Shown here: positions 1 to 64,000 of the stretch, piece after piece
Position numbering within the stretch: position 1 is the first letter of the stretch
Layout: each line of letters opens with the position of its first letter
Assembly: GCA_017553035.1 (NCBI GenBank)
Contig: JAFZNE010000092.1
Span: 52,460-116,459 of the forward strand
DNA: 64,000 bases
Reading direction: 5' to 3'
Source of the DNA: Lachnospiraceae bacterium
GTDB lineage: Bacteria; Bacillota; Clostridia; Lachnospirales; Lachnospiraceae
Translations under genes and position numbers: made by a program
The notes under the pieces: generated by a model
What the model saw: the letters and a program-made list of their open reading frames with translations, nothing else
What the model was told of the DNA's origin: nothing
The model's database searches: none

Positions 1-933
1 CTCACTTACGATGACCGCATCATATTTTATCCTCATCAGGAGATGTAGGGCTTCTTCGGGATCATATGTAATATCCGAGCCGATCTTATAACCGTAGATA
101 GCCTGTTGTCCGTGTAAGGCTACTTCTTTATCCTCGCCTATTACCAGCACCCGGAGCTTCTTTTCCAGTACAAATCTTCGTCCGCCGTCATCCTCGTCAT
201 CGGATTCAAGCATCCTGTCCTTGAATGTAGCACAGCCTACGGGTTTCTGGGAGATCAGAAGCGTAAACGTGCAACCCTCGCCTCTTTTGGCTCTGGCAGA
301 GAATTTTCCGCCCATCCTTCCGGCAATATATTTAATGATAAATACCGTCGTAGCATCTCTCGAAACATTCTCACCGGCTGCCCTTCCCGCAAGCGTGGCA
401 GCTACATCCTCCGGGAGTTCACCGCTTCCGTTATCACTGATGTCAAATCTCAGGAACATACTTCCCATCACGCCGGGCATACATGAAGCAGAAAAAGTCA
501 CCTTTCCCTTTTCCGTAACGTCCACAGCATGTTTGATAAGGCGTCTGAGCATCTTACCGACACGGGATTTATCTCCGAAAAAACGGCAGGGGATATTGTT
601 ATCAATATTGATCTCATTTTCTATCCCTTTAAGAGTCGTCTTCTTCTCTATGTTACGCCTGACATCAAGAACCACATCCTCAAAATCGTAGTCTTCATCG
701 GCTATTACCAGTTCATCGTTGCCGATCCTGACGATATCTATCAGGTCATTTGTCAGAAAAACCAGCATTTCCGTGGATCTGCGTATGTTTACTACATTAT
801 CGTGAAGCCCGGCATTCGCGTTCTCCTTCGATATCTGCTCAACATTCCCGATTATCGTATTGATCGGAATATGCAGATCCTTCTCCATCTGCGAAAGGTA
901 GTTGGATACAGCTAATCTGGTATTATTGTCCAT
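1..933 (-). CDS. Degenerate histidine-kinase-like protein with receiver domain (partial)
   Basis: The gene starts with ATG at 933 behind a GGGGGT ribosome binding site and runs off the left edge, so only 311 residues are visible. Residues ~10-70 look like a HisKA helical hairpin, but the position of the phospho-acceptor His (five before P23) is Lys18. A GHKL ATPase-like domain follows. Its G1 motif is intact (DNGSG, 167-171), but the N-box Asn is His135 and no GLGL box is seen. From about residue 260 a receiver-like fold begins. There is no signal peptide or membrane segment, so it is probably cytosolic. It lies downstream of a stand-alone cheY. It may be a pseudokinase scaffold or ATP-sensing partner rather than an active kinase. 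The reading frame is intact, so it is not an obvious pseudogene. Confidence 0.75.
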   Translation of the reverse strand, partial: MDNNTRLAVSNYLSQMEKDLHIPINTIIGNVEQISKENANAGLHDNVVNIRRSTEMLVFLTNDLIDIVRIGNDELVIADEDYDFEDVVLDVRRNIEKKTTLKGIENEINIDNNIPCRFFGDKSRVGKMLRRLIKHAVDVTEKGKVTFSASCMPGVMGSMFLRFDISDNGSGELPEDVAATLAGRAAGENVSRDATTVFIIKYIAGRMGGKFSARAKRGEGCTFTLLISQKPVGCATFKDRMLESDDEDDGGRRFVLEKKLRVLVIGEDKEVALHGQQAIYGYKIGSDITYDPEEALHLLMRIKYDAVIVSE

Positions 934-1037
934 ATTGACCCCCATATACATATGCTTCGGCTGTAAATGTTCCACACTTTCCTATTTTACTATAATCTCA
1001 TGCAAGAGTCAAACGCGCGTTCGCGATCCAAAGTTAG

Positions 1038-1058
1038 CTGAGGGCATTCGTTTATCGC
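1038..1058. repeat. Dispersed intergenic repeat, copy A
   Basis: This 21-base stretch matches 57032-57052 with two differences at most (CTGAGGGCATTCG followed by Y-TTATCGC). Both copies sit in intergenic DNA a few bases from the T-run of a minus-strand terminator. They appear to be edges of a hairpin-rich dispersed element. Confidence 0.6.
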
Positions 1059-1066
1059 GTGAGAAA

Positions 1067-1094
1067 GGGCCGTCGCAGTTGCCTGCGGCGGCCC
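1067..1094 (-). terminator. Intrinsic terminator after cheY
   Basis: Two 12-base GC-rich arms (1067-1078 and 1083-1094, one G-U pair) enclose a 4-base loop. On the minus strand the stem is followed by a CTTTCTC stretch. It lies 28 bases past the cheY stop and separates cheY from the kinase-like gene, although the T-run is poor. Confidence 0.6.
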
Positions 1095-1122
1095 CGTAAT
1101 ATTCCATGATTATTATACCGTA

Positions 1123-1485
1123 TCAACCGATAACCTTCTTGATCGCTTCGATAACACGGTCTGCCTGGAAAGGCTTAACAATGAAGTCCTTGGCACCGGA
1201 CTGGATAGACTCGATAACCATGGCCTGCTGTCCCATTGCGGAGCACATGATGGCTACTGCACCGGGATCTGCTTCCTTGATCTTCTTCAGTGCCTGAATA
1301 CCGTCCATCTCGGGCATGGTAATGTCAAGCATAACAAGATCGGGCTTAACTTCGGCATACTTCGCAACGGCTATCGCACCGTTCTCTGCTTCGCCGGCAA
1401 CCTCGTATCCGTTCTTGGTAAGTATATCCTTGATCATCATTCGCATGAAAGCCGCATCATCACAAACAAGTACTCTCTTTGCCAT
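1123..1485 (-). CDS. cheY: CheY-type single-domain response regulator
   Basis: This 120-residue protein is a single receiver domain. Acidic residues D9 and D10, phospho-acceptor D54, S82 and K104 (in KPF) are all in place, so it should be phosphorylated normally. I chose the start at 1485 (MAKRV) because AGGAGA lies 7 bases upstream; an in-frame ATG at 1503 lacks a ribosome binding site. There is no output domain, so it should act by protein contact, as CheY does at the flagellar switch or in a phosphorelay. It has its own strong promoter and a terminator, so it is probably monocistronic. A second CheY-like protein is encoded at 30133. Which one serves the flagellar switch cannot be told from sequence. 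Confidence 0.9.
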   Translation of the reverse strand: MAKRVLVCDDAAFMRMMIKDILTKNGYEVAGEAENGAIAVAKYAEVKPDLVMLDITMPEMDGIQALKKIKEADPGAVAIMCSAMGQQAMVIESIQSGAKDFIVKPFQADRVIEAIKKVIG

Positions 1486-1541
1486 AACTGTTCTCCTGTT
1501 CACCGTTTATATTCACATAATACTAAAACCAATCTGTTAAT

Positions 1542-1570
1542 AATATAACTTAGTCTTTGAGTTTTGTCAA
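1542..1570 (-). promoter_or_regulatory. Sigma-A promoter of cheY
   Basis: The minus strand carries TTGACA (complement of 1565-1570), a 17-base spacer and TATATT (complement of 1542-1547), about 55 bases upstream of the cheY start. The -35 box is a perfect consensus. Confidence 0.75.
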
Positions 1571-1619
1571 GTTTTATCTTGATATTCATGATAATCAGAT
1601 TTTTTCTTTTTTACTATGA

Positions 1620-2522
1620 TCATTTCTGCTTTTCGCTGTAGATCGCCTTCAGGTCATCGACCGAAAAAGTATAGCTTTCTCCGCAGAAATGGCAGTTTAC
1701 CTCTGCAGGCTTGTTATCGGCGATCATTTCCTCGAGATCAGAGCTTTCTATGCTCATGATAGCCTTGCGGACTCTTTCTTTACTGCAATTGCAATAAAAA
1801 CGTGCCGGTATCTTAGCATTTACGGTAAAATCCATATCCGCAAATATTCCGCGCATGATATCTTCCGGAGTCTGTCCCTGCGCAAGCATCGAGGTCACCG
1901 AAGATATCCCGTTTATGCTCTTCTCAAGCTTGTCTATGACTTCGTCCGGCGCAAAAGGCATGAGCTGGATAATAAATCCCCCCGCCTCAAGCACTTCACC
2001 CGAAGGCGCGGTGAGCACACCGAGCGCGACCGATGAAGGGACCTGTTCGGAATTGGCAAAATAATAGGTCAGATCCTGCGCGATCTCTCCGCTTACGAGC
2101 TCCGTCTGTCCCGAGAACGGCTCCTTGAGACCCATATCCTTGATCACAGTGAGCATGCCCGCTCCGAGCGCGTTTCCCACATCCAGCTTGCCGTCTTCCC
2201 TGAGAGGCATATCAACGTTCGGATTATTCACATAACCTTTGACATTGACACGTTCGGCTCCGTCCGAATCCTCGATCCCCGCGGTAACGGTGATCCCGCC
2301 TATCGGACCAGCGCATCCTATCTGCAGCGTAAGGACATCGGTATCGTTCTTCAGCATGGCGCCCATCAGTGCTCCCGCGGTCAGCAGCCTACCCAGCGCC
2401 GCCGTAGCAACGTTGGTCGTGTTATGTCTCTTTCTTGCCTCTTCCACGAGCTGCTTCGAGGTCATCGCAAATACCCTGACGCTCTCATCCGCAGCCGTTC
2501 CTCTGATAATATAATCTTCCAT
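1620..2522 (-). CDS. hslO: Hsp33 redox-regulated chaperone
   Basis: This 300-residue cytosolic protein matches Hsp33 throughout. The N-terminal chaperone domain carries the typical ATAALGRLLTAGALMGAMLK segment near residues 39-58. The C-terminal redox switch has the four zinc-binding cysteines as CxC (C244, C246) and CxxC (C277, C280). Oxidation of these cysteines releases zinc and activates holdase activity against unfolding proteins. The length is normal for the family. The start has a GGGGAA ribosome binding site. It lies in the same direction as, and 68 bases downstream of, the methyltransferase gene, so co-transcription is possible. Confidence 0.95.
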   Translation of the reverse strand: MEDYIIRGTAADESVRVFAMTSKQLVEEARKRHNTTNVATAALGRLLTAGALMGAMLKNDTDVLTLQIGCAGPIGGITVTAGIEDSDGAERVNVKGYVNNPNVDMPLREDGKLDVGNALGAGMLTVIKDMGLKEPFSGQTELVSGEIAQDLTYYFANSEQVPSSVALGVLTAPSGEVLEAGGFIIQLMPFAPDEVIDKLEKSINGISSVTSMLAQGQTPEDIMRGIFADMDFTVNAKIPARFYCNCSKERVRKAIMSIESSDLEEMIADNKPAEVNCHFCGESYTFSVDDLKAIYSEKQK

Positions 2523-2590
2523 GACTTATATTCCCCTTTTTATGGCAAACTGCCACATTTATCTATATTTACTATAGAAATATCTGTTTT

Positions 2591-3361
2591 TTATTTACGG
2601 GCACGTTCAGCCGGCCTGTGCTTGCGACCCGTGAAATATACCCTTTCATCATTTTCCGAACCGTTTCTTTCCGTAAACGCCCTGTAGCATTTTATATCCT
2701 TAAATCCGGCTTCTTTCAGGGCATTTTTGACATTTGCAAGCGGATAAGCTCTTTGAAAATGAGTTTCCGTAAATCGTTCGAACAATTCCGGTTCTTTCTC
2801 ATGAAAGATCGTCAGGTCGAAGCGGTTCTTCAATGTGCGCGGATTAAACTCGTTTTCCCAGATCAGGCTTCCGTTATCCCTGTTGTCGCAGATAACCCCG
2901 TCCGCAAGTACATCCCGGTAATAGTGCATAGTATTCATATCGAAAACGAATACTCCGTCATAATCAAGATAATTCATGGCAAGCCTGAACACCTTCATCA
3001 TATCCGCAGGTGTCAGGATATAATTCATGCCGTCGCAAATGCAGACGATCCCGGCAACCGTTCCGTACAATTCAAACGATCTCATGTCCTGCTGAAGATA
3101 CAAAATGCTTTCGTCTCCGGGATTTTCCCGCGACCGCGCTATCTGAAGCATATCAGCCGAAACATCTATGCCGATCGGATCATAGCCCATCATTTTAAGT
3201 CTTCTGGTGATCTTGCCCGTTCCGCATGCCAGGTCGCAGACAATGCCATTTTCGATCCCGTTCTTTACAAGCAGTTTATGAACATATCCGGCCCATTCAT
3301 CATAGGGCACATTGTCCATGAACTCGTCGTATACACCGGCAAATCCCGTGTATTGTTCCAT
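2591..3361 (-). CDS. Class I SAM-dependent methyltransferase
   Basis: This 256-residue cytosolic protein is a Rossmann-fold methyltransferase. Motif I reads LACGTGKIT near residues 44-52 and is followed by an acidic strand end (GIDVSADML), both typical of SAM binding. The N-terminal start (YTGFAGVYDEFMDNVPYDEW) is common in small Clostridia methyltransferases of unknown substrate. It begins 19 bases after the addA stop and is probably the last gene of the uvrC-addB-addA transcript. Nothing in the sequence indicates the substrate. Confidence 0.85.
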   Translation of the reverse strand: MEQYTGFAGVYDEFMDNVPYDEWAGYVHKLLVKNGIENGIVCDLACGTGKITRRLKMMGYDPIGIDVSADMLQIARSRENPGDESILYLQQDMRSFELYGTVAGIVCICDGMNYILTPADMMKVFRLAMNYLDYDGVFVFDMNTMHYYRDVLADGVICDNRDNGSLIWENEFNPRTLKNRFDLTIFHEKEPELFERFTETHFQRAYPLANVKNALKEAGFKDIKCYRAFTERNGSENDERVYFTGRKHRPAERARK

Positions 3362-3380
3362 TCTCAGTTACCGGTCCCTT

Positions 3381-6300
3381 TCATAAGATGATGCTCTTTC
3401 CGAGAGCAAATGAATAAAGGATCTTTTCCTTCACGTCTTTGTTAAGTATTCTCGAAGCCGCCTGCGCGTACAGCTCAAGCTGTCTGTGATAACGCTTTAC
3501 AAGCTCGTCCGCTTCATCCGCATCCACAATATCGGTCTTATAGTCGAGAATGACCATCCCGTCATCCTCTTCAAACATACAGTCTATGATACCCTGTACC
3601 GGTATCAGTTCGCTGCGTCCGCGGTATCTGTCCGGATCGATCATGCAGGCTTCGATCCCGAGCATGAACTGCTGCTCTCTGAAAAGCCTGCCCTGCCTTT
3701 CGGCCTTGAGCATCCTCCCACACAGTTCTGTGTCGAGAAATGCCGCAAACATGTTCTCATTGAGTTCCGCCCGTTCATTGCTGCTGATTATACCATAACA
3801 ACCGCATCTGTCGCAAGCCTCGTTGTTCTCCAGCCCCGCCATGCCGTTCAGGAAATGTATTACCTCGTCCGTCCCCCGAAGATCAAACGGGATAAACTGC
3901 ATAACCTTATGGTACAAAGTTCCGCGTTCCGCTCCGGTAAGACGTGAGACAAATCCTTCACCTGCCGCCGGGCTCCTGTACTCGCCCGCAGTCCGGCCGA
4001 TATATTCTCCCTCATCCCGGTTCGTATGTTCACCCATGCTTCCCTTACCGGTCTCACTTGCGGTCCGGACAGGACGGCCGGTGCTTCCGCGCCAGGGTGT
4101 TTCCACGCCTTCCTCTTCCATTCCGGCGTGTTTGATATCGGAAACCGACAGCTTGATGGGCAGAGCCTCCCTCGGATCCTTCTCATAACAATAATCCAGC
4201 AATTCACATATTTCCGGTGCCTCTTTGCAGGCGGCGGGATCCGATCCTATCCGTTCAAGGCCTCTCCTCCGCTCTGTCCGCAGCTTCTTAACGATCTCGG
4301 TATCTTCAGGCTCCACACGCCTTTCCTCGATCAGAAAATCCTTCTCGTTGATCAATGCTGCGGGATACAGCACGTCCATATATGACCTTACCGATGCGAT
4401 GTACGAATCATCGAACCTGTCTTCGGCAGTCTGTGCTGCCGTAATATAATCCTCTTCTTTCTTTCCTTTGCTCCCGGGGACCCCGACGACGATCAGTTTC
4501 TGCATCGCTCTGGTCATCGCAACATAAAGAAGACGTAATTCCTCTCCGATTGTATCAGTCTCGATACCGTCTGCCGCAAGCATACGTCTTACCGTGTTAT
4601 ACTTCACTCTTTTATCAAGACTTACACATTTTGAAGCGATCCCATAGTCCGGACTGATTATCACTTCCCGGGTCGTGTCCTGTAAATTGAACTGTTTCAA
4701 AGCATTGGCCAAAATTACCACCGGAAATTCCAGTCCCTTGCTCTTATGTATGGTCATGATCCGCACCGAATCGGAAGCTTCGGCGCTTACGGCTTCTTCA
4801 AGATCATCTTTCGCACGGGTGATCTCCTCGATATACCCCACAAAATCAAACAACCCCGAGTATGAGCTTTTTTCAAATTGCGAGGCATATTCCAGAAGCA
4901 GGTCAAGGTTGGATGCCCGCGTCTGTCCCGACGGGAGCGCGGTACAATACAGATAGAACCCCGTTCTCTCATATATCGAAAATATGATCTTGTCCAGGTC
5001 TCTGGTCAGGTTCATTTTTCGTATATCGGAATATAATTTAAGAAAATGTGCGCATTTATCCTTTACTGCGGCCTGTGTTCCATTTTCTGCGTATGCTTTT
5101 ACACATTGCCAGAACGGGACCGCAAACCCGCCGAATATCCTGACACATGCAAGTTCATCATCGGTTAATCCGCCTATTACCGAACGAAGTACCGATGCAA
5201 GCGGAATATCCTGATACGGATTATCAAGCAGCCTCAGGAAATTCACGATCACGGATATTTCATATGAACCCAGAAATCCCGATCCCGAGTCGGTAAATGC
5301 AGGAATTCCGAGATTTTCAAGTTCCTCTTTGTAAAACTCGTCGGATCCGCTGGTACTCCGCAGAAGTATAACAATATCTCCGCAGCGTATGTCCCTTAGT
5401 CCCTCTTTTTTGTCACGGATCTTATATCCGGAATCAAACAGTTTTTTGATCCTTTGAGCGGTAACCTTCGCGCATACCTGAACGGAGGTATATTCTTCGT
5501 AGCTCTCCTCCTGTGCTTCGCCTTCGGGGTCGTCATTCCCGGGCGCCCGGGCTATAAGTATCTCTGTAATATCCTCTCCCGTCCCGGTACTGTCCCCCGC
5601 CAGGCCCTTTACAAGCTCTGCGCCTTTGTCGTATTCAACTTTGCCGAAGCTTTCATGCATGCAAAGCCTGAAGACATCATTGACGCTGTCAATGACTTCT
5701 TTGCTGCTTCTGTAATTATATCCCAGACGGATCAGTTCCCCGTCGGCGGGATTTTCCGTATATCTTGCGGCGCGATCTATGAACAGCTCCGGTTTGGCCA
5801 TCCTGAACTTGTAGATGCTTTGTTTGACATCTCCGACCATAAAGGTATAGGGACTGGCTCCGGGCGCACCCGCGATGATCTCCGCTATCTGTTCCTGCAC
5901 GGCATCACTGTCCTGGTATTCGTCGATAAAAATATCATGGAACCTGTTCCTTAATTCCAGCGCCGCTTCCGTGGGAACGATCCTGCCATCCGCATCTTTT
6001 CCGGCAAGTATTTCAAGCGTAAAATGTGAAATGTCCGAAAATTCAAATACGTTCTTTTCTTTCTTCTGTGCAGCCAGTTTATCGAGATACTTTTCGGTGA
6101 GCCCGACCAGCGCGATCATTGGTGCTGCGGCATCAGAGCAGGCTTGCGCCATGCTTTCCTCCGAATCAGAAAACCATTTATCCCTTATCTTTTTGGTTAT
6201 GATATCCTTGTATGTATCTCTTGCGTTCTTGATCGTATCTTTGATCTCATCCGGAAATGAAGAAAGGGTCAGTCTGTCAAAAGAAACCGTCTCGATCTTC

Positions 6301-7148
6301 GCACGTAATTTATCGTATTCACTGCTTCTGCGCAGATCATCGATCATCCCGGCCTCAGATATCAGGATATCTGCTGCCTTCTTTATCTTTTCTTCTTCCT
6401 TGGCGGTTGCCGTACCGGCGATCCGGTTCAGTTCGTTCTGAGCGGCAGTGACCGCTTTTGAAGAAAGCTGAGCCGCTTCGGTCAGCCGGCGCATTGCCAG
6501 TTGTGTGATCCGCGCCCTCCATGCGGGCCTGAGTTCAGATTTTCCGATATCTTCCAGGGCATCGGCCCTCAGTTCTTCAAGCCACTCTTTCGGCCAGGCC
6601 TGTGCATATGCAGCCTTTGAAAGACTGTCCACGAGGTCGCTTATCTTATCATCATTCCGTATCCCGCAAAAACTCTCTACCAGTAACATAAAATCCGGAT
6701 CCGCCGAAGAATATTCTTCCTCGAGAAGCTCGTCCATCACTCTTTTTCTCAGAAGCGCGATCTCTGCATTATCGGCGATCCTGAATGCCGGATCGATATC
6801 CGTTCTGTAGAAGAATTCCCTTACGACCGAATTACAGAAACTGTCTATGGTCGTGATCATCGCATTCTGCAGGAGCATCTGCTGCCGCAGTAGTCTTTTG
6901 TTGCCGGGATCTTTTTCTATCATTTCGGAAAGCCTTGTGCTCAGCTTCTCGCGCATATTCGCCGCGGCATCCCTCGTAAATGTAACGATCAAAAGGCTGT
7001 CCACATCGATATCCGCGGTGATGAGCCCGATAACGCGTTCGATCATCACGGTCGTTTTTCCTGCCCCGGCGGCAGCGGAAACAAGCAGGTTTTTCTTCCT
7101 GCTTTCTATGATCGCAAGCTGTTCCTCACTCCACGAAACCTCAGCCAT
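3381..7148 (-). CDS. addA: AddAB helicase-nuclease subunit A
   Basis: This 1255-residue protein is the AddA subunit, which pairs with AddB to process double-strand breaks for RecA and to degrade foreign linear DNA. It has a UvrD-like superfamily 1 helicase core with Walker A (AAAGAGKTT) near residue 25, an EYQDSD Walker B-like motif and the GEELRLLYVAMTRA motif. A C-terminal RecB-type nuclease follows, with the catalytic series ending in LDYKTD. Between helicase and nuclease (roughly residues 985-1045) is a low-complexity, Gly/Glu/Arg-rich stretch with loose GEY/GR repeats, probably a flexible linker specific to this lineage. GGGGAGG precedes the ATG. It starts 23 bases after addB. Confidence 0.96.
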   Translation of the reverse strand: MAEVSWSEEQLAIIESRKKNLLVSAAAGAGKTTVMIERVIGLITADIDVDSLLIVTFTRDAAANMREKLSTRLSEMIEKDPGNKRLLRQQMLLQNAMITTIDSFCNSVVREFFYRTDIDPAFRIADNAEIALLRKRVMDELLEEEYSSADPDFMLLVESFCGIRNDDKISDLVDSLSKAAYAQAWPKEWLEELRADALEDIGKSELRPAWRARITQLAMRRLTEAAQLSSKAVTAAQNELNRIAGTATAKEEEKIKKAADILISEAGMIDDLRRSSEYDKLRAKIETVSFDRLTLSSFPDEIKDTIKNARDTYKDIITKKIRDKWFSDSEESMAQACSDAAAPMIALVGLTEKYLDKLAAQKKEKNVFEFSDISHFTLEILAGKDADGRIVPTEAALELRNRFHDIFIDEYQDSDAVQEQIAEIIAGAPGASPYTFMVGDVKQSIYKFRMAKPELFIDRAARYTENPADGELIRLGYNYRSSKEVIDSVNDVFRLCMHESFGKVEYDKGAELVKGLAGDSTGTGEDITEILIARAPGNDDPEGEAQEESYEEYTSVQVCAKVTAQRIKKLFDSGYKIRDKKEGLRDIRCGDIVILLRSTSGSDEFYKEELENLGIPAFTDSGSGFLGSYEISVIVNFLRLLDNPYQDIPLASVLRSVIGGLTDDELACVRIFGGFAVPFWQCVKAYAENGTQAAVKDKCAHFLKLYSDIRKMNLTRDLDKIIFSIYERTGFYLYCTALPSGQTRASNLDLLLEYASQFEKSSYSGLFDFVGYIEEITRAKDDLEEAVSAEASDSVRIMTIHKSKGLEFPVVILANALKQFNLQDTTREVIISPDYGIASKCVSLDKRVKYNTVRRMLAADGIETDTIGEELRLLYVAMTRAMQKLIVVGVPGSKGKKEEDYITAAQTAEDRFDDSYIASVRSYMDVLYPAALINEKDFLIEERRVEPEDTEIVKKLRTERRRGLERIGSDPAACKEAPEICELLDYCYEKDPREALPIKLSVSDIKHAGMEEEGVETPWRGSTGRPVRTASETGKGSMGEHTNRDEGEYIGRTAGEYRSPAAGEGFVSRLTGAERGTLYHKVMQFIPFDLRGTDEVIHFLNGMAGLENNEACDRCGCYGIISSNERAELNENMFAAFLDTELCGRMLKAERQGRLFREQQFMLGIEACMIDPDRYRGRSELIPVQGIIDCMFEEDDGMVILDYKTDIVDADEADELVKRYHRQLELYAQAASRILNKDVKEKILYSFALGKSIIL

Positions 7149-7171
7149 ATCAAGCCTCCCCGAATATCTGC

Positions 7172-10100
7172 CTAATCTGCGGGATATTCCTTATTGATCA
7201 TCTTTTCCCACAGTACATCTTCATTGCCTTTATTACCGGATATCTGCCTGTAACGGTATCCGAGTCTGTATTCAAAACCACATACAGATCTGTACGGACA
7301 ATATGTGCAGGCATTGATTTTGCCGTCCGCGCAGGGATTGATACTTGTTTTGCCTTTCAGTATCTTCTGTGCATTATGACGCATCAATCCTACCGCATAT
7401 TCTCCGGCATCGGTAAATTGCTCCCGTGTGAGGAGATCGCTGTTCGAATCGAACCCTCCGCTGACTTTGTTTTTTACGGAAATAATGTCGGAAGCATACC
7501 CGCCCACGGGGTTGCCCGCATCATCGATCAATCCTGTGTCGGAAGCCCTTAAGCTTGTGCTTTCCTCATCCGAAGGCCCTTTCAGCTTCAGTTCGGAAAT
7601 GATCGCCGCTTCCGCATTATCCGATCTGTCTCCGTTAATGATCGGGTCATCGATGTTATAATAGTATACGCCCGAAGTGAACGGTTCGCTTCCCGTCCGC
7701 TCCCGCACCAGTTTCTCCGCCCGGTTCATATACACTGCCAGCTGTATCTGCAGCCCGTTGTACAGACGTACAAGATCAAACTGCTTTTTACCGGATTTAT
7801 AATCGATTATCCTTACGTATTTTTTGCCTCCGGCCTCGGATACATCAATCCTGTCGATCTTTCCGACCATATCCATAAAACTGTCCGCGGTCCTGAAACT
7901 CTCCTCGAAATACTCCGGTTCGAAACTGCCGCCCCGAACCTGGTGATCAAGTACCTGTACGGTCCTTGCGAGCACTCTTTGGGCTCTTGTCCTGATGTAC
8001 TGATTTCTGCGGCTGCTGCCTATGATCTCGTCATATTCGGCGACTGCCCCATCCAATGCGGCATTCATCACTTCTTCCCGGATCTCGGGAGTTGTTTCAT
8101 GCCATTTTATCCCGCGCCTTTTCAACTCCCGGCCGTACAATTCCACCGCTTTATGGTAGATATTGCCCATTTCCGCGGCTCCCACCTTGAATTCGGTCCT
8201 TTCTTCAAGCTGCAGTCCGTATCTTAAAAAATGCGAATATGCGCATTCCGCATATTTTTCTAACATTGTAACGCTGCCGTTAAGGACTTTTCCGTACAGT
8301 CCCTCGGCATTGTTTTCGGTTATGGAAGAATCCGATCTGCTCTCAAATGCCGCTTTCAGCATCATTGCAAATTCTTCCGGACTTCTCTGCGCGATCACGG
8401 CACATATCGCACGCTCGGCGACAGAAAGCTTGTCGATGTCACGATCCCTTACGATCCCCGCAACTGTGTGCCGACCGCGGTCACTTTCCACCAGCATCTC
8501 GGTGTCGTTTCTGAATACGTCTTTTATTTTCAGTTCCGGGAATATCTTCATTATTTCCGAGAAGATATATGATCTGTGAGCAGGTTTTTTATCGGACGTC
8601 ATCCTGTGATATGTCAGCGTGAGCTGCTTCATCGGACGTGTCATGTTCAGATAAAGATAAAACTCCTGGAGATATGAACTTCGCATGCCTACAGGCGAAA
8701 GCTCTATATCATTCTCTTCAAAAAGCATCCTGTCCGCATATGACAACAGTCCCTGGTCTCCCTGTGTTCTCGGAACAAGACCGTCGTTGACCCCGATAAA
8801 AAACAATGCTTTAACGACCCCCAGTCTGGTCCTCTCCATATCACCGATCACTATCTGGTCACTTTCCTGCGGTATCAGCGCCAGCTTGGCTTCCTTAAAA
8901 CCTGTATCCAGTATTTCAGCGAATTCCCTGAGACTGATCAGATCGTCACCGAGAAGCTTCTCAATACGTTCAAGCACGTCACCGATGATCCCGTATAATT
9001 GTCCGGCTTCAAGTGCTTCAAGCCTTACTGCGGGCTCTGCCGAATCTTTTCCGGCGTTCTCCCTATCAGAGAGCTGTTCTTCTATGTTGAGGCTTTCCAT
9101 TATCCGCCTGAGAATATTGACTCTTTCACGTACGGTGATCTTGCCCTCAAGCTCCAGCGCCGGCCCGATCAACATCGTTACGACCCGTTTTCGCAGATCG
9201 TTGAGCCTGTTCAGGTCCGGTCTGTACTTTGTCCGATAGCTTTTGGTCCATTCTTTATCCCAGAAGCCCGTACCCTTCGAAACCTTGGCGACACAGTAGT
9301 TTTCCAATGCCGCCGCCTCATCTCCGGCGAAGCCCGAAAGGGAAGATTTGGCAAATCGTAAGACATCCGATTTGTCGAATCCGTTTAGAGCCGCCATGAT
9401 GACCGAACGCAGCAATTCAACAGGTTCTGTCCCGATAATGCTCTTTTTGATATCCATAAAATACGGTATACCGGCACGTGTGAATTCTCTTGAGATCACT
9501 CCCTCATATGAAGCCAGATCACCCGTTATCACCGCTATTTCACCGTATCTGTACCCGGATCCGGCCCCGGTAAGTTCTTTGATCTTGCCGATGATATACC
9601 TTACTTCCGCCGTCGGATTTTCGCACGAAGCAAGATTTATTCCCCGGTGATCCCCGCATTGTCTGACGGGTCTTCTGAAAATATTACGTTCAAGTGCGGC
9701 AAGTGCCGGACTGTCCTTGAATCTGTACGGAACAGTTTCCTCCATGATCTCGGTTACAACCTTGCTGCCGTTTTTCTCTGCTATCCGTGTCAGTTTGCCG
9801 ATAGTGATGCCGCTGAGTTCAAACAGTGAATCATGAGTTTCAGCCTCAGATGCGGCATTGATGCCTGTTGTAAGACTCACATAAACATCCGAGGCAAGTG
9901 AAAGCAGCTGCTCGATACACCGCAGCTGTATTACGGTGAAACCGGTAAAACCGTCAAAAACCAGCACCGAATCCCTGAGAAGCTTTGATCCCGGTGCCTT
10001 TTCGATCAATAATCCGAGCAGTTCCTCATTCATGATGAAGCGGTCTTTGATAAAATCCTGAAATCCATGGTATATCAGCTGTATATCAGCCAGTTTTGAC

Positions 10101-10555
10101 CGCAATTGTGACCTGTTCCCGGTCATTGACATCATTTTACGGATCTTGTCTTCATCAACAGAATACTGATAAAACTCGGCTATCACCGATTTCATCTGGT
10201 CTATGAAGCCCTGTCTGTGGATCTTCCCTGCAAATACCCCAAGTTCATCGGCATGATCAAGCGCTACTTTTTTAACGATCATCGACTTGCCGGTATCCTC
10301 GAGGATGACCGGAGGCTCGTATCCGGTTTCCTCAAATACTCTGTGAGCGAGTCTCGGAAAACTCAGGACATCGATGTTCATGATACCGTGGTTCGGGCTT
10401 TTCTCGATCATCTCCCGCTGTGTATGGAGCGTAAACTGTTCGGGAACAACATACAGATAGTTCCGTGATCTGTTCTTTCCGGCTTCCGATATCACGCGTT
10501 CAAGGAGCTTATAAGACTTTCCCGTTCCCGACGGTCCCAAAACCAAATGCAGCAT
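7172..10555 (-). CDS. addB: AddAB helicase-nuclease subunit B
   Basis: This 1127-residue protein is AddB. An N-terminal Walker A (GPSGTGKS, residues 7-14) is followed by a degenerate helicase-like body that in Bacillus reads the Chi site. The C-terminal nuclease carries DYKSGKKQ. The four cysteines of the iron-sulfur staple are present: one near residue 769 (YAECAYSHFLRYG) and three in a CxxCxxxxxC cluster near residues 1082-1091. Length and architecture are normal. GGAGG lies 6 bases before the ATG. It lies between uvrC and addA, so transcription probably reads uvrC-addB-addA-methyltransferase. Confidence 0.96.
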   Translation of the reverse strand: MLHLVLGPSGTGKSYKLLERVISEAGKNRSRNYLYVVPEQFTLHTQREMIEKSPNHGIMNIDVLSFPRLAHRVFEETGYEPPVILEDTGKSMIVKKVALDHADELGVFAGKIHRQGFIDQMKSVIAEFYQYSVDEDKIRKMMSMTGNRSQLRSKLADIQLIYHGFQDFIKDRFIMNEELLGLLIEKAPGSKLLRDSVLVFDGFTGFTVIQLRCIEQLLSLASDVYVSLTTGINAASEAETHDSLFELSGITIGKLTRIAEKNGSKVVTEIMEETVPYRFKDSPALAALERNIFRRPVRQCGDHRGINLASCENPTAEVRYIIGKIKELTGAGSGYRYGEIAVITGDLASYEGVISREFTRAGIPYFMDIKKSIIGTEPVELLRSVIMAALNGFDKSDVLRFAKSSLSGFAGDEAAALENYCVAKVSKGTGFWDKEWTKSYRTKYRPDLNRLNDLRKRVVTMLIGPALELEGKITVRERVNILRRIMESLNIEEQLSDRENAGKDSAEPAVRLEALEAGQLYGIIGDVLERIEKLLGDDLISLREFAEILDTGFKEAKLALIPQESDQIVIGDMERTRLGVVKALFFIGVNDGLVPRTQGDQGLLSYADRMLFEENDIELSPVGMRSSYLQEFYLYLNMTRPMKQLTLTYHRMTSDKKPAHRSYIFSEIMKIFPELKIKDVFRNDTEMLVESDRGRHTVAGIVRDRDIDKLSVAERAICAVIAQRSPEEFAMMLKAAFESRSDSSITENNAEGLYGKVLNGSVTMLEKYAECAYSHFLRYGLQLEERTEFKVGAAEMGNIYHKAVELYGRELKRRGIKWHETTPEIREEVMNAALDGAVAEYDEIIGSSRRNQYIRTRAQRVLARTVQVLDHQVRGGSFEPEYFEESFRTADSFMDMVGKIDRIDVSEAGGKKYVRIIDYKSGKKQFDLVRLYNGLQIQLAVYMNRAEKLVRERTGSEPFTSGVYYYNIDDPIINGDRSDNAEAAIISELKLKGPSDEESTSLRASDTGLIDDAGNPVGGYASDIISVKNKVSGGFDSNSDLLTREQFTDAGEYAVGLMRHNAQKILKGKTSINPCADGKINACTYCPYRSVCGFEYRLGYRYRQISGNKGNEDVLWEKMINKEYPAD

Positions 10556-10620
10556 ATGTAACCTCCGTGCCGAGAGTGCAGTACATTTTCAAATTCCCCT
10601 CAGGCTGTATATTATGATGA

Positions 10621-12555
10621 TCATTCCTCGTTCATCTTCATTCCGTCTGCTCTGTCGTTGTTATCTGTACTTCCGCTACTGTCCGTATCATGAAAGAATG
10701 CGTACACCGTCTTTGCAGCCGCCGTATTCATATTTTCACATGCGGCAAGTTCCTCAACGGAAGCATTCCTGATATCTTCGAGTGATGTAAAATGTTTCAT
10801 GAGTGCGCGTCTTCTGGCCGGACCGATCCCCTTGATATCATCAAGGACCGAATGCACCTGTTCCTTCGAACGCAGCGATCTGTGGTATTCTATCGCAAAT
10901 CTGTGTACTTCGTCCTGTATCCTGGTCATGAGCTTGAAATACTCCGAACCGGTATCAACAGGCACTTCGATATTATTGAAATAAATACCCCTGGTCCGAT
11001 GGCTGTCATCCTTAACAAGGCCGCAGACCTTCGGGCCGATGCCAAGCTTTTCAAATACTTCCAGAGCGATATTTACCTGTCCCCTGCCGCCGTCCATCAT
11101 GATCAGGTCAGGGAATTTTGCGAAGCTCGACAGTTCCGTATTATTACCGGAAGCGCTCTTCTCCTCGATCTCTCTTTTTCCGTGTTCGAACCTTCTGGTC
11201 AGGACCTCCGCGAGACTTGCGTAATCATCAGGACCTTTCACCGTTCTGATCCTGAACTTCCTGTAATCACTGCGTTTAGGCTTGCCATTTTCATATACAA
11301 CCATCGATCCGACGGTCTCGAACCCGCTGATATGCGAGATATCATAAGCTTCGATCCTGAAAGGCACATCGATCCCGAGCAGCTGTGCAAGTTCCTCTAC
11401 CGCCCCTGTTGAACGCTTCTGTTCGGATGCGAGCCTTTCGGCATCCTTCTCGAGGATCCTTGCGGCATTATCGCAGGCAAGGCGGATAAGGCCTTCTTTT
11501 GTACCTCTTTTCGGAAACTTCACGCCGATCTTGTATCCGGCCTTCATCGACAGCCATTCCTCGATCAGCTCCGTTTCCGTGATCTCTTCGGAAACCAGTA
11601 TTTCCCTGGGGATAACCGGAACCCCCGCATAAAACTGCTTGACAAATTCATTCAGGATCCCGGCAGGAGTTTCATCCCCGGGTTCGCTCATATAATAATG
11701 CTCGCGCCCGACCATGCGTCCCGAACGTATAAAAAATACCTGAACGACTGCCGAGCCGTTGTCCGCAGCAACACCTATCACATCCCTGTTGCCCTCGTCA
11801 CGTCCGCTCACTCTCTGAACCTGATTCATCTTATCAATATCCGAGAGAATATTTCTGTACTCGATCGCTTTTTCGAACTCTAGTGCATCAGAAGCTTCCT
11901 GCATTTTATTTTCAAGTTCCTTAACGATACTTCTGGTATTTCCGTCCAGGAACTCCAGGATCTTATCGATATTGGTCCGGTAAGTATCCCTGGCGATCTT
12001 TCCTATACAGGGTCCCTCACATTGATGCATATGATAATACAGGCAGGCCTTGTCATCGGGATTTCCTCCGTCCGTCACAGCCTTCCTGCAATAGCGTATC
12101 TTATATATCTTTCTCAGCAGATCGAGCGTATTCCGTGCCGACTCAACGCTTGTATACGGTCCGAAATACCTGCCGCCGTCATTGACATGATGCCTGGTCA
12201 GATAAACCCTCGGGAAATCTTCATTTACCGTCACCTTGATGTAAGGATAGGTTTTATCGTCCATCAGCATGGTGTTGTACTTCGGACGGTTTTCCTTGAT
12301 CAGGTTGCATTCGAGCACCAGCGCCTCAACCTCACTCTCCACTACGATATATTCAAAATGATGGATCAGCGAGATCATCCGCTCGATCTTGGGCGACCTT
12401 AACCGTTTCTGAAAATACTGACGCACACGGTTCTTCAGGCTCACCGCCTTGCCGACATATATTATGGCATCCGAAGCATCATGCATTATATAGACACCCG
12501 GCTTGTCAGGAAGCTTTTTCAGCTCTTCTTTGATATCGAATAAGTCTTCACTCAT
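10621..12555 (-). CDS. uvrC: UvrABC excinuclease subunit C
   Basis: UvrC makes both incisions during nucleotide excision repair. In order, the 644 residues show an N-terminal GIY-YIG nuclease domain (PGVYIMHD and IIYVGKA), a cysteine-containing region, a UVR motif for UvrB binding, an RNase H-like endonuclease domain (AYDISHISG, LIMMDGGRGQ) and a C-terminal helix-hairpin-helix (GIGPARRRALMKHF). I chose the start at 12555 (MSEDLF) because GGAG lies 8 bases upstream; the open frame reaches 12591, but that would overlap the preceding gene and has no ribosome binding site. The acidic Ser/Asp/Asn tail is unusual but probably harmless. Confidence 0.96.
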   Translation of the reverse strand: MSEDLFDIKEELKKLPDKPGVYIMHDASDAIIYVGKAVSLKNRVRQYFQKRLRSPKIERMISLIHHFEYIVVESEVEALVLECNLIKENRPKYNTMLMDDKTYPYIKVTVNEDFPRVYLTRHHVNDGGRYFGPYTSVESARNTLDLLRKIYKIRYCRKAVTDGGNPDDKACLYYHMHQCEGPCIGKIARDTYRTNIDKILEFLDGNTRSIVKELENKMQEASDALEFEKAIEYRNILSDIDKMNQVQRVSGRDEGNRDVIGVAADNGSAVVQVFFIRSGRMVGREHYYMSEPGDETPAGILNEFVKQFYAGVPVIPREILVSEEITETELIEEWLSMKAGYKIGVKFPKRGTKEGLIRLACDNAARILEKDAERLASEQKRSTGAVEELAQLLGIDVPFRIEAYDISHISGFETVGSMVVYENGKPKRSDYRKFRIRTVKGPDDYASLAEVLTRRFEHGKREIEEKSASGNNTELSSFAKFPDLIMMDGGRGQVNIALEVFEKLGIGPKVCGLVKDDSHRTRGIYFNNIEVPVDTGSEYFKLMTRIQDEVHRFAIEYHRSLRSKEQVHSVLDDIKGIGPARRRALMKHFTSLEDIRNASVEELAACENMNTAAAKTVYAFFHDTDSSGSTDNNDRADGMKMNEE

Positions 12556-12587
12556 ATTAATTCTCCATGCTGAAACCCATTGACCGT

Positions 12588-12818
12588 TCATTCATCAAAC
12601 TCAACATCTACGAAGAAACCTCTCGGGTCCTGACGAATATCCCTCACAACGCCTTTTGTTGACTTTATACGGTTGGCAAGTGTATAATTGCCCGACATCG
12701 CAAGCGAAGGCACTATCGTATAATAATAAAATGCTTCCGTGCTCTTCTCTATAATCTCCACTTCGTCGCCGGTGTTGAGCAACCCGTGTCTTTCCATCTT
12801 GAATTCTTCCGTACGCAT
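12588..12818 (-). CDS. Small protein of unknown function upstream of uvrC
   Basis: This 76-residue protein has AGGAG 6 bases before its ATG and ends 32 bases before uvrC, so it is probably translated from the same message. The sequence is hydrophilic, with predicted beta strands around GDEVEIIEKS and KGVVRDIRQDPRGFFVDVEFDE. This resembles a small SH3-like or KOW-like barrel. There is no signal peptide, cysteine pair or catalytic signature. I do not recognise the family. The good ribosome binding site and reading frame make it a real gene. Confidence 0.65.
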   Translation of the reverse strand: MRTEEFKMERHGLLNTGDEVEIIEKSTEAFYYYTIVPSLAMSGNYTLANRIKSTKGVVRDIRQDPRGFFVDVEFDE

Positions 12819-12865
12819 AATTACTCCTTTCGCCTGTGTTCAGCTGCCCGCGTCAGCCTTCTCTG

Positions 12866-12992
12866 CCTTCCCCTTGGGGGGGGAAGGTGCCTTGAGCATT
12901 TATATGCTCAAGGCGGATGAGGTGTATAAATACATCCTCTGACTTCTGCCTTACCTCAAACGAGCAGGAGGGGGAAATTCCGCTCCTGCTCG
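12866..12992. repeat. Cluster of tandem hairpins
   Basis: Four palindromes lie in a row: CCTTCCCC/GGGGAAGG (12866-12886), a perfect 10-base arm pair CCTTGAGCAT/ATGCTCAAGG (12890-12913), an imperfect GAGGTGTA/TACATCCTC (about 12919-12940), and a perfect 10-base pair CGAGCAGGAG/CTCCTGCTCG (12961-12992). They fill the gap between ftsH and the small gene before uvrC. The AAGGTG...GGATGAGG context resembles short palindromic repeats dispersed in Clostridia genomes. The last hairpin may also end ftsH transcription, although no strong T-run follows. Confidence 0.6.
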
Positions 12993-13013
12993 CTCAGTTT
13001 AAATATTTATTTG

Positions 13014-15017
13014 TCAGATCTCCTCTTTCGGAGCGGTTTCCCGATCCAATTCCGCTTCCGCAGCGGGAGTAACACTGTTTGTGCCAGCTGCATCATCGCT
13101 CATTATGACCGTTTTTTCACCGCTTACGGTCTCATCTTCACTCGTTACGGCTGCATCATCGCTCTGAGGTTTGTTCCTCTCTGCGATCGCCTCATCATAG
13201 AGTTCCATGAACTGTTTGCCGGTGATGGTTTCTTTCTCGCTCAGATATGTCGCAACCTTATCAAGAATATCCCTGTTTCCGGAAAGAAGTTCTTTGGCCT
13301 TGTCATAGCACTCTTTCAGGAGTTCCATTACCTCGCGGTCGATCTCACTTGAAGTCTCTTCACCGCAATTCATAACGGCACGTCCGTCAAGATAACGGTT
13401 CTGTATGGATTCAAGCCCGATTGCCCCGAATTTTTTCGACATACCGTACTGGGTTATCATCGCGCGTGCGATCGACGTGGCTTTCTCAATATCATTCGAA
13501 GCACCTGTAGTGATCGAACCAAATACAAGTTCCTCAGCCGCACGCCCGCCATACAAAGTCACAAGCCTTGCCTTGAGGCCTTCTTCCGATTCCAGATACT
13601 TTTCTTCTTCGGGAACCTGCATTACGTAACCGAGCGATCCCATTGTACGGGGTACTATGGTGATCTTCTGTACAGGTTCTGCCTTCTTCTCCAACGCGGT
13701 AATAAGTGCATGTCCGGTCTCGTGATATGCCACGATCTTCTTTTCTTCGGGACTGAGTACCCTGTCCTTCTTCTCTTTTCCGGCTATGACCACTTCAACC
13801 GATTCCATCAGATCGGCCTGTGTAACCGCTGTCCTGCCCTGTTTAACGGCAAGGATCGCCGCTTCATTTATGATATTCGCCAGATCCGAGCCGACCGCAC
13901 CGCTGGTTGCAAGTCCGATCTCTTCAAGATCTACCGATTCGTCCATAAATACATTCTTGGCGTGAACCTTAAGGACTTCGATCCTTCCCTTAAGGTCGGG
14001 TTTGTCGACGATAATGCGCCTGTCGAAACGGCCCGGGCGCAGCAGTGCCTTGTCCAGAACATCGGGACGGTTGGTCGCCGCAAGGATCACGATACCCTTT
14101 GAAGTATCGAAACCGTCCATTTCGGCAAGCAGCTGATTCAGGGTCTGTTCACGCTCATCGTTGCCTCCGAGCTGATTATCACGGCTCTTACCGATCGCAT
14201 CGATCTCATCTATGAAAATGATGCAGGGTGCCTGAGCCTGTGCCTGCTTGAACAGGTCACGTACTCTTGATGCACCGACGCCGACGAACATTTCTACGAA
14301 ATCCGAACCTGCCAGCGAGAAGAACGGAACATGTGCTTCTCCGGCCACAGCCTTGGCAAGCAGGGTTTTACCGGTTCCGGGAGGTCCTACGAGCAGTGCA
14401 CCCTTGGGTAGTTTCGCACCGATCTTCTGGTATTTGCCCGGATTGTGAAGGAAATCAACCAGCTCTCTGATCGAATCCTTAGCTTCTTCCTGTCCCGCAA
14501 CATCCTTAAAAGTCACTCCGGTTTCCTTTTCGACATAGACCTTCGCATTGGAACGGCCTACGCCCATGATCCCGCCGGAACTTTTCGATATCGATCTGAA
14601 AAGGAAATACATCAGAACGTAGATCAGTATAAACGGCAGGATATATACCAGTAAGATGTCGAAGATCGTTGTGCTCCTGTCAACAACCTGTGCACGGAAA
14701 GGAATTCCCGCCTCATACAGCTTATCCTTGAGATCCTCATCGGCCACAACGCCGGTATAATAAGTCATTCCCTGATATGTGGTATTCTTCTTGGGAATGA
14801 TCACTATCCTGTCAGCCTGTATTTCTACTTCATCTATGTTCCCGGCTGCGATCATGTCCAAAAAGCGGTTATAGTCGATCTCTTCGGTCTTGGCGGCCGA
14901 TATCTGCCTTGACAGATAGCTGAAGATCATTACTGCGATCAGCGCCCCGATAAGGCATATGAGAAACATCCGCTTGTTGGAATTCTTCTCGGGTTCTTTT
15001 TTGTTATTTTCATCCAT
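13014..15017 (-). CDS. ftsH: ATP-dependent zinc metalloprotease FtsH
   Basis: This 667-residue membrane protease degrades misfolded membrane proteins and selected regulators. Two membrane helices (about 17-35 and 119-140) flank an extracytoplasmic domain. The AAA+ module has Walker A GPPGTGKT (211-218) and Walker B IIFIDEID (266-273), the second region of homology carries RPGRFDR, and the zinc site is HETGH (432-436). The C-terminus extends about 60 residues past the protease domain as an acidic, Ala/Thr-rich tail, a common feature of Clostridia FtsH. It follows nadE with a gap of 48 bases. Confidence 0.97.
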
Positions 15018-15065
15018 CGATTTATATACTCCTCAAAAAACTTCCTCTTCCTTCTTATAAACCGC

Positions 15066-17036
15066 TCATGTATTCCCCAGTTCTTCAAGCTGGGCCATCC
15101 ACGCCGTTCCCCGGATGTCGCTGGGCATTCTCCAGTCACCTCTCGGTGAAAGTGCAACCGAACCGGTCTTGGGGCCGTCGGGCAGACATGAACGCTTGAA
15201 CTGGTTGGCAAAGAAGCGCTTGTACAGCTGTTTCTGCCATTTAAGTATCGTAGCGTCATCAAACCTGCCTTTGAAGGCTTCTTTGGCCATGCGGTAGATC
15301 TTTGCAGGCTCGAATCCGTAACGGATCATATAGAAAATAAAGAAATCATGCAGTTCGTAAGGTCCCACGATATCTTCTGTGATCTGGCTGGTCAGCCCGT
15401 CGATGCTCGGAAGCAGTTCGGGCGAAACAGGGGTTCCAATAATGTCAAGCAATGTTGCTTTCAGTTTTTCATTGTCCGACTCTTCGGCAAAGAATGCAAC
15501 AAGGGCTCTTACCAGTGTCTTCGGAACGGAAGCGTTAACACCGTACATCGACATATGGTCGCCGTTATATGTTGCAAATCCCAGAGCAAGCTCCGACAGA
15601 TCTCCGGTACCGATCACGATACCACCTTTTAAGTTGGCCATATCCATCAGGATCTGGGTACGTTCTCTGGCCTGGGCATTTTCAAAGGTAACATCCGCGG
15701 TCACTCCGTCATGTCCGATATCTGAGAGATGCCCGTTTACCGCGTCTTTGATATTGATCTCGATCAGCTTGATCCCGAGTTCTTCTATCAGGACTTCCGC
15801 ATTCGACCTTGTTCTTACCGAGGTTCCGAAGCAGGGCATCGTAACAGCTGAAATTCCCGACATATCAAGGTTCAGGAGTTTAAAAGCTTCTACCGTTACC
15901 AGGACCGCAAGCGTAGAATCAAGTCCACCCGATATTCCGATTATCGCCTGCTTGCAATTAATAGCCTTCAGTCTTGCCGCAAGCCCGTTGGCCTGTATCT
16001 TTATAACTTCACGGAACTGTTCTTTTCTCTGGTTCTCATCTTCCGGAATAAACGGATTCATTGCGAACTTACGCGTAAGAACTGTTTCGGGAAGAACTAT
16101 TTCCGATCTGCCCTCTGCTTTGCCCTTCTCGATATATGCCGCCACAGAACCGAATGAGAACTCAACCCTCTCATATCCGTCAAGATGCGAACTGTATGAA
16201 GTCATACGCCTTCTTTCGTTCACAAGTCTGCATACATCTATTTCTGAAACCGTCAGCCCGTCCGAGAACATGGCTGATTCTTCGAGAAGCGCTCCGTTCT
16301 CGGCTATCAGGTTGTGACCGGAGAAACACAGATCCGTTGTTGATTCGCCTTCTCCCGCATCCGCATACAGATAACCGCAGATCAGTCTTGCGCTCTGCTG
16401 GCTCACCAACGCCCTTCTGTAGGCGCGCTTGCCTGCCAGTTCGTCGCTTGCCGACGGATTCAGGATCAGCGTCGCGCCGGCAACACACAGCGCTCCGCTC
16501 GGAGGCTGCGGCATCCACAGATCCTCGCATATCTCGATACCGATCTTCAGATACGGTATTTCTTTATTTTCAAAAATGATATTCATCCCGAACGGGATCA
16601 TCTCGTCGCCGAGCTTGATATATCTGACATCATGCGTTCCGCGCATAAAATGTCTCGACTCATAATATTCGCCGTAGCACGGCAGAAAATGCTTGGGTAC
16701 GATCCCGAGCACATGTCCGTCGCTTATCGCGGCGGCACTGATATAAAGTTTCGAATTGACCTGTATCGGAAGGCTCACAACCGTAAAAACATCAAGTCCT
16801 TTGGTTGCTCCCGCGATCTCAAGCAGGGCTTCTTTTGCTCCGTTCAGGACAATATCCTGAAGGACCAGATCACCTATAGTATAGCCTGTTATGCACATTT
16901 CGGGAAAGCACAGGACCTTGATACCCTTTTCCTGCGCCTCCTGTATCATGTTGATTATTGTCTTGGCATTTGCCCCACAGTCACCGAGTTTGATCACCGG
17001 TGTCGCAGCTGCAACCTTGATGAATCCGTCTTTCAT
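15066..17036 (-). CDS. nadE: Glutamine-dependent NAD+ synthetase
   Basis: This 656-residue two-domain enzyme converts deamido-NAD to NAD using ATP and ammonia from glutamine. The N-terminal half is a nitrilase-type glutaminase with the Glu-Lys-Cys elements (PEMCITGY near residue 45; GIEICEDLW with the catalytic Cys). The C-terminal half is the synthetase, with the PP-loop SGGLDSTL. I chose the start at 17036 (MKDGFIK) because AAAGGA lies about 7 bases upstream; an ATG 15 bases earlier lacks a ribosome binding site. It begins about 70 bases after the 6S-like RNA terminator and may also be reached by readthrough. Confidence 0.95.
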   Translation of the reverse strand: MKDGFIKVAAATPVIKLGDCGANAKTIINMIQEAQEKGIKVLCFPEMCITGYTIGDLVLQDIVLNGAKEALLEIAGATKGLDVFTVVSLPIQVNSKLYISAAAISDGHVLGIVPKHFLPCYGEYYESRHFMRGTHDVRYIKLGDEMIPFGMNIIFENKEIPYLKIGIEICEDLWMPQPPSGALCVAGATLILNPSASDELAGKRAYRRALVSQQSARLICGYLYADAGEGESTTDLCFSGHNLIAENGALLEESAMFSDGLTVSEIDVCRLVNERRRMTSYSSHLDGYERVEFSFGSVAAYIEKGKAEGRSEIVLPETVLTRKFAMNPFIPEDENQRKEQFREVIKIQANGLAARLKAINCKQAIIGISGGLDSTLAVLVTVEAFKLLNLDMSGISAVTMPCFGTSVRTRSNAEVLIEELGIKLIEINIKDAVNGHLSDIGHDGVTADVTFENAQARERTQILMDMANLKGGIVIGTGDLSELALGFATYNGDHMSMYGVNASVPKTLVRALVAFFAEESDNEKLKATLLDIIGTPVSPELLPSIDGLTSQITEDIVGPYELHDFFIFYMIRYGFEPAKIYRMAKEAFKGRFDDATILKWQKQLYKRFFANQFKRSCLPDGPKTGSVALSPRGDWRMPSDIRGTAWMAQLEELGNT

Positions 17037-17104
17037 GCCTTTTCCTTTCATTGGTCTGTTTTATGAATAAACACCTGCAGTCAAGTATAACATACTCATG
17101 AGCA

Positions 17105-17348
17105 AAATAAAAGAGGCCGAAGTAAATCGACCTCTAAATGTGTACCCAAAGTGCCGCCTCGCTTTTTGAGTCCTAGCAAATCTGCCAGGTGGGTGCCCTC
17201 ATATGAGCTTCTGCCTTCCACTGGCTAATAAATTAGGAGGCCTGACATAGACTCATGGATATTGGATTCCCTTTAAAATGATGTAGGTTCAAAAACACGA
17301 GGTTATCGCACACCCCAGGATAATACCGTTATCTGTTCTCTATTTCAT
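17105..17348 (-). ncRNA. ssrS: 6S-like RNA
   Basis: This untranslated stretch has a promoter (TTGCTA, 17 bases, TACAAT on the minus strand, the latter the complement of 17355-17360) and ends in a strong terminator. The two ends of the transcript can pair: the 5' portion has TATCCTGGGGTGTGC and the 3' portion GCGGCACTTTGGGTA. This gives the terminal stem typical of 6S RNA, with a central region containing TGAACCTACA and an AAAGGGAAT segment. 6S RNA mimics an open promoter and sequesters sigma-A RNA polymerase in stationary phase. The assignment rests on structure and on memory of Clostridia 6S sequences; it could be another small RNA. Ends are approximate. Confidence 0.7.
17113..17134 (-). terminator. 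Terminator of the 6S-like RNA
   Basis: The arms GAGGCCGA (17113-17120) and TCGACCTC (17127-17134) pair around a 6-base loop. On the minus strand the stem is followed by TTTTATTTT. Confidence 0.8.
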
Positions 17349-17429
17349 GTAAACATTGTACTATATTATCTAAAAAATAGCAAGCTTTTTTGTAAATTTT
17401 CTAAATAATTTACATTTATGACATATTTT

Positions 17430-18905
17430 TCAGTCTTCGTGAACTTCTAACACCTCATCAAACGTAAATATGAACTCTGTCCCTTCACCCTGCTTACTCT
17501 TTACATCGATCGTACCGTCATGTTTCAGTGCGATATATTTGGCGATCGACAGCCCGAGGCCCGTTCCCTTGGCGTTCATACGGAGCTTGGACTTGTAGAA
17601 TTTCTCGAAGATGAAAGGAAGTTCCTCTTCGGAAATACCGATTCCCTGATCCTTGATCGAAACACTTACCTTTCCTTCAGGACCCGATTCAATGCTGACA
17701 TTGATCGTAGAGCCTTCAGGAGAGAATTTCACGGCATTGTCGAAAATGACCATGAACATCTGGTTAAGGCGGTCATAATCACCCATGATCAGATAAATAT
17801 CCTTGTCATGCTTGATCCTGATCTTGATGTTCTTCTGGTTGCTTATAGCCGATGCATTTCTGATTATCTCTATAAATATATCCACGAGATTGATGGGTTC
17901 CTTCTCGATCTGGAAGCTGGGATTCTGCATCTTGGAAAGCGTCAGCAGATCGGCTACGAGTCTTTCCATTGTTCCGCATTCGCGAAGGATCCGTTCATAA
18001 TACTGGGCGATCTTCTCGCTGTCCGTTACAACACCGTCATTCAGGCACTCACAGGTTGCTCGTACCACAGAAATAGGCGTTCTCAGCTCATGTGAGACAT
18101 TTGCGAAGAAATCCAGTCTCATCTGTTCGAGGTTCGCCCGCTCGACTTCATTCTCGAGCAGCTTGTCCGAAAGTACATCTATGCTCCGGGCCATTTCACC
18201 GATCTCATCGGTCCTGTCGATCCCGGTCTTGCATTCATAATTGCCGTTGGCCATATCCCTTGCCATCGCCTGCATCTGGCGGATGGGATCGGTTATACGT
18301 TTGGCGAGCATCGCAGCGATCAGTCCCGAAACTCCGAGCGCCAGCAGCGAACTGATCAATATCAGCCTTATACTGCCCCTTCTCGTTTCGTCCAGCTGTT
18401 CCATGGTCCTGACAAGCACTATACATCCGCAGATATCGCGATTGTTGAGCGAAACCGGCTTGCTGACCGCCATTACGGTCATTCCGTGAATGGGGCTGTA
18501 GAACAATGCCGAAGCTGTCTTGCCCGAAAATGCCGAATCGACTATTTCCTTGAACTCTTCCTGCTGTTCATAGGTATTGTCGTTCATATTTGCGTATTCC
18601 GCGGGGATCGGCTGTTCGGAATCGGGATTGGAAAGCACCCACAATTCGGTCGTTTCAAGCTCACCGAACATCGCCAGATATTCCATTGAATCTTCATAAT
18701 TGGAATCGATCAGGTAATTCTTAAAGCGGACCGCGATATGCTGTGCCATTCGGGTCAGCGAGGTTTCGTTGTATTCTCTGGTCGCATTCTGGTTAAGGCG
18801 CACAAAAATAACTCCCAGCACGATCGCAAATACCAGCATCAGCATCGCAAATGTGCCGAAAACACGGAAAAAAATGTTGTTAATCCTTTTGCGCATCCGG
18901 ATCAT
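17430..18905 (-). CDS. Membrane sensor histidine kinase
   Basis: This 491-residue kinase has a first membrane helix at about residues 12-34, an extracytoplasmic sensor domain to about residue 165 and a second helix at about 180-200. HAMP, HisKA (phospho-acceptor in SHELRTPIS) and a GHKL ATPase (NAVKFSPEG, DQGIGIS, GTGLGLSIAKY) follow; all catalytic boxes are intact. Its ATG overlaps the stop of the upstream response regulator gene (ATGA), so the two are translationally coupled. The overall plan resembles PhoR/WalK-type kinases, but no PAS domain is seen. The signal is unknown. Confidence 0.93.
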   Translation of the reverse strand: MIRMRKRINNIFFRVFGTFAMLMLVFAIVLGVIFVRLNQNATREYNETSLTRMAQHIAVRFKNYLIDSNYEDSMEYLAMFGELETTELWVLSNPDSEQPIPAEYANMNDNTYEQQEEFKEIVDSAFSGKTASALFYSPIHGMTVMAVSKPVSLNNRDICGCIVLVRTMEQLDETRRGSIRLILISSLLALGVSGLIAAMLAKRITDPIRQMQAMARDMANGNYECKTGIDRTDEIGEMARSIDVLSDKLLENEVERANLEQMRLDFFANVSHELRTPISVVRATCECLNDGVVTDSEKIAQYYERILRECGTMERLVADLLTLSKMQNPSFQIEKEPINLVDIFIEIIRNASAISNQKNIKIRIKHDKDIYLIMGDYDRLNQMFMVIFDNAVKFSPEGSTINVSIESGPEGKVSVSIKDQGIGISEEELPFIFEKFYKSKLRMNAKGTGLGLSIAKYIALKHDGTIDVKSKQGEGTEFIFTFDEVLEVHED

Positions 18906-19591
18906 ACCTCAAATTTATATCCCACACCCCAGACCGTCTTGATGCTCCAGCCTTCATGTTCTTCAACATCGAGTTTGGCTCTCAGACGTTTGATGTGTGA
19001 ATCAACCGTCCTGTTCCCGCCGAAATAATCATAACCCCAGAGGCTGTCAAGCAGATTGTCTCTCGAGAAGACCTTGTTGGGATTATTGGCAAGGGTCCAC
19101 ATCGTCTCGACTTCCTTCTTGGTCAGGTTGATAGGTTTATTGTTGATATATACCGCATATTCGGTAAGATTGATCACAAGGTTACCTACACTGATCTTGT
19201 CCTCGCCGCCTTCCGCAGGTCTTTCGGTTTTGGCGGTACGACGAAGGACCGCTCTTACACGAGCCATTACTTCACTGGGACTGAAAGGCTTGACAATATA
19301 ATCATCCGCACCGATATCCAGGCCCATGATACGTTCGAAGTCCTCGCCCCTGGCCGTGATCAGGATCACGGGTATGTCTGATTTCGCCCTGATGCGGCGG
19401 CAGACTTCATATCCGTCTATCTTCGGCATCATTACGTCGAGCAGCACGCATACGGGTGTAAACTCATCGAATTTCTCGATCGCAGCTTCCCCGTCTCCCG
19501 CGATAATAGGCTCATAGCCCTCCTTGACAACATAATTGGCAAGAATATCCGTAATATCCGAATTGTCATCCGCAATCAAAATATAATTCAT
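18902..19591 (-). CDS. OmpR/PhoB-family response regulator
   Basis: This 229-residue protein has an N-terminal receiver (ADDN at 8-11, phospho-acceptor in LLDVMMP near D52, and K in VKPF near residue 101). A C-terminal winged-helix DNA-binding domain ends in the standard NRTVDSHIKRLRAKL and TVWGVGYKF signatures. The partner kinase gene overlaps its stop codon by the ATGA arrangement, so this is a classical two-component operon. Target genes are not evident; no nearby direct repeats stand out as binding sites. Confidence 0.93.
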   Translation of the reverse strand: MNYILIADDNSDITDILANYVVKEGYEPIIAGDGEAAIEKFDEFTPVCVLLDVMMPKIDGYEVCRRIRAKSDIPVILITARGEDFERIMGLDIGADDYIVKPFSPSEVMARVRAVLRRTAKTERPAEGGEDKISVGNLVINLTEYAVYINNKPINLTKKEVETMWTLANNPNKVFSRDNLLDSLWGYDYFGGNRTVDSHIKRLRAKLDVEEHEGWSIKTVWGVGYKFEV

Positions 19592-19622
19592 AGAGGCTCT
19601 CCTTCTCAGATTTTAAAAAAAT

Positions 19623-19646
19623 GCCCTGAATCGTAAAATTCAGGGC
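19623..19646 (-). terminator. Terminator after the Ig-like protein gene
   Basis: The perfect 8-base arms GCCCTGAA and TTCAGGGC enclose an 8-base loop and are followed on the minus strand by ATTTTTTT. It ends the 19666-20463 gene just before the two-component operon. Confidence 0.85.
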
Positions 19647-19665
19647 AAATGCATAGACACATCAA

Positions 19666-20463
19666 TTATTCGTTTACTGCAGTGTTATTCTCCGTAACCT
19701 GGTCGACCGCCTTCGTCTCGGTATTATCGTTTACGGCTGATGAAGGATCCCCGTTAGAACTATCTTCATCCGTGTTGCTTTCATCCGGATCCTGCTGTTC
19801 ATCTTCCGTTTCATCCCCGTTCTCGGCGAGAATTTCTTCAACGCTCATACCGCTGCGATATTTCTCGTAGTCTTCCTCATTAAGGACCGTAACATTGCAC
19901 ACCGCATACTGCTGGTTCTCCAGAAGCGCATAAACCTGCGTACTTCCGGCAGCAACGGCGCGAATACGTCCTACCGATGAAACCTTGGCAATCTCGGGAT
20001 CCTTTGAATAAAACATCGGTGATTCCACCGTGTTCATAGGATAAACAACTGTGGTAAGCAGCTGTTTCTTGCCCTCCTTAAGCACAAGGTTCGCCTTCGT
20101 CAGCTTGATGCTGACCGCAGCGGGTCCTATAGTTACATTACATTGCAGAGCCGCAATGGCTGCGCCTTCTTCAATAACAGTCGCCGTGATAACGGTTTCA
20201 CCGAAACTCAGGCCGGTTACCTTGCCGGTCCTCGAAACCATGGCAACTGCGGAATTGCCCGAACGATATATAACACTTTGCTCCGGACCGAGGTTATAAA
20301 CCTTCAGTCTGTATGAACCGTCCTTTATGATGCTGACATCACTGACATTCAATTTGAAATCATTTTCTGCTGCACTGGCATTAACGTTTCCGCTCAGTAA
20401 TATAATACACAACCCGAAGAACAGTATAAAGCCCGCGTAGCGAAAAAAAGACATCTTCGTCAT
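19666..20463 (-). CDS. Secreted protein with two bacterial Ig-like (BIG2) repeats
   Basis: This 265-residue protein begins with a hydrophobic signal segment (AGFILFFGLCIILLSG) with an Ala-rich end, so it is probably exported. Two BIG2-type repeats follow. Each has the pattern of a strand, then SGNSAVAMVSRTGKVTGLS-like or SKDPEIAKVSSVGRIRAVA-like text, then a GxTxVxA strand. The last ~60 residues are very acidic and rich in Glu, Asp, Asn and Ser. I chose the start at 20463 because GGGAGG lies 9 bases upstream; two upstream in-frame ATGs fit less well. There is no sortase motif or lipobox. A cell-surface or cell-wall role is inferred from the domain type only. Confidence 0.8.
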   Translation of the reverse strand: MTKMSFFRYAGFILFFGLCIILLSGNVNASAAENDFKLNVSDVSIIKDGSYRLKVYNLGPEQSVIYRSGNSAVAMVSRTGKVTGLSFGETVITATVIEEGAAIAALQCNVTIGPAAVSIKLTKANLVLKEGKKQLLTTVVYPMNTVESPMFYSKDPEIAKVSSVGRIRAVAAGSTQVYALLENQQYAVCNVTVLNEEDYEKYRSGMSVEEILAENGDETEDEQQDPDESNTDEDSSNGDPSSAVNDNTETKAVDQVTENNTAVNE

Positions 20464-20629
20464 GGCATCCATCCTCCCGGTAATATAGGGCAAATCAGTT
20501 CCGGACCATGAAGATCCGGATCAGAACTTGTCCTTAACAAATAATGCGTCACATCCGACTGAATATTACCGCTTGAGTTTGTCACAATCGTGTCAGAATG
20601 CGTTTATTTCTATGGCATTTCTGCCGTTT

Positions 20630-21010
20630 TTATTTATCTTTTGATTCGCTCTGCTCGATATTCTGGGGAGCCTTCTCAACTTCAACAACCGCAGTCTTCT
20701 TCATGGGAATACGGCAGTTCTTGTTATTACCGAACTCTACGACAACAACTTCATCCATAACGTCAATGATAACACCGTAGAATCCGCCGGTCGTCAATAC
20801 GCTGTCACCGACCTCAAGTGACGAGATCAGGGCATCCATCTGCTTCTGCTGTTTCTTCTGCGGACGGATAGCCATAAAGTAGAACAGAGCTCCGATAACG
20901 GCAATATAGATCACAAGCGTGATAATGGGCGATCCCATTCCGCCCGAGCTTGCAGAACCGTCAGCTGCGGTGCTGGCATTCTGGGTAACACACAAAAATG
21001 AATACAACAT
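20630..21010 (-). CDS. yajC: Preprotein translocase accessory subunit YajC
   Basis: This 126-residue protein has one membrane helix (IITLVIYIAVIGALFYFMAI) followed directly by the basic RPQKKQQKQ segment and the SLEVGDSVLTTGGFYGVI motif, which together define YajC. YajC associates with SecDF at the protein export channel. The start at 21010 is chosen because GGGAGG lies 9 bases upstream. It follows tgt by 26 bases; the tgt-yajC order is a conserved one. Confidence 0.95.
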   Translation of the reverse strand: MLYSFLCVTQNASTAADGSASSGGMGSPIITLVIYIAVIGALFYFMAIRPQKKQQKQMDALISSLEVGDSVLTTGGFYGVIIDVMDEVVVVEFGNNKNCRIPMKKTAVVEVEKAPQNIEQSESKDK

Positions 21011-21036
21011 ATTACTTATCCTCCCGTAAAAAATGT

Positions 21037-22173
21037 TCATTGATCCTCACCGGCTTCAAAACCGGCAAGTTTATTCTTTTTGAATTCGCTGTATCTGTGT
21101 TCCTCTATAGCCTGTCTGATCTCTTCCATCAAATGGTTGTAGAAATACAGATTATGAAGGACCATAAGTCTTAGTCCGAGCATTTCACCTGCTTTGAGCA
21201 GATGTCTGACGTATGCTCTCGAAAAATTGCGGCAGGTCGGGCAGTCACAGCCTTCTTCTATCGGCCTGTCATCGGTTTCGAATCTGGCATTCAGAAGATT
21301 GATCTTGCCGAATTTCGTATAAGCATGACCGTGTCTTCCGTTTCTTGTCGGGTAAACACAATCAAAGAAATCAACTCCGCGCTCAACCGCTTCAAGGATA
21401 TTGGCAGGTGTCCCGACGCCCATCAGATAGACGGGCTTCTCAAGCGGCAGATGCGGTGTGACAGCCTCTATTATCCTGTACATATCCGCATGGGATTCCC
21501 CGACTGCCAGGCCTCCGATAGCATAACCCGGAAGATCGAGTTCCGAAATCCTCTTGGCATGTTCTATACGTATATCTTCAAATATTCCGCCCTGGTTGAT
21601 CCCGAACAGCATCTGATCTTTGTTGACCGTATCATCACGTTCGTTGAGCTCTTTCAGTTTATCCCTGCATCTTACCAGCCAGCGGTAAGTCCGGTCGACA
21701 GACGGCTGTATATACTCTCTCGCAGCAACGCTCGAAGGGCATTCGTCAAACGCCATGGCTATTGTCGACCCCAGATTCGACTGGATCTGAATGCTCTCCT
21801 CGGGACCCATGAAAATGAGTCTTCCGTCGACATGCGAGTGAAAAGTTACTCCCTCTTCTTTGATCTTGCGCAGTCCCGCCAGTGAAAACACCTGAAATCC
21901 GCCTGAGTCGGTAAGTATGGGCCTGTCCCAGTTCATGAACTTATGCAGGCCGCCCATTTTCTTGACGATCTCATCGCCGGGCCTTACATGGAGATGATAT
22001 GTGTTGCAAAGCTCCACCTGGGTCCCGATGCCTTTAAGATCGGGGGAAGAAACAGCTCCCTTGATCGCTGCGACCGTACCCACATTCATAAATACCGGTG
22101 TCTGTATGACGCCATGAACGGTATGGAACTCGGCGCGTTTGGCATTGCCGTCTCTGGTCAGTAATCTGTACAT
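21037..22173 (-). CDS. tgt: tRNA-guanine transglycosylase
   Basis: This 378-residue TIM-barrel enzyme exchanges the wobble guanine of GUN-anticodon tRNAs for a queuosine precursor. The catalytic segments DSGGFQVFSL and GGLAVGES are present. The C-terminal zinc site appears as CDCPTC followed by a Cys/His pair ending in LMVLHNLYFY. Full length for the family. It is followed closely by yajC and preceded by a tRNA-Trp gene with its own terminator. Confidence 0.96.
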   Translation of the reverse strand: MYRLLTRDGNAKRAEFHTVHGVIQTPVFMNVGTVAAIKGAVSSPDLKGIGTQVELCNTYHLHVRPGDEIVKKMGGLHKFMNWDRPILTDSGGFQVFSLAGLRKIKEEGVTFHSHVDGRLIFMGPEESIQIQSNLGSTIAMAFDECPSSVAAREYIQPSVDRTYRWLVRCRDKLKELNERDDTVNKDQMLFGINQGGIFEDIRIEHAKRISELDLPGYAIGGLAVGESHADMYRIIEAVTPHLPLEKPVYLMGVGTPANILEAVERGVDFFDCVYPTRNGRHGHAYTKFGKINLLNARFETDDRPIEEGCDCPTCRNFSRAYVRHLLKAGEMLGLRLMVLHNLYFYNHLMEEIRQAIEEHRYSEFKKNKLAGFEAGEDQ

Positions 22174-22234
22174 TAAATCTCCTTATATCTCGTAAACACA
22201 GCACGCTCGATCCGGCTCGTCCGATAATGAAAAA

Positions 22235-22269
22235 GGGAGCCATTCCGCAGTAAGTGCGAAATGCTCCCT
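22235..22269 (-). terminator. Terminator after tRNA-Trp
   Basis: The arms GGGAGCCATTCCGCA and TGCGAAATGCTCCC pair with minor mismatches around TTAC-like loop bases. On the minus strand the stem is followed by TTTTTC. It lies 5 bases past the tRNA 3' end. Confidence 0.85.
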
Positions 22270-22273
22270 TAAA

Positions 22274-22346
22274 CAGGGGCAGTAGGATTCGAACCCACGA
22301 CCTGCGGTTTTGGAGACCGATATTCTACCAGCTGAACTATACCCCT
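22274..22346 (-). tRNA. tRNA-Trp (anticodon CCA)
   Basis: The minus-strand sequence folds into a complete cloverleaf of 73 bases. The acceptor arm is AGGGGTA with TGCCCCT plus discriminator G. The anticodon loop CTCCAAA gives anticodon CCA for UGG codons. The T arm reads GTGGGTTCGAATCCTAC. The CCA tail is not encoded. A possible upstream promoter (TTGCGC, 18 bases, TATACA) is weak by consensus. Confidence 0.95.
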
Positions 22347-22436
22347 AAATTGTATAACTGTCGACACGTCAACTGCGCAAATCCAGCGCACTTCAATATA
22401 CTACAACACCAATCGTGAAAAGTCAATATATTTTTT

Positions 22437-22465
22437 TTGCACTATCTTTTCTTTTGTGATATCAT
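22437..22465 (+). promoter_or_regulatory. Promoter of the two-domain AAA+ gene
   Basis: TTGCAC at 22437-22442 and TATCAT at 22460-22465 are separated by 17 bases and lie 37 bases before the chosen start codon. Confidence 0.65.
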
Positions 22466-22501
22466 ATATAGTGCATTTTGAAATACACACGGAGGTCCGG
22501 T

Positions 22502-24628
22502 ATGAAAGATAATATTGATGATTCCCTGAACGAACTGCTCGGAAATCGCAGAAGCTTCTATTCGCCCGAAGAGATCGATGCCGCCAAGAAACAGCAGAAG
22601 AAAAAGGGCGGTACCCTCATGGACAACCTGATGGATGTTACGGGCAGAAGTATGCCGAATATGAACGATGTCATCCAGAACAGTAACGATATCCGTAAAA
22701 TGTGTGAAGAAGTCGGCATAGAACTTGATGCGGCGATCGCGAAGAACAGCGCTCAGCTCTCCAAAGATATAACCGAAATGACAAGGAATCTCGAAGCCGA
22801 TTACGGAGTAACCTCCGATAATGCCCATGAAGTGGCTGTAAAGGCTCATGATCACCTTGCGGCAAATAAGCCTGTCCCGAAGGTCGATCTCGAAAGCTTC
22901 AACGGTCTTACCGACGAGCTGAAAGGCGTAGTCTACGGACAGGATGCATTTCTGAACAAGCTGATGATCTCCTTCAAAAGGCCTTTTGTAATGCCTGTCG
23001 GCGAAGGAATGCCCCGCAACTGTATTTATGTTACGGGAGCTCCGTATACCGGACGTCATTTCGCCCTGAACAAGCTCGCTGCGGCTCTGGAAAAACGTTC
23101 GGTGCTCAGGAACGGCAATGTAAGGTATGTTGATCTTTCTCTCTATCCGACCGCAGGTGAGGAGAAGCTCTTCCTTCAGGATCTTTATTCGGCTTTATGC
23201 AGCAGTGCCGATGTCATTGCTTTCGAAAATTATAAAGAATGCCACGCTTCATTTCTTTCGTCCCTGACCGAGCTGGTTGTCAGCGGCAAATGTAACTTAA
23301 GCGCACGCTATATCGAACAGAACGGACAGCTTATCAATGTGTCGAATGCTCTTGCTTCCGATGCCGTCAGTACATTAAGTGCCCGCGGCAAATATATCAT
23401 TTTCATCCATACCGACCCGGTATCTAAACTGGCCGGTGTGCTCGGAGCGCCTTTTATCGATGCACTCAAAGGCGATATCTGTGAAACCGCCCCTTTGGAT
23501 AAAGATTCTCTCGAGAAGATCTCGAAGCGCGAGCTCGATTCACTTACCGAGAAGACTGCAAAACAGCTCCGGTTCAAACTGACCGTGGATGATGGTTTTA
23601 TTGCCTACACTCTCACCAAATCGGAAAAAAATGCCGGCCTTAAAGGTATACTGGATTTTTATTCCGATCTTTATACGGCACTGGCCCAGCTCCGTCTCGA
23701 AAGAGAACTTGCCAACGACACCGAGATCAGCCTGCAGCCCGAAGGCGGGCTTGTATATGCCGTTTACGGTGAAGAACGGGTTGATACGTCAAGCCTGCTG
23801 CCGGGAGGATATTCAGGAGAGATCGAAGCGATCAAGGCAGAGATGGACAATATCGTCGGCCTTACCAAGATCAAAGAATATGTCTTCAGTCTCGAGGAAT
23901 ATTACCGTGTACAGAAACGCCGCCGCGAAGAAGGCCTGAAAGCAGGAGAGGTCAGCAAGCACATGATCTTCACCGGAAGCCCCGGAACCGGCAAGACTAC
24001 GATCGCACGTATCATAAGCAAATATCTCAAGGCTATCGGTGTTTTGTCCGGCGGACAGCTTGTCGAGGTCTCACGTGCCGATCTGGTCGGCCGTTATGTA
24101 GGCCACACGGCTCCTCTTACCAACCAGGTGATCCAGTCAGCCATAGGCGGTGTGCTCTTCATCGACGAAGCATACAGCCTCTATCGCGGACGGGATGACA
24201 GTTTCGGACTTGAAGCGATCGACACTCTGGTAAAAGGTATTGAAGACAACAGAGATAACCTTATCGTGATCCTGGCCGGATATTCCAAGGAAATGGCGGA
24301 ATTCTTAACTTCCAACTCCGGACTCAAGAGCCGTTTCCCGAATGTCATCAATTTCCCTGACTATACCGGCGAAGAACTTCTGGCGATCGCAAAGATTAAC
24401 GCCAAATCCAGAGGTTATCAGATCGATGAAGGAGCGGATCCCGCATTGCTTTCATATTTCAATGCCGTTCAGGCATTGCGTGCCGCAGACGCCGGCAACG
24501 GACGTCTGGCACGTAACAAGATCGAGGAAGCGATCCTCAACCAGTCAAGACGTCTTGTGGCAGAGCCCAACGGTGACCTGAGCCTCTTATTATCACAGGA
24601 TTTTGATCTTAACGATATCGGAGGGTGA
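22502..24628 (+). CDS. Two-domain AAA+ ATPase, CbbX/SpoVK-like
   Basis: This 708-residue cytosolic protein starts at 22502 behind GGAGG. After a helical N-terminus, the first AAA+-like domain (about 140-370) has a degenerate Walker A: GAPYTGRH at 179-186 lacks the usual Lys-Thr/Ser. The second domain (about 430-700) is a full CbbX/SpoVK-type AAA+ with Walker A GSPGTGKTT near 492-500, Walker B GVLFIDEAYSL and the arginine-finger region (GLKSRFPN). This pairing suggests a remodelling ATPase in which only the second ring hydrolyses ATP. It is a lone plus-strand gene with its own promoter and terminator. Substrates are unknown. Confidence 0.85.
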   Translation: MKDNIDDSLNELLGNRRSFYSPEEIDAAKKQQKKKGGTLMDNLMDVTGRSMPNMNDVIQNSNDIRKMCEEVGIELDAAIAKNSAQLSKDITEMTRNLEADYGVTSDNAHEVAVKAHDHLAANKPVPKVDLESFNGLTDELKGVVYGQDAFLNKLMISFKRPFVMPVGEGMPRNCIYVTGAPYTGRHFALNKLAAALEKRSVLRNGNVRYVDLSLYPTAGEEKLFLQDLYSALCSSADVIAFENYKECHASFLSSLTELVVSGKCNLSARYIEQNGQLINVSNALASDAVSTLSARGKYIIFIHTDPVSKLAGVLGAPFIDALKGDICETAPLDKDSLEKISKRELDSLTEKTAKQLRFKLTVDDGFIAYTLTKSEKNAGLKGILDFYSDLYTALAQLRLERELANDTEISLQPEGGLVYAVYGEERVDTSSLLPGGYSGEIEAIKAEMDNIVGLTKIKEYVFSLEEYYRVQKRRREEGLKAGEVSKHMIFTGSPGTGKTTIARIISKYLKAIGVLSGGQLVEVSRADLVGRYVGHTAPLTNQVIQSAIGGVLFIDEAYSLYRGRDDSFGLEAIDTLVKGIEDNRDNLIVILAGYSKEMAEFLTSNSGLKSRFPNVINFPDYTGEELLAIAKINAKSRGYQIDEGADPALLSYFNAVQALRAADAGNGRLARNKIEEAILNQSRRLVAEPNGDLSLLLSQDFDLNDIGG

Positions 24629-24695
24629 GTCCCGGTAAAACGGTTCCTTAGATCGATCAGCAGCACATATTTATTACTTTTAATACAAAAAATAC

Positions 24696-24725
24696 TACGA
24701 CCGGCGCTTTAAAGCGCCGGCCGTA
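24696..24725. terminator. Bidirectional terminator
   Basis: A perfect 20-base palindrome (24701-24720, CCGGCGCTTTAAAGCGCCGG) extended by TACG/CGTA arms is followed on the plus strand by ATTTTTTAT and on the minus strand by a short A/T stretch with TTTTTT. It serves the convergent AAA+ gene and the secreted-protein gene. Confidence 0.9.
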
Positions 24726-24775
24726 ATTTTTTATGTTTCTTATAAGCTGTGTTCGTTCAATCTGTACAGCATGAT

Positions 24776-27697
24776 TTATTTGATGTAGATCAGCGTGCTG
24801 CCCTGGTTGGGATCAAGATCCACCTTCTTCGTGAACGATCCGTAAACAGAATTTACAAAAGCAAATGTAACGCTTCTTACAGTAGTGCTGCCTGATGTAG
24901 ATTCGATCACTTCTGCATCAATAATGCATGAAGCGGGAATAAGCTCACCGTTCCAGTAGAACTCAAAGAATTTCGGAAGCTTGTCAGCCCATGAACCTGA
25001 AACCGTCACAGTATCCGCAATCTTCTTAAACTTGAAGTCGGGCTCGGGGCAGGTTACCTTGATCACAGTCTGCGAGCCGATCGGCTGAATCGTAGATGAT
25101 GTATCGCCGGCAGTGATCGAATAGAACTGGATCATATAATTTCCTTCTTTAAGCTGCGAACCTGTGGCTACAGGGATCAGGGCAATATTGTCAGTGCTGA
25201 GCTGGATATTCGAGCTGTTTGTTGTTATAAACTCATGTCCGGTTCCCGAAAACGTTGTGTACTGAAGCGTGTAGAATATCGCTGTAGTACCCGAAGCGAT
25301 GCCAAGCTCCGATGCGGTAGTCTTGGAAGTAGGAACTGCAGAAAGAGCCTTGCCTGCTACTTCTTTGACAAAGTATCCGTCCTTCGAGGTGTACTTAACA
25401 TAAACATAAGTTGTATCATCATCCTGTGTGCCGATGGAAAGTGATGAATTCAGGTTTCTCGAACCTTCTACAAACGGTGCCTTTACATACGCAGCTTCTT
25501 CAGCAGGATCGTAAGCAACATTCTTTACTCCGAAGTTTACGGTCTTGGTCAATGCTGCATTGTCTGTAGCGGTGATCTTGAGCGAGATAACATTACCGGT
25601 TCCGGTAATCGATACATCGGTTCCCTTGATCACAAGAGTACCATTGGTGAACGATCCGAGCGCAACGGTTCCGGTCTTGGTATCGATCACTTCAGCCTTG
25701 AGCGAAGGATTTGAAACGGTGTTGCCGTATTGGTCCTTTACAGTTGCCCTGATGATAACATGATCATCGGCGCCCGCGTTAACATTCAGCTGAGACTGGC
25801 TGAGGCTGATATCAAGAGTTCCTGACTTCTTTGCGGCATATACGGTGATATTCGGTACGGTAGCCACTACTGTGCCCGAAGAATCCTTGAGGAGAATGCC
25901 CGTTGTACCTTCACGTATTGCAGCAAGTGTCCAGCCGCCTGAAGTTGCGGTACCGGTAACCATAAAGATGTTCTCATCGGCTGCTGTAGGAGTATAGCCC
26001 AGTTCGACAAGGGTCTTGTAGCTTCCGCCAACAGAGATCAGTGCCTCAAAAACATTGTTGGTGCTGTCTCCGATATAAAGTGCTTTATTAGCATTGTTCT
26101 TCTCGGTTGCCTTGAAATATAATCCGTCATCATTGGTTATGGTGTAAAGGATCTCGCCCATAGCAGGGTTCCTGCCTACTACACTTGCATTGATGGTAAG
26201 AGTTACTGGATTCCAGTTGGAGTCAAGTGACTTAACGAGTTTGATCTCAAGTGCCAGAGCGCCTTCCTTGGAGAAGTTGACAGTGTCACCGTATACCGTA
26301 ACATTGTAATTGTCGGTATTCTTCTGGGTAATAATGAGAGCTCCCTTTGAAGGTGAATCAAAATTCATAGGTGAAAGAGCCACATCATTGGAATCACTTG
26401 TATCATACCTCTTGATCTCGTCGGTAATATCTACATCGTTCTTATCGTAGAACTTGAATTCCAGAGTCTTGTCTTCGCCAACAGTTGCCATGGTTGTAAC
26501 AAGTTCGAATCTGGCTACATCCTCCACATATCCGGATGCGGTAACGAAGCTTGCGGTATCACCGTTATCTCCGCCGACTCTTACAAAGAGTGTCTTGTTG
26601 CCGGCAAGGCTCGAATACATGGTAACGGTAGCAGCGCCTTCCGCGTAATCAACACTCTTGATGCTGCTTGAGTTGTAAGGGATTTCAACTCCGTTCAATT
26701 CCTGGGTAAAGAGCTTGATATCGGAAGCCTTGATCCCGCTCTTGATGCAGTCGCCCTCAAGAACAAAGACTGTGGTCGACTTCTGTGTAATCTTCAGCTT
26801 CTTGGGCTCGGGTGTAGGCTCGGGAGTAGGTGTTGCGGTAGGTGTAGGAGTAGGTGTGTCGGTCGGAGCCGTTGTGGGAGCCTGGGTAGGCGTTGCTGCT
26901 TCACCGATCGAAAGGCTCTTGCCTGCTGCAACCGACTTCTTGGTACCGTTATCAGTTACAGTGATCTTCTTCTTGCTGTCATTTACTACGCTTACATTCA
27001 GATCCGCTGCCTTGGTAGTAACAGAAGATCCCTCAGCACCTTCCTGCAGTGTAACATCGGCATCTGCATAAAGAGTGATCTTTATCGGAGATTCTGATTT
27101 GATCGTGGTGTCTTCAGCGGCCTTCTTGGTGATAACCGATGTCTTGGTATCGGGAGTTCCGCTGATCTTGACGGTACTGTCTGCTTTATAAACATAAAGC
27201 TTCTTGATCGTACCGTTGTTCACAAGATTGAGAGTGGTCTTGGCAGAGCTGAGCTTGAAGGTAGTAATCTTGCCCTGAACATTGACACTGTTGTTTCCAC
27301 CCTTCTTTGCAAGTGCGAGTGTCTTAACTTCAGCGCCTTTGGCCACATTGACCGTTGTTTTCTTATTGGCAACCTTGATGGTGTTACCGATCGCTTTTTC
27401 GGTGAATACGGATGCATCATCGATCACGATCTTCTTAAATACCGCACTGTTTTCAACAGTGGCATTGGCTGCCTTAACATAAAGCTCGATCTTGGTATAC
27501 TTGCCGTCACCGATCTTAAATGATATCTTATCACTTGTCTTGATCGTGATCTTAGTATACTTGCCGCTGGTAAGCGCGCTGTTCAGCGAGCTCTGCGTCT
27601 TTACGGTTATCGACTTGCTTGCCGCAGCGGCGGGAATACTGCCGAAAACGAGCACGAAAGCCAGAACAACCGCAAGTAACCTGGTAAATCTTTTCAT
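24776..27697 (-). CDS. Large secreted surface-type protein with Pro-Thr linker
   Basis: This 973-residue protein has a clear signal peptide (hydrophobic residues 8-20, AAAAS cleavage area). Residues ~30-250 are a regular beta-rich region with many short Ile/Val/Lys strands (KITIKTSDKISFKIG, TTLNLVNNGTIKKLYVYKAD), suggestive of a beta-solenoid. A Thr-Pro linker of about 30 residues (near 268-297) separates it from a C-terminal ~670-residue part that looks like several immunoglobulin-like modules. There is no LPXTG motif, transmembrane tail or S-layer homology repeat, so anchoring is not explained. A surface, adhesion or matrix role is an inference. It is a single gene with its own promoter. 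Confidence 0.75.
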   Translation of the reverse strand: MKRFTRLLAVVLAFVLVFGSIPAAAASKSITVKTQSSLNSALTSGKYTKITIKTSDKISFKIGDGKYTKIELYVKAANATVENSAVFKKIVIDDASVFTEKAIGNTIKVANKKTTVNVAKGAEVKTLALAKKGGNNSVNVQGKITTFKLSSAKTTLNLVNNGTIKKLYVYKADSTVKISGTPDTKTSVITKKAAEDTTIKSESPIKITLYADADVTLQEGAEGSSVTTKAADLNVSVVNDSKKKITVTDNGTKKSVAAGKSLSIGEAATPTQAPTTAPTDTPTPTPTATPTPEPTPEPKKLKITQKSTTVFVLEGDCIKSGIKASDIKLFTQELNGVEIPYNSSSIKSVDYAEGAATVTMYSSLAGNKTLFVRVGGDNGDTASFVTASGYVEDVARFELVTTMATVGEDKTLEFKFYDKNDVDITDEIKRYDTSDSNDVALSPMNFDSPSKGALIITQKNTDNYNVTVYGDTVNFSKEGALALEIKLVKSLDSNWNPVTLTINASVVGRNPAMGEILYTITNDDGLYFKATEKNNANKALYIGDSTNNVFEALISVGGSYKTLVELGYTPTAADENIFMVTGTATSGGWTLAAIREGTTGILLKDSSGTVVATVPNITVYAAKKSGTLDISLSQSQLNVNAGADDHVIIRATVKDQYGNTVSNPSLKAEVIDTKTGTVALGSFTNGTLVIKGTDVSITGTGNVISLKITATDNAALTKTVNFGVKNVAYDPAEEAAYVKAPFVEGSRNLNSSLSIGTQDDDTTYVYVKYTSKDGYFVKEVAGKALSAVPTSKTTASELGIASGTTAIFYTLQYTTFSGTGHEFITTNSSNIQLSTDNIALIPVATGSQLKEGNYMIQFYSITAGDTSSTIQPIGSQTVIKVTCPEPDFKFKKIADTVTVSGSWADKLPKFFEFYWNGELIPASCIIDAEVIESTSGSTTVRSVTFAFVNSVYGSFTKKVDLDPNQGSTLIYIK

Positions 27698-27777
27698 ACT
27701 TGTCCTCCTTGATTATTGGCTGCGGTATCATTTGCTGTTTCCCCTTACGACTGACATCGCAGCATCTTATGTAAATA

Positions 27778-27806
27778 ATTATAACCTATTCAGTTTGTCT
27801 GTACAA
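27778..27806 (-). promoter_or_regulatory. Promoter of the large secreted protein
   Basis: On the minus strand, TTGTAC (complement of 27801-27806) and a perfect TATAAT (complement of 27778-27783) are 17 bases apart. They imply a leader of about 75 bases. Confidence 0.7.
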
Positions 27807-27861
27807 TGACAAATTAAGGTCAATTCTATGACATTTGGCCCGGCTTTTTTCCAAACCGGTG

Positions 27862-28953
27862 TCAGCCTAATTGAATGATCCCCCTTGTCTCCAACTCATT
27901 AAGGACTATAAGGCCGATCAGCAATACAAGCGCCGCAATGAGTGCCAAGGTAAAAACCTTTCCCTTCTTCTCACGGTTTTTGAAAATACCGCACAGATGC
28001 TCCCATCTTCCGTTTCTTCTTGCGATAAATCTCAGAAGCATAAAAGCGAGAAAACACCCTACTCCTGCAGGAAGCAGATATACCATGACGGTACCGAGGA
28101 TCGCCTGTGTGGACAGTCCGCCTGAGGCCTGGGCCATGATCGAATCCATCGTATTATTTTCCGAACCCATTATCTCCCTTACCATGTCCATCGTCCGGGT
28201 ATCTCCGGCCGCCTGAGCTTCTTCAAACGTTTCCTTCAATGAATTGATCAGTTTCGGGAGCAGATAGACCAGTGTCGTCGAAAATGCATTGATCATACAA
28301 TGCACGATCATGCTGGAAAATACCGAGTCCGTAGCCTCGACGATAAGTGCAAACACGATCCCGAGGACTATGGCATAAGTTATCTGATTGAGATTCCCGT
28401 GAAGTATTCCGAACAATCCACCGCTGAGGATAACAGCCCACAAAGGATTGACTTTGCGGTATGTGCTCAGGAATACGCCTCTGTAAGTAAGTTCCTCACA
28501 GAACGCGGGCAGTATTGCTACAACGACCAGTGCCAGCGGATAAGGTATCTGTTCGCTGAGACCGCCGATAACACCGCTGATCTCATTACTCGAATACAGC
28601 ATTGATATCGAGTTCAGTAATCCGAGTAAAGGGAAGATACAGATATATATCACAAGGCACAGCAGAATGTTGGATATCCTGATCTTCTTGAATCTGCAGG
28701 GTTCTGCCGAACGCTTGAAGAATATGAGCCACACGAGAACAGGGAGGATATAGACAGCCTGTGAAACTAACAGCAGCATAGTATAGCTTCCCCGTATCAG
28801 TTTGCTGAGACCAAAAAAAGCAATTATCTGCGGCAGTACCACCATTATCAAAAATACTATATTTACTGCTTTAACATCCCGCTGAGCAGTGTTATCGGGA
28901 GTAATCCCGGCAGAAAGCTTTGTGGGTTCATAATAGTTTTCATTATTATCCAT
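27862..28953 (-). CDS. CPBP-family intramembrane metalloprotease
   Basis: This 363-residue membrane protein has about eight hydrophobic helices. It contains the CPBP (CAAX protease and bacteriocin-processing) motifs: EELTYRG on one helix and FGILHGN on the next, with a later N/H-containing helix (MIVHCMINAFS). Bacterial members are implicated in processing peptides and in bacteriocin self-immunity. The insertion between the motifs and the last helix (about residues 240-290) is hydrophilic and Glu/Met-rich. It is divergent from cvfB and not in an evident operon, so the substrate is unknown. Confidence 0.88.
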   Translation of the reverse strand: MDNNENYYEPTKLSAGITPDNTAQRDVKAVNIVFLIMVVLPQIIAFFGLSKLIRGSYTMLLLVSQAVYILPVLVWLIFFKRSAEPCRFKKIRISNILLCLVIYICIFPLLGLLNSISMLYSSNEISGVIGGLSEQIPYPLALVVVAILPAFCEELTYRGVFLSTYRKVNPLWAVILSGGLFGILHGNLNQITYAIVLGIVFALIVEATDSVFSSMIVHCMINAFSTTLVYLLPKLINSLKETFEEAQAAGDTRTMDMVREIMGSENNTMDSIMAQASGGLSTQAILGTVMVYLLPAGVGCFLAFMLLRFIARRNGRWEHLCGIFKNREKKGKVFTLALIAALVLLIGLIVLNELETRGIIQLG

Positions 28954-29118
28954 GCAAATAACACCTCCTTTTTACATGATCATTTACATGATACACCTTT
29001 TCTTACCCCGGTGCAATTTTTTCTGTAGTTTTGTCCTCATTTATGATATTATATAGTTACTGATCAAACTAAGGGAGTTTGGTTAGCTGCTCATTTCATT
29101 AGCATCATGGAGATTATT

Positions 29119-30027
29119 ATGATTCAGCTTGGAAAAGTACAGACACTGGAAGTATTAAGACTAACATCGATCGGCGCATACATCGGGGAACCCGCCGATC
29201 CTCTTGCGGTGTTCGCGGGCAAGCCCTCCGCCAATCCCTCGAGTCTGACGGATATCAAGGATGTGCTCCTTCCGGCAAATGAGATAAAGAAGCCTCTTCA
29301 GGCCGGTGATACCGTCAGAGCATTTATTTACCTCGATTCACAGGATCGTCCGATCGCTTCGCTGAAGGATCCGGTGCTCACCATCGGTACTATCGCCTCG
29401 TTGGAAGTCCGTGATGTAAATAAAATGGGAGCTTTCCTCGAATGGGGTTATCCCAAACAGCTGTTTCTGCCGTATAAAGAGCAGACTGTCCGTCCCAAAC
29501 CGGGCGATCACGTTCTCGTAACTTTATATGTCGACCGTTCGGGCCGCCTGTGCGCTACGATGAAATTATATCATCATCTGCGTCTTGATTCTCCGTATAA
29601 AGCTTCCGACCGTGTACACGGCACCGTTTATGAAACCGACGGAAGACATGGCGCGTATGTTGCCGTAGATAACCTGTTCTCCGGAATGATACCGGTCAAA
29701 GAACTGATAAAGGAGGTCAATGTCGGTGACAGCCTGTCTTTACGTGTAAGCCGTGTCCTGGATGACGGCAAGCTGGAATTGAGTATGCGTGAACCCGGAT
29801 ATCTGCAGATACATATCGATTGTGACGCTATTATCGAAGAATTGAAAAAAAGTCCTTCGGGCTTCCTTCCGTACAACGACGCCAGCGGTGCCGCCACGAT
29901 CAAAGAGCGTTTCAGCATGTCCAAAAATTCTTTCAAACGGGCAATAGGCCATTTGATGAAGGAAAATAAGATCGAGATCACCGAAAAAGGTATACGCCTA
30001 AATAAAAAGACGGAAAAGGAAGGCTAA
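29119..30027 (+). CDS. cvfB: S1-domain RNA-binding protein, CvfB type
   Basis: This 302-residue protein has the CvfB layout of three S1-like barrels: residues ~1-65, ~70-135 and ~145-215 (ending in LELSMRE). A C-terminal winged-helix-like segment (FSMSKNSFKRAIGHLMKENKI) follows. Members bind RNA and affect virulence-factor expression in Staphylococcus. The start at 29119 is chosen because GGAG lies 6 bases upstream; an earlier ATG at 29107 has no ribosome binding site. It is a single plus-strand gene ended by a bidirectional terminator. Confidence 0.88.
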   Translation: MIQLGKVQTLEVLRLTSIGAYIGEPADPLAVFAGKPSANPSSLTDIKDVLLPANEIKKPLQAGDTVRAFIYLDSQDRPIASLKDPVLTIGTIASLEVRDVNKMGAFLEWGYPKQLFLPYKEQTVRPKPGDHVLVTLYVDRSGRLCATMKLYHHLRLDSPYKASDRVHGTVYETDGRHGAYVAVDNLFSGMIPVKELIKEVNVGDSLSLRVSRVLDDGKLELSMREPGYLQIHIDCDAIIEELKKSPSGFLPYNDASGAATIKERFSMSKNSFKRAIGHLMKENKIEITEKGIRLNKKTEKEG

Positions 30028-30066
30028 ATAAGAAGGCTGTCATCCCTGAATATTTGCAAAAAATAA

Positions 30067-30102
30067 AAAGCTTCTTCGGATACTGAGCTCCGAAGAAGCT
30101 TT
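30067..30102. terminator. Bidirectional terminator between cvfB and the cheY-like gene
   Basis: Perfect 14-base arms (30067-30080 and 30089-30102, AAAGCTTCTTCGGA and its complement) enclose an 8-base loop. Plus-strand AATTTTTT and minus-strand TTATTTTTT follow, so it can end both convergent units. Confidence 0.93.
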
Positions 30103-30132
30103 AATTTTTTACTGTATTGTTACTGTCCGGTA

Positions 30133-30498
30133 TTACCCTTCCTCAAATTCTTCATCAAGGATCTTGAGCAGCTGTTCGGCCTCGATAGGCTTGGCAACAA
30201 GATGCTTCAGGCCTATCGCCTGGATCTCCTCAAAGGTATCCTGATCACACAGTGAACTGAGCATGACTATCTTCTGGTCGGGATTATCCTTTAATATCTC
30301 CGCAGCCGCCTCAATACCGTCAATACCGGGCATGATGATATCCATCGTAATAATATCGGGTTTGAGATCTCTGGCCATGACGATCCCGTCTTCACCGTTC
30401 TTGGCGCAGCCGGCTACTTCGTAATCATGATCGGTAACTATATCTGTAATCTCACGTGCGATAAAAGGCGAGTCATCTACAATCAATATTGTCTTCAT
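30133..30498 (-). CDS. Second CheY-like single-domain response regulator
   Basis: This 121-residue receiver has D8, D9 and phospho-acceptor D53 with the switch residues in VMLSS and VAKPI (K near 103). It lacks an output domain. It is the last gene of the mbl-flagellar run and follows the CheX-like gene by 3 bases. This pairing suggests that the CheX-like protein is its phosphatase. It is about 40 percent identical by eye to the CheY at 1123. It could be the chemotaxis regulator or serve a separate relay. Confidence 0.9.
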   Translation of the reverse strand: MKTILIVDDSPFIAREITDIVTDHDYEVAGCAKNGEDGIVMARDLKPDIITMDIIMPGIDGIEAAAEILKDNPDQKIVMLSSLCDQDTFEEIQAIGLKHLVAKPIEAEQLLKILDEEFEEG

Positions 30499-30501
30499 AT
30501 G

Positions 30502-31005
30502 TTATTCCTCCTTGGCCGATTCCTGAAGCTGCGAATAATCAGGCAGAACATCGTATTTGATAATGATCCGGACTTCTCCGTATTCCCCGGTCATTCCGGC
30601 GCTGACCGAATTGCCGTAAACGGTATCGGCGGTATCGGTATATGTACCCTTGAGCAGTACCGGGATGACAAATCTTGAAGGATGCCCGGTCCTGTTATTG
30701 ATGTCCGAAATAAACCTGCCGAAAAATATATTTACAAACTCCAGAAAATATGCTTCCCTTTCCTCCTTTGACAGTTCCCGTCCGTTACTCATCCGGTCGA
30801 CTATCAGTTCGGCAAATCTGTCGGGAAGCGTCATAACCACCTTCGACATGAAATGCCCTCTGGACATCACGACCACAGAAACGGGATCTTCAATGTTGAC
30901 CGGCACGGAAGTCGCATCTGTCAGTTTAATACCCGTAAGTTGTTCAGTCACGGAAATACAAATCGAAGATACTATTTCTTTGACTGTTGAATCACTGATT
31001 TTGAT
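30502..31005 (-). CDS. CheX-like chemotaxis phosphatase, probable AUC start
   Basis: The protein resembles CheX/CheC-type CheY-P phosphatases, with the ExxN catalytic motif as EFVN in LEFVNIFFGRF. The only standard start in frame is a GTG at 30951 with no ribosome binding site, giving 149 residues. A strong AGGAGG lies at about 31015-31020. Nine bases after it the frame has ATC (31003-31005), which would give 167 residues and restore an N-terminal helix expected in this fold. No ATG, GTG or TTG occurs between. I therefore annotate an AUC start, with the shorter form as the alternative. It sits directly before a CheY-like gene. Confidence 0.7.
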   Translation of the reverse strand: MKISDSTVKEIVSSICISVTEQLTGIKLTDATSVPVNIEDPVSVVVMSRGHFMSKVVMTLPDRFAELIVDRMSNGRELSKEEREAYFLEFVNIFFGRFISDINNRTGHPSRFVIPVLLKGTYTDTADTVYGNSVSAGMTGEYGEVRIIIKYDVLPDYSQLQESAKEE

Positions 31006-31070
31006 GGCTCTGTACCTCCTTTCGGGATTACCGGAAGCTTCCCGGCCGTTTTTGAAGCTGCAGATGTGCC

Positions 31071-31484
31071 TTAATTATCAAGGAATCTCATCTTGGCGGA
31101 GGCATCACGTTTCTTCTCCTCAACAACAGGCTTGGGCCTGTTGGCTTCGAGGATTCCGTTCATGTCATTCGCTACTTTGTTCTTGCAATTAGCGCAGAAA
31201 CGTCCCGTCAGAATGCTCGCACCGCAGTTTTCACATTCAAGCCCGACTCCCGAGCCCTCGGCGAACGTAAGTCTCTCTTCCCTTACCCACTGCTTGATGA
31301 CCTTGACAGCTACTTCGGTATCGTCGGAAACCTGCTGAATATTTGCTCCGGGGTTGTCCCTGATATATTCTTTAACTATCTGAAATTTCTCCTCCAGTGC
31401 TTTCATGCAGGCAGGGCACATCGGCGTAGTGCGGCCGAGATAATTGTAAAGTTTCCCACAGCTTCTACATGTTCTGACTTCCAT
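31071..31484 (-). CDS. Flagellar-operon protein YvyF/TIGR03826-like
   Basis: This 137-residue cytosolic protein begins with a CxxC zinc-type motif (CRSCGKLYN) and a second pair (CPAC). A MerR-like helix-turn-helix follows (NIQQVSDDTEVAVKVIKQWVRE), then a further CENC...CANC zinc ribbon near residues 83-100. This matches the flagellar protein family found in Firmicutes flagellar loci next to comF. In Bacillus the gene lies between comFC and flgM. Here it follows comF by 27 bases. Its precise role in flagellar regulation is not settled. Confidence 0.85.
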   Translation of the reverse strand: MEVRTCRSCGKLYNYLGRTTPMCPACMKALEEKFQIVKEYIRDNPGANIQQVSDDTEVAVKVIKQWVREERLTFAEGSGVGLECENCGASILTGRFCANCKNKVANDMNGILEANRPKPVVEEKKRDASAKMRFLDN

Positions 31485-31511
31485 AAATAATACCTCCTTA
31501 GATTATGTGTC

Positions 31512-32234
31512 TCAGATATTTCCTCCGGCTGCTATACTTAAGATCCCTACCTGGCACACACCTGCGTCCAGTAAAGCCCTGGTACAGCCTTCCATGGTTG
31601 AACCGGTGGTATATATGTCATCCACAAGCATCACCCTGCGGAATGATCCTATAATGTATTCCTTCTCATATCTGTCGGTATCGCAAATAAATGCATTTTC
31701 GAGATTGGCACCGCGGCTTTCGGCTCCGAGCTGCTTCTGGGCACGGGTTTTCTTTCTGCGGAGCAGCAGATCGTTCACTACCCTTATTCCAAGCTTGTTG
31801 CCGATACCTTCGGCAAGTATCTCGGCCTGATTGTATCCCCTGTATGCACGTTTGCTGCGATGTATCGGAACAGGCACCAGAATATCCGGACAAAATCCGG
31901 TTATATCATCCGAATGGAGCCTTAATGTCTCAGAGATATAGTAATCTGCATTTTCACGCCAGCCGTTGAATTTGAAGTCACTCATCGAGCGTTTCATCCG
32001 ACCGTCATACTCGAATACCGAAATACCGAAGCTATAGCTGTGTGCCTTGGAAGCACACTCGTCACAGTACTCCGTCCCTTCCGCAACATGCCTTCCGCAC
32101 TTGCAGCAGTATGGCGGAGCGATCAGTTTAAATGCTTTCCCGCATTCGGGGCATATCAGAGCATCCGGTGCTGTCACGCCCCTGCAAGACGGGCATCTTC
32201 TCGGGTATACAGCCCGCAAAGCCACACCTCTCAA
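31512..32234 (-). CDS. comFC: ComF-family phosphoribosyltransferase-like protein
   Basis: This 240-residue protein has an N-terminal zinc ribbon (CPSC, CPEC, CCKC, CDEC). A C-terminal type I phosphoribosyltransferase fold follows, with the PRPP-binding motif VMLVDDIYTTGST near residues 200-212. The start is TTG at 32234, six bases after AGGAGG. ComFC proteins assist DNA uptake or other DNA transactions, but this window shows no other competence genes. It lies between recD2 and the YvyF-type gene. Confidence 0.9.
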   Translation of the reverse strand: MRGVALRAVYPRRCPSCRGVTAPDALICPECGKAFKLIAPPYCCKCGRHVAEGTEYCDECASKAHSYSFGISVFEYDGRMKRSMSDFKFNGWRENADYYISETLRLHSDDITGFCPDILVPVPIHRSKRAYRGYNQAEILAEGIGNKLGIRVVNDLLLRRKKTRAQKQLGAESRGANLENAFICDTDRYEKEYIIGSFRRVMLVDDIYTTGSTMEGCTRALLDAGVCQVGILSIAAGGNI

Positions 32235-32294
32235 ATATATCCTCCTTTATATTAGCATAACTTATCAAAAAAGAACAGCTTTTTTCAATTTTTG

Positions 32295-34547
32295 CTACAT
32301 TTTTTTATGATCTCTTTCCGATATTTCACGCAGTCTTTCTTCCAATCCCGTATATCGTTTCTGTTCGTTGTTGTTATCGATCATTTTACGTATGATCTCC
32401 TCCGAGCCTACGATCACCACGCATTTACGGGCCCGTGTTACCGCAGTATACAAAAGATTTCTGTTAAACAACATCATAGGTCCGCCAAGAAGCGGCAATA
32501 CAACAGCCGGGTATTCGCTTCCCTGCGATTTATGGATCGTTACCGCATATGCAGGTTCGAGCTCCTCAAGCATGCTGAAAGGATAGTCGACCATACGGTC
32601 ATCATCAAAACGTATGGTCATCATTTCGGCAAATGTATTTATATTTTCGATAATACCGCAATCGCCGTTGAAAATACCGTTTCCGCTGTCGATCAGGAAT
32701 CCCTTTTTACTTCTGATCTCCCATTCGATCTGGTAATTATTTTTGATCTGCATTACCTTGTCGCCCTCGCGGAAAATGATGTTGCGGAATTCCTTTTCAC
32801 GTTTTCCGGGTGTCGGAGGATTGAGGCTTTCCTGCAATATCTCATTTAATCTGGCAACCCCGAGCTCTCCTTTACGCATGGGAGTCAGTACCTGGATGTC
32901 CGACGGCTGCGCTCCCACATAGCCCGGAAGCTTATCCTTCACAAGTCCTATCATCGCGGAGGTCACCGAGTCCGCATCATTTCTCCGAAGGCAGAAGAAG
33001 TCGCGGCTCTTGTTGTTCAGGACCGGATATTCTCCGTCATTGATCTTATGTGCATTTACGACAATGTCGCTGAGCGCGGCCTGTCTGAAAATGGTGTTCA
33101 GCCGGATAACGCTGAAAATATCCGAATCAATTATGCATTTTAATACACTTCCGGGTCCGACGCTGGGCAGCTGGTTGACGTCTCCGACCATGATCAGCCG
33201 CATACCGATGCTCATCGCCTTCAGAAGCGCATTCATCAGGGAAATATCGACCATGGACATTTCATCGATTATCACCACATCTGCCTCGAGCGGATTTTCA
33301 TCGTTTCTCGCAAATGAGAACTTGCCTGATGCGAGTCCGTCATCCGTATCCGAGGCGGGTTTGAGTTCAAGAAGACGATGGATCGTCGAAGCGGTACGTC
33401 CCGTTGTTTCGTAGATCCTCTTGGCCGCGCGTCCCGTCGGTGCCGCAAGGAGAATATCCATTCCTTCTGATTCGAAATAATGGATTATCGCATTGATCGT
33501 AGTGGTCTTGCCTGTTCCCGGACCGCCCGTCAGGACAAGGACTCCGCAGGCAGCGGCTTCCTTTACTGCCTTTTTCTGAAGCTCATCGAGTTTCAGTTCC
33601 ATGTCTTGCTCGATAGCTTCGATGCTCCTGTCAAGCCAGCTTTCGCTTACATTCTTTCTGATATTGAGATCATTGAGCATCCTTGCGCAGTTCATTTCCA
33701 TAAAATAATAAACGGAGCTGTAAATGACCTTTTCGCCATCCGAAGTAAGCGACAATATGATCTTCTTTTCGATCAGCAGCCTGTCTATCTGACGTTCGAT
33801 CTCTTCAGTACTTACTCCGAGGATCTGTGATGCGTTGCGCAGCAGGATCTCTTCGGGCAGACACGTGTGACCGTTTCCTCCCGCTTCAGCCAGAGTATAC
33901 GCTATCCCGGCTCTGATACGGTATTCCGAGTTACCGGCAATACCAACACGTGCAGCGATCGCATCAGCAGTCTTGAAACCTACGCCGCTGATAGTCTCCG
34001 CAAGTTTGTAGGGATTGGTCTCGATCAGCTCGTACATAGCCTGACCGTACTGTTTATAGATTTTGACGGAAAGATTCGGAGTAATGCCATATTGCTGAAG
34101 AAACATCATAGATCTTCTCTGTTCCTTCAGCTCATCGAATTGTTCGGCGATCGAGCGGGCGATACGTTCGCTGATGCCTTTGATTGAAATGAGTTTTTCG
34201 GGCTCCGTATCGATAACGTTGAAAGTATCGTCTCCGAAAGCCTTTACGATCCTTGCCGCGAGTGCTTTTCCGATCCCTTTGATCGCACCCGACCCAAGAT
34301 AAATTTCCATTGCGGCCGCATCCTCAGGTTCGGAAATACGGCAGCTTTTTACCGAAAACTGTTCTCCGTATGCGGGATGCCTGGTTTTCTCTCCTTCAAG
34401 CTCCACATACTCCCCTTCACTGACATACGGGATCACTCCGACGCAGGTCAGGGTATCCTTCTTCCCCTGCACCGACAATTCCAGTACCGTAAAGCCGTTG
34501 TCGGTATTACAGAATGTTATTCTGTCTATACACCCCTTAATGATCAT
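32295..34547 (-). CDS. recD2: RecD2-type DNA helicase
   Basis: This 750-residue protein has an N-terminal OB-like region, tandem helix-hairpin-helix motifs near 90-200 (IKGISERIARSIAEQF) and a superfamily 1B helicase core with Walker A GGPGTGKTT near residue 340. The last motif, VTIHKSQGSEYP, is typical of RecD. Such proteins act without RecBC partners in replication-fork and mismatch-related repair; here AddAB is the recombination nuclease. The ribosome binding site is weak (GTGAG). It lies 33 bases after flgJ. Confidence 0.94.
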   Translation of the reverse strand: MIIKGCIDRITFCNTDNGFTVLELSVQGKKDTLTCVGVIPYVSEGEYVELEGEKTRHPAYGEQFSVKSCRISEPEDAAAMEIYLGSGAIKGIGKALAARIVKAFGDDTFNVIDTEPEKLISIKGISERIARSIAEQFDELKEQRRSMMFLQQYGITPNLSVKIYKQYGQAMYELIETNPYKLAETISGVGFKTADAIAARVGIAGNSEYRIRAGIAYTLAEAGGNGHTCLPEEILLRNASQILGVSTEEIERQIDRLLIEKKIILSLTSDGEKVIYSSVYYFMEMNCARMLNDLNIRKNVSESWLDRSIEAIEQDMELKLDELQKKAVKEAAACGVLVLTGGPGTGKTTTINAIIHYFESEGMDILLAAPTGRAAKRIYETTGRTASTIHRLLELKPASDTDDGLASGKFSFARNDENPLEADVVIIDEMSMVDISLMNALLKAMSIGMRLIMVGDVNQLPSVGPGSVLKCIIDSDIFSVIRLNTIFRQAALSDIVVNAHKINDGEYPVLNNKSRDFFCLRRNDADSVTSAMIGLVKDKLPGYVGAQPSDIQVLTPMRKGELGVARLNEILQESLNPPTPGKREKEFRNIIFREGDKVMQIKNNYQIEWEIRSKKGFLIDSGNGIFNGDCGIIENINTFAEMMTIRFDDDRMVDYPFSMLEELEPAYAVTIHKSQGSEYPAVVLPLLGGPMMLFNRNLLYTAVTRARKCVVIVGSEEIIRKMIDNNNEQKRYTGLEERLREISERDHKKM

Positions 34548-34580
34548 ACTTTAACACTCACAATAACCAATAACCGGCCA

Positions 34581-34949
34581 TCATTTGACGGTCGGTTTTG
34601 AATAGTCCCTTTTCATTGCTTCATACAGCTGCTTGGCAAGACCTATTTCTCCGTTTTCCACGATCTGGTTGGAATACTCTTCATAGAGTCTGCTCTTAAA
34701 CAGGCTGAGATATTTGTTCTCGTTCTCTTCACTGGGAACGACGGCCTCCTTGACCTTGGTCATCACCTGCTCGACCAGATAAGCCTCAAAGCTCTTACAA
34801 GCCTGCATCAGCTCTTCGTCGGTAGCATTATCAAGGTTCTTGAGATTGCTGAGCGTGCTCTCGACGTTCGCCGCTTTGGATGACGAGGTGCGGGAAGCGT
34901 TCAGATTCTCCATAACGGAGTTGATGTCGGAATTGAATGAAATAGCCAT
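34581..34949 (-). CDS. flgJ: FlgJ-type rod-binding protein
   Basis: This 122-residue protein matches the N-terminal rod-binding domain of FlgJ (ACKSFEAYLVEQVMTKV, then YEEYSNQIVENGEIGLAKQLYEAM). The muramidase domain of proteobacterial FlgJ is absent, as is usual in Firmicutes. It helps assemble the flagellar rod at the cell wall. AAAGGA lies 6 bases before the ATG. Its 5' region carries a tandem duplication that includes a second copy of its ribosome binding site. Confidence 0.9.
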   Translation of the reverse strand: MAISFNSDINSVMENLNASRTSSSKAANVESTLSNLKNLDNATDEELMQACKSFEAYLVEQVMTKVKEAVVPSEENENKYLSLFKSRLYEEYSNQIVENGEIGLAKQLYEAMKRDYSKPTVK

Positions 34950-34964
34950 ATGTTTCCTTTCTTA

Positions 34965-35042
34965 CACATCGCACCTCGCGAATCAGAGATTCGCTCGATA
35001 TGTTTCCTGCACATCGCACCTCGCGAATCAGAGATTCGCTCG
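34965..35042. repeat. Tandem 33-bp direct repeat in the flgJ leader
   Basis: The 33-base unit at 34965-34997 recurs without mismatch at 35010-35042. Each unit contains a small hairpin (GCGAATC/GATTCGC). Each copy is accompanied by ATATGTTTCC (34948-34957 and 34998-35007), the reverse complement of the flgJ ribosome binding site and start region. The ATG is changed to ATC in the second copy. It looks like a recent tandem duplication. Confidence 0.9.
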
Positions 35043-35044
35043 GT

Positions 35045-35128
35045 CGCGCGGCGTTCGCCGCACGACCTACTGCAAGTTTCATGCGCATCCGCTCAAGCTA
35101 GCTTGGCGGATGTGCACAAAACTTGCAG
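35045..35128. repeat. Hairpin-rich intergenic element between flgG and flgJ
   Basis: A GC-rich palindrome at about 35045-35064 is followed by a long imperfect hairpin (35070-35100 with 35101-35128, arms of about 28 bases). The outer end GCGCATGAAACTTG (reverse complement of 35073-35086) resembles GCGCATGAAACCTG at 56908-56921. The flanks 35010-35020 and 35131-35138 form a further outer inverted repeat around CACATCG. No T-run follows, so it is not a standard terminator. Confidence 0.7.
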
Positions 35129-35146
35129 GTACGATGTGTGGCTCAC

Positions 35147-35968
35147 TTATGATCGGAGGTTGTTAGCCTGCTGCAGCATCTCATCCGATGCCTGGATTAC
35201 TTTTGAGTTCATTTCGTAGGCACGCTGGGTTACGATCAGGTTAACGATCTCGTCAGCGGTCTGGACGTTGGATCCTTCAAGATAATTGGAATGTATCTTG
35301 CTGGTAAGGATCATCGTGTCCTCGCCTTCTATTCTCGGCTGGCCCGAGTTGGCCGTTTCAGTATAATAAGTTCCGGATATCTTCTTAAGGCCTTCGGGAT
35401 TGTTGAACTGTGCAAGCCCTATCTGGATACCCATCATCTGTATGGAACCGTTGGCGTCGGGATACATGAAGTTGCCGTATTCATCCGTCTGGAGCTGATT
35501 AAGATCGATCTCCTGGGGATCGAATTTGATCGGTTCTCCGTCCGAACCGAGAACATTGTATCCTTCTGCGGTAGCCAGTGCCACGCCGCCGTCGGTGTCC
35601 ATAGACAGCTTGAACGAACCGTTTCTGGTATAGGCTATTTCACCGCCCGGCATACCGATCCTGAAGAATCCTTCGCCTTCGATGGCGAAATCGTATGCAT
35701 TACCGGTCTCAAGCATAGCGCCCTGAACAAAACGCGTGGTAAGTCCAGAAACCCTTACTCCGAGTCCGACCTGGGCAACGGTAGGTTTGGGATCGCCGTT
35801 GTTATCGGTCTGCTTGCGCTGAAGCTTCTGATAGAGCAGCGTCGAAAATTCAGTTGTCTGTTTTTTATATCCGGAAGTGTTTACATTTGCAAGATTGTTT
35901 GCTAAATTGTCAAGACTGGTCTGCTGGGCTATCATGCCCGAAGCGCCCGTCCACAAAGATCTGAGCAT
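35147..35968 (-). CDS. flgG: Flagellar distal rod/hook-basal body protein FlgG
   Basis: This 273-residue protein has the rod-hook N-terminal signature (MLRSLWTGASGM, then NNLANVNTSGYKK). The C-terminal signature is SNVQTADEIVNLIVTQRAYEMNSKVIQASDEML, typical of FlgG. The central part is of normal size. In position it corresponds to Bacillus FlhP, downstream of mbl and a FlgF/FlhO-like gene. It forms part of the flagellar rod. AGGGGG precedes the ATG. Confidence 0.93.
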   Translation of the reverse strand: MLRSLWTGASGMIAQQTSLDNLANNLANVNTSGYKKQTTEFSTLLYQKLQRKQTDNNGDPKPTVAQVGLGVRVSGLTTRFVQGAMLETGNAYDFAIEGEGFFRIGMPGGEIAYTRNGSFKLSMDTDGGVALATAEGYNVLGSDGEPIKFDPQEIDLNQLQTDEYGNFMYPDANGSIQMMGIQIGLAQFNNPEGLKKISGTYYTETANSGQPRIEGEDTMILTSKIHSNYLEGSNVQTADEIVNLIVTQRAYEMNSKVIQASDEMLQQANNLRS

Positions 35969-35996
35969 AGGATTACCCCCTTAACTGATACATTTA

Positions 35997-36770
35997 TCAA
36001 ACTTTACCCAAAGAAGATACAGCAAGTTCAATAGTCGAATCCACTGATCTGATAACCTTCTGTCCCGCTTCATATGCACGGGTGATGGCGATCAGGTTGA
36101 CCATCTCGTTAACAACCTGAACATTGGATTGTTCGGTGTATCCCTGCCTGATGATGCCTTCGGCATCCTTCTCGGTCGAACCGTCTATCGGAAGATAGTA
36201 AGTATCGCCGAATTTCTTCAGATAATCATAATCTTCGTAGTCCCTTATCAGGATCCTGTCGGTAGCCTCTCCGTCTTCATAGATCGTTCCGTCGGTATCG
36301 ATCACGACTTCATGTGAGTCGGTCGAAACCTGAACGTCTCCGTTCTCGCCCTGAAGATGGTTGCCGTCCGCATCCACGATATATCCGTCGGGCGTTTTGT
36401 GGAAGGTTCCGGTACGTGTGATAACCTGGAACTGTTCTCCCGACGTTCTGGTATAGTTGACTACAAAGAATCCGTCGCCTTCAAGCGCCAGATCATATGT
36501 ATTGCCGGTCTCACGCAGAGACCCCTGGGAATAATCGGTATAAGTTTCGCCGACTTTAACTCCGAGTCTCATCTCACCGATCTCGCGCTTCTGCCAGTTC
36601 TCCGACTTGTCACGAATCTTGATCGTCAGGAGTTTGTCGAAGCTCTGGCTTGACGCGCCCTCTTTCTTAAAGCCGACCGTAGCAGAGTTGGCCATGTTAT
36701 TCGAAATAACATCGAGCCTCTGCTGTTCGTTAAACATGCCCGTCCAGGCAGTGTATAAACTTCTGAGCAT
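35997..36770 (-). CDS. flgF: Flagellar proximal rod-type protein (FlgF/FlhO-like)
   Basis: This 257-residue protein carries the rod family N-terminus (MLRSLYTAWTGM, NNMANSATVGFKKEG) and C-terminus (EQSNVQVVNEMVNLIAITRAYEAGQKVIRSVDSTIE). It is the second FlgG-like protein in tandem with flgG, matching FlgF or Bacillus FlhO. The start at 36770 is chosen over one 12 bases upstream because GGAGG lies 5 bases before it. It lies 28 bases before flgG and about 100 bases after mbl. Confidence 0.9.
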   Translation of the reverse strand: MLRSLYTAWTGMFNEQQRLDVISNNMANSATVGFKKEGASSQSFDKLLTIKIRDKSENWQKREIGEMRLGVKVGETYTDYSQGSLRETGNTYDLALEGDGFFVVNYTRTSGEQFQVITRTGTFHKTPDGYIVDADGNHLQGENGDVQVSTDSHEVVIDTDGTIYEDGEATDRILIRDYEDYDYLKKFGDTYYLPIDGSTEKDAEGIIRQGYTEQSNVQVVNEMVNLIAITRAYEAGQKVIRSVDSTIELAVSSLGKV

Positions 36771-36870
36771 AATAACCTCCAAAGTTATATATCAATCCGC
36801 GCTTCCATGCATGTTTCCCGAGAAAGAAATGAATATTTCCTCATCGCAAGATCATCAGTTCCGTCTGTGA

Positions 36871-37857
36871 TCATCTGCGGCTGGTGAGCTGTTCGACATA
36901 TTTGCCCGTACCGATGGCTACTGCGGTCATCGGATCCTCGGCTGTCGCCGTCACGATACCCGTTTTCTCCTCGATCAGTGAATCAAGTCCGTAAAGCAGA
37001 CATCCGCCTCCGGTGAGGACAATTCCTCTGTCCGCGATATCCGCAGCCAGTTCGGGAGGTGTCTTCTCGAGAACGCTGTGGATCGCTTCGGTGATCTGTG
37101 ATGTTGTCTGCTTCAGAGCTTCCTCTGTCTCTTCGGATGAAACCGAAATAGTCTTGGGAAGACCGCTTACAAGGTTACGTCCGCGTACATCCATCGAAAT
37201 GCTCTCAGGTCTGCGGTACGCCGATCCGATACGGATCTTGATATCCTCCGCGGTTCTTTCACCGATAAGAAGACTGTGCTTCTGACGCATATAACGAACA
37301 AGTGCTTCGTCGAAATCATCGCCGGCGATCTTGATCGACGTCGATACAACCGTGCCTCCGAGTGAGATAACGGCTATATCGGTCGTTCCGCCGCCTATAT
37401 CGACGATCATGTTGCCGCATGGTCTTGTAATATCAATACCGGCACCGATAGCAGCGGCAATAGGTTCCTCAATGATGGCAACCTCTTTTGCGCCTGCCTG
37501 ATATGTTGCGTCTTCAACCGCCTTCTTCTCAACTTCGGTAACACCGCTGGGTACGCATACGCTGACTACCCTTCTTCCGAAACGCTGCTTTCCTACAGCC
37601 TTCTGGATGAAGTATTTCAGCATCTTCTCAGTAACGGTATAATCCGAAATAACGCCCTGACGCAGAGGTCTTACGGCTACAATATTACCCGGAGTACGGC
37701 CGAGCATAAGTCTTGCCTCTTCGCCAATAGCTTTGATCTTGTTGGTCTCACGGTCAAATGCAACAACGGAGGGTTCCTTCAAAACCACTCCTTTGCCTTT
37801 GATATATACAAGAACGCTCGCAGTTCCCAGATCAATTCCGATATCGCTTCCCATCAT
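36871..37857 (-). CDS. mbl: MreB-family rod-shape protein (Mbl type)
   Basis: This 328-residue actin-like protein has the phosphate-binding DLGTASVLVY segment near residues 8-17, MIVDIGGGTTDIAV near 150 and the adenosine segment GIVLTGGGCLLYGL near 285. It polymerises along the membrane and guides elongation-phase peptidoglycan synthesis. The order mbl-flgF-flgG matches Bacillus mbl-flhO-flhP, which supports calling it Mbl rather than MreB. Transcription may continue into the flagellar genes. Confidence 0.9.
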   Translation of the reverse strand: MMGSDIGIDLGTASVLVYIKGKGVVLKEPSVVAFDRETNKIKAIGEEARLMLGRTPGNIVAVRPLRQGVISDYTVTEKMLKYFIQKAVGKQRFGRRVVSVCVPSGVTEVEKKAVEDATYQAGAKEVAIIEEPIAAAIGAGIDITRPCGNMIVDIGGGTTDIAVISLGGTVVSTSIKIAGDDFDEALVRYMRQKHSLLIGERTAEDIKIRIGSAYRRPESISMDVRGRNLVSGLPKTISVSSEETEEALKQTTSQITEAIHSVLEKTPPELAADIADRGIVLTGGGCLLYGLDSLIEEKTGIVTATAEDPMTAVAIGTGKYVEQLTSRR

Positions 37858-37941
37858 TTTACTTATTTCTCCTTCTTACATGTATATAAAACTGTCACAA
37901 CCGTCAAAAGTAATATTTTTTCACAAGCTTTGACAACTACT

Positions 37942-37969
37942 ATTATATACAAAATTTTCCAAAATACAA
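37942..37969 (-). promoter_or_regulatory. Possible promoter of the mbl-flagellar run
   Basis: On the minus strand TTGTAT (complement of 37964-37969) is followed after 16 bases by TATAAT (complement of 37942-37947), about 85 bases before mbl. A second candidate with TTGACG lies nearer the gene but has a poorer -10 box. Confidence 0.4.
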
Positions 37970-37994
37970 AGGAAATTTATCGGAAATTGAAAAA

Positions 37995-38026
37995 AAACTG
38001 TCCGCATAAGTAATATCGGACAGTTT
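37995..38026 (-). terminator. Terminator of the ABC transporter operon
   Basis: Perfect 10-base arms AAACTGTCCG and CGGACAGTTT enclose a 12-base loop. On the minus strand a long T-run follows. It lies 55 bases after the ABC ATPase stop. Confidence 0.92.
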
Positions 38027-38080
38027 TTATGTTTTCATAACCTTTTTTACCTCAACCGGCCCAAATAATCTCACGCCCTC

Positions 38081-38683
38081 TCACGCGATATTTATCACCC
38101 GGTCGGCAATCTTCAGTGTTTCCTCGGTGTGCCCGGTGATCAGCACGGGCATCTTCAGATCTTTTATCAGTTTCGAAAGTGCCGCGATCCTGCCGGGATC
38201 GACTCCGGTAAATGGTTCGTCCAGCAGCACCAGATCCTTATCCTGTGCATATGCCAGGCATCTTGCCAGTGCAAGTCTTCGTTTCATGCCTCCGGACATC
38301 TTTTCTGGAACGGTGTCGGTATCTTCTTTAAGTCCGACGAGCTCAAGCCATGCATGAGCATCACAACCGGGCACGGCAACCGTAAGCTGCTTTCTGGCCC
38401 CGAGTCCGGGCAGAAGCCTGTCCTCCTGGAACAGGTACGCGATCCTGTCCGGTGTCAGTTCCGATCCGTCTTTCCCCGTCAGCACGGAAGAATGCCCTGT
38501 TTCTGTGCTGCCCGGACGTTCCGGCCTTTCCAGTCCCGCGATCAATCTGAGAAGTGTGGTTTTTCCGCAGCCCGAAGGACCGGATAACGCAGTGATCCCG
38601 TCATCCGGTATTTCCAAGCTGAAATTATCGAATATCTTCTTGTTTTCGTATGAAAATGAAAGCTTCTCGATCCTCATTTGCAA
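38081..38683 (-). CDS. NMT1/SsuB-type ABC transporter ATPase
   Basis: This 200-residue ATPase has Walker A SGPSGCGKTT near residues 35-44, a signature motif as MSGGMKRRLALAR, Walker B LVLLDEPFTG and the H-loop as ITGHTEET. It is slightly short for the family, with a compact C-terminus. It energises the permease encoded 10 bases upstream and pairs with the NMT1-like binding protein. Substrates of this class include aliphatic sulfonates, taurine, nitrate and thiamine precursors; the one here is unknown. Confidence 0.9.
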   Translation of the reverse strand: MQMRIEKLSFSYENKKIFDNFSLEIPDDGITALSGPSGCGKTTLLRLIAGLERPERPGSTETGHSSVLTGKDGSELTPDRIAYLFQEDRLLPGLGARKQLTVAVPGCDAHAWLELVGLKEDTDTVPEKMSGGMKRRLALARCLAYAQDKDLVLLDEPFTGVDPGRIAALSKLIKDLKMPVLITGHTEETLKIADRVINIA

Positions 38684-38693
38684 CCTCTTATGA

Positions 38694-39461
38694 TCATGCC
38701 GCCTTTTTAGCGGACTGCCCGGCTATAAGCCTTTTTACCAGTTTTTCGAATATCATCGAAAGTATGATTACAACCACGGTCCAGGCAAACAGCTCCGGTG
38801 TTTCCAGATAGAGTTTCGAATTATATATCTGCGTACCGATCGCAAATCGCGGCGCGCACAGCACCTCAGCCGCAACGCCGGATTTCCATGCGAGTCCGAG
38901 CGCATTGCTTATTCCCGACAGCAGATAAGGCTTGACCGAAGGGATATAAACATATCTCCAGGTCTTAAACCTGCCGAACGAATACGAATGCGCCATTTCA
39001 AGCAGCAGCGGATCGGTATTCGTAATTCCGGCGCTCACGTTTTCCCATATTATCGGGATCACGACAAGGCATGATACTACCGCCGGTACTCTTGTTTTTG
39101 CGACCCACAGCAGGATCAGGATGATAAAACTCGCGACCGGAGTCGCCCTGACAAGTCTGATCGCAGGCGAAAAAACGGCATCCGCTATTTCCGACAATTT
39201 GGTCAGGATCGCCAGCAGACAGCCCAATATCGTTCCCGTGACCGTTCCGATAATGATCCTCAGGAGCGTCATTCCCGCTGTCTTCCAGAACAAAGCCGTC
39301 GAAGCCAGTCTGCCCAAACTGACCAGCACATCGGCAGGTCTCGGTATCAGCAGTACTTTGTTTACGGCTATCGAAGCCAGCTGCCAGATCAGGATCCATA
39401 CTCCTATCGGAAGCAGCACCTTAAAGGGCTGCCGGAGTTTATGTTTGCTTTTTTTCATCAT
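38694..39461 (-). CDS. ABC transporter permease (NMT1/SsuC type)
   Basis: This 255-residue inner-membrane protein has about six hydrophobic helices and the EAA-like loop before the last helices (VKPYLLSGISNALGLAWKSGVAAE), which docks with the ATPase. It matches the SsuC/TauC/ThiX-like permease group. It lies between the binding protein gene (35 bases upstream) and the ATPase gene (10 bases downstream) in the same transcript. Confidence 0.9.
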   Translation of the reverse strand: MMKKSKHKLRQPFKVLLPIGVWILIWQLASIAVNKVLLIPRPADVLVSLGRLASTALFWKTAGMTLLRIIIGTVTGTILGCLLAILTKLSEIADAVFSPAIRLVRATPVASFIILILLWVAKTRVPAVVSCLVVIPIIWENVSAGITNTDPLLLEMAHSYSFGRFKTWRYVYIPSVKPYLLSGISNALGLAWKSGVAAEVLCAPRFAIGTQIYNSKLYLETPELFAWTVVVIILSMIFEKLVKRLIAGQSAKKAA

Positions 39462-39496
39462 ACTCTCGAAATTAAACCCGTAGAAAACAATTTGCT

Positions 39497-40648
39497 TTAG
39501 TAGTAAAAATCATCTCCCGGCATCGCTCCGCCGATCGATTTAGGATTTGCATTAAACAATACCGTGTAATAAGGCTCTATTGTCTTGCGTACATCTGCCC
39601 CGGTCACGCAGCAGAGATTGCATTCGGGAATTGCCTTCTTGGCAACGGGAGCTTTGGCAACGATCGCATAATTCTCGCAAAGAGTACCAGCGGTATCGAT
39701 GTCCGAAAGAACAAAATCGATCGAATCCTTATATTCTGCAAGGAAGGTTTCAACTACACCGGGATGCTCCTCGGCAAATGCCTTTCTTACGATCACGCAG
39801 CCCATTGTAAGTGCTCCTTCGGCACCGGTCTTTTCCCATTCTGCGGTCAGATCGAGTGCGGTTCTCACCTCGGCGTTCTGGATCTTGACACTTGTAACTG
39901 CGGGAACGGGAAGCATACACAGTTTGTACTCACCCGAAGCCATGCCGGCCGTAATAGCCGCAGGATCCATGAATTCAAGCACAACATCGGCATCGCTTCC
40001 GTCATCACTGTAGGTAAGACCGTTCTTCTCGAGCAGATATTTGATGACATATTCGGGATTCGCGCCCTGTCCGGCACAATAGATCGTCTTCCCCTTCAGG
40101 TCTGTGATGCTGTTTATCTCATTGCCGTTCTCAAGTATATAGAGCACACCGTAAGTGTTAAGTGCAATGATCTGCACTGCGCCCGAAGTCTTGTTATACA
40201 GGTTTGAGCCTACATTTGTCGCAACAGCGGCAATATCAAGGCTTCCGTTCGAAATGCCGGCAACGATCTCATCATTGGCTGCAGCTACGGTAAAGTTATA
40301 CTTGTTAAGTGTCTTACCGTTATCATTTGCATCCATAAGCCCTACAGCGCCGATACCCGTAGGTCCGGAAAGAACTCCGATATTAACGTCATATCCGGTT
40401 AATGTAGGTGCGGAAGTAACCGTATTGTCGGTATCTGTCCCGTCCGAAGTGCTTGTGTTATCTGCATTATCGGTGTTGTCGGTGGTATCAGCCGTTGCTT
40501 CCGTAGGCTTCGGAGCCTCCGTTGTGACTGTTATATTGTCGTTCTGAGTCTGTGTTGTTGTATTATCTGTTTTGTCATTGCCCTTTGAACAAGCTGTCAT
40601 TCCCAGGACAAGAACTATCGTCAGGATTATTGCTGTTATCTTTTTCAT
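39497..40648 (-). CDS. NMT1-like substrate-binding lipoprotein
   Basis: This 383-residue lipoprotein has a signal peptide ending in the lipobox GMTAC (Cys20). A Thr/Asn/Asp-rich linker of about 60 residues follows, then a two-lobe periplasmic-binding fold (IGVLSGPTGIGAVGLM and TDLKGKTIYCAGQGANPEYV). It resembles SsuA/ThiY/NMT1-type proteins that capture small sulfonates, pyrimidines or similar compounds. Several cysteines in CNLCC near residue 355 are unusual and might bind metal or form a disulfide. It is preceded by the TM1266-type regulator in one operon. Confidence 0.9.
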   Translation of the reverse strand: MKKITAIILTIVLVLGMTACSKGNDKTDNTTTQTQNDNITVTTEAPKPTEATADTTDNTDNADNTSTSDGTDTDNTVTSAPTLTGYDVNIGVLSGPTGIGAVGLMDANDNGKTLNKYNFTVAAANDEIVAGISNGSLDIAAVATNVGSNLYNKTSGAVQIIALNTYGVLYILENGNEINSITDLKGKTIYCAGQGANPEYVIKYLLEKNGLTYSDDGSDADVVLEFMDPAAITAGMASGEYKLCMLPVPAVTSVKIQNAEVRTALDLTAEWEKTGAEGALTMGCVIVRKAFAEEHPGVVETFLAEYKDSIDFVLSDIDTAGTLCENYAIVAKAPVAKKAIPECNLCCVTGADVRKTIEPYYTVLFNANPKSIGGAMPGDDFYY

Positions 40649-40698
40649 TTTGTTTTCCTCTCTTCCATATTGATCTTTTTTGCTTATTTCCTGTTTCC

Positions 40699-40971
40699 TT
40701 ATTTTCCGTTTTCTTCACATTCGGTAATGATGTTGGAATATGCCGTTTTCGATGACACTCCGTTCAGGTGTCCGATACTGCCCGACAGTGCGCTTATCAC
40801 ATCCTGTGGTGCGTCAAGCGCGACACTTATCAGACTGATCTTCTTCTCTCTGTATGGTACTCCCATCCGTCCGATGATGTATTTTGAAGCATCATGCAGA
40901 AGTCTGTTCACTGTCTCTACCGCATCCGGGTTCTCAATGATTATCGAGATCACTGCCAGTCTTGAACTCAT
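40699..40971 (-). CDS. TM1266-type ACT/ferredoxin-like regulator
   Basis: This 90-residue protein has the short beta-alpha-beta fold of the TM1266 (iron-only hydrogenase system putative regulator) family: an initial RLAVISIIIENPDAVETVNRLLHD, then RMGVPYREKKISLISVALDAP, then a Gly/Leu helix with GSIGHLNGVSSKTA. Such proteins often sit near FeFe-hydrogenase maturation genes or transporters. Here it is the first gene of an ABC transporter operon behind a structured leader. AGGAGG lies 6 bases before the ATG. Confidence 0.8.
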   Translation of the reverse strand: MSSRLAVISIIIENPDAVETVNRLLHDASKYIIGRMGVPYREKKISLISVALDAPQDVISALSGSIGHLNGVSSKTAYSNIITECEENGK

Positions 40972-41020
40972 TTATTAACCTCCTTTCTGCGGTCATATCA
41001 TCCTTTTCGGAAACAAAAAA

Positions 41021-41039
41021 CCTCTCCCGGCAGGAGAGG
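41021..41039 (-). terminator. Leader terminator before the TM1266-type gene
   Basis: Perfect 7-base GC-rich arms (CCTCTCC and GGAGAGG) with a 5-base loop are followed on the minus strand by TTTTTTG. It lies inside the leader, 44 bases before the start codon, so it should block transcription unless antiterminated. Confidence 0.85.
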
Positions 41040-41184
41040 CATATTATCCCAAAGATACAAACTCGTAAATGTATCTGAAAATACGGATGACATAACCCGC
41101 TCTTTCTGCTCGGATTCAGAAATATTACTGATCCTTGCCGTCAGATCATGTTTAAAAACCATAAGGGCTTTCAAACGGAAAAAA

Positions 41185-41232
41185 CCGATGCCTTACACTC
41201 AGGACAACACATCCTTTGTGTTCAGACACCGG
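41185..41232 (-). terminator. Long hairpin with T6: terminator of the lipid cluster
   Basis: Arms AGACACCGG (41224-41232) and CCGATGCCT (41185-41193) form a 9-base stem with G-U pairs, continued by ACAC/GTGT and AGGA/TCCT with symmetric AA/GA internal loops. On the minus strand TTTTTT follows. It probably ends the 50258-41278 operon, but the promoter of the next operon lies just upstream of it, so it may also be the first stem of that leader. Confidence 0.65.
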
Positions 41233-41233
41233 T

Positions 41234-41262
41234 ATTATAGTAAATACTTTCGGATTTGTCAA
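41234..41262 (-). promoter_or_regulatory. Consensus sigma-A promoter of the TM1266/ABC operon
   Basis: The minus strand has perfect TTGACA (complement of 41257-41262) and perfect TATAAT (complement of 41234-41239) with a 17-base spacer. It is the strongest promoter seen in the window and lies only 16 bases past the stop of the upstream gene. Confidence 0.9.
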
Positions 41263-41277
41263 ATATCAGGTTTAATC

Positions 41278-41742
41278 TTAATACCAGTAACGATAGTATC
41301 TGCCGAGACTTCCGAGCTGTGATGCCGCCGTAAGGCAGATGATCGTGTAGATCGATGATAAGACTATTCCGATAATTCCGGTAACGGTTCCGGCAACAAA
41401 GAATCCTTTACATCTGGGAAGGCGTGCCTTATGCTTTCCGGCGAGTACCAACGCCACGATACCAAGCACTATGCAGGGGATCGAAGTGAAGAAAGGAACC
41501 CACCACATGGAAACCGAGCATATTCCGAGTATCATACAGGTGATCGCAGGTCCGGGTTTCTGATTCGAAGGTGCTCTGTACTGCGGATTCTGCTGATATC
41601 CCTGATTCGGTACGCCGTTATACTGCTGGTTGGTATACTGGCTGTTGTAATTCTGGTTGTAGCTGCTCTGATTGTAACTGCTCTGAGCATTCTGATTGTT
41701 CTGGTTGTTCTGATAACTGTTCTGATACTGATTGTCGCTCAT
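41278..41742 (-). CDS. Small Asn/Gln-rich membrane protein, DUF4190-like
   Basis: This 154-residue protein starts with about 65 residues very rich in Asn, Gln, Tyr and Ser, probably a disordered cytosolic tail. Two hydrophobic helices follow (SMWWVPFFTSIPCIVLGIVALVLAG and FFVAGTVTGIIGIVLSSIYTIICL), a pattern seen in DUF4190-type proteins. The start at 41742 overlaps the stop of the acyltransferase gene by ATGA, and AGGAGG lies 6 bases upstream. It is the last gene of the lipid cluster; the role is unknown. Confidence 0.7.
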   Translation of the reverse strand: MSDNQYQNSYQNNQNNQNAQSSYNQSSYNQNYNSQYTNQQYNGVPNQGYQQNPQYRAPSNQKPGPAITCMILGICSVSMWWVPFFTSIPCIVLGIVALVLAGKHKARLPRCKGFFVAGTVTGIIGIVLSSIYTIICLTAASQLGSLGRYYRYWY

Positions 41743-42332
41743 ACACATCCTCCTGTTTTTTTGTCGGAAAGCATTATTATCTTTTTCCGAAGTTTTTGAT
41801 TTATTATTTCAATTTCCTTAGCGTCCGCCAGACCGTTTATCCCTATTTTCATGGGTTTCCCAAATGTTATCGCGGTTCCTCCCCTGAAGAAAGGGGCGGT
41901 ACGGATATACACCGGTACGATCGGAAGTCCCGACGTCAACGCCAGCATTACTGCTCCGCTTTTAAAACTGCCAACACTGCTTTTTATCATTCCCTCCGGG
42001 AAAAAACTTATCAGCTCATAATTTTTTATATTTCTGACTATTTCATTCAGCGTCTCCATGTCGCCCGAAGGAGAAAGTCTCGGGCGGCATCCCATCTGTT
42101 TAAGTTCCCATTGGTGCAGTCTGTTGCAATTAAAGAGCTTTTTGGTCGTCAGCATGTAGATCCGCTTGAACGGAAATGCCACATTAATCAGGACCGGATC
42201 CATAGCCGCGCCATGATTGACGGCAAGAATGCAGGGAGTCTTGGGAACATTCTTCTTTCCTCTGATCCTCGGCCTGAAAAATAAGGCCAGGGGGATCACC
42301 GCCGTCAGTTTAAATAACCATACAAACAGCAT
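41739..42332 (-). CDS. PlsC-type acyltransferase
   Basis: This 197-residue protein has an N-terminal hydrophobic segment and the glycerolipid acyltransferase motifs: HxxxxD as NHGAAMD near residues 39-45, FFPEGM near 109-114 and VPVYI near 139. It should transfer an acyl group to a lysolipid or related acceptor at the inner face of the membrane. It is short compared with housekeeping PlsC (about 240). It follows the transporter gene by 2 bases and overlaps the next gene, as part of the 41278-50258 operon. Confidence 0.88.
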   Translation of the reverse strand: MLFVWLFKLTAVIPLALFFRPRIRGKKNVPKTPCILAVNHGAAMDPVLINVAFPFKRIYMLTTKKLFNCNRLHQWELKQMGCRPRLSPSGDMETLNEIVRNIKNYELISFFPEGMIKSSVGSFKSGAVMLALTSGLPIVPVYIRTAPFFRGGTAITFGKPMKIGINGLADAKEIEIINQKLRKKIIMLSDKKTGGCV

Positions 42333-42334
42333 TT

Positions 42335-43699
42335 TTAATCATCCTTCTCGGCAATACCGTCGTGCGGCATCCTGAACGAACAGACAAAAGCAAGGATCAT
42401 CATAATGCCTGCAAGTACAGGTACCAGGAAGAACTGTCCTCCCTCCTTTCCGAACACTTTAACAGGTGTCGCCACAAGGTTCATGTAGATCAGATTGACC
42501 GCGATCGCGCTTGCGAGCTGGGTAATAAGACCCTGAACGGCAAAATACATTGCGGAGTGGTCGAGATTCTTTTCCCTGATCTCGCGTGCCGCTATCTGTG
42601 ACGGATAGTAATAGGTTGATGAGAAGAATACGCCTACCGCATAGCTTCCGATCGTTGATGCGGTAATTCCGATAAGGAAGCAGATCATCTGGCTTCCCCA
42701 GAGATTCTTCCATGCTGCCGCAAAGGTAAACATAGCCAGGGCAAAAGCAAGGACTGCAGTCTGAAGTGCGAATCTCTCACCTTTTTTCTTCTTGATATGG
42801 TTAAACAGAAGAAGCATCAACGGTACCGGTGCAAATGCAGCGGAATTCATGACTGTTACCTGCCAGCCTTTTATTCCCATCAGACTGTCCGGGATCGTGG
42901 TTCCGATACCGGTCAGGAACAACATCAGACCCATATGCATAACCAGCAGAACGATCAGCCAGGACACGAAATTCTTATTTTTGAAAGAAAGTCTGATACT
43001 CTCGGTAATGGGGATCTCACGGCCTGCTTTTTCTTCGCTGTCGTCCTCTTTTATCAATGCTACGGCGATCAGCATGGTCAGCATCAGCGGAGCCAGTTTA
43101 AGCAGTGCCGATGAAACCGCGCCCGTATCCTTGCCGCCGAGAAGCGAAAGCAGCAGCGAAGGGAACAGCGCATATGCGAAACAATACTGAACGGTGTCAA
43201 AGAAAGCTTTGAAATGAGAAAGCCTCATTCCTGCCTTTGCATCCTCGACGATGGTTGCAAATGAACCGTAATATGATACCAGGCACAAAGTATAGCTGCA
43301 ATAGAAGATTATCAGCAGGATCGCTTCGATGATCGTCGTTGCGACCGGTCCGGCCGACGAGAAGATCGTAGGCATCCAAAGCAGGATAAAGGAGATGGTC
43401 ATGGGGATCCATCCGATCAGGATACCCAGCCTTCTGCGGCCAAACTTCGTATGCATCCTGTCATTGATATATGCCAGGGGTACATCGATAAAGGCATCAA
43501 TAATCTTTGCCACAAAGAACAGAACACTGCAAAGACCCGCCGAAACAATGATCGTTCCGGTAAATGTCTTTGCCGGTGAAATGTCCTCCGGCGCCAGTAA
43601 CGCATCATTCAGATATCCCGTTACGAGCGTCATCATCAGATTGGGGCCTAAGCCCGCCATGGAAAACAAAAACAGTTTCCACCCTTTCAGTTTTTTCAT
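42335..43699 (-). CDS. MFS/GPH-family membrane transporter
   Basis: This 454-residue protein has about twelve hydrophobic helices. The cytoplasmic loop DRMHTKFGRRRLGILIGW matches the loop 2-3 signature of the GPH (glycoside-pentoside-hexuronide) branch of MFS transporters. The position between an acyltransferase gene and an acyl-carrier fusion, rather than near sugar genes, suggests a lipid, lysolipid or lipid head-group substrate, as with LplT beside Aas in Enterobacteria. This is inference. Its ATG overlaps the preceding stop by ATGA. Confidence 0.85.
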   Translation of the reverse strand: MKKLKGWKLFLFSMAGLGPNLMMTLVTGYLNDALLAPEDISPAKTFTGTIIVSAGLCSVLFFVAKIIDAFIDVPLAYINDRMHTKFGRRRLGILIGWIPMTISFILLWMPTIFSSAGPVATTIIEAILLIIFYCSYTLCLVSYYGSFATIVEDAKAGMRLSHFKAFFDTVQYCFAYALFPSLLLSLLGGKDTGAVSSALLKLAPLMLTMLIAVALIKEDDSEEKAGREIPITESIRLSFKNKNFVSWLIVLLVMHMGLMLFLTGIGTTIPDSLMGIKGWQVTVMNSAAFAPVPLMLLLFNHIKKKKGERFALQTAVLAFALAMFTFAAAWKNLWGSQMICFLIGITASTIGSYAVGVFFSSTYYYPSQIAAREIREKNLDHSAMYFAVQGLITQLASAIAVNLIYMNLVATPVKVFGKEGGQFFLVPVLAGIMMILAFVCSFRMPHDGIAEKDD

Positions 43700-45303
43700 T
43701 CTTTTATCACCTCATTTGCTCCATTAATTTTATATGATCTGAGCGTTTCCGCCGCAAATCTCACAGTTGCGAAGAACATGCCGTCATCCGGTCTGACTTT
43801 GATTCCGAACATGACCTCGATATGCCTGAGCAACAGAAAATACGTCAGGCTGTCACCGCCGAGGTCGGTGAAGAAATCCATATCATCATCGATGATCTCA
43901 GCCGGCTTGTTGAGTACGATGCTGTATGCTTCCTTAACTTTTTCAAGCACTCCGGGATCCGGTTTCATCCTGGTTCCCGCGTTCGGGTTCTCGTTTTTTT
44001 CAAGGCTTATGCAGCCATCTCTGTCTATAGTCGCTTTTATCCTGGTTACCAAAGGGAATCCGAATTCACCTGTTCCTTCTGCCGTATATTTCCGGCCGGG
44101 ATTTGTGACGCCGGTCAGTTCCAGATATCCTTCAGGTCCGCATTGTCCGACAACTCCGTTCAGAAGCCGTCCGACACTGTTCTTCTTTCTCATTTCATGG
44201 TCCGGGTTCAGATCCATGGCAGTCAGGCCCGCTTCGGACGTACAAAGACATCTGCTGAAAGGCACACCGAGCTGGCTCATAAATGAAACGACCGTATCAT
44301 TGATCTGGTTATCCCCGCTTATGATACAGCATGAATGTCTGCCGAAAAACATTTTTTTCATCTTTATGGACATATTCAGGAACCTTGATAAGATCCGGTA
44401 ATCGTTGACTTTTCCGGTTCCCTTGAGCCATGCCGTATATTTGGGAGCTTCTCTCGTAAATGCTCTCTCGATCTTCCAGGTAATGAGCCCGGCCAGTTCC
44501 TGGCTGTCCTTTCCCGACAGACAGTAAACGTTGATCCCGAGGCTTCTGCCCGTCATTATATATTGAACCATTCCGCATCCGGGTTTCGGAATATTGATCT
44601 CATACCCGTAACAAGGATAAACGATCACTCCCGTGATAAATCCGAAGAGATCGGAAAAAGGCAGTTTCAGCGAAGCTTTTCTGTTGAAAGGAGAAAGTAT
44701 CTTCTGCTCTTCTTTGTAAACGTATCTCAAACGCAGAAGCTGTTCACTTACAGACACTCCGTTATGTGCGACAAGGCGGAAATCACCGTTTACGTCCTCA
44801 TCTACGAACAGCGTTTCATCTTCCCATGAACTGTCAAAATACGCCAGATCCGTCTCAAACCTGCTGCCCTTCAATATCTCGGGTGCAATGCGGAAGGGGT
44901 ATTTCTTATCCTTTGTAATGATATAAATGCCCCTGCATTCCTTTATGTTCCTGTACATAAAGAGATCACTGCGGCTGTTTATGATAACCGGTATATGACC
45001 CGACATAAGTATCGCCCAGTAAAAAACTGGCCAAAGATGATGGTTGGGCAGGTGCAGGCCTACCATTTTCGAATTCGGTGGGATGATGTCGACCAGCATT
45101 CTGGCAACCGCAGCAACATTATGTGCGAACAGATCCCTGCGCAGTTTTACGATCCTGCCGTTTTCTTCCCAGGAGTAGATGATCCTGTTTTTATCTTCGG
45201 TAATGATATTAAACAGATCATGCATGGTCCGCCCGGAATCTGTGACGGAATCACAAATATCCGTAATAAATCCGCAGGCTTCCTGCCACTCTCTGATATG
45301 CAT
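43696..45303 (-). CDS. Degenerate adenylation-like domain fused to an acyl carrier domain
   Basis: This 535-residue protein has an adenylate-forming-enzyme-like body (about 30-430). It lacks the phosphate-binding TSGTTGxPKG motif, the YRTGD motif and the C-terminal catalytic Lys region. Relics remain (LHLPNHHLWPVFYWAILMSG, CIISGDNQIND). The C-terminus is a complete acyl carrier domain with the phosphopantetheine attachment Ser in FFTDLGGDSLTY near residue 490. The start at 45303 is chosen for the GGGAG 9 bases upstream. It may be a non-catalytic carrier or docking protein within the lipid cluster. The frame is intact, so decay is not the explanation. Confidence 0.75.
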   Translation of the reverse strand: MHIREWQEACGFITDICDSVTDSGRTMHDLFNIITEDKNRIIYSWEENGRIVKLRRDLFAHNVAAVARMLVDIIPPNSKMVGLHLPNHHLWPVFYWAILMSGHIPVIINSRSDLFMYRNIKECRGIYIITKDKKYPFRIAPEILKGSRFETDLAYFDSSWEDETLFVDEDVNGDFRLVAHNGVSVSEQLLRLRYVYKEEQKILSPFNRKASLKLPFSDLFGFITGVIVYPCYGYEINIPKPGCGMVQYIMTGRSLGINVYCLSGKDSQELAGLITWKIERAFTREAPKYTAWLKGTGKVNDYRILSRFLNMSIKMKKMFFGRHSCCIISGDNQINDTVVSFMSQLGVPFSRCLCTSEAGLTAMDLNPDHEMRKKNSVGRLLNGVVGQCGPEGYLELTGVTNPGRKYTAEGTGEFGFPLVTRIKATIDRDGCISLEKNENPNAGTRMKPDPGVLEKVKEAYSIVLNKPAEIIDDDMDFFTDLGGDSLTYFLLLRHIEVMFGIKVRPDDGMFFATVRFAAETLRSYKINGANEVIKE

Positions 45304-45327
45304 CTGACTACTCTCCCGTAAATCTAT

Positions 45328-45348
45328 CGAACGAATACAATTCGTTCG
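45328..45348. promoter_or_regulatory. Perfect hairpin between ACP and the fusion gene
   Basis: The arms CGAACGAAT and ATTCGTTCG form a perfect 9-base stem with a 3-base loop in the 55-base gap of an otherwise tightly packed operon. No T-run follows, so it may be an mRNA processing, stabilising or operator site rather than a terminator. Confidence 0.5.
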
Positions 45349-45358
45349 CTTATTATAA

Positions 45359-45601
45359 TTACAATTTTCCTTCGATATACCGGCATACATCGCCGACAGT
45401 CTCGAGCTTTGAAGTATCCATACTGTCAAAATGGATACTGAATACCTTTTCGGACTGCATTGCCATCATAAGCATAAACAATGAATCCATTCCAAGATCT
45501 TCGATCAGGCGTGTATCTTCGTTTATCAGCGCAAGATCCGCGTCAGGCCTTAACAGTTTCATGATATCTTTCAGATTTGCCAGTATTTCCTCATGCTTCA
45601 T
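45359..45601 (-). CDS. Acyl carrier protein
   Basis: This 80-residue protein is a stand-alone acyl carrier protein with the DSL phosphopantetheine site in EDLGMDSLFMLMM (Ser near residue 40). The sequence diverges from housekeeping AcpP, so it is probably dedicated to this pathway. Its start overlaps the end of the ligase gene by 11 bases, so the two should be co-translated, with the ligase loading this carrier. Confidence 0.9.
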   Translation of the reverse strand: MKHEEILANLKDIMKLLRPDADLALINEDTRLIEDLGMDSLFMLMMAMQSEKVFSIHFDSMDTSKLETVGDVCRYIEGKL

Positions 45602-47057
45602 GATAATCTCTCCTGATCTTCATCGCCGAGGTCCTCGGGAAATCTTCATTTCTGAACTTAACCTGTCTTATCCTTGAGAATTCCGGCAGATCAAGATTGA
45701 TCATATCGACGGCCTGTTCCAGCTTTTTCCTGTCTGCTGCCGGATCTGCGAAAAGTTCGCCGACCAGCAGCTGGGCACCGAACTTGTTCTTCTCGGAATA
45801 TACAAGCGACGCCTTAACACCCGGGATCTTATCCAATCTTGCCTCTATCTGCTCGGGGCATATCTTTTCCCCATTAGAACAGTATATCAGATTTTTGATC
45901 CTTCCGGTAATATAAATATATCCGTCCTCGTCCATATATCCGAGATCGCCCGTCCTGAACCAGCCGTCATCAAATGAAGCTTTCGTCTCCTCGGGATTGT
46001 TGATATATTCGATGAAAATATTATCGCCTTTGATCTGGATCTCGCGATCCACAAAACGGATCTCTTCGAATCCGTATAATTTACCGACAGAACCCTCTTT
46101 TTTCAGAAGATCGATGCTTCCGCTCACCAGATTCGCGGTTTCGGTCAGTCCGTATCCGCTTACAAAACAGATCCCGAATTGTTCGATGAAAATACGCGCT
46201 ATCTCCGTCGGCTGGGGTGCTCCGCCGGTAACGATGGTCTTCAGTTCTCCTCCGAATACTCCCGGGCCGTACAGTTTGGCGAGATTGAGAAGCATTCCCG
46301 CCAGAGCCGGGATCAGGATCAGTATTGTGGGCTTATATTCCTTAAGATCATCCACAAGCCTGTTCATATCCGAACAGGGCCTTATCCGGCTGCCCGATGC
46401 GAAGCATGAAAGCAGGTTCCTTACGGTTCCGAAAATATGTGAAAACGGTATCAGACCATAGTATTTCTGATAGAATGAATTACCGGGTGCAAAAATGCCG
46501 TTATATGTTCCGGTCATCAGCGCTTTATTCGAAAGAAGAGCGCACTTGAGTGTTCCGCTCGTTCCGCCCGTGAAAAATGCGGCAACAGGATCCCCTGGCT
46601 CGAGTTTCGCGGCAGGTGTTCCTTCCTTCCCCGCAGCCTGTGTTATATCAAAGATCTCGATATTGTTTAGTTTTTCTCCCGCAAATGCCCTGGTGCATCC
46701 GGCTACCCGGCATGCTTCCTCTTTCGCGGCGGCAGGACCTGCGGGCTGTACCATTACGGCAACCGCACCATATGTCGTTACCGCGAGGAATGCCTCTATC
46801 GCTTCGATACTGTTGGGATAGATCACCGCGATCTTCTCCCCCTTCCGGACATTCTTTTCAAGCAGGAAGGTCCTTATCGAGCCGACTTCGGTCCACATTT
46901 CCCGATAACTGAGGATCCTCTCGGGAGTATCGATCGCAGGCAGATCGGTAAAATGTTTCAGACAGTATTCCTCAAGTTCACTCATTGTGAAAAGCCGGAC
47001 AAGGATCTTTTTCTCCTCTTCCGTCATCATATTTTCGAAATACTCGCTGTTATACAT
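45591..47057 (-). CDS. Acyl-CoA/acyl-ACP ligase (ANL superfamily)
   Basis: This 488-residue adenylate-forming enzyme has a glycine-rich phosphate loop FFTGGTSGTLK, the YGLTETAN motif, WFRTGDLGY and GRIKNLIYCSNGEKICPEQIE. The C-terminal catalytic Lys is in PRTSAMKIRR. These features fit activation of a fatty or other carboxylic acid as an acyl-adenylate and transfer to a carrier. The overlapping downstream ACP gene is the likely acceptor. It starts 1 base after the double acyltransferase gene. Substrate chain length cannot be read from sequence. Confidence 0.88.
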   Translation of the reverse strand: MYNSEYFENMMTEEEKKILVRLFTMSELEEYCLKHFTDLPAIDTPERILSYREMWTEVGSIRTFLLEKNVRKGEKIAVIYPNSIEAIEAFLAVTTYGAVAVMVQPAGPAAAKEEACRVAGCTRAFAGEKLNNIEIFDITQAAGKEGTPAAKLEPGDPVAAFFTGGTSGTLKCALLSNKALMTGTYNGIFAPGNSFYQKYYGLIPFSHIFGTVRNLLSCFASGSRIRPCSDMNRLVDDLKEYKPTILILIPALAGMLLNLAKLYGPGVFGGELKTIVTGGAPQPTEIARIFIEQFGICFVSGYGLTETANLVSGSIDLLKKEGSVGKLYGFEEIRFVDREIQIKGDNIFIEYINNPEETKASFDDGWFRTGDLGYMDEDGYIYITGRIKNLIYCSNGEKICPEQIEARLDKIPGVKASLVYSEKNKFGAQLLVGELFADPAADRKKLEQAVDMINLDLPEFSRIRQVKFRNEDFPRTSAMKIRRDYHEA

Positions 47058-47058
47058 A

Positions 47059-48330
47059 TCATTCGCCTCCGTCCGATAACTTTTTCAAACCTTCGATCTC
47101 ATGATACAGCAGGTCAGTCATATTTCTGACATTCTCCATGGTCATGCTTCCCTGCGGGCTTATCTTTTTGCCTATCCAGATATCTCTTCCTTTTCTTCTG
47201 AACATTTTTCCGCGTTTTGAAATATAAACCGGAATAATGTCCACATTGCCTGTATATGCGGCCAGCACGATCCCCGATTTAAAGGGTTTGAGCTCGTCTT
47301 CCCCGCTCAGTCCGCCCTCGGGAAATATTCCCACGCTCTCATTGTGTTCGAGAACAGACTGCATGATATGAAATGCCTCCATATCAAGTATATTTCTGTC
47401 GATCCTGATACATCCGCAGCGCCTCAGCAGAACGCCGAGCATGCGGTGTTCGTATAAAGTCTCGCTCGCAAGGATATGCAGCTTGAGCTTCGGAAACAGC
47501 ATGCACAGAAGCGGAGGATCGTATGTACTGATATGGTTGGAAGCTACGATACAGGCCCCTGTACAGCTTTTCCTGTCATCTGCCCCGTCCGCATAATGTA
47601 CCTTGAACGGGTATGCTATGCGCATTCCTATCCTCATGCTCCATCCCGTGAACCAGGTTATGAGCGAATGTTCTTTATACGCCGAGCGGAACTTGAGTTC
47701 TTCCTTCAGCCGTTCCATCTTCTGCTTCAGAAAGGCATTTGCTGCCGCAACCCTGTCCATTTCGGTTCCGGCTCCGAACATCGAACACAGGTCAACCGGA
47801 TCTCCCACCATCATATGCGAACGCCTGAACAGATGTCCTACCGTATGAAAATAAACCGGACGAACCTTTGCCCCGGTACACAGCGCAAGATATGCCGCCC
47901 CGTGGCTGAACGGAAGCATTGGTCCGTATTCCCTGCCTTCTTTGTTTAACCTTCCTTCCGGAAATACACCGACGATGCCGCCTTCATTCAATGTCTGTAT
48001 AGCTTCTGCCAACCTGTCATCGCCATTCGTAAGATATCTGTCGACTTTTATTCCGCGAAGATGTCTGAAAAACCAGGCCATCAACGGACGTTTGAACAGG
48101 ACTTCCGCCATAAGGACACGGATCGTCCTGAACGGATGAACATACAGCATCATGGCAAAATCCATCATCGTTGTATGATTGGCTATCAGTATCTCTCCGG
48201 TTTTTACGGATCTTGTTTTTTTAACTTTCTGCTTTTTATTCTCATGATACACTGCCGGTTTATACCAGACAAGGAACGGGAGAACTCCGGTTATCTTAAC
48301 AAACCACAGAAGCAGGTTTTTCATTTTCAA
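47059..48330 (-). CDS. Tandem double PlsC-domain acyltransferase
   Basis: This 423-residue protein contains two complete PlsC-type acyltransferase domains. The first has NHTTMMD (51-57) and FPEGRLN, the second NHISTYD (about 260) and FPEGGLSG. Each is about 190-200 residues. Such a fusion could acylate two positions of one acceptor or use one domain as a regulatory copy. It overlaps the upstream ligase-ACP gene by ATGA and precedes the second ligase by 1 base. It is an unusual architecture for Clostridia. Confidence 0.87.
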   Translation of the reverse strand: MKMKNLLLWFVKITGVLPFLVWYKPAVYHENKKQKVKKTRSVKTGEILIANHTTMMDFAMMLYVHPFRTIRVLMAEVLFKRPLMAWFFRHLRGIKVDRYLTNGDDRLAEAIQTLNEGGIVGVFPEGRLNKEGREYGPMLPFSHGAAYLALCTGAKVRPVYFHTVGHLFRRSHMMVGDPVDLCSMFGAGTEMDRVAAANAFLKQKMERLKEELKFRSAYKEHSLITWFTGWSMRIGMRIAYPFKVHYADGADDRKSCTGACIVASNHISTYDPPLLCMLFPKLKLHILASETLYEHRMLGVLLRRCGCIRIDRNILDMEAFHIMQSVLEHNESVGIFPEGGLSGEDELKPFKSGIVLAAYTGNVDIIPVYISKRGKMFRRKGRDIWIGKKISPQGSMTMENVRNMTDLLYHEIEGLKKLSDGGE

Positions 48331-50258
48331 GTCCCCTCATTGTTCCGATTGATAACTTCTTTTATAACTTCAGCAGCAGAAACGGGATTGGCAAATCTCA
48401 GCGCCAGTTCGCGCGGGATCGTGATCCCGAATCTTGTCTCAATGGTATTGAGAAACTCTATATATCTTAAACTGTCTCCGCCGAGATCGGAGAAAAAGCT
48501 GCTGTTGACACTCACGTCTTCTTTCTTCAGAACTTCCTTCATGATAGACGCGATCTCGAGGGCAAGCTCCTCCTGCTCTCCGTCTCTGGCTTTGATTCCC
48601 GCGGGAGGAAGGAATTCATCCTTGGTGAAGACCTTGAAAGAACCTTCTTCGATTATTTCCGCTATATACTTTCTGCGATATTTGTGACTCAGCGAAACCG
48701 GGATATCCTCATAGGTATACAGGACATGTCCGGGTCTCAATCCGGTATTCAAACCGTTCAGAGCCTCTTCGGTCTCCTTTACCGCAGCTTCTTTTTTCGC
48801 AAATGAGAACTTCGCGTCTGACGGAACCTGCACAAGTAAAGTAAGTCCTTTTTGCTTCAAGCCTATCGCACAGCATGTAAGACTCATCTTCAGTTCGGTC
48901 TCAACAGCCTCAAGGCTTATCCTTTCACCGTTGGCACCGTTTATCAGGTCATCCGTACGTCCGATTATCGTAAGTTCCCCATCGTCAGCCATCGCAAAAC
49001 TGTCGCCGGTCGATATCCATTCATCCTTATTTCTGAGGATCCTCACGCCATCCTTATAGCTTGCCTCATAGCACGAATCTCCTTTGATAAGGAGCTGTCC
49101 TTCGTTGTCGATCTTCGCCTCGAGAGACGGGAAAAGCCTGCCGACCGTAGTACAGTCCCTGCGGCTTGCCTTCTTGTGAAGAGTTACGCAGGCGATACCT
49201 ATCTCGGTCATCCCGTAACCGTTTTCAAGATGATATCCGCATCCGTTGACAATACGGCCCGTATCCTTACCACAGGCCCCGCCGCCGCTGATACAGAACT
49301 GTACGGCAGGTCCCAGTGTTTTATCACGAACACTCTTCATGATCTTCGGGACAATGCTCCTTGCAAGATGCGGAAAGTTGTCCTGAAGTTTAAGGCTCAA
49401 TGAAATTCCTTTTTCAAGTTTCGCGGTCTGTCCCGTCTTCTCCGCCTCGGCTGTGATCCCCTTTGCAAGCATATCCCATAGAAGAGGGATGGCAAATATA
49501 TGGGTCACTTTATGCGTCCTGCATGTATTGAGGATGGTTGACGGTGCATAATCATTCAGGAATACAAAGGTCCTTCCGAATAGTGTAAACCACAGATAAC
49601 ATGCGGTCAACCCGAAAATATGGCAAAACGGAAGGAAGGCAAGTAGCCTGAACTGCCCCTTCCAAAATCTCGAGACATCTTTACAATGTTGTAATACATA
49701 CCCGCTGTTCAGTATCTGGGCACATATCTGACGGCCTGTATAAGAATAAAGGACCGGTTCGCCGGTAGTTGCCGAAGTAGACAGGATGATCTCGTCTCCC
49801 CAGCCTGATTCCGGTTCATCCGCAGGAGCTTCGGAAGGTAGTTCCTTCTCCAGTCGCGATATTTCTATATTCGTACAATCCTCGGCCTTTCTGTCACCCA
49901 GGATAAACCTGCAGCCGCTGTCCTTAATACATCCGGCGAGCATCGAATCCGTCATATCCTCCGACAGAGGCATTACCTTGCACCCTGCCATCAGTATGGC
50001 CCAAAAACACTCCACCCACAAAGGGGAATTCTTCATGATCAGGGCAACTATCTGTCCCTGCACGGCATGTTCTTTCACCAGCCCGCAGATCCTTAAGATC
50101 TCTTTTCTGCATGCACTGTAGGTTACTTTACGTATTGCGGTTCCGACACTGTATTCAAAGGCTGTTTCATCAGAGAAGGCAAAAGCGTGCCTGTATACGG
50201 TCCGCATCGAATGCTCCTCGGATTCCAGCTCCAATAAGATCTTCTCGTAGAATTTCAT
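48327..50258 (-). CDS. Acyl-activating ligase fused to acyl carrier domain
   Basis: This 643-residue protein begins with an adenylate-forming domain. The phosphate loop is LSTSATTGEP near 157-166, NGYGMTEIG and WISTGDSFAM are present, and the catalytic Lys is in SLSHKYRRKY near 530. It ends with an acyl carrier domain (about 565-640) with the Ser in FFSDLGGDSLRY. It could self-load an acyl group onto its own carrier, as in AMP-ligase/ACP didomains of lipid and polyketide pathways. It is the first gene of the minus-strand lipid operon, behind its own promoter. Confidence 0.88.
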   Translation of the reverse strand: MKFYEKILLELESEEHSMRTVYRHAFAFSDETAFEYSVGTAIRKVTYSACRKEILRICGLVKEHAVQGQIVALIMKNSPLWVECFWAILMAGCKVMPLSEDMTDSMLAGCIKDSGCRFILGDRKAEDCTNIEISRLEKELPSEAPADEPESGWGDEIILSTSATTGEPVLYSYTGRQICAQILNSGYVLQHCKDVSRFWKGQFRLLAFLPFCHIFGLTACYLWFTLFGRTFVFLNDYAPSTILNTCRTHKVTHIFAIPLLWDMLAKGITAEAEKTGQTAKLEKGISLSLKLQDNFPHLARSIVPKIMKSVRDKTLGPAVQFCISGGGACGKDTGRIVNGCGYHLENGYGMTEIGIACVTLHKKASRRDCTTVGRLFPSLEAKIDNEGQLLIKGDSCYEASYKDGVRILRNKDEWISTGDSFAMADDGELTIIGRTDDLINGANGERISLEAVETELKMSLTCCAIGLKQKGLTLLVQVPSDAKFSFAKKEAAVKETEEALNGLNTGLRPGHVLYTYEDIPVSLSHKYRRKYIAEIIEEGSFKVFTKDEFLPPAGIKARDGEQEELALEIASIMKEVLKKEDVSVNSSFFSDLGGDSLRYIEFLNTIETRFGITIPRELALRFANPVSAAEVIKEVINRNNEGT

Positions 50259-50332
50259 TACTGTTCAAATATCCTTTCAGATACTAGCCGGATCTCATCA
50301 CACGAAGTAGTAATGAAAACCGCCTAATAAAG

Positions 50333-50361
50333 ATACTACCATAACTGCATAAACAATTCAA
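50333..50361 (-). promoter_or_regulatory. Promoter of the lipid operon
   Basis: On the minus strand TTGAAT (complement of 50356-50361) and TAGTAT (complement of 50333-50338) are 17 bases apart, about 70 bases before the ligase-ACP start. It is divergent from the GNAT promoter 16 bases away, so the two transcripts may share regulation. Confidence 0.55.
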
Positions 50362-50376
50362 TAGAAAAGGAAAGCA

Positions 50377-50405
50377 TTGCATTTATCATGTTTTTATGCT
50401 AACAT
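50377..50405 (+). promoter_or_regulatory. Promoter of the GNAT-PAP2 operon
   Basis: TTGCAT (50377-50382) and TAACAT (50400-50405) are separated by 17 bases and lie 33 bases before the start codon. Confidence 0.6.
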
Positions 50406-50438
50406 TTTTCATGAAGCAGGCATAACAGTGAGGTTTAT

Positions 50439-51563
50439 ATGATAACTATAAAACAAGTCGAAACAAAAAAAGAGCAGCGTGAATTTGTCCGTTTTCCTCT
50501 CGATCTTTACAAGGGAAACAAGTACTATGTTCCCATGATGTATGGGGGAGAATTTGACATTTTCAAACCAGACTACCCTTTTAACAAGATCTGCGATACC
50601 GTATGCTTCCTGGCTTATCGCGATGGCAAGGTCGTTGGCCGCCTGCATGGGATCATCCAGAATGATGCCAATAAAAAATGGAACCGCAAGCAGGCGCGTT
50701 TCACCCGTTTTGACTCCATAGATGATGAAAGTGTATCAAAAGCATTATTCGAGAGTTTCGAAAAATGGGCCGCGGAACATGGTATGGAGGAAATGATCGG
50801 ACCGCTCGGTTTCAGTGACTTTGAACGTGAAGGCCTTCTTATCGACGGTTTCGAGACATTGCAGACTTATGAAGAACAGTACAATTATCCCTATTATCAA
50901 AAGCTGATCGAAGCATACGGGTTTGATAAAGATGTGGATTGGCTGGAATACAAGCTTTTTGCTTCCGAAGAGACCGAAGACAAGCTTTTTGCGCTGAGCG
51001 AGAAACTTATGAAACGTTTCGGTCTTACATCCCATCAGGCCGGATCGACCCGCGAACTGATAGACAAATATATTTATAAGCTTCTTCATATCATAGAAGA
51101 GGCCTATTCTCCTTTATACGGAACAGTTCCGCTTAATCAGGAAACCATCGAATATTACATTAAAGATTTCAAAACGCTCGTGCGTCCTCAGGACGTAATT
51201 ACACTTCACGACAAAGATGATAATGTAGTAGCCGCAGGAATGATGTTTCCTTCGATCTCGGATGCCGTAAGGCTGTCCCGCGGACATATTACACCTGCAT
51301 TCCTTTACAGATTCCTTCGCGCAAAAAAGCACCCGAAGGTGCTGGATCTGGGACTTATCGGAGTCACCCCAGAATATGAGTCAAAAGGCATCGTTGCGAT
51401 ACTTATCGGGATCCTGATAGACAGGCTTCGCAACAAAGGAGTCGAGCATCTGGAAACAAATCTGATCCTTGAAGATAATGTCAAAATGCATAATCTGCTC
51501 AAACATTTTAACAAGCAGTACAGCAAGCGCAGAAGGTGCTTCAAAAAAACGGTAGCACTATAA
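50439..51563 (+). CDS. YghO-like GNAT-fold acyltransferase
   Basis: This 374-residue protein follows the YghO-like pattern: REFVRFPLDLYKGNKYYVP near the N-terminus, GRLHGIIQN, IGPLGFSDFEREGLLIDGF and YNYPYYQKLIEAYGF, then a C-terminal GNAT-like acetyl/acyl-CoA domain (DLGLIGVTPEYESKGI). From memory, relatives include enzymes thought to N-acylate long-chain bases in bacterial sphingolipid synthesis, but no serine palmitoyltransferase is in this window. It is divergent from the lipid operon and co-transcribed with a PAP2-family gene. It may be an acyltransferase for the same lipid. GAGG precedes the ATG. Confidence 0.75.
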   Translation: MITIKQVETKKEQREFVRFPLDLYKGNKYYVPMMYGGEFDIFKPDYPFNKICDTVCFLAYRDGKVVGRLHGIIQNDANKKWNRKQARFTRFDSIDDESVSKALFESFEKWAAEHGMEEMIGPLGFSDFEREGLLIDGFETLQTYEEQYNYPYYQKLIEAYGFDKDVDWLEYKLFASEETEDKLFALSEKLMKRFGLTSHQAGSTRELIDKYIYKLLHIIEEAYSPLYGTVPLNQETIEYYIKDFKTLVRPQDVITLHDKDDNVVAAGMMFPSISDAVRLSRGHITPAFLYRFLRAKKHPKVLDLGLIGVTPEYESKGIVAILIGILIDRLRNKGVEHLETNLILEDNVKMHNLLKHFNKQYSKRRRCFKKTVAL

Positions 51564-51575
51564 AAGAGGTGGGAT

Positions 51576-52283
51576 ATGTGGTCGGATCTTAAAGAAGATT
51601 GGGCATATAAGGAATTCCGATTTAACCGGATCAGGGAAAAGCAATACCGTCACCTGTTTCTGCTCCTGTACTGGCCGTTTTTTCTGGTAGCTTTTTTCGT
51701 AGTGGAAAGAATGGCATACAATGGCGGATATACGGCGATCCATTGCGCACTTGATGACAAGATCCCGTTTTGCGAATATTTTATCATACCTTATGTCATA
51801 TGGTATCCGTTCTGGGTGTTTATGCTTTTGTATGCGGTAGGATTTGAGATACCGGTCTTCATCAGGTTCAGTAAATACCTTATGATCACGCTCACTTTGT
51901 CTCTGATCATTTATATCGTATGGCCGACAGGCCAGGACATGTGGCCCGAGGTATTTCCCCGCAATAATTTCTTCACCTGGCTTACAGGCCTGATCTATAC
52001 GGCCGATACCAATACGAACGTCTGCCCGTCCGAACATGTTTCAACCGCGTTCGGTACCGTTTTTGCGGCAATGGCTTCGAAACGTTTTTCTGCGAGTAAG
52101 AAGTGGATGATCTTCTTCTGGACTGAAGCGGTCTTCGTTGCTCTTTCGGTTGCATTCGTCAAACAGCATTCCGTGCTGGACGTCGCAGCGGCGGTACCTA
52201 TAATCCTGATCGGGTATTTTGCGGCATTTTGGAGGAAGAAAAACGGGACTTATATCAATGATAAGTCTCATACAGTTCCGTAA
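51576..52283 (+). CDS. PAP2-family membrane phosphatase/transferase
   Basis: This 235-residue protein has about six membrane helices and PAP2 motifs: CPSEHVSTAFG near residues 149-159 and KQHSVLDV near 203-210. The SEH rather than SGH variant and the KQHSxxD form resemble the PAP2_3 branch, which includes inositol-phosphoryl-transferases as well as phosphatidate phosphatases. It begins 12 bases after the GNAT gene with GAGGTGGG upstream. Its 3' end overlaps the convergent WYL gene by 29 bases. A lipid phosphate substrate is likely. Confidence 0.85.
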   Translation: MWSDLKEDWAYKEFRFNRIREKQYRHLFLLLYWPFFLVAFFVVERMAYNGGYTAIHCALDDKIPFCEYFIIPYVIWYPFWVFMLLYAVGFEIPVFIRFSKYLMITLTLSLIIYIVWPTGQDMWPEVFPRNNFFTWLTGLIYTADTNTNVCPSEHVSTAFGTVFAAMASKRFSASKKWMIFFWTEAVFVALSVAFVKQHSVLDVAAAVPIILIGYFAAFWRKKNGTYINDKSHTVP

Positions 52284-53241
52284 TGAACTTCTTCACGCTC
52301 TTCTGTACTTCTTCGGGACCTACGATCACCACGGAATCATTCATTGCCATGACCCATGCGTAAAAATGCCTGCTTACCGCGACCGTTACATTAGCCTCAA
52401 AATAGCCGTCGCCCGTGTCATGGATCATAACATCCGTCCCGAACCTGTCAAAAATGACATCTGCGTACTCATTCTTACAGCGCAGCCGTACGACCGTTTC
52501 CTGGCCGTCGTACATTCTGAAACGTTTTTTGGCATACTGTGCGACATCGAATTTTATAAAAATACTGCGTCCGTCTCTGGGTGTTCCGGTCATATTGATC
52601 CCGTCCATCTTATCAACACGGAAATATTTGATCTTTCCCGCCTGCGCATCATACGCGACAAGATAATAATTCTCTTCAACAAGAGTCAGAGCCCACGGAC
52701 TCATCTCATATCTTGCGCCTTCATGGCGGAATTCCTGCTTTTTCCTGATATTCAGTTTAAAATATTTAAATGTGATCGTACTGTTTTGCTCGATCGCGCG
52801 ATGTATCGCATCAATATTGTACAGGATCTTTTCATTCTGCGATTTTACACGTTCCGTTACAAACACCTGGTGCTGGAGCTGAGAAGCGTCATATCTCGAC
52901 GCCAGTCCTTCGAGCTTTTTGATCAGTTCATTGGACTTTTTCTCGGAAATGAATCTCGCAGACTGCACCGAATCAACCAGTAATTTAAGTTCCGCAAGCT
53001 CGAACTGTCTGCTTACGACCTTGTAATAGCTGTTCCTGTCTCTTTTCTCCATGATCACATCAACTCCGTAATCACGAAGCGCGTTGATATCATCATAGAG
53101 ACTCTTTCTTTCGGCCTCGATACCGTAAGCATCCAGCTTTGAGATGATCTGCTCCATCGTAAGCGCATTATTTTCATCGGTTTCATCCAGCAGGATTTTC
53201 ATGAGATACAGTGCCTTGAGTTTCTTGCCGCCGGTTTTCAT
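52255..53241 (-). CDS. WYL-domain transcriptional regulator
   Basis: This 328-residue regulator has an N-terminal winged helix (KLKALYLMKILLDETDENNALTMEQI, then ERKSLYDDINALRDYG). A central WYL domain (ARYEMSPWALTLVEENYYLVAYDAQ) and a C-terminal WCX-like region (ETVVRLRCKNEYADVIFDRFG) follow. The WYL domain is proposed to sense nucleotides or other small ligands. The start at 53241 is chosen for AGGAGG 9 bases upstream; it overlaps the end of the Fe-S protein gene by 59 bases. Its 3' end also overlaps the PAP2 gene. Targets are unknown. Confidence 0.88.
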   Translation of the reverse strand: MKTGGKKLKALYLMKILLDETDENNALTMEQIISKLDAYGIEAERKSLYDDINALRDYGVDVIMEKRDRNSYYKVVSRQFELAELKLLVDSVQSARFISEKKSNELIKKLEGLASRYDASQLQHQVFVTERVKSQNEKILYNIDAIHRAIEQNSTITFKYFKLNIRKKQEFRHEGARYEMSPWALTLVEENYYLVAYDAQAGKIKYFRVDKMDGINMTGTPRDGRSIFIKFDVAQYAKKRFRMYDGQETVVRLRCKNEYADVIFDRFGTDVMIHDTGDGYFEANVTVAVSRHFYAWVMAMNDSVVIVGPEEVQKSVKKFITELYETYH

Positions 53242-54112
53242 GTAAAATTCCCTCCTCTGTGAGATCATGCCAATAGTTCTTGCCGAAAGCGAACCCGCAT
53301 TTAAGTGCATGTGACGGACATACTCCTGTACATTTCCCGCATCTGATGCATTCTGCCGAATTCGGAGTCTTTACCGGGTCAACCTGCATCGGACATGCAC
53401 GGACGCAGGCTCCGCAATGTGTACAGGCGTTCTCGTTAAAATGCATCCGGTACAGGCTTATCGGATTGCACAGACCGTAGATCGCTCCGAGCGGACACAG
53501 ATATTTGCAGAAAGGTCTGTAAATAAACAAACAGGCAATTATGCAGATGATCAGGATACCCATCTTCCAGCCGAACAGAAAACCCGTTTTCATGCCGTTC
53601 GAGCTGCCATGTATCAGGACTATGGGAAGTCCGCCTTCCAATGTACCCGCAGGACAGATATATTTGCAGAAAGTCGGAGTAAGTTTAAATATTATCGGAA
53701 GTGTGATCACAAATATCAGCAATATCGCGTATTTGAGGTATCTTAGCTGTTTGTCTCCGGGAAATGTCCGTATCTTTTTCTGGGGAAACGGTATTTTATG
53801 GATCAATTCCTGTATAAATCCGAAAGGACACAAAAAGCCGCAGACAGCGCGTCCGAGCAGGGCTCCGAAGAACAGGAGCAGCCCGACCACATAATAGGGA
53901 ATCTTGAAATGCGTCGACCCGAGGAAATTCTGTAACGATCCTATCGGGCAGGCCCCAACCGCCCCGGGACACGAATAGCAGTTAAGTCCCGGCACACATA
54001 CGCCTTTTGTATCGCCTTTATATATCTTGCCCGTGAAAAATCCCTTAAAATTGGCATTTTGGACCAATGTTGCGGCGAGCTGGATCCCGGGCCGTAGAAA
54101 GTGTTTTTTCAT
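53183..54112 (-). CDS. Membrane 4Fe-4S ferredoxin-type electron-transfer protein
   Basis: This 309-residue protein has about five membrane helices with two CxxxCP-type loops facing the membrane (RAVCGFLCPFGFIQELIHK, RPFCKYLCPLGAIYG), as in the NapH/CcoG/NosR membrane ferredoxins. A further cysteine-rich loop lies near residue 45 (NCYSCPGAVGACPIG). The C-terminus has two 4Fe-4S motifs (CTHCGACVRACP and CIRCGKCTGVCP). It probably passes electrons across or along the membrane. It is encoded after a CxxC microprotein and a TlpA-like thioredoxin, suggesting a thiol-reduction relay. Confidence 0.88.
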   Translation of the reverse strand: MKKHFLRPGIQLAATLVQNANFKGFFTGKIYKGDTKGVCVPGLNCYSCPGAVGACPIGSLQNFLGSTHFKIPYYVVGLLLFFGALLGRAVCGFLCPFGFIQELIHKIPFPQKKIRTFPGDKQLRYLKYAILLIFVITLPIIFKLTPTFCKYICPAGTLEGGLPIVLIHGSSNGMKTGFLFGWKMGILIICIIACLFIYRPFCKYLCPLGAIYGLCNPISLYRMHFNENACTHCGACVRACPMQVDPVKTPNSAECIRCGKCTGVCPSHALKCGFAFGKNYWHDLTEEGILHENRRQETQGTVSHENPAG

Positions 54113-54128
54113 TTCTGATCTTTAACCC

Positions 54129-54160
54129 CAATACATTACCCGTTATCAATACATTACCCG
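54129..54160. repeat. 14-bp direct repeat at the microprotein stop
   Basis: CAATACATTACCCG occurs at 54129-54142 and again at 54147-54160. The second copy includes the stop codon of the microprotein gene. Confidence 0.85.
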
Positions 54161-54306
54161 ATACCGATACACTCAAGACATACCCGTATCGCCTTGCCCA
54201 AAACCTGTGAATACTGCCCGAGCAAAATCCCTGTTACGATCAGTCCGATCGCCGCAGCCAACACTATCAATCCTCTGATATTTCCGGAAAAGAAGTTTTT
54301 TTTCAT
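54154..54306 (-). CDS. CD1871A-type CxxC microprotein (50 residues)
   Basis: This short gene, ATG at 54306 to TAA at 54154, encodes 50 residues: a basic start, one membrane helix (LIVLAAAIGLIVTGILLG) and a conserved tail with CLEC followed by IGIG at the extreme C-terminus. This matches from memory the CD1871A family CxxC motif proteins found beside membrane ferredoxins in Clostridia. It sits between the TlpA-like and membrane Fe-S genes on the same strand. The CxxC tail may exchange disulfides or bind a cluster at the membrane. Upstream GAGGATACGTAGGG can serve as ribosome binding site. Confidence 0.8.
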   Translation of the reverse strand: MKKNFFSGNIRGLIVLAAAIGLIVTGILLGQYSQVLGKAIRVCLECIGIG

Positions 54307-54387
54307 GAGCCCTACGTATCCTCTTGATCAATCATATTTAGATCATAACCGTTCAAATCCGCCTCATTCATAAAAACGAAAATCAAA

Positions 54388-55077
54388 TTACTGCTGTGAC
54401 AGATAATTATCAATTATCTCCGCCCAGTCCTCATAACTTCTCGCCCCTATTATGGCCTCTCCCAGTACATGTCCCTTGCTGTCGACAAAGATCGTTGTAG
54501 GCAGATATCCCGAATCCATGTATTGATCGAAATCAGAAGTATAGAACAGGTTCTGATATGTAATTCCCTGTTCAGCTGCCATCTCGCGGTTTTCCGTTTC
54601 TTCCTCCGGATATGAGATACCGAATACCTGCAATCCTTTGCTTGCATAATCATTCGAAATCTTCTCGATCTCGGGCAGCTCTCCTACGCACGGACCGCAC
54701 CAGTAAGCCCACAGGTTGATCATGGTCAGCTTGGCGTTCGCAAAACAGGTATCATCCCACCTGAACATGTCAAAATCAGTGGTATTAAATGTGAAATCAG
54801 GATTCCACTCTTCCGGTGCAACAGTCGCAGCTGCTTCAGTCGGAATTGCTTCAGCCACTGTTGCGGTAGGTGTCGGTTCCTCAGACTTTCCGCCGAAGAT
54901 ATCCATAAATCCCAATCCCGGGTCATCATCATTGTTTGTATCAGATTTATCTTTATCCTCTTTTGATGAATTGTTATGTTTTGAATCCTTTGCCGTAGTA
55001 TCGGACCCGGACTTGCAGGCAGTCGCAGCAAATGCAACAGCCATCGCAAGCAATATCACTATTATTCTTTTTTTCAT
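54388..55077 (-). CDS. TlpA-family thioredoxin lipoprotein
   Basis: This 229-residue lipoprotein has a signal peptide with lipobox ATAC (Cys21) and an Asp/Lys/Ser-rich linker of about 70 residues. A thioredoxin fold follows with the active site WCGPC (126-130) and the cis-Pro region YLPTTIFVD. It should reduce disulfides or pass electrons to partners outside the membrane. It is the first gene of the set that continues into the CxxC microprotein and the membrane ferredoxin, and has its own promoter. Confidence 0.92.
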   Translation of the reverse strand: MKKRIIVILLAMAVAFAATACKSGSDTTAKDSKHNNSSKEDKDKSDTNNDDDPGLGFMDIFGGKSEEPTPTATVAEAIPTEAAATVAPEEWNPDFTFNTTDFDMFRWDDTCFANAKLTMINLWAYWCGPCVGELPEIEKISNDYASKGLQVFGISYPEEETENREMAAEQGITYQNLFYTSDFDQYMDSGYLPTTIFVDSKGHVLGEAIIGARSYEDWAEIIDNYLSQQ

Positions 55078-55390
55078 TGCAGATCATCCTTTCAATTACT
55101 ATTACAAATATAATAACCTTGTTGGAAAAACAGGTCAACTATTTACAGTGAAAACATTAAAAAGGCTATTGCTTTTGGTCCATATTCATGTTATCATTCT
55201 CTGCACCAAAATACTTTCTAATGTTCTTTCACCGCTTTTCGGTAAAGTTTCTTTTTTCAAAATATCTCTAATATTTTCTGTCCGCAGTACGTAAGGAATG
55301 CTTTCATTCTCCCAGGCTGCATTGTTCCCGAAATATGATCACATATATGCCATTACTATGTTTTTTCACAAATTGAAAGGAGTCCTCATT
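55078..55390. other. Intergenic region, largely featureless
   Basis: Apart from the tlpA-type promoter near 55110-55138, this 313-base AT-rich stretch between divergent genes shows no open frame with a ribosome binding site, hairpin with T-run or repeat that I can support. Confidence 0.6.
55110..55138 (-). promoter_or_regulatory. Promoter of the TlpA-CxxC-ferredoxin set
   Basis: On the minus strand TTGACC (complement of 55133-55138) and TATTAT (complement of 55110-55115) have a 17-base spacer and lie 33 bases before the TlpA start codon. Confidence 0.7.
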
Positions 55391-55564
55391 ATGACAAAGA
55401 AAAAAAGGGCCATTGGCCACTATATATTTCTATCCCAATATGATAAGTCAAAGCTTCCCGATAAGTCGAAATACAGCAATCCCGCAGAATATGCCGAAGC
55501 GATCGTTGAATCCTTTGATGAGCATGCTCAGTGGAGTTATGTTGAAGAAGACTCGTCCGGATAG
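55391..55564 (+). CDS. Small hypothetical protein next to Uma2 remnant
   Basis: This 57-residue hydrophilic protein starts at 55391 with AAAGGAG 8 bases upstream. It is basic at the N-terminus and acidic at the C-terminus, with no recognisable motif. It overlaps the 5' end of the decayed Uma2 gene that follows, so it may once have been expressed with it. Function unknown; retention of a good ribosome binding site argues that it is real. Confidence 0.5.
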   Translation: MTKKKRAIGHYIFLSQYDKSKLPDKSKYSNPAEYAEAIVESFDEHAQWSYVEEDSSG

Positions 55565-55732
55565 CGCACTTAACTACACTACAGACGGAAGTTATACAAT
55601 AAAGGATTATTATGCGCTGCCGGGATCGAATATGACTTTACCTCAACCATCCCCGTAAACATCCGGGAAGGGAAGTGTATGATTGATTTTGATTATATCA
55701 ATAAGGGGATTGAAAATATGCTGCACACATAA
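55540..55732 (+). pseudogene. Decayed Uma2-family nuclease gene
   Basis: A frame reading MLKKTRPDSALNY... reaches GSYTIKDYYALPG, typical of the Uma2-family N-terminus. Immediately afterwards a different frame (from 55631) reads YDFTSTIPVNIREGK and then a segment ending IDFDYINKGIENMLHT, typical of the Uma2 C-terminus, to a TAA at 55730. The central part with the catalytic PD-(D/E)xK residues is missing, so an internal deletion with a frameshift has joined the two ends. Uma2 proteins are common, often mobile, putative endonucleases. Confidence 0.7.
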
Positions 55733-55789
55733 TACTCCATATACGAGTAACAAATACTTTATCTGCTGATCATAAAAAAGTTGGCGAGA

Positions 55790-56812
55790 TCAGATCGCTA
55801 CATTTCCCGCAACAATTTCCTTGTAATCGGCAAGATTTTTTCTCAGTAAAACCGGAATATCAAGTTCATACGGGCAGCGGGTCTTGCACAGACCGCAGTC
55901 GACGCATTCCTCGATCTTGAGCATCCTCTGCTGCCATTCCGGCGAAAGGAAACCCGCGGAAGGCGATCGGCGTATAAGCTGTGACATCCTCGCGCAGTTA
56001 TTGATCTCGATGCCTACGGTGCAAGGCGCACAGTAACCGCAGCCACGGCAGAAATCGCCGAGCAGCTCTTTGCGGTCATTTTCGATAAATGTGCGCAGTT
56101 CATCGGTCATAACCACATCTCTGTGGAAGAACGACAGCCATTCGTCGAGTTCTGAATCACGCTGTATGCCCCATATCGGCAGAACTTCGTACTGGCTCAT
56201 AAACGCCATGCATGCCTCGCTGTTGGTGAGCAGTCCGCCCGACAGGCCTTTCATTGCGATAAATCCCATGTCAGCTTCTTTGCAGGCTTCAACAAGACGT
56301 ATGTCGCGGTCGCTAGCCAGATACGAGAACGGGAACTGCAATGTTTCATAGAGCCCGCTCTCAACGATCTCCTCGGCTATCCCGATCTTGTGGGCAGTGA
56401 TACCGATATGTCGTATCTTGCCTTCTTCCTTAGCCTTCAGCATTGCCTCATACATTCCCGTCCCATCGCCGGGCCTGTAGCACTGCTTCACACAATGAAA
56501 CTGGTAGATGTCAACATGATCTGTCTGCAGATTCTTAAGCGTGGTCGCAAGATCCTTTTCAAAAGCTTCGGGCGTTGTTGCGGCGGTTTTGGAAGCGATA
56601 AAAATCTTGTCCCGCATTCCGCAAAACGCCTCTCCAAGCTTGATCTCACTGTCGGAGTATGCCCTTGCGGTATCAAAGAATATCATTCCGTTGTCATATG
56701 CTTTGCGCAGCAGATGTACCGCGGTTTCGAGGTTAACGCGCTGTACCGGAAGAGCTCCGAACGCGTTCTGAGGTGTTACGATGCCGGTTTTTCCCAATGT
56801 GATAGTCTTCAT
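55790..56812 (-). CDS. Aldo/keto reductase with C-terminal 4Fe-4S domain
   Basis: This 340-residue protein has an aldo/keto reductase TIM barrel: N-terminal LGKTGIVTPQNAFGALPV, the catalytic-type region FFDTARAYSDSE with the Asp and Tyr, and K in FIASKTAAT. The C-terminal ~90 residues carry two ferredoxin-like cysteine clusters (CRGCGYCAPC and CVDCGLCKTRCP). This fusion is common in anaerobes and probably couples NAD(P)H-type reduction to ferredoxin-level chemistry. AAGGAG lies before the ATG. It appears monocistronic. Confidence 0.93.
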   Translation of the reverse strand: MKTITLGKTGIVTPQNAFGALPVQRVNLETAVHLLRKAYDNGMIFFDTARAYSDSEIKLGEAFCGMRDKIFIASKTAATTPEAFEKDLATTLKNLQTDHVDIYQFHCVKQCYRPGDGTGMYEAMLKAKEEGKIRHIGITAHKIGIAEEIVESGLYETLQFPFSYLASDRDIRLVEACKEADMGFIAMKGLSGGLLTNSEACMAFMSQYEVLPIWGIQRDSELDEWLSFFHRDVVMTDELRTFIENDRKELLGDFCRGCGYCAPCTVGIEINNCARMSQLIRRSPSAGFLSPEWQQRMLKIEECVDCGLCKTRCPYELDIPVLLRKNLADYKEIVAGNVAI

Positions 56813-57058
56813 GTCCCTTCTCCTTAATCTCGATGCTGCAAATATAATGAGTAATTAAGCTTCCCTCTACATGATAACATCTTCACATCGTCCTGTCCAA
56901 TTATTCCGCGCATGAAACCTGTTTGGGAAACAATCGAGTAGGCGACTCCTACTCGATTCGACGGGCCATCTCGAAAGCAGAGCTTCCTCGATGACCGTTT
57001 GCTCAGCCCTCAATCAGCAAGCAAGCTTGCACTGAGGGCATTCGCTTATCGCACAAAA
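56813..57058. repeat. Hairpin-rich dispersed element, copy C
   Basis: The intergenic stretch contains GCGCATGAAACCTG (56908-56921), a perfect 10-base hairpin ATCGAGTAGG/CCTACTCGAT (56933-56957), a further imperfect hairpin near 56970-56992, and GCCCTCAATC...GCACTGAGGGC (57006-57039). It ends in the repeat shared with 1038-1058. Its parts recur near 1038 and 35070, so it belongs to a dispersed family. No open frame is seen in it. Confidence 0.6.
57032..57052. repeat. Dispersed intergenic repeat, copy B
   Basis: This 21-base stretch matches 1038-1058 with at most two differences and, as there, lies just past a minus-strand terminator T-run. Confidence 0.6.
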
Positions 57059-57089
57059 AAGGAAACGATGATCTGATCAACGTTTCCTT
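57059..57089 (-). terminator. Terminator after the ABC-2 permease gene
   Basis: Perfect 9-base arms AAGGAAACG and CGTTTCCTT are followed on the minus strand by TTTT. It lies 12 bases past the permease stop. Confidence 0.88.
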
Positions 57090-57101
57090 AATATCTTTGC
57101 T

Positions 57102-57893
57102 TCAGCTTGCCAGATCCCTTTTATCATAATACCAGAATGCGAAAAGCAAACTGCAGGCGGTCACGATCGCTGCTATGACAAATGCTGCTGCCGGGGCTGT
57201 CTTCCCCGAAAAGATCTCTGAACCGTTCACGTAGGAATAAGGTCCGATAAACAGATACTCTTTCAGATCCGGCACCGCTCTTCCGATCAGGTCGTAAACG
57301 TAGAACAGAAGGGCTATTCCGAGGCCCATTCCCATCCTGTTTTTTCCGGATAGTGAAGAGATCGCGAAGCATACCGCTGATATCTCGATATTCATCAGAA
57401 ACTGTCCGAACATGAATTTCATGAATTCCCCTGCGGGCAACGATTCACCCAATGACGCGAACCCCAGAGCATACAGGGCACCGCATATTATCGTAAATAC
57501 AGCCATCATGCATAACACGCAGATCCCTTTGGCCGCAACAACTTTTTTCCTTGAAATGGGCAATGAGAGAAGGAATTCTCCGCTATGCCCTTCTTCTTCC
57601 TTTGACAATATCGCGATGGCGGTGATAGCTGCAAACATACCGCCTCCCAGACCGTGTACGGTTCCGACTTCGACTGCAAAATACCCGGCCAAAGTAGCCA
57701 TGCTCAGTGTACTCATTCCGAATGCATCGGAGAAGACCCCCATATTCGAAAAAGTATCTCCGATACCGGCGATCTCTTCCTGCATGCTCCTGTAGATAAG
57801 AATACAGCCCAGCCCCACTCCGCCTACGACAAGGCTCCAGATCAGCAGGTTTTTGAAGTTAAGTTTCATTTCCTTGAGTAAAATAGTCTTCAT
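57102..57893 (-). CDS. ABC-2 type transporter permease
   Basis: This 263-residue membrane protein has about six hydrophobic helices with a soluble loop, matching ABC-2 permeases of efflux or peptide-sensing transporters. A conserved-looking segment is SGEFLLSLPISRKKVVAAKGI. It begins immediately after the ATPase stop (GAGGAGGCTTAAATG shared), so the two are co-translated and should form an exporter. The substrate is unknown, but the upstream LytTR/DUF3021 genes suggest regulation by that pair. Confidence 0.88.
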   Translation of the reverse strand: MKTILLKEMKLNFKNLLIWSLVVGGVGLGCILIYRSMQEEIAGIGDTFSNMGVFSDAFGMSTLSMATLAGYFAVEVGTVHGLGGGMFAAITAIAILSKEEEGHSGEFLLSLPISRKKVVAAKGICVLCMMAVFTIICGALYALGFASLGESLPAGEFMKFMFGQFLMNIEISAVCFAISSLSGKNRMGMGLGIALLFYVYDLIGRAVPDLKEYLFIGPYSYVNGSEIFSGKTAPAAAFVIAAIVTACSLLFAFWYYDKRDLAS

Positions 57894-58586
57894 TTAAGCC
57901 TCCTCATCTTCATAGAATTTCAAGAATGTATCATCGTCTATCTTCGGGGAATCAAGCATCGTAAGCCGTCCTTCCCTCATTATCGCCGCAGTCTTGCAGT
58001 ACTTGTTTACTTCCGACAGCACATGCGTCGAAAGCAGGCAGGTCGCTCCCTTATCGACATATTCATTTATGAGCTCGAAGAAATGCTTCTGCATGAGCGG
58101 ATCGAGGCCTCCCGTAGGTTCGTCAAAAATGAACAGTTTCGGCTTATGCTGCATCGCGCAGACGATACTGACCTTTTTCCTGTTTCCGAGAGATAATTCC
58201 TTGATCTTTTTTTCTGTTGAAACTTTTAATTTTTCACAGATCTTCGCAGCCTCCTGTGAGCAGTCTATTCCGCGCACATCTGCGGCATACTTTATCACAT
58301 CCGAGACCTTCATCGAATCGTAGAACCACGCCTCCGACGGCATATACCCGACATTTTTGAGTATCTCTTCGTGATCCTTCACACTGTCCATTCCGAGAAT
58401 CTTTATGCTTCCCTCGCGGAACTTTATAAATCCGAGCATCGACCTGATCGTCGTAGATTTACCTGCTCCGTTCGGACCGATAAACCCGAAGATATCGCCT
58501 TCCTTTACCTTAAGGGACACATCGATCACTCCTCTGTTCTTTCCGTAGCTTTTTGTAAGATGATCAATCTCAATCGCATTTCCCAT
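57894..58586 (-). CDS. ABC transporter ATPase
   Basis: This 230-residue ATPase has Walker A FIGPNGAGKSTT (about 35-46), signature LSLGNRKKVSIVCA with LSLG in place of LSGG, Walker B LFIFDEPTGG and H-loop STHVLSEV. It belongs to the drug/antibiotic export group. It follows the DUF3021 gene after a terminator, so expression may depend on readthrough or on a promoter in the 100-base gap. Confidence 0.92.
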   Translation of the reverse strand: MGNAIEIDHLTKSYGKNRGVIDVSLKVKEGDIFGFIGPNGAGKSTTIRSMLGFIKFREGSIKILGMDSVKDHEEILKNVGYMPSEAWFYDSMKVSDVIKYAADVRGIDCSQEAAKICEKLKVSTEKKIKELSLGNRKKVSIVCAMQHKPKLFIFDEPTGGLDPLMQKHFFELINEYVDKGATCLLSTHVLSEVNKYCKTAAIMREGRLTMLDSPKIDDDTFLKFYEDEEA

Positions 58587-58637
58587 TTACAGACCCTCCT
58601 GTTTTGTAGTCTGATTAATTTCTAACATAAAAAAACA

Positions 58638-58660
58638 ACGGGGACAATATCTGTCCCCGT
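58638..58660 (-). terminator. Terminator between DUF3021 and ABC genes
   Basis: Arms ACGGGGACA and TGTCCCCGT are perfect 9-base pairs, and the minus strand continues with TGTTTTTTT. Confidence 0.9.
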
Positions 58661-58686
58661 AAGATGCACAAATGTTACCTTATCAT

Positions 58687-59151
58687 TCACTTTTTTCCAT
58701 GTTCCGTCTGAAAGATCTGCAGTTCCTCATTGAGCTTCTTATCGTCTATCCTGCGTTTTGAACGGTATATTATGAATACACAGATATAGGTGATCAGGAT
58801 ATAAGCTGCAAGTATCAGCGTAACGATCATATTTTTCCCGAACCATCCGCCGAAGTACGAAACAAGGCAGTAGAGCACGGTGCATACCACCACTCCGATA
58901 CATTCCTTCAGTCCGAGAGAATCTGCCTCATCAAAATTATCGAATAAATATACCTGTATGTATCCGATAATATAGCAGGTAACGATCATCTCCGCCATAT
59001 GAATGATCTCGGCATCAAACGAATCCTGAAGCATCCTGTAAATACAGTAGAAAAACAGGATCGCGAAGAAATACAGACATGCCTTGAATTCTATACCTAT
59101 CTCCCTTGTCAGATACCTTTCCCAGAGGGTTAACCTGTTCTTGCTCTTCAT
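58687..59151 (-). CDS. DUF3021-family membrane protein
   Basis: This 154-residue protein has four hydrophobic helices and the DUF3021 layout of a basic N-terminus (KSKNRLTLWERYLTREIGIEFKACLYFF), then helices and a charged C-terminal tail. Such proteins are paired with LytTR transcription factors and are proposed to modulate them at the membrane. It starts directly after the LytTR stop codon, consistent with translational coupling. Confidence 0.88.
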   Translation of the reverse strand: MKSKNRLTLWERYLTREIGIEFKACLYFFAILFFYCIYRMLQDSFDAEIIHMAEMIVTCYIIGYIQVYLFDNFDEADSLGLKECIGVVVCTVLYCLVSYFGGWFGKNMIVTLILAAYILITYICVFIIYRSKRRIDDKKLNEELQIFQTEHGKK

Positions 59152-59592
59152 TTACCTGTCCCCCTTCAAAAATCTTCTGAACTCCGAAGCGTATCTTCTG
59201 GAGATGATAATGTGTTCTCCGCCTTCCATGGTCGCGTCGATCCTGTTCGAGGAAAGGCTTTTCAGCGACATGACACGGTTAACATTGACAACTACCGACT
59301 TGCTGCATCTGAAAAATATCTCATCACCGTTCTCGTTCATAAATGAACTGAGCGTCCCGTCGATCCGCACCACTTTATCGGAGGTATAGGCATAGAGCCT
59401 GTCGTCCACAGATTCAAGGAACAATATCTCATCCGCGCTGAAGCATACACTACCCTCTTCCGTCCTGCCCCAGATCCGGTTTTCCTCACCCCTGAGCAGG
59501 CTTATGATCCGGCCGACCGTCGGATTCGGGTCGCGGTAGCGGATATTGATGCTTTCCTCGCCCTCGGTGATCTGCTTTATGTCAATTTTCAT
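59152..59592 (-). CDS. LytTR DNA-binding regulator
   Basis: This 146-residue protein has a LytTR DNA-binding domain in its C-terminal two thirds (RCSKSVVVNVNRVMSLKSLSS, then RRYASEFRRFL). The N-terminal ~45 residues may be a dimerisation part; there is no receiver domain. With DUF3021 and the ABC exporter downstream it forms the familiar LytTR regulatory set, probably autoregulated. GGAG precedes the ATG. Confidence 0.9.
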   Translation of the reverse strand: MKIDIKQITEGEESINIRYRDPNPTVGRIISLLRGEENRIWGRTEEGSVCFSADEILFLESVDDRLYAYTSDKVVRIDGTLSSFMNENGDEIFFRCSKSVVVNVNRVMSLKSLSSNRIDATMEGGEHIIISRRYASEFRRFLKGDR

Positions 59593-59617
59593 ACTAATCT
59601 CCGTGCTGCGTAATCCT

Positions 59618-60236
59618 CTATTCTCTTGTTTTCGCTCCCATTCCCTTCAATTCCTTCTTGCGCTCATACATCATCTGGTCTGCCCGTCCAAAGACATCGC
59701 TGAGTTGCTCGTCACCGGACTCAAGTTTCGAATAGCCGATCGAAACAACAACTTCATTGCTCTTAATATGGTCTTCCGCGGCTTTATTGAACTCCCGCGT
59801 GGATTCATCAAGCAGTTCATATCCCCTTCCCTGAAGCAGGACAACGAACTCGTCTCCGCCGACCCTGAAGACAGAACCGTGGTTAAAATGTTCGCAGATC
59901 ATTGCACTTGCATCTTTGATAAGTATATGTCGTATACTGGGTATAAACAACATTATCCTTATCGACGAGCGCAAACCTGTTCAGGGAAAGCAGTTGCTTA
60001 ATCTTTCCGATCATGGCCCTGAAATGCTCCTGAGTCTCGATACCTTCATCTTCAAACAGGGTCAGTGCCTTCTCCATGTGCTCAAAGTTGTTATCGATCA
60101 GGTTGATGATAGTCTTCGCACGACGGTCGGCCATTGCGTCGAGATAAAAAGAACTTACTGCCGAAACCGCCTCATTTGTTGCGGAATTTGTCTTTCCCGA
60201 TACCCACAAAGTACCTACGATCAGCAGAGCCGTTTA
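59618..60236 (-). pseudogene. Decayed sensor-GGDEF (diguanylate cyclase) gene
   Basis: Two pieces of one GGDEF protein are joined. The first frame reads TALLIVGTLWVSG (rest of a membrane helix), a sensor-like helical region (FYLDAMADRRAKTI, LIDNNFEHMEKAL) and FALVDKDNVVYTQ, then hits a frameshift near 59940. The second frame continues with HILIKDASAMICEHF, VFRVGGDEFVVLLQG and a normal C-terminus. The start, the rest of the sensor and the first part of the GGDEF domain are missing. The remaining product cannot be an intact cyclase. The piece overlaps the 3' end of the hydrolase gene. Confidence 0.75.
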
Positions 60237-61059
60237 TTACATTTTCATACCATTTTCCTGTTTCCTGCACCGTCTTGATAAATCTGTCGGCCTCATTCGA
60301 TACTTCTTCGATAATGTCCGTATCTATATTATGTCCGCAATTCGAATACATTACCAGCTTGCAGTGCGGGAGGCATGACGCGGTACGCATCATCAATTCA
60401 GGTTTTGCGATCGGATCCTCCATACCGCCGAGTAATAATGTCGGCGTCTTGATCTTCTTCAGCTCTTCACACAGTTTTTCTTCGCTTCCGAGCGCCATAA
60501 GCGGCCTTCCGTAATCAATTTTCTGCTGGCGCGGATCTGCCGGAGGCAGCTTGGAAATATGCTCATTTCTGACATTCCTGCGCTGCTGTCTGGCCGGATC
60601 ATCGTCTATTTCAGGATCAAATGGCGGCGGAGATTTGATGATCCCCTGTTCGAGCATCTGCCGGTAAGACATCGTTCCTTCCTTAAGACTGTGAGGCCCT
60701 GCAACCACCGCAATGAACGCACTCACTCTTTCGGGATGGCGCAGCATCAGATGCCACCCGATCCCGGCTCCGTGCGAAGCTCCCATGTACACGAACCTCT
60801 CAATACTCATAGCATCCGCAACAGCAACAACATCATCCGCAAATTTATTATACCACTCGCTTCCGTAATCTTCATCCACAAATGATGACGGAGCAAATCC
60901 CCTGATAGTGATGCAGATCACATGGTAGCCGAGTCCGGCCATATATTGCTGCATGCCCTTTTTATAGAATCCTGCCTGCGACGACAGTATATAATTGTCA
61001 CCGCTTCCGAATTCCTCATAAAATAAGTTGATTGATTCACTGATCTTGATATTTGGCAT
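60172..61059 (-). CDS. Alpha/beta hydrolase
   Basis: This 295-residue protein is an alpha/beta hydrolase with nucleophile elbow GASHGAG (in YMGASHGAGIGWH, near residues 92-101), an acid-type loop and the late His region YSNCGHNIDTD near residue 255. It lacks a signal peptide. The family portion ends near GKWYENVIN; the last ~20 residues run in another frame through the decayed GGDEF gene, so the true C-terminus may have been altered by a deletion. The substrate is unknown (esterase, lactonase or similar). Confidence 0.85.
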   Translation of the reverse strand: MPNIKISESINLFYEEFGSGDNYILSSQAGFYKKGMQQYMAGLGYHVICITIRGFAPSSFVDEDYGSEWYNKFADDVVAVADAMSIERFVYMGASHGAGIGWHLMLRHPERVSAFIAVVAGPHSLKEGTMSYRQMLEQGIIKSPPPFDPEIDDDPARQQRRNVRNEHISKLPPADPRQQKIDYGRPLMALGSEEKLCEELKKIKTPTLLLGGMEDPIAKPELMMRTASCLPHCKLVMYSNCGHNIDTDIIEEVSNEADRFIKTVQETGKWYENVINGSADRRYFVGIGKDKFRNK

Positions 61060-61174
61060 ATTTTCTCCCGGTCTGAAACAGGTTTTTTCTTGTCATGCCT
61101 GTTTCAACGATAATTTCTGTTATGATTTTGTGTATGAAACGTATAGCGTTATATATTTTGGTCCATTCACAACG

Positions 61175-61357
61175 TTATGTATTCCTGTCCTTCGTGTGAC
61201 AGTATGCGCTTGAAGGGCAATTCCCACAATCGCAGCCGCAGCTGCTCTTTCCGCTCTTCTTTCTCCGAATGATCGAAAATACAGCCAAGCCCACGATCGC
61301 AAGCAAAACCGTGATTATTACTATATTTGCCGTATTATCGGCTATCCATTCAAACAT
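61175..61357 (-). CDS. FeoB-associated Cys-rich membrane peptide
   Basis: This 60-residue protein has an N-terminal membrane helix (VIITVLLAIVGLAVFSII) and a basic segment. A C-terminal cysteine cluster follows (SCGCDCGNCPSSAYC). This matches the family usually encoded after feoB, the ferrous iron transporter. Here it stands alone with no feoB in the window. It may aid Fe2+ delivery at the inner membrane face. Confidence 0.88.
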   Translation of the reverse strand: MFEWIADNTANIVIITVLLAIVGLAVFSIIRRKKSGKSSCGCDCGNCPSSAYCHTKDRNT

Positions 61358-61516
61358 GATGTATATTCCTTTTGATCAAACAATGTAAATCCTGTCAAAA
61401 CAATTCTACGAAAAACGCAGATGACCTGATCATTATGGAGATAAGTATATCACCCGGCATCGTTTTTGTAAATGGTTCCAAACCGCGTTAAAATGCCATG
61501 AAACAACGTATTTTTC

Positions 61517-61545
61517 TTGCGTTTCACCGTTTTTTGAGTTATACT
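61517..61545 (+). promoter_or_regulatory. Promoter of the STAND-like gene
   Basis: TTGCGT (61517-61522) and TATACT (61540-61545) are 17 bases apart and lie 81 bases before the start codon. The -35 box matches consensus at only three of six positions. Confidence 0.5.
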
Positions 61546-61626
61546 TTTTCTAAGTGAGCGCTGATTGATCATCGCTTTCTCCGAAGTTCCGGTCAAAAGG
61601 AAAAAACCACATTTAAGGAGACCTTT

Positions 61627-64000
61627 ATGAAGCATACGATCCCCCCCGCAATCCGTGTTTTTATCTCGTCAACATTTTCGGATATGTTAAATGAACGAAA
61701 ATACTTCAATACCGTGCTTGACCCGGAGCTTTCAAGGCTCTGTGCTTCGCGCGGTGTTTCTTTTTTCGCGGTTGATCTGCGTTGGGGAATTACCGAAGAA
61801 CAGGCCAACAACGGAGAAGTTATCCCTATGTGTCTGCGCGAGATCGACCATTGCCGGCCGTTTTTCATCGGCATCATCGGAAACCGCTACGGCAGCACTT
61901 TAGCCGAGATCGGTCTTAAAGATGACGGGCAGTTCCCCTGGCTTGCAGGGCGTGAGAACAAGAGCGCGACCGAGCTCGAGATGCTCTACGGCGTCTTGGA
62001 ATGCGAAGAAGGTAAGGAATGCCCGGACTGTCTTTTTATGCTGCGCTCGGACGAGTTGTCCGCGGAGAATTTTAAAGGCACCGAAAGTGAAGAAAAGCGC
62101 CGTTGTGTGGAAGAACTCAGAAAACGTGTTACCGAACAGGAGGACATACCCTGCGAAGACTACAACTCGCTCGAGGAATTCGGAGAAAAGATAATCCGCC
62201 AGTTTACCATATGGCTTGATGAGAACTTCCCTTCCACAGATTCCGCAGCCAAGGCAAGGCATGATTTCTACAACGGGGAATTGATGCGCAACTATGTCCG
62301 TATCAAACAGGCCGAGGATTTTGTCGACAGATTCTGCCATTACGGCAATGTCCCGCTGCTTATCTGCGGAAGCGGTCCGCGTGGTAAGACTTCTCTTCTG
62401 ACACACTGGGAACCTTCGTATAAAGGAATAGATATCTCCGTCTTTTCTGAGCCGGTGAACGAAATGATATCTCCAAGATCAAAAAATCGTAGCTGTCGGA
62501 AAATCCTGATCAATGTTGAGTCCGATCCGGCATATGTTTACTGGCCTAATGTCGCCTATGAGATACTCGATGCTCTGGAATGCGAAAAACACGATCGTCC
62601 CGGTTTCTACGAAACAGAAGAAGAACTTGAAGAATTCCGTCGTTTCTTTGTCAAACAGGTCGAAAACAAATTCACAGAAAATCTCATATATATTGTGATC
62701 AACGACATAGATAAAATGAAAGGTGCAAAAGCCGAGTACTTAAGCTGGCTGCCTTCTTCCTTGCCCGACAATCTTAATATCATCTGTTCAGCGGGAGATC
62801 CTGAAATTGCATCGACCGCAGAACTTTTGGGCTGGGGCGTGCAGGAATTACAAGTTTTAAGTGAAGAGCTGCAAAGTAAGTTTCTGCAAGAGTATTTGAC
62901 AATGTTCGGAAAGAACCTTAACGCCGAGCAGGAATTCTTCATCCTCGGAGGAGGTGTAACAGATTTTGCCGGAAACATCAAACTGATAGTCAGATTCTTG
63001 AACCAGTATGCTGCATTTGAGAGTCTGAGTAACATTTCAATGGATATCAGCGAATGCATAACGAGCGAAGAACTGCTTAATTATATTTGGAATTATGCAT
63101 GCAGAGGCCTGAATGATAATATTAAGAAAAGCGCTGAAGCCGCGGCATATTTCTTAGCATCATCTTCTATAGCACCAACCGAAGATGAGCTGTTTACAAC
63201 CGTTAATTCGTATATTACCACCACCCCGCTTGAATGGAATACGGTCCGAGTGTTGCTCGATCTATTTGGCGTAAATAAAAATGATACCTGGAGTATCAGT
63301 GATTCCACAATACGATCGTTTTTTGAAAATATGCCGATAGACCATGAGAAAGCCGAATCGATCTTATACTCCCATTACAAGTCACTTCTGAGATCAAAGG
63401 ATGATTCTATCCCTAACGACAGAAAAACCGTTTTGCTGACAAAAGCAGTAATATGCCATATGCTGAAAGCAAAAAACTATACCGATATCGGTAGATTTCT
63501 TTGTGATCCAAAAAACATGCGAACCCTCTCCGGTCTTGAGTGGGATTATGTGCGTTCTGCCTGGTTAAAAGTACTCTTATATTCCGATGAGAATGTTGAG
63601 AGTATGCTTCGAGCACTGCCCGGAAAAGAGGCTGTTTCGCTTCTGCTGGATCTTGGCTTTGAAAAAGCAGCAAATGAAGAAGCAAAGAGAAGAAAGGTTA
63701 GTGCAGTTTCGGAACTGAAGTTTAAATATTCAAAATACATGAGTCCGGAAGTCAGTGAATTTTACCAAACGGTATGCCGTGTATTTGATACTCAAGTATA
63801 TCCTCTGGTATGTGAAATGATCAACAATTTCCTCTCCGGAAAGAAAAATAAGCTAAATTCATATGAAAAATTCCAGCTTTACTACGAACTTGCTGATGCT
63901 TATACTCTCATGCAAAATCATTCAGGCGGGCTGGAAATAGCTGCAAAAGCCTATAAAGAAGCTTTACGTTCCATGAGCGACTACAATATCATGCTTACCA
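61627..64000 (+). CDS. DUF4062-NTPase-helical repeat protein (STAND/NLR-like, partial)
   Basis: The frame opens at ATG 61627 (AAGGAG 6 bases upstream) and is still open at the right edge, giving ~791 residues with no stop. Residues ~8-110 match DUF4062 (VFISSTFSDMLNERKYF, GIIGNRYG), a domain also found before NACHT modules in animal NPHP3/TEP1-like proteins. A P-loop NTPase follows with Walker A GSGPRGKTS (248-256) and Walker B LIYIVINDID (353-362). The rest, to about 790, is alpha-helical and TPR-like. This is the STAND plan: an N-terminal effector or adaptor, a switching ATPase and a C-terminal sensor. A defence or signalling role is inferred; relatives in bacteria are largely uncharacterised. 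The C-terminus lies beyond the window. Confidence 0.8.
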   Translation, partial: MKHTIPPAIRVFISSTFSDMLNERKYFNTVLDPELSRLCASRGVSFFAVDLRWGITEEQANNGEVIPMCLREIDHCRPFFIGIIGNRYGSTLAEIGLKDDGQFPWLAGRENKSATELEMLYGVLECEEGKECPDCLFMLRSDELSAENFKGTESEEKRRCVEELRKRVTEQEDIPCEDYNSLEEFGEKIIRQFTIWLDENFPSTDSAAKARHDFYNGELMRNYVRIKQAEDFVDRFCHYGNVPLLICGSGPRGKTSLLTHWEPSYKGIDISVFSEPVNEMISPRSKNRSCRKILINVESDPAYVYWPNVAYEILDALECEKHDRPGFYETEEELEEFRRFFVKQVENKFTENLIYIVINDIDKMKGAKAEYLSWLPSSLPDNLNIICSAGDPEIASTAELLGWGVQELQVLSEELQSKFLQEYLTMFGKNLNAEQEFFILGGGVTDFAGNIKLIVRFLNQYAAFESLSNISMDISECITSEELLNYIWNYACRGLNDNIKKSAEAAAYFLASSSIAPTEDELFTTVNSYITTTPLEWNTVRVLLDLFGVNKNDTWSISDSTIRSFFENMPIDHEKAESILYSHYKSLLRSKDDSIPNDRKTVLLTKAVICHMLKAKNYTDIGRFLCDPKNMRTLSGLEWDYVRSAWLKVLLYSDENVESMLRALPGKEAVSLLLDLGFEKAANEEAKRRKVSAVSELKFKYSKYMSPEVSEFYQTVCRVFDTQVYPLVCEMINNFLSGKKNKLNSYEKFQLYYELADAYTLMQNHSGGLEIAAKAYKEALRSMSDYNIMLT

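What the first reader, a model, noticed from the sequence alone, without database searches (positions are those of the whole stretch)
41278..52283. Putative undescribed lipid acylation/remodelling system built from ACPs, ligases, PlsC domains, a transporter, a YghO-like GNAT and a PAP2 protein
One tight minus-strand operon (overlaps of 4-11 bases) encodes two active-looking acyl-activating enzymes, a third dead-looking one, three acyl carrier domains, three PlsC domains on two proteins and an MFS/GPH transporter. Divergent, 16 bases between promoters, lie a GNAT-fold acyltransferase and a PAP2-family enzyme. All parts act on acyl chains or lipid phosphates. Together they recall the Aas/LplT lysophospholipid salvage pair and, in part, ceramide-type pathways, but no known system has this composition as far as I know.
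Basis: partly seen in the sequence, partly recalled or inferred. Interest (0 to 1): 0.85.

Follow-up and report, generated by a model that had tools for sequence, protein, structure and literature searches.

The report
Operon for re-acylating salvaged membrane lipids
A Clostridia-like bacterium carries a conserved gene cluster that probably loads fatty acids onto dedicated carrier proteins and attaches them to imported or partly stripped membrane lipids, which gives candidate genes for a poorly understood lipid-salvage step.

Summary
The genes are there as described, with corrections. Eight minus-strand genes (AL-ACP, tandem PlsC, AL, ACP, dead-looking AL-ACP, GPH/MFS_2 transporter, PlsC, DUF4190-like) form one tight run; a GNAT and a PAP2-like protein are divergent. 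The linkage is not chance: of 24 loci with a close AL-ACP relative that I read, PlsC genes lie in the same cluster in 22, and the other two contigs end inside the AL-ACP gene. Relatives add partners that point to the substrate: fatty acid kinase FakA in 15 of 24, alpha/beta-hydrolases in 13, a PLAAT-like LRAT-domain protein directly behind the ACP in 8, the transporter in 8, PlsX in 6. In four loci the LRAT protein continues into a phosphopantetheinyl transferase. Best reading: a lipid salvage and re-acylation pathway, a counterpart of LplT-Aas or of the genetically undefined bacterial GPC/lysoPC pathway, built from other parts. GNAT and PAP2 accompany it only in the window and one near relative (2 of 24) and are probably not core. 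A ceramide pathway is not supported in this genome. All activities are inferred; nothing was assayed.

The parts
48327..50258 (-). AL-ACP (P0008): acyl-activating enzyme fused to a C-terminal carrier domain; first gene of the operon and best marker of the system
   Evidence: Pfam AMP-binding 2.1e-43 and PP-binding 9.9e-11; 57% identical orthologue in G016; invariant lysine K526, YGMTE, TGD, GRTDD, DSL
47059..48330 (-). tandem PlsC-PlsC acyltransferase (P0007)
   Evidence: Pfam Acyltransferase 2.2e-42, two stretches; two HX4D and two FPEG motifs
45591..47057 (-). stand-alone acyl-activating enzyme (P0006), acyl-ACP synthetase candidate
   Evidence: Pfam AMP-binding 2.3e-46; best NCBIfam long-chain-fatty-acid--CoA ligase 2.3e-53, 181 bits against a cut-off of 476; intact motifs
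45359..45601 (-). free acyl carrier protein (P0005)
   Evidence: PP-binding 1.2e-05; DSL serine
43696..45303 (-). dead-looking AL domain fused to an intact carrier domain (P0004); start re-assigned to ATG 45303
   Evidence: three orthologues begin MHxxxWQ and keep GGDSL; P-loop, YGxTE and GR motifs not found; PP-binding 7.9e-09
42335..43699 (-). GPH/MFS_2 family transporter (P0003), candidate lysolipid or glycerophosphodiester carrier
   Evidence: Pfam MFS_2 1.2e-29; strong class hits of its family lie beside PlsC genes in 7 of 11 places, the window included
41739..42332 (-). third PlsC acyltransferase (P0002)
   Evidence: Pfam Acyltransferase 1.3e-18; HX4D and FPEG; 63% orthologue in the same position in G016
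41278..41748 (-). DUF4190-like small membrane protein (P0001), last gene
   Evidence: DUF4190 3.8e-08, 33.4 bits against a cut-off of 35; 54% orthologue in the same position in G016
   Evidence: full-length homologues at 39.6% (Bacteroides finegoldii) and 25.4% (an E. coli record); 81% orthologue beside AL-ACP in G018
51576..52283 (+). PAP2-like membrane protein (P0010); linkage seen only in the window and G018
   Evidence: weak PAP2 5e-05, below cut-off; PSEH and HSVLD motifs; 81% orthologue in G018
45328..45348 (.). 9-bp hairpin in the ACP/P0004 spacer (role unknown)
   Evidence: listed as a + strand terminator-like match

Best explanation
The operon encodes a fatty-acid-loading and lipid re-acylation pathway that runs beside the normal phospholipid route. 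Inferred steps: (1) the AL domains of P0008 and P0006 activate free fatty acids with ATP and load them onto dedicated phosphopantetheine carriers (the fused ACP of P0008, free P0005, and the carrier of P0004, whose ligase-like part would serve as a non-catalytic docking or storage subunit); (2) the GPH/MFS_2 carrier P0003 brings a lysolipid or a fully deacylated glycerophosphodiester to the inner face of the membrane; (3) the paired PlsC domains of P0007, with P0002, move the acyl chains from the carriers to that acceptor and restore a two-chain lipid. In relatives a supply of acyl chains is visible in the same cluster: a PLAAT-like LRAT protein or alpha/beta-hydrolases could release chains from lipids, and FakA/FakB with PlsX offer a second activation route. 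Shown here by sequence: gene identities, motifs, conserved linkage. Inferred: every substrate, the direction of transport and the order of steps.
For: Conserved core: 24 close AL-ACP loci read, PlsC in 22, the other 2 cut by contig ends. 19 of the 22 carry at least two PlsC domains, fused or separate. Lipid-related partners in the same clusters: FakA 15 of 24, FakB in the same 15, alpha/beta-hydrolase 13, LRAT 8, GPH 8, PlsX 6 (Pfam names from representatives). The LRAT protein of G016 matches PLA2G16/PLAAT3 structures over nearly the whole domain (best E 6.8e-11). The His of the HxGI motif and NCEHF are kept in the seven copies aligned and in the four LRAT-PPTase fusions. LRAT follows the ACP gene at -4 to +15 bases in all 9 loci found with it, including L142, which has no AL-ACP. 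Of eight cluster genomes searched for LRAT, two have it, each once and in this cluster. Strong class hits of the transporter family lie beside PlsC in 7 of 11 places (6 of 10 without the window), two of them with FakA/FakB but without AL-ACP. The window genome also has PlsY, a FakA and other PlsC genes elsewhere, so the operon is an addition to the basic route.
Against: The window operon has no LRAT, hydrolase, FakA/FakB or PlsX, and the window genome (84% complete) has no LRAT hit, so its acyl source is not visible. AMP-binding enzymes take many acids, and no tool here fixes the substrate. The GPH family's only solved relatives found are melibiose permeases, and 4 of 11 strong GPH hits are not near any gene of my query set; one of those contexts has a ROK protein and an amidohydrolase as neighbours (one of the four is a contig of only 5.5 kb). 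The PlsC tree leaves deep forks open, so the window's domains are not proven orthologues of the separate PlsC genes elsewhere. The distribution is patchy: a match of E 1.1e-80 or better in 4 of 24 genomes of the genus and E <= 1e-100 in 5 of 397 in the family sample. Nine of 24 loci have no FakA in the stretch read, though several of these are cut by contig ends.
Confidence: 0.6

Rival explanations
1. The operon makes one specialised acylated molecule (a glycolipid, lipopeptide-like or signalling lipid): the two ligase/carrier pairs activate two different acids and the PlsC domains build the product, which the GPH protein exports.
For: Two active-looking ligases of different type plus a third carrier exceed what simple salvage needs; the patchy distribution within the genus is typical of accessory pathways; the AL-ACP module is fused to an alpha-oxoamine synthase in family f108, so the same module can serve a biosynthetic enzyme.
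Against: No ketosynthase, condensation, glycosyltransferase or tailoring domain was found in the operon or in ten flanking proteins scanned; partners that recur in relatives are fatty acid kinase, PlsX, hydrolases and a phospholipase-like protein, which belong to lipid turnover.
Confidence: 0.2
2. The PlsC pair is an alternative first and second acylation of glycerol-3-phosphate that replaces or backs up PlsY.
For: Four of 18 cluster genomes have no PlsY hit, three of them at least 98% complete, and in those four the cluster FakA is the only FakA found; paired PlsC domains fit two successive acylations.
Against: In the order of G793 PlsY is missing in 48 of 51 genomes with an AL-ACP hit but also in 83 of 97 without (22 of the 51 are in family f108, whose fetched members are of the oxoamine-synthase type), so the loss is not tied to the cluster; the window genome and 13 other cluster genomes keep PlsY.
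Confidence: 0.1
3. A sphingolipid/ceramide-type pathway, with acyl-ACP synthetase, specialised ACP and a GNAT ceramide synthase, as in Rhodobacteria.
For: AasR/AcpR pairs feed SPT in Rhodobacteria (abstract of PMC9386255); AL-ACP is fused to an SPT/KBL-like domain in f108; the window has a GNAT beside the operon; an oxoamine-synthase hit of unknown type exists in G014 and G265 (37% and 35%).
Against: No such hit in G000, G016 or G018, nor in 9 others of the 15 genomes searched, at E 1e-15; the GNAT was seen in only 2 of 24 loci; PlsC domains are not part of that pathway (recalled). That the Caulobacter ceramide synthase is a GNAT-type protein is recalled, not tested.
Confidence: 0.05
4. Unrelated genes that happen to be neighbours.
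For: PlsC genes are common (51 matches in 9 genomes), as are AMP-binding genes (many weak hits).
Against: The same set recurs, largely in conserved order, across six families of the class.
Confidence: 0.02

Closest known systems
LplT-Aas lysophospholipid flipping and re-acylation (Gram-negative)
   Same: MFS transporter plus acyl-ACP synthetase plus PlsC-type acyltransferase, encoded together; LplT-Aas form a complex (PMC11416262, abstract and passages)
   Different: Different transporter family (GPH/MFS_2, not LplT); ligase fused to an ACP, not to PlsC; paired PlsC domains; two ligases and three carriers. PMC11416262 says LplT-Aas is identified only in Gram-negatives
FakA/FakB-PlsX exogenous fatty acid pathway (Firmicutes), with auxiliary ACP such as Enterococcus AcpB
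   Same: Fatty acid salvage into phospholipid through carriers; FakA/FakB lie in 15 of 24 clusters; pathway as in PMC6509188 (passages)
   Different: In the window FakA is not in the cluster; putative acyl-ACP synthetases and paired PlsC are added; no PlsY hit lies in the clusters read
GPC/lysoPC pathway of mitis streptococci
   Same: Uptake and one or two acylations of a glycerophosphodiester or lysolipid in Gram-positives (PMC6805115, passages)
   Different: Its transporters are unidentified and its acyltransferases still to be found according to that paper; no choline-lipid evidence exists here
AasR-AcpR-SPT of Rhodobacteria
   Same: A specialised acyl-ACP synthetase with its own ACP diverts free fatty acids into one lipid (PMC9386255, abstract)
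   Different: The acceptor enzyme here is PlsC, not SPT; an SPT/KBL-like fusion was seen only in family f108
PLAAT/LRAT phospholipase A-acyltransferases of animals
   Same: LRAT of G016 matches over nearly the whole domain, E 6.8e-11; catalytic His and NCEHF kept
   Different: Bacterial, next to ACP, in four loci continued by a phosphopantetheinyl transferase; not found in the window genome; the third residue, His in the LRAT family (PMC10318531, passage), is His in L021 and L022 but Q, E or A in the six other copies read
Lands cycle in bacteria (PlaF work)
   Same: Deacylation and re-acylation of phospholipids; the acyltransferase is stated as unknown (PMC9132575, passages)
   Different: Pseudomonas, a single phospholipase; the passages seen describe no operon of this kind

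Membership tests
LplT-Aas | Transporter of the LplT family | tested here: not met
   P0003 hits MFS_2 and GPH models, no LplT model at E <= 0.001
LplT-Aas | Aas fusion of PlsC and acyl-ACP synthetase (NCBIfam PRK08043/PRK08633 above cut-off) | tested here: not met
   PlsC proteins match only the PlsC part of PRK08633, 55 and 110 bits against a cut-off of 1221
LplT-Aas | Lysophospholipid transport and acylation activity | not testable with these tools
   no assay
FakA/FakB-PlsX pathway | FakA and FakB genes in the cluster | tested here: not met
   absent from the window operon; one FakA elsewhere in the genome; present in 15 of 24 related clusters
GPC/lysoPC pathway | Transporter plus two successive acylations of GPC to PC | not testable with these tools
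   paired PlsC and a transporter are present but the substrate cannot be tested
Ceramide/sphingolipid pathway | Serine palmitoyltransferase-like enzyme in the genome | tested here: not met
   no hit in G000 at E 1e-15; genome only 84% complete
Ceramide/sphingolipid pathway | Specialised ACP with its own acyl-ACP synthetase | tested here: inconclusive
   AL and ACP genes are adjacent but their specificity is untested
PlsC (1-acylglycerol-3-phosphate acyltransferase) superfamily | HX4D and xPEG motifs, PF01553 above cut-off | tested here: met
   P0002 67.5 bits, P0007 144.4 bits against 23; motifs in all three domains
GPH (MFS_2) transporters | PF13347 above cut-off | tested here: met
   103.5 bits against 27; but TIGR00792 (GPH cation symporter) only 56.6 against 231
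LRAT/PLAAT (in relatives, not in the window) | PF04970 above cut-off and catalytic Cys/His | tested here: met
   94.9, 89.8, 69.6 and 63.8 bits against 24.3 for L022, L021, L050, L123; catalytic His and NCEHF
LRAT/PLAAT (in relatives, not in the window) | Third catalytic His | tested here: inconclusive
   His in L021 and L022, other residues in the six other copies read

The most novel reading that the evidence does not exclude
The cluster is a complete bacterial Lands cycle in one operon: a PLAAT-like enzyme moves an acyl chain from a membrane phospholipid straight onto the phosphopantetheine arm of the dedicated ACP (a phospholipid:ACP transacylase, tuned by the fused phosphopantetheinyl transferase). 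The chain is then exchanged, stored or replaced by chains from the acyl-ACP synthetases and FakA/FakB-PlsX. The paired PlsC enzymes re-acylate the lysolipid that an MFSD2A-like GPH carrier returns. The window carries a reduced form that relies on free fatty acids.
Probability: 0.15. Interest if true: 0.92.

Novelty: new variant of a known kind. Interest (0 to 1): 0.74.

Why it matters
Mitis streptococci take up and acylate lysoPC and GPC, but the transporters are described as unidentified and the acyltransferases as still to be identified (PMC6805115, passages); LplT-Aas is reported only from Gram-negatives (PMC11416262, passages); and the acyltransferase of a bacterial Lands cycle is described as unknown (PMC9132575, passages). 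This cluster offers candidate genes for these kinds of steps in presumably clostridial bacteria and makes the question testable. The LRAT-PPTase fusion beside an ACP would be an unexpected enzyme if it works as it looks. Literature seen: searches returned no paper; 85 one unrelated paper (listing); 87 three, 88 seven and 100 two (listings, passages read in one of each); others returned 39, 97 and 113 papers, of which 20, 12 and 10 were listed. Nothing seen describes this gene set; papers outside the held library were not searched.

Tried and rejected
PlsY replacement: suggested, tested and not supported as a general rule (I take the two samples of 148 as the same genomes, since the handles shown agree). 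Ceramide pathway: tested, not supported in the window genome. PlsC orthology by tree: cluster PlsC domains fall into several supported groups, but deep forks are open, two long branches meet, and 5 of 14 intended comparison rows (L089, L092, L098, L100, L110) were dropped because the script found no suitable ORF, so no claim of orthology is built on it. The FPEG test in that script used a narrow pattern and missed variant spellings; it is not used. Promoter spacing of 16 bases: not found.

AL-type hits left out of the count of 24, with reasons: weak hits without PlsC (L054-L058; L025-L027; other weak hits were not fetched as wider stretches); secondary AL paralogues without neighbouring PlsC (L075, L082, L085); family f108 hits, 22 of the 51 genomes, of which 4 were fetched and are long proteins without neighbouring PlsC, with an oxoamine-synthase-like C-terminal part where I looked (L118, L119, L120, L124). 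G819 and the other f66 hits were not fetched. L142, L137 and L138 have no AL-ACP and are counted apart; in L138 FakA and PlsC each appear broken or in two open frames. Eight of the 24 loci (L077, L083, L086, L087, L121, L122, L123, L125) are from one genus and four (window, L022, L023, L024) from the window's genus, so they are not independent. Several loci are cut by contig ends (L021, L024, L051, L083 and others), so absences there say little. The tallies depend on my score thresholds; L024 shows 0 there for AL-ACP only because its gene is cut.

The genome-contig scan with P0007 gave one confirmed relative out of 14 candidate stretches; it reaches close relatives only.
Full report
What is there. 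The window lies in a 2.52 Mb, 84% complete genome (G000). On the minus strand, eight genes run from 50258 to 41278: AL-ACP (P0008), tandem PlsC (P0007), AL (P0006), ACP (P0005), dead-looking AL-ACP (P0004), GPH/MFS_2 transporter (P0003), PlsC (P0002) and a DUF4190-like membrane protein (P0001). Spacings are overlaps of 4, 11, 4 and 10 bases, gaps of 1 and 2 bases, and 55 bases before P0004 if that gene starts at ATG 45303, as its three aligned orthologues indicate. A 9-bp hairpin sits in that spacer. Divergently, with 180 bases between the start codons, lie a GNAT (P0009) and a PAP2-like protein (P0010). Flanking genes are of other kinds: WYL regulator, ferredoxin-type and redoxin proteins on one side, TM1266-like regulator and an NMT1-type transport protein on the other.

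Active or dead. P0006 keeps TGGTS, YGLTE, TGD and GRIK; P0008 keeps TSATT, YGMTE, TGD and GRTDD and an invariant lysine at what I take to be the A10 place (motif names recalled). In P0004 the P-loop, YGxTE and GR motifs are not found and its carrier begins about 110 residues earlier than that of P0008, so the C-terminal subdomain seems to be lost; the carrier serine is kept in all three orthologues. The ligase-like part is probably a non-catalytic holder for a live carrier. All three PlsC domains keep HX4D and FPEG.

Near relatives. G016 and a named metagenome contig (PITV01000125.1, 'Clostridiales bacterium isolate ZC3RG03') have the same genes in the same order as far as the contig goes (57% and, over the part present, 48% identity for AL-ACP; 77% and 74% for the transporter), with one insertion: an LRAT-domain gene between ACP and dead-looking AL-ACP. 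G018 (81% identity) is cut inside AL-ACP, but shows the divergent GNAT and PAP2. G014 of the same genus has a different version: Lgt, AL-ACP, PlsC, PlsC, AL, ACP, hydrolase, FakB (DegV), transporter, FakA, hydrolase.

Wider survey. AL-ACP queries were searched in 61 relatives, 397 genomes of the family (21 at E <= 1e-30, of which the 5 at E <= 1e-100 are true relatives), 392 of the order (2 at E <= 1e-60), 391 of the class (13 at E <= 1e-60) and 148 of the order of G793 (51 at E <= 1e-60). These samples overlap. I read the surroundings of 24 loci of the close type, from six families of the class and one named contig. Tally: PlsC 22 of 24, the other two contigs (L024, L083) ending inside the AL-ACP gene; at least two PlsC domains in 19 of those 22; FakA and FakB 15 of 24; alpha/beta-hydrolase 13; LRAT 8; GPH transporter 8; PlsX 6; phosphopantetheinyl transferase 5; dead-looking AL-ACP 3; Lgt 2; GNAT with PAP2 2. 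Hits that were left out, none of them with neighbouring PlsC in the stretches read, are listed under Tried and rejected.

The LRAT clue. The LRAT protein of G016 matches PLA2G16/PLAAT3 structures along nearly the whole domain (E 6.8e-11). The catalytic His and NCEHF are kept in the seven copies aligned and in the fusions; the third catalytic residue varies. LRAT follows the ACP gene at -4 to +15 bases in all 9 loci found with it, L142 included. In G122, G1216, G1227 and G945 the same protein continues into a phosphopantetheinyl transferase domain (Pfam ACPS shown for G122 and G1216; motifs, where the G1227 copy lacks the first motif as I wrote it). Of eight cluster genomes searched, two have LRAT, each once and in this cluster. 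PLAAT enzymes release or move acyl chains of glycerophospholipids (family knowledge; PMC10318531 describes LRATs as lipid-metabolising, passages). An enzyme of this kind beside an ACP points to lipid acyl chains as the cargo.

The transporter clue. A GPH profile finds 11 strong matches in 10 of 385 class genomes. Seven lie beside PlsC: the window, G811, G838, G945 (two places), G835 and G1030. G835 and G1030 have FakB-FakA-GPH-PlsC-hydrolase without AL-ACP (in G1030 FakA and PlsC appear broken or in two frames), and the second place in G945 has GPH-PlsC-PlsC-AL-ACP-LRAT/PPTase, the GPH standing where AL-ACP is elsewhere. Four are not near any gene of my query set. The only solved relatives found are melibiose permeases, at weak E-values (best 1.9e-05). 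That the vertebrate lysoPC carrier MFSD2A is of the same wider family is recalled and was not tested.

How it most likely works. Free fatty acids are loaded by two acyl-ACP synthetases on dedicated carriers; a lysolipid or deacylated glycerolipid is delivered by the GPH carrier; paired PlsC domains add the chains. Relatives could supply chains through LRAT or hydrolases and through FakA/FakB-PlsX. The pairing of PlsC domains fits two successive acylations and so leaves open a GPC-type pathway beside simple lysolipid repair. Since the genome has PlsY, FakA and other PlsC genes elsewhere, the operon adds to the basic pathway. Gene identity, motifs and linkage are shown; substrates, transport direction and order of steps are inferred.

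What argues against it. The window operon lacks the deacylase and kinase genes of its relatives, and its genome has no LRAT hit. The ligases' substrates cannot be read from sequence. The distribution is patchy: 4 of 24 genomes of the genus. In family f108 the same AL-ACP module is fused to an SPT/KBL-like oxoamine synthase, so the module can serve other acceptors, though a fatty acyl cargo would suit that too. PlsY is missing in much of one order, but independently of the cluster.

Comparison with what is known. The nearest analogue is LplT-Aas; membership fails on the transporter family and on the protein fusion. The cluster overlaps with the FakA/FakB-PlsX pathway in relatives but not in the window. 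PMC11416262 (abstract and passages) states that LplT-Aas is identified only in Gram-negatives and cites lysoPC uptake and acylation in streptococci; PMC6805115 (passages) leaves the transporters and acyltransferases of that activity open; PMC9132575 (passages) leaves the bacterial re-acylation step open. I rate this a new variant of a known kind: the job is known, and the gene set is not described in the papers I could see.

Noticed in passing
L118:6386-9829, L119:5005-8490, L120:5481-8813, L124:6209-9610: In family f108 the AL-ACP homologue lies in a 1110-1161 aa protein with a C-terminal alpha-oxoamine synthase (SPT/KBL-like) domain: a candidate one-protein fatty-acyl loading and condensing enzyme. 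Pfam was run on L120 only; L118 and L119 were judged by eye from the printed sequence and L124 by length.
   Followed up: partly
order of G793 (families f49, f66, f105, f108): PlsY (PF02660) is found in only 17 of 148 genomes, 10 of 103 among those at least 90% complete and at most 5% contaminated; how the others acylate glycerol-3-phosphate is unclear, and it is not explained by the cluster.
   Followed up: partly
L050:6135-7187, L123:2582-3595, L125:12229-13242, L142:2834-3847: LRAT domain continued by a phosphopantetheinyl transferase, directly behind an ACP gene.
   Followed up: partly
L142:6870-8711 and L143:7180-9129: GPH transporters with C-terminal extensions of unknown family (613 and 649 aa); Pfam sees only the MFS part.
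   Followed up: no
L087:341-2866 (similar ORFs at L086:4532-7057 and, cut, L121:2-2512): 841-aa fusion of a xylose-isomerase-like TIM barrel with a complete AMP-binding enzyme, near the FakA/PlsC cluster of genus g492 (Pfam on L087; the others by BLAST).
   Followed up: no
window 41262-41234 (-): Perfect sigma-70 type consensus (TTGACA, 17, TATAAT) just behind the operon, pointing towards the TM1266-like gene at 40971-40699.
   Followed up: no
L052:5890-10082: PlsX-FakA-FakB-FakB block divergent from hydrolase-AL-ACP-PlsC-PlsC-ACP in G167; its FakA (455 aa) matches the ends of a 553-aa FakA but not the middle.
   Followed up: no
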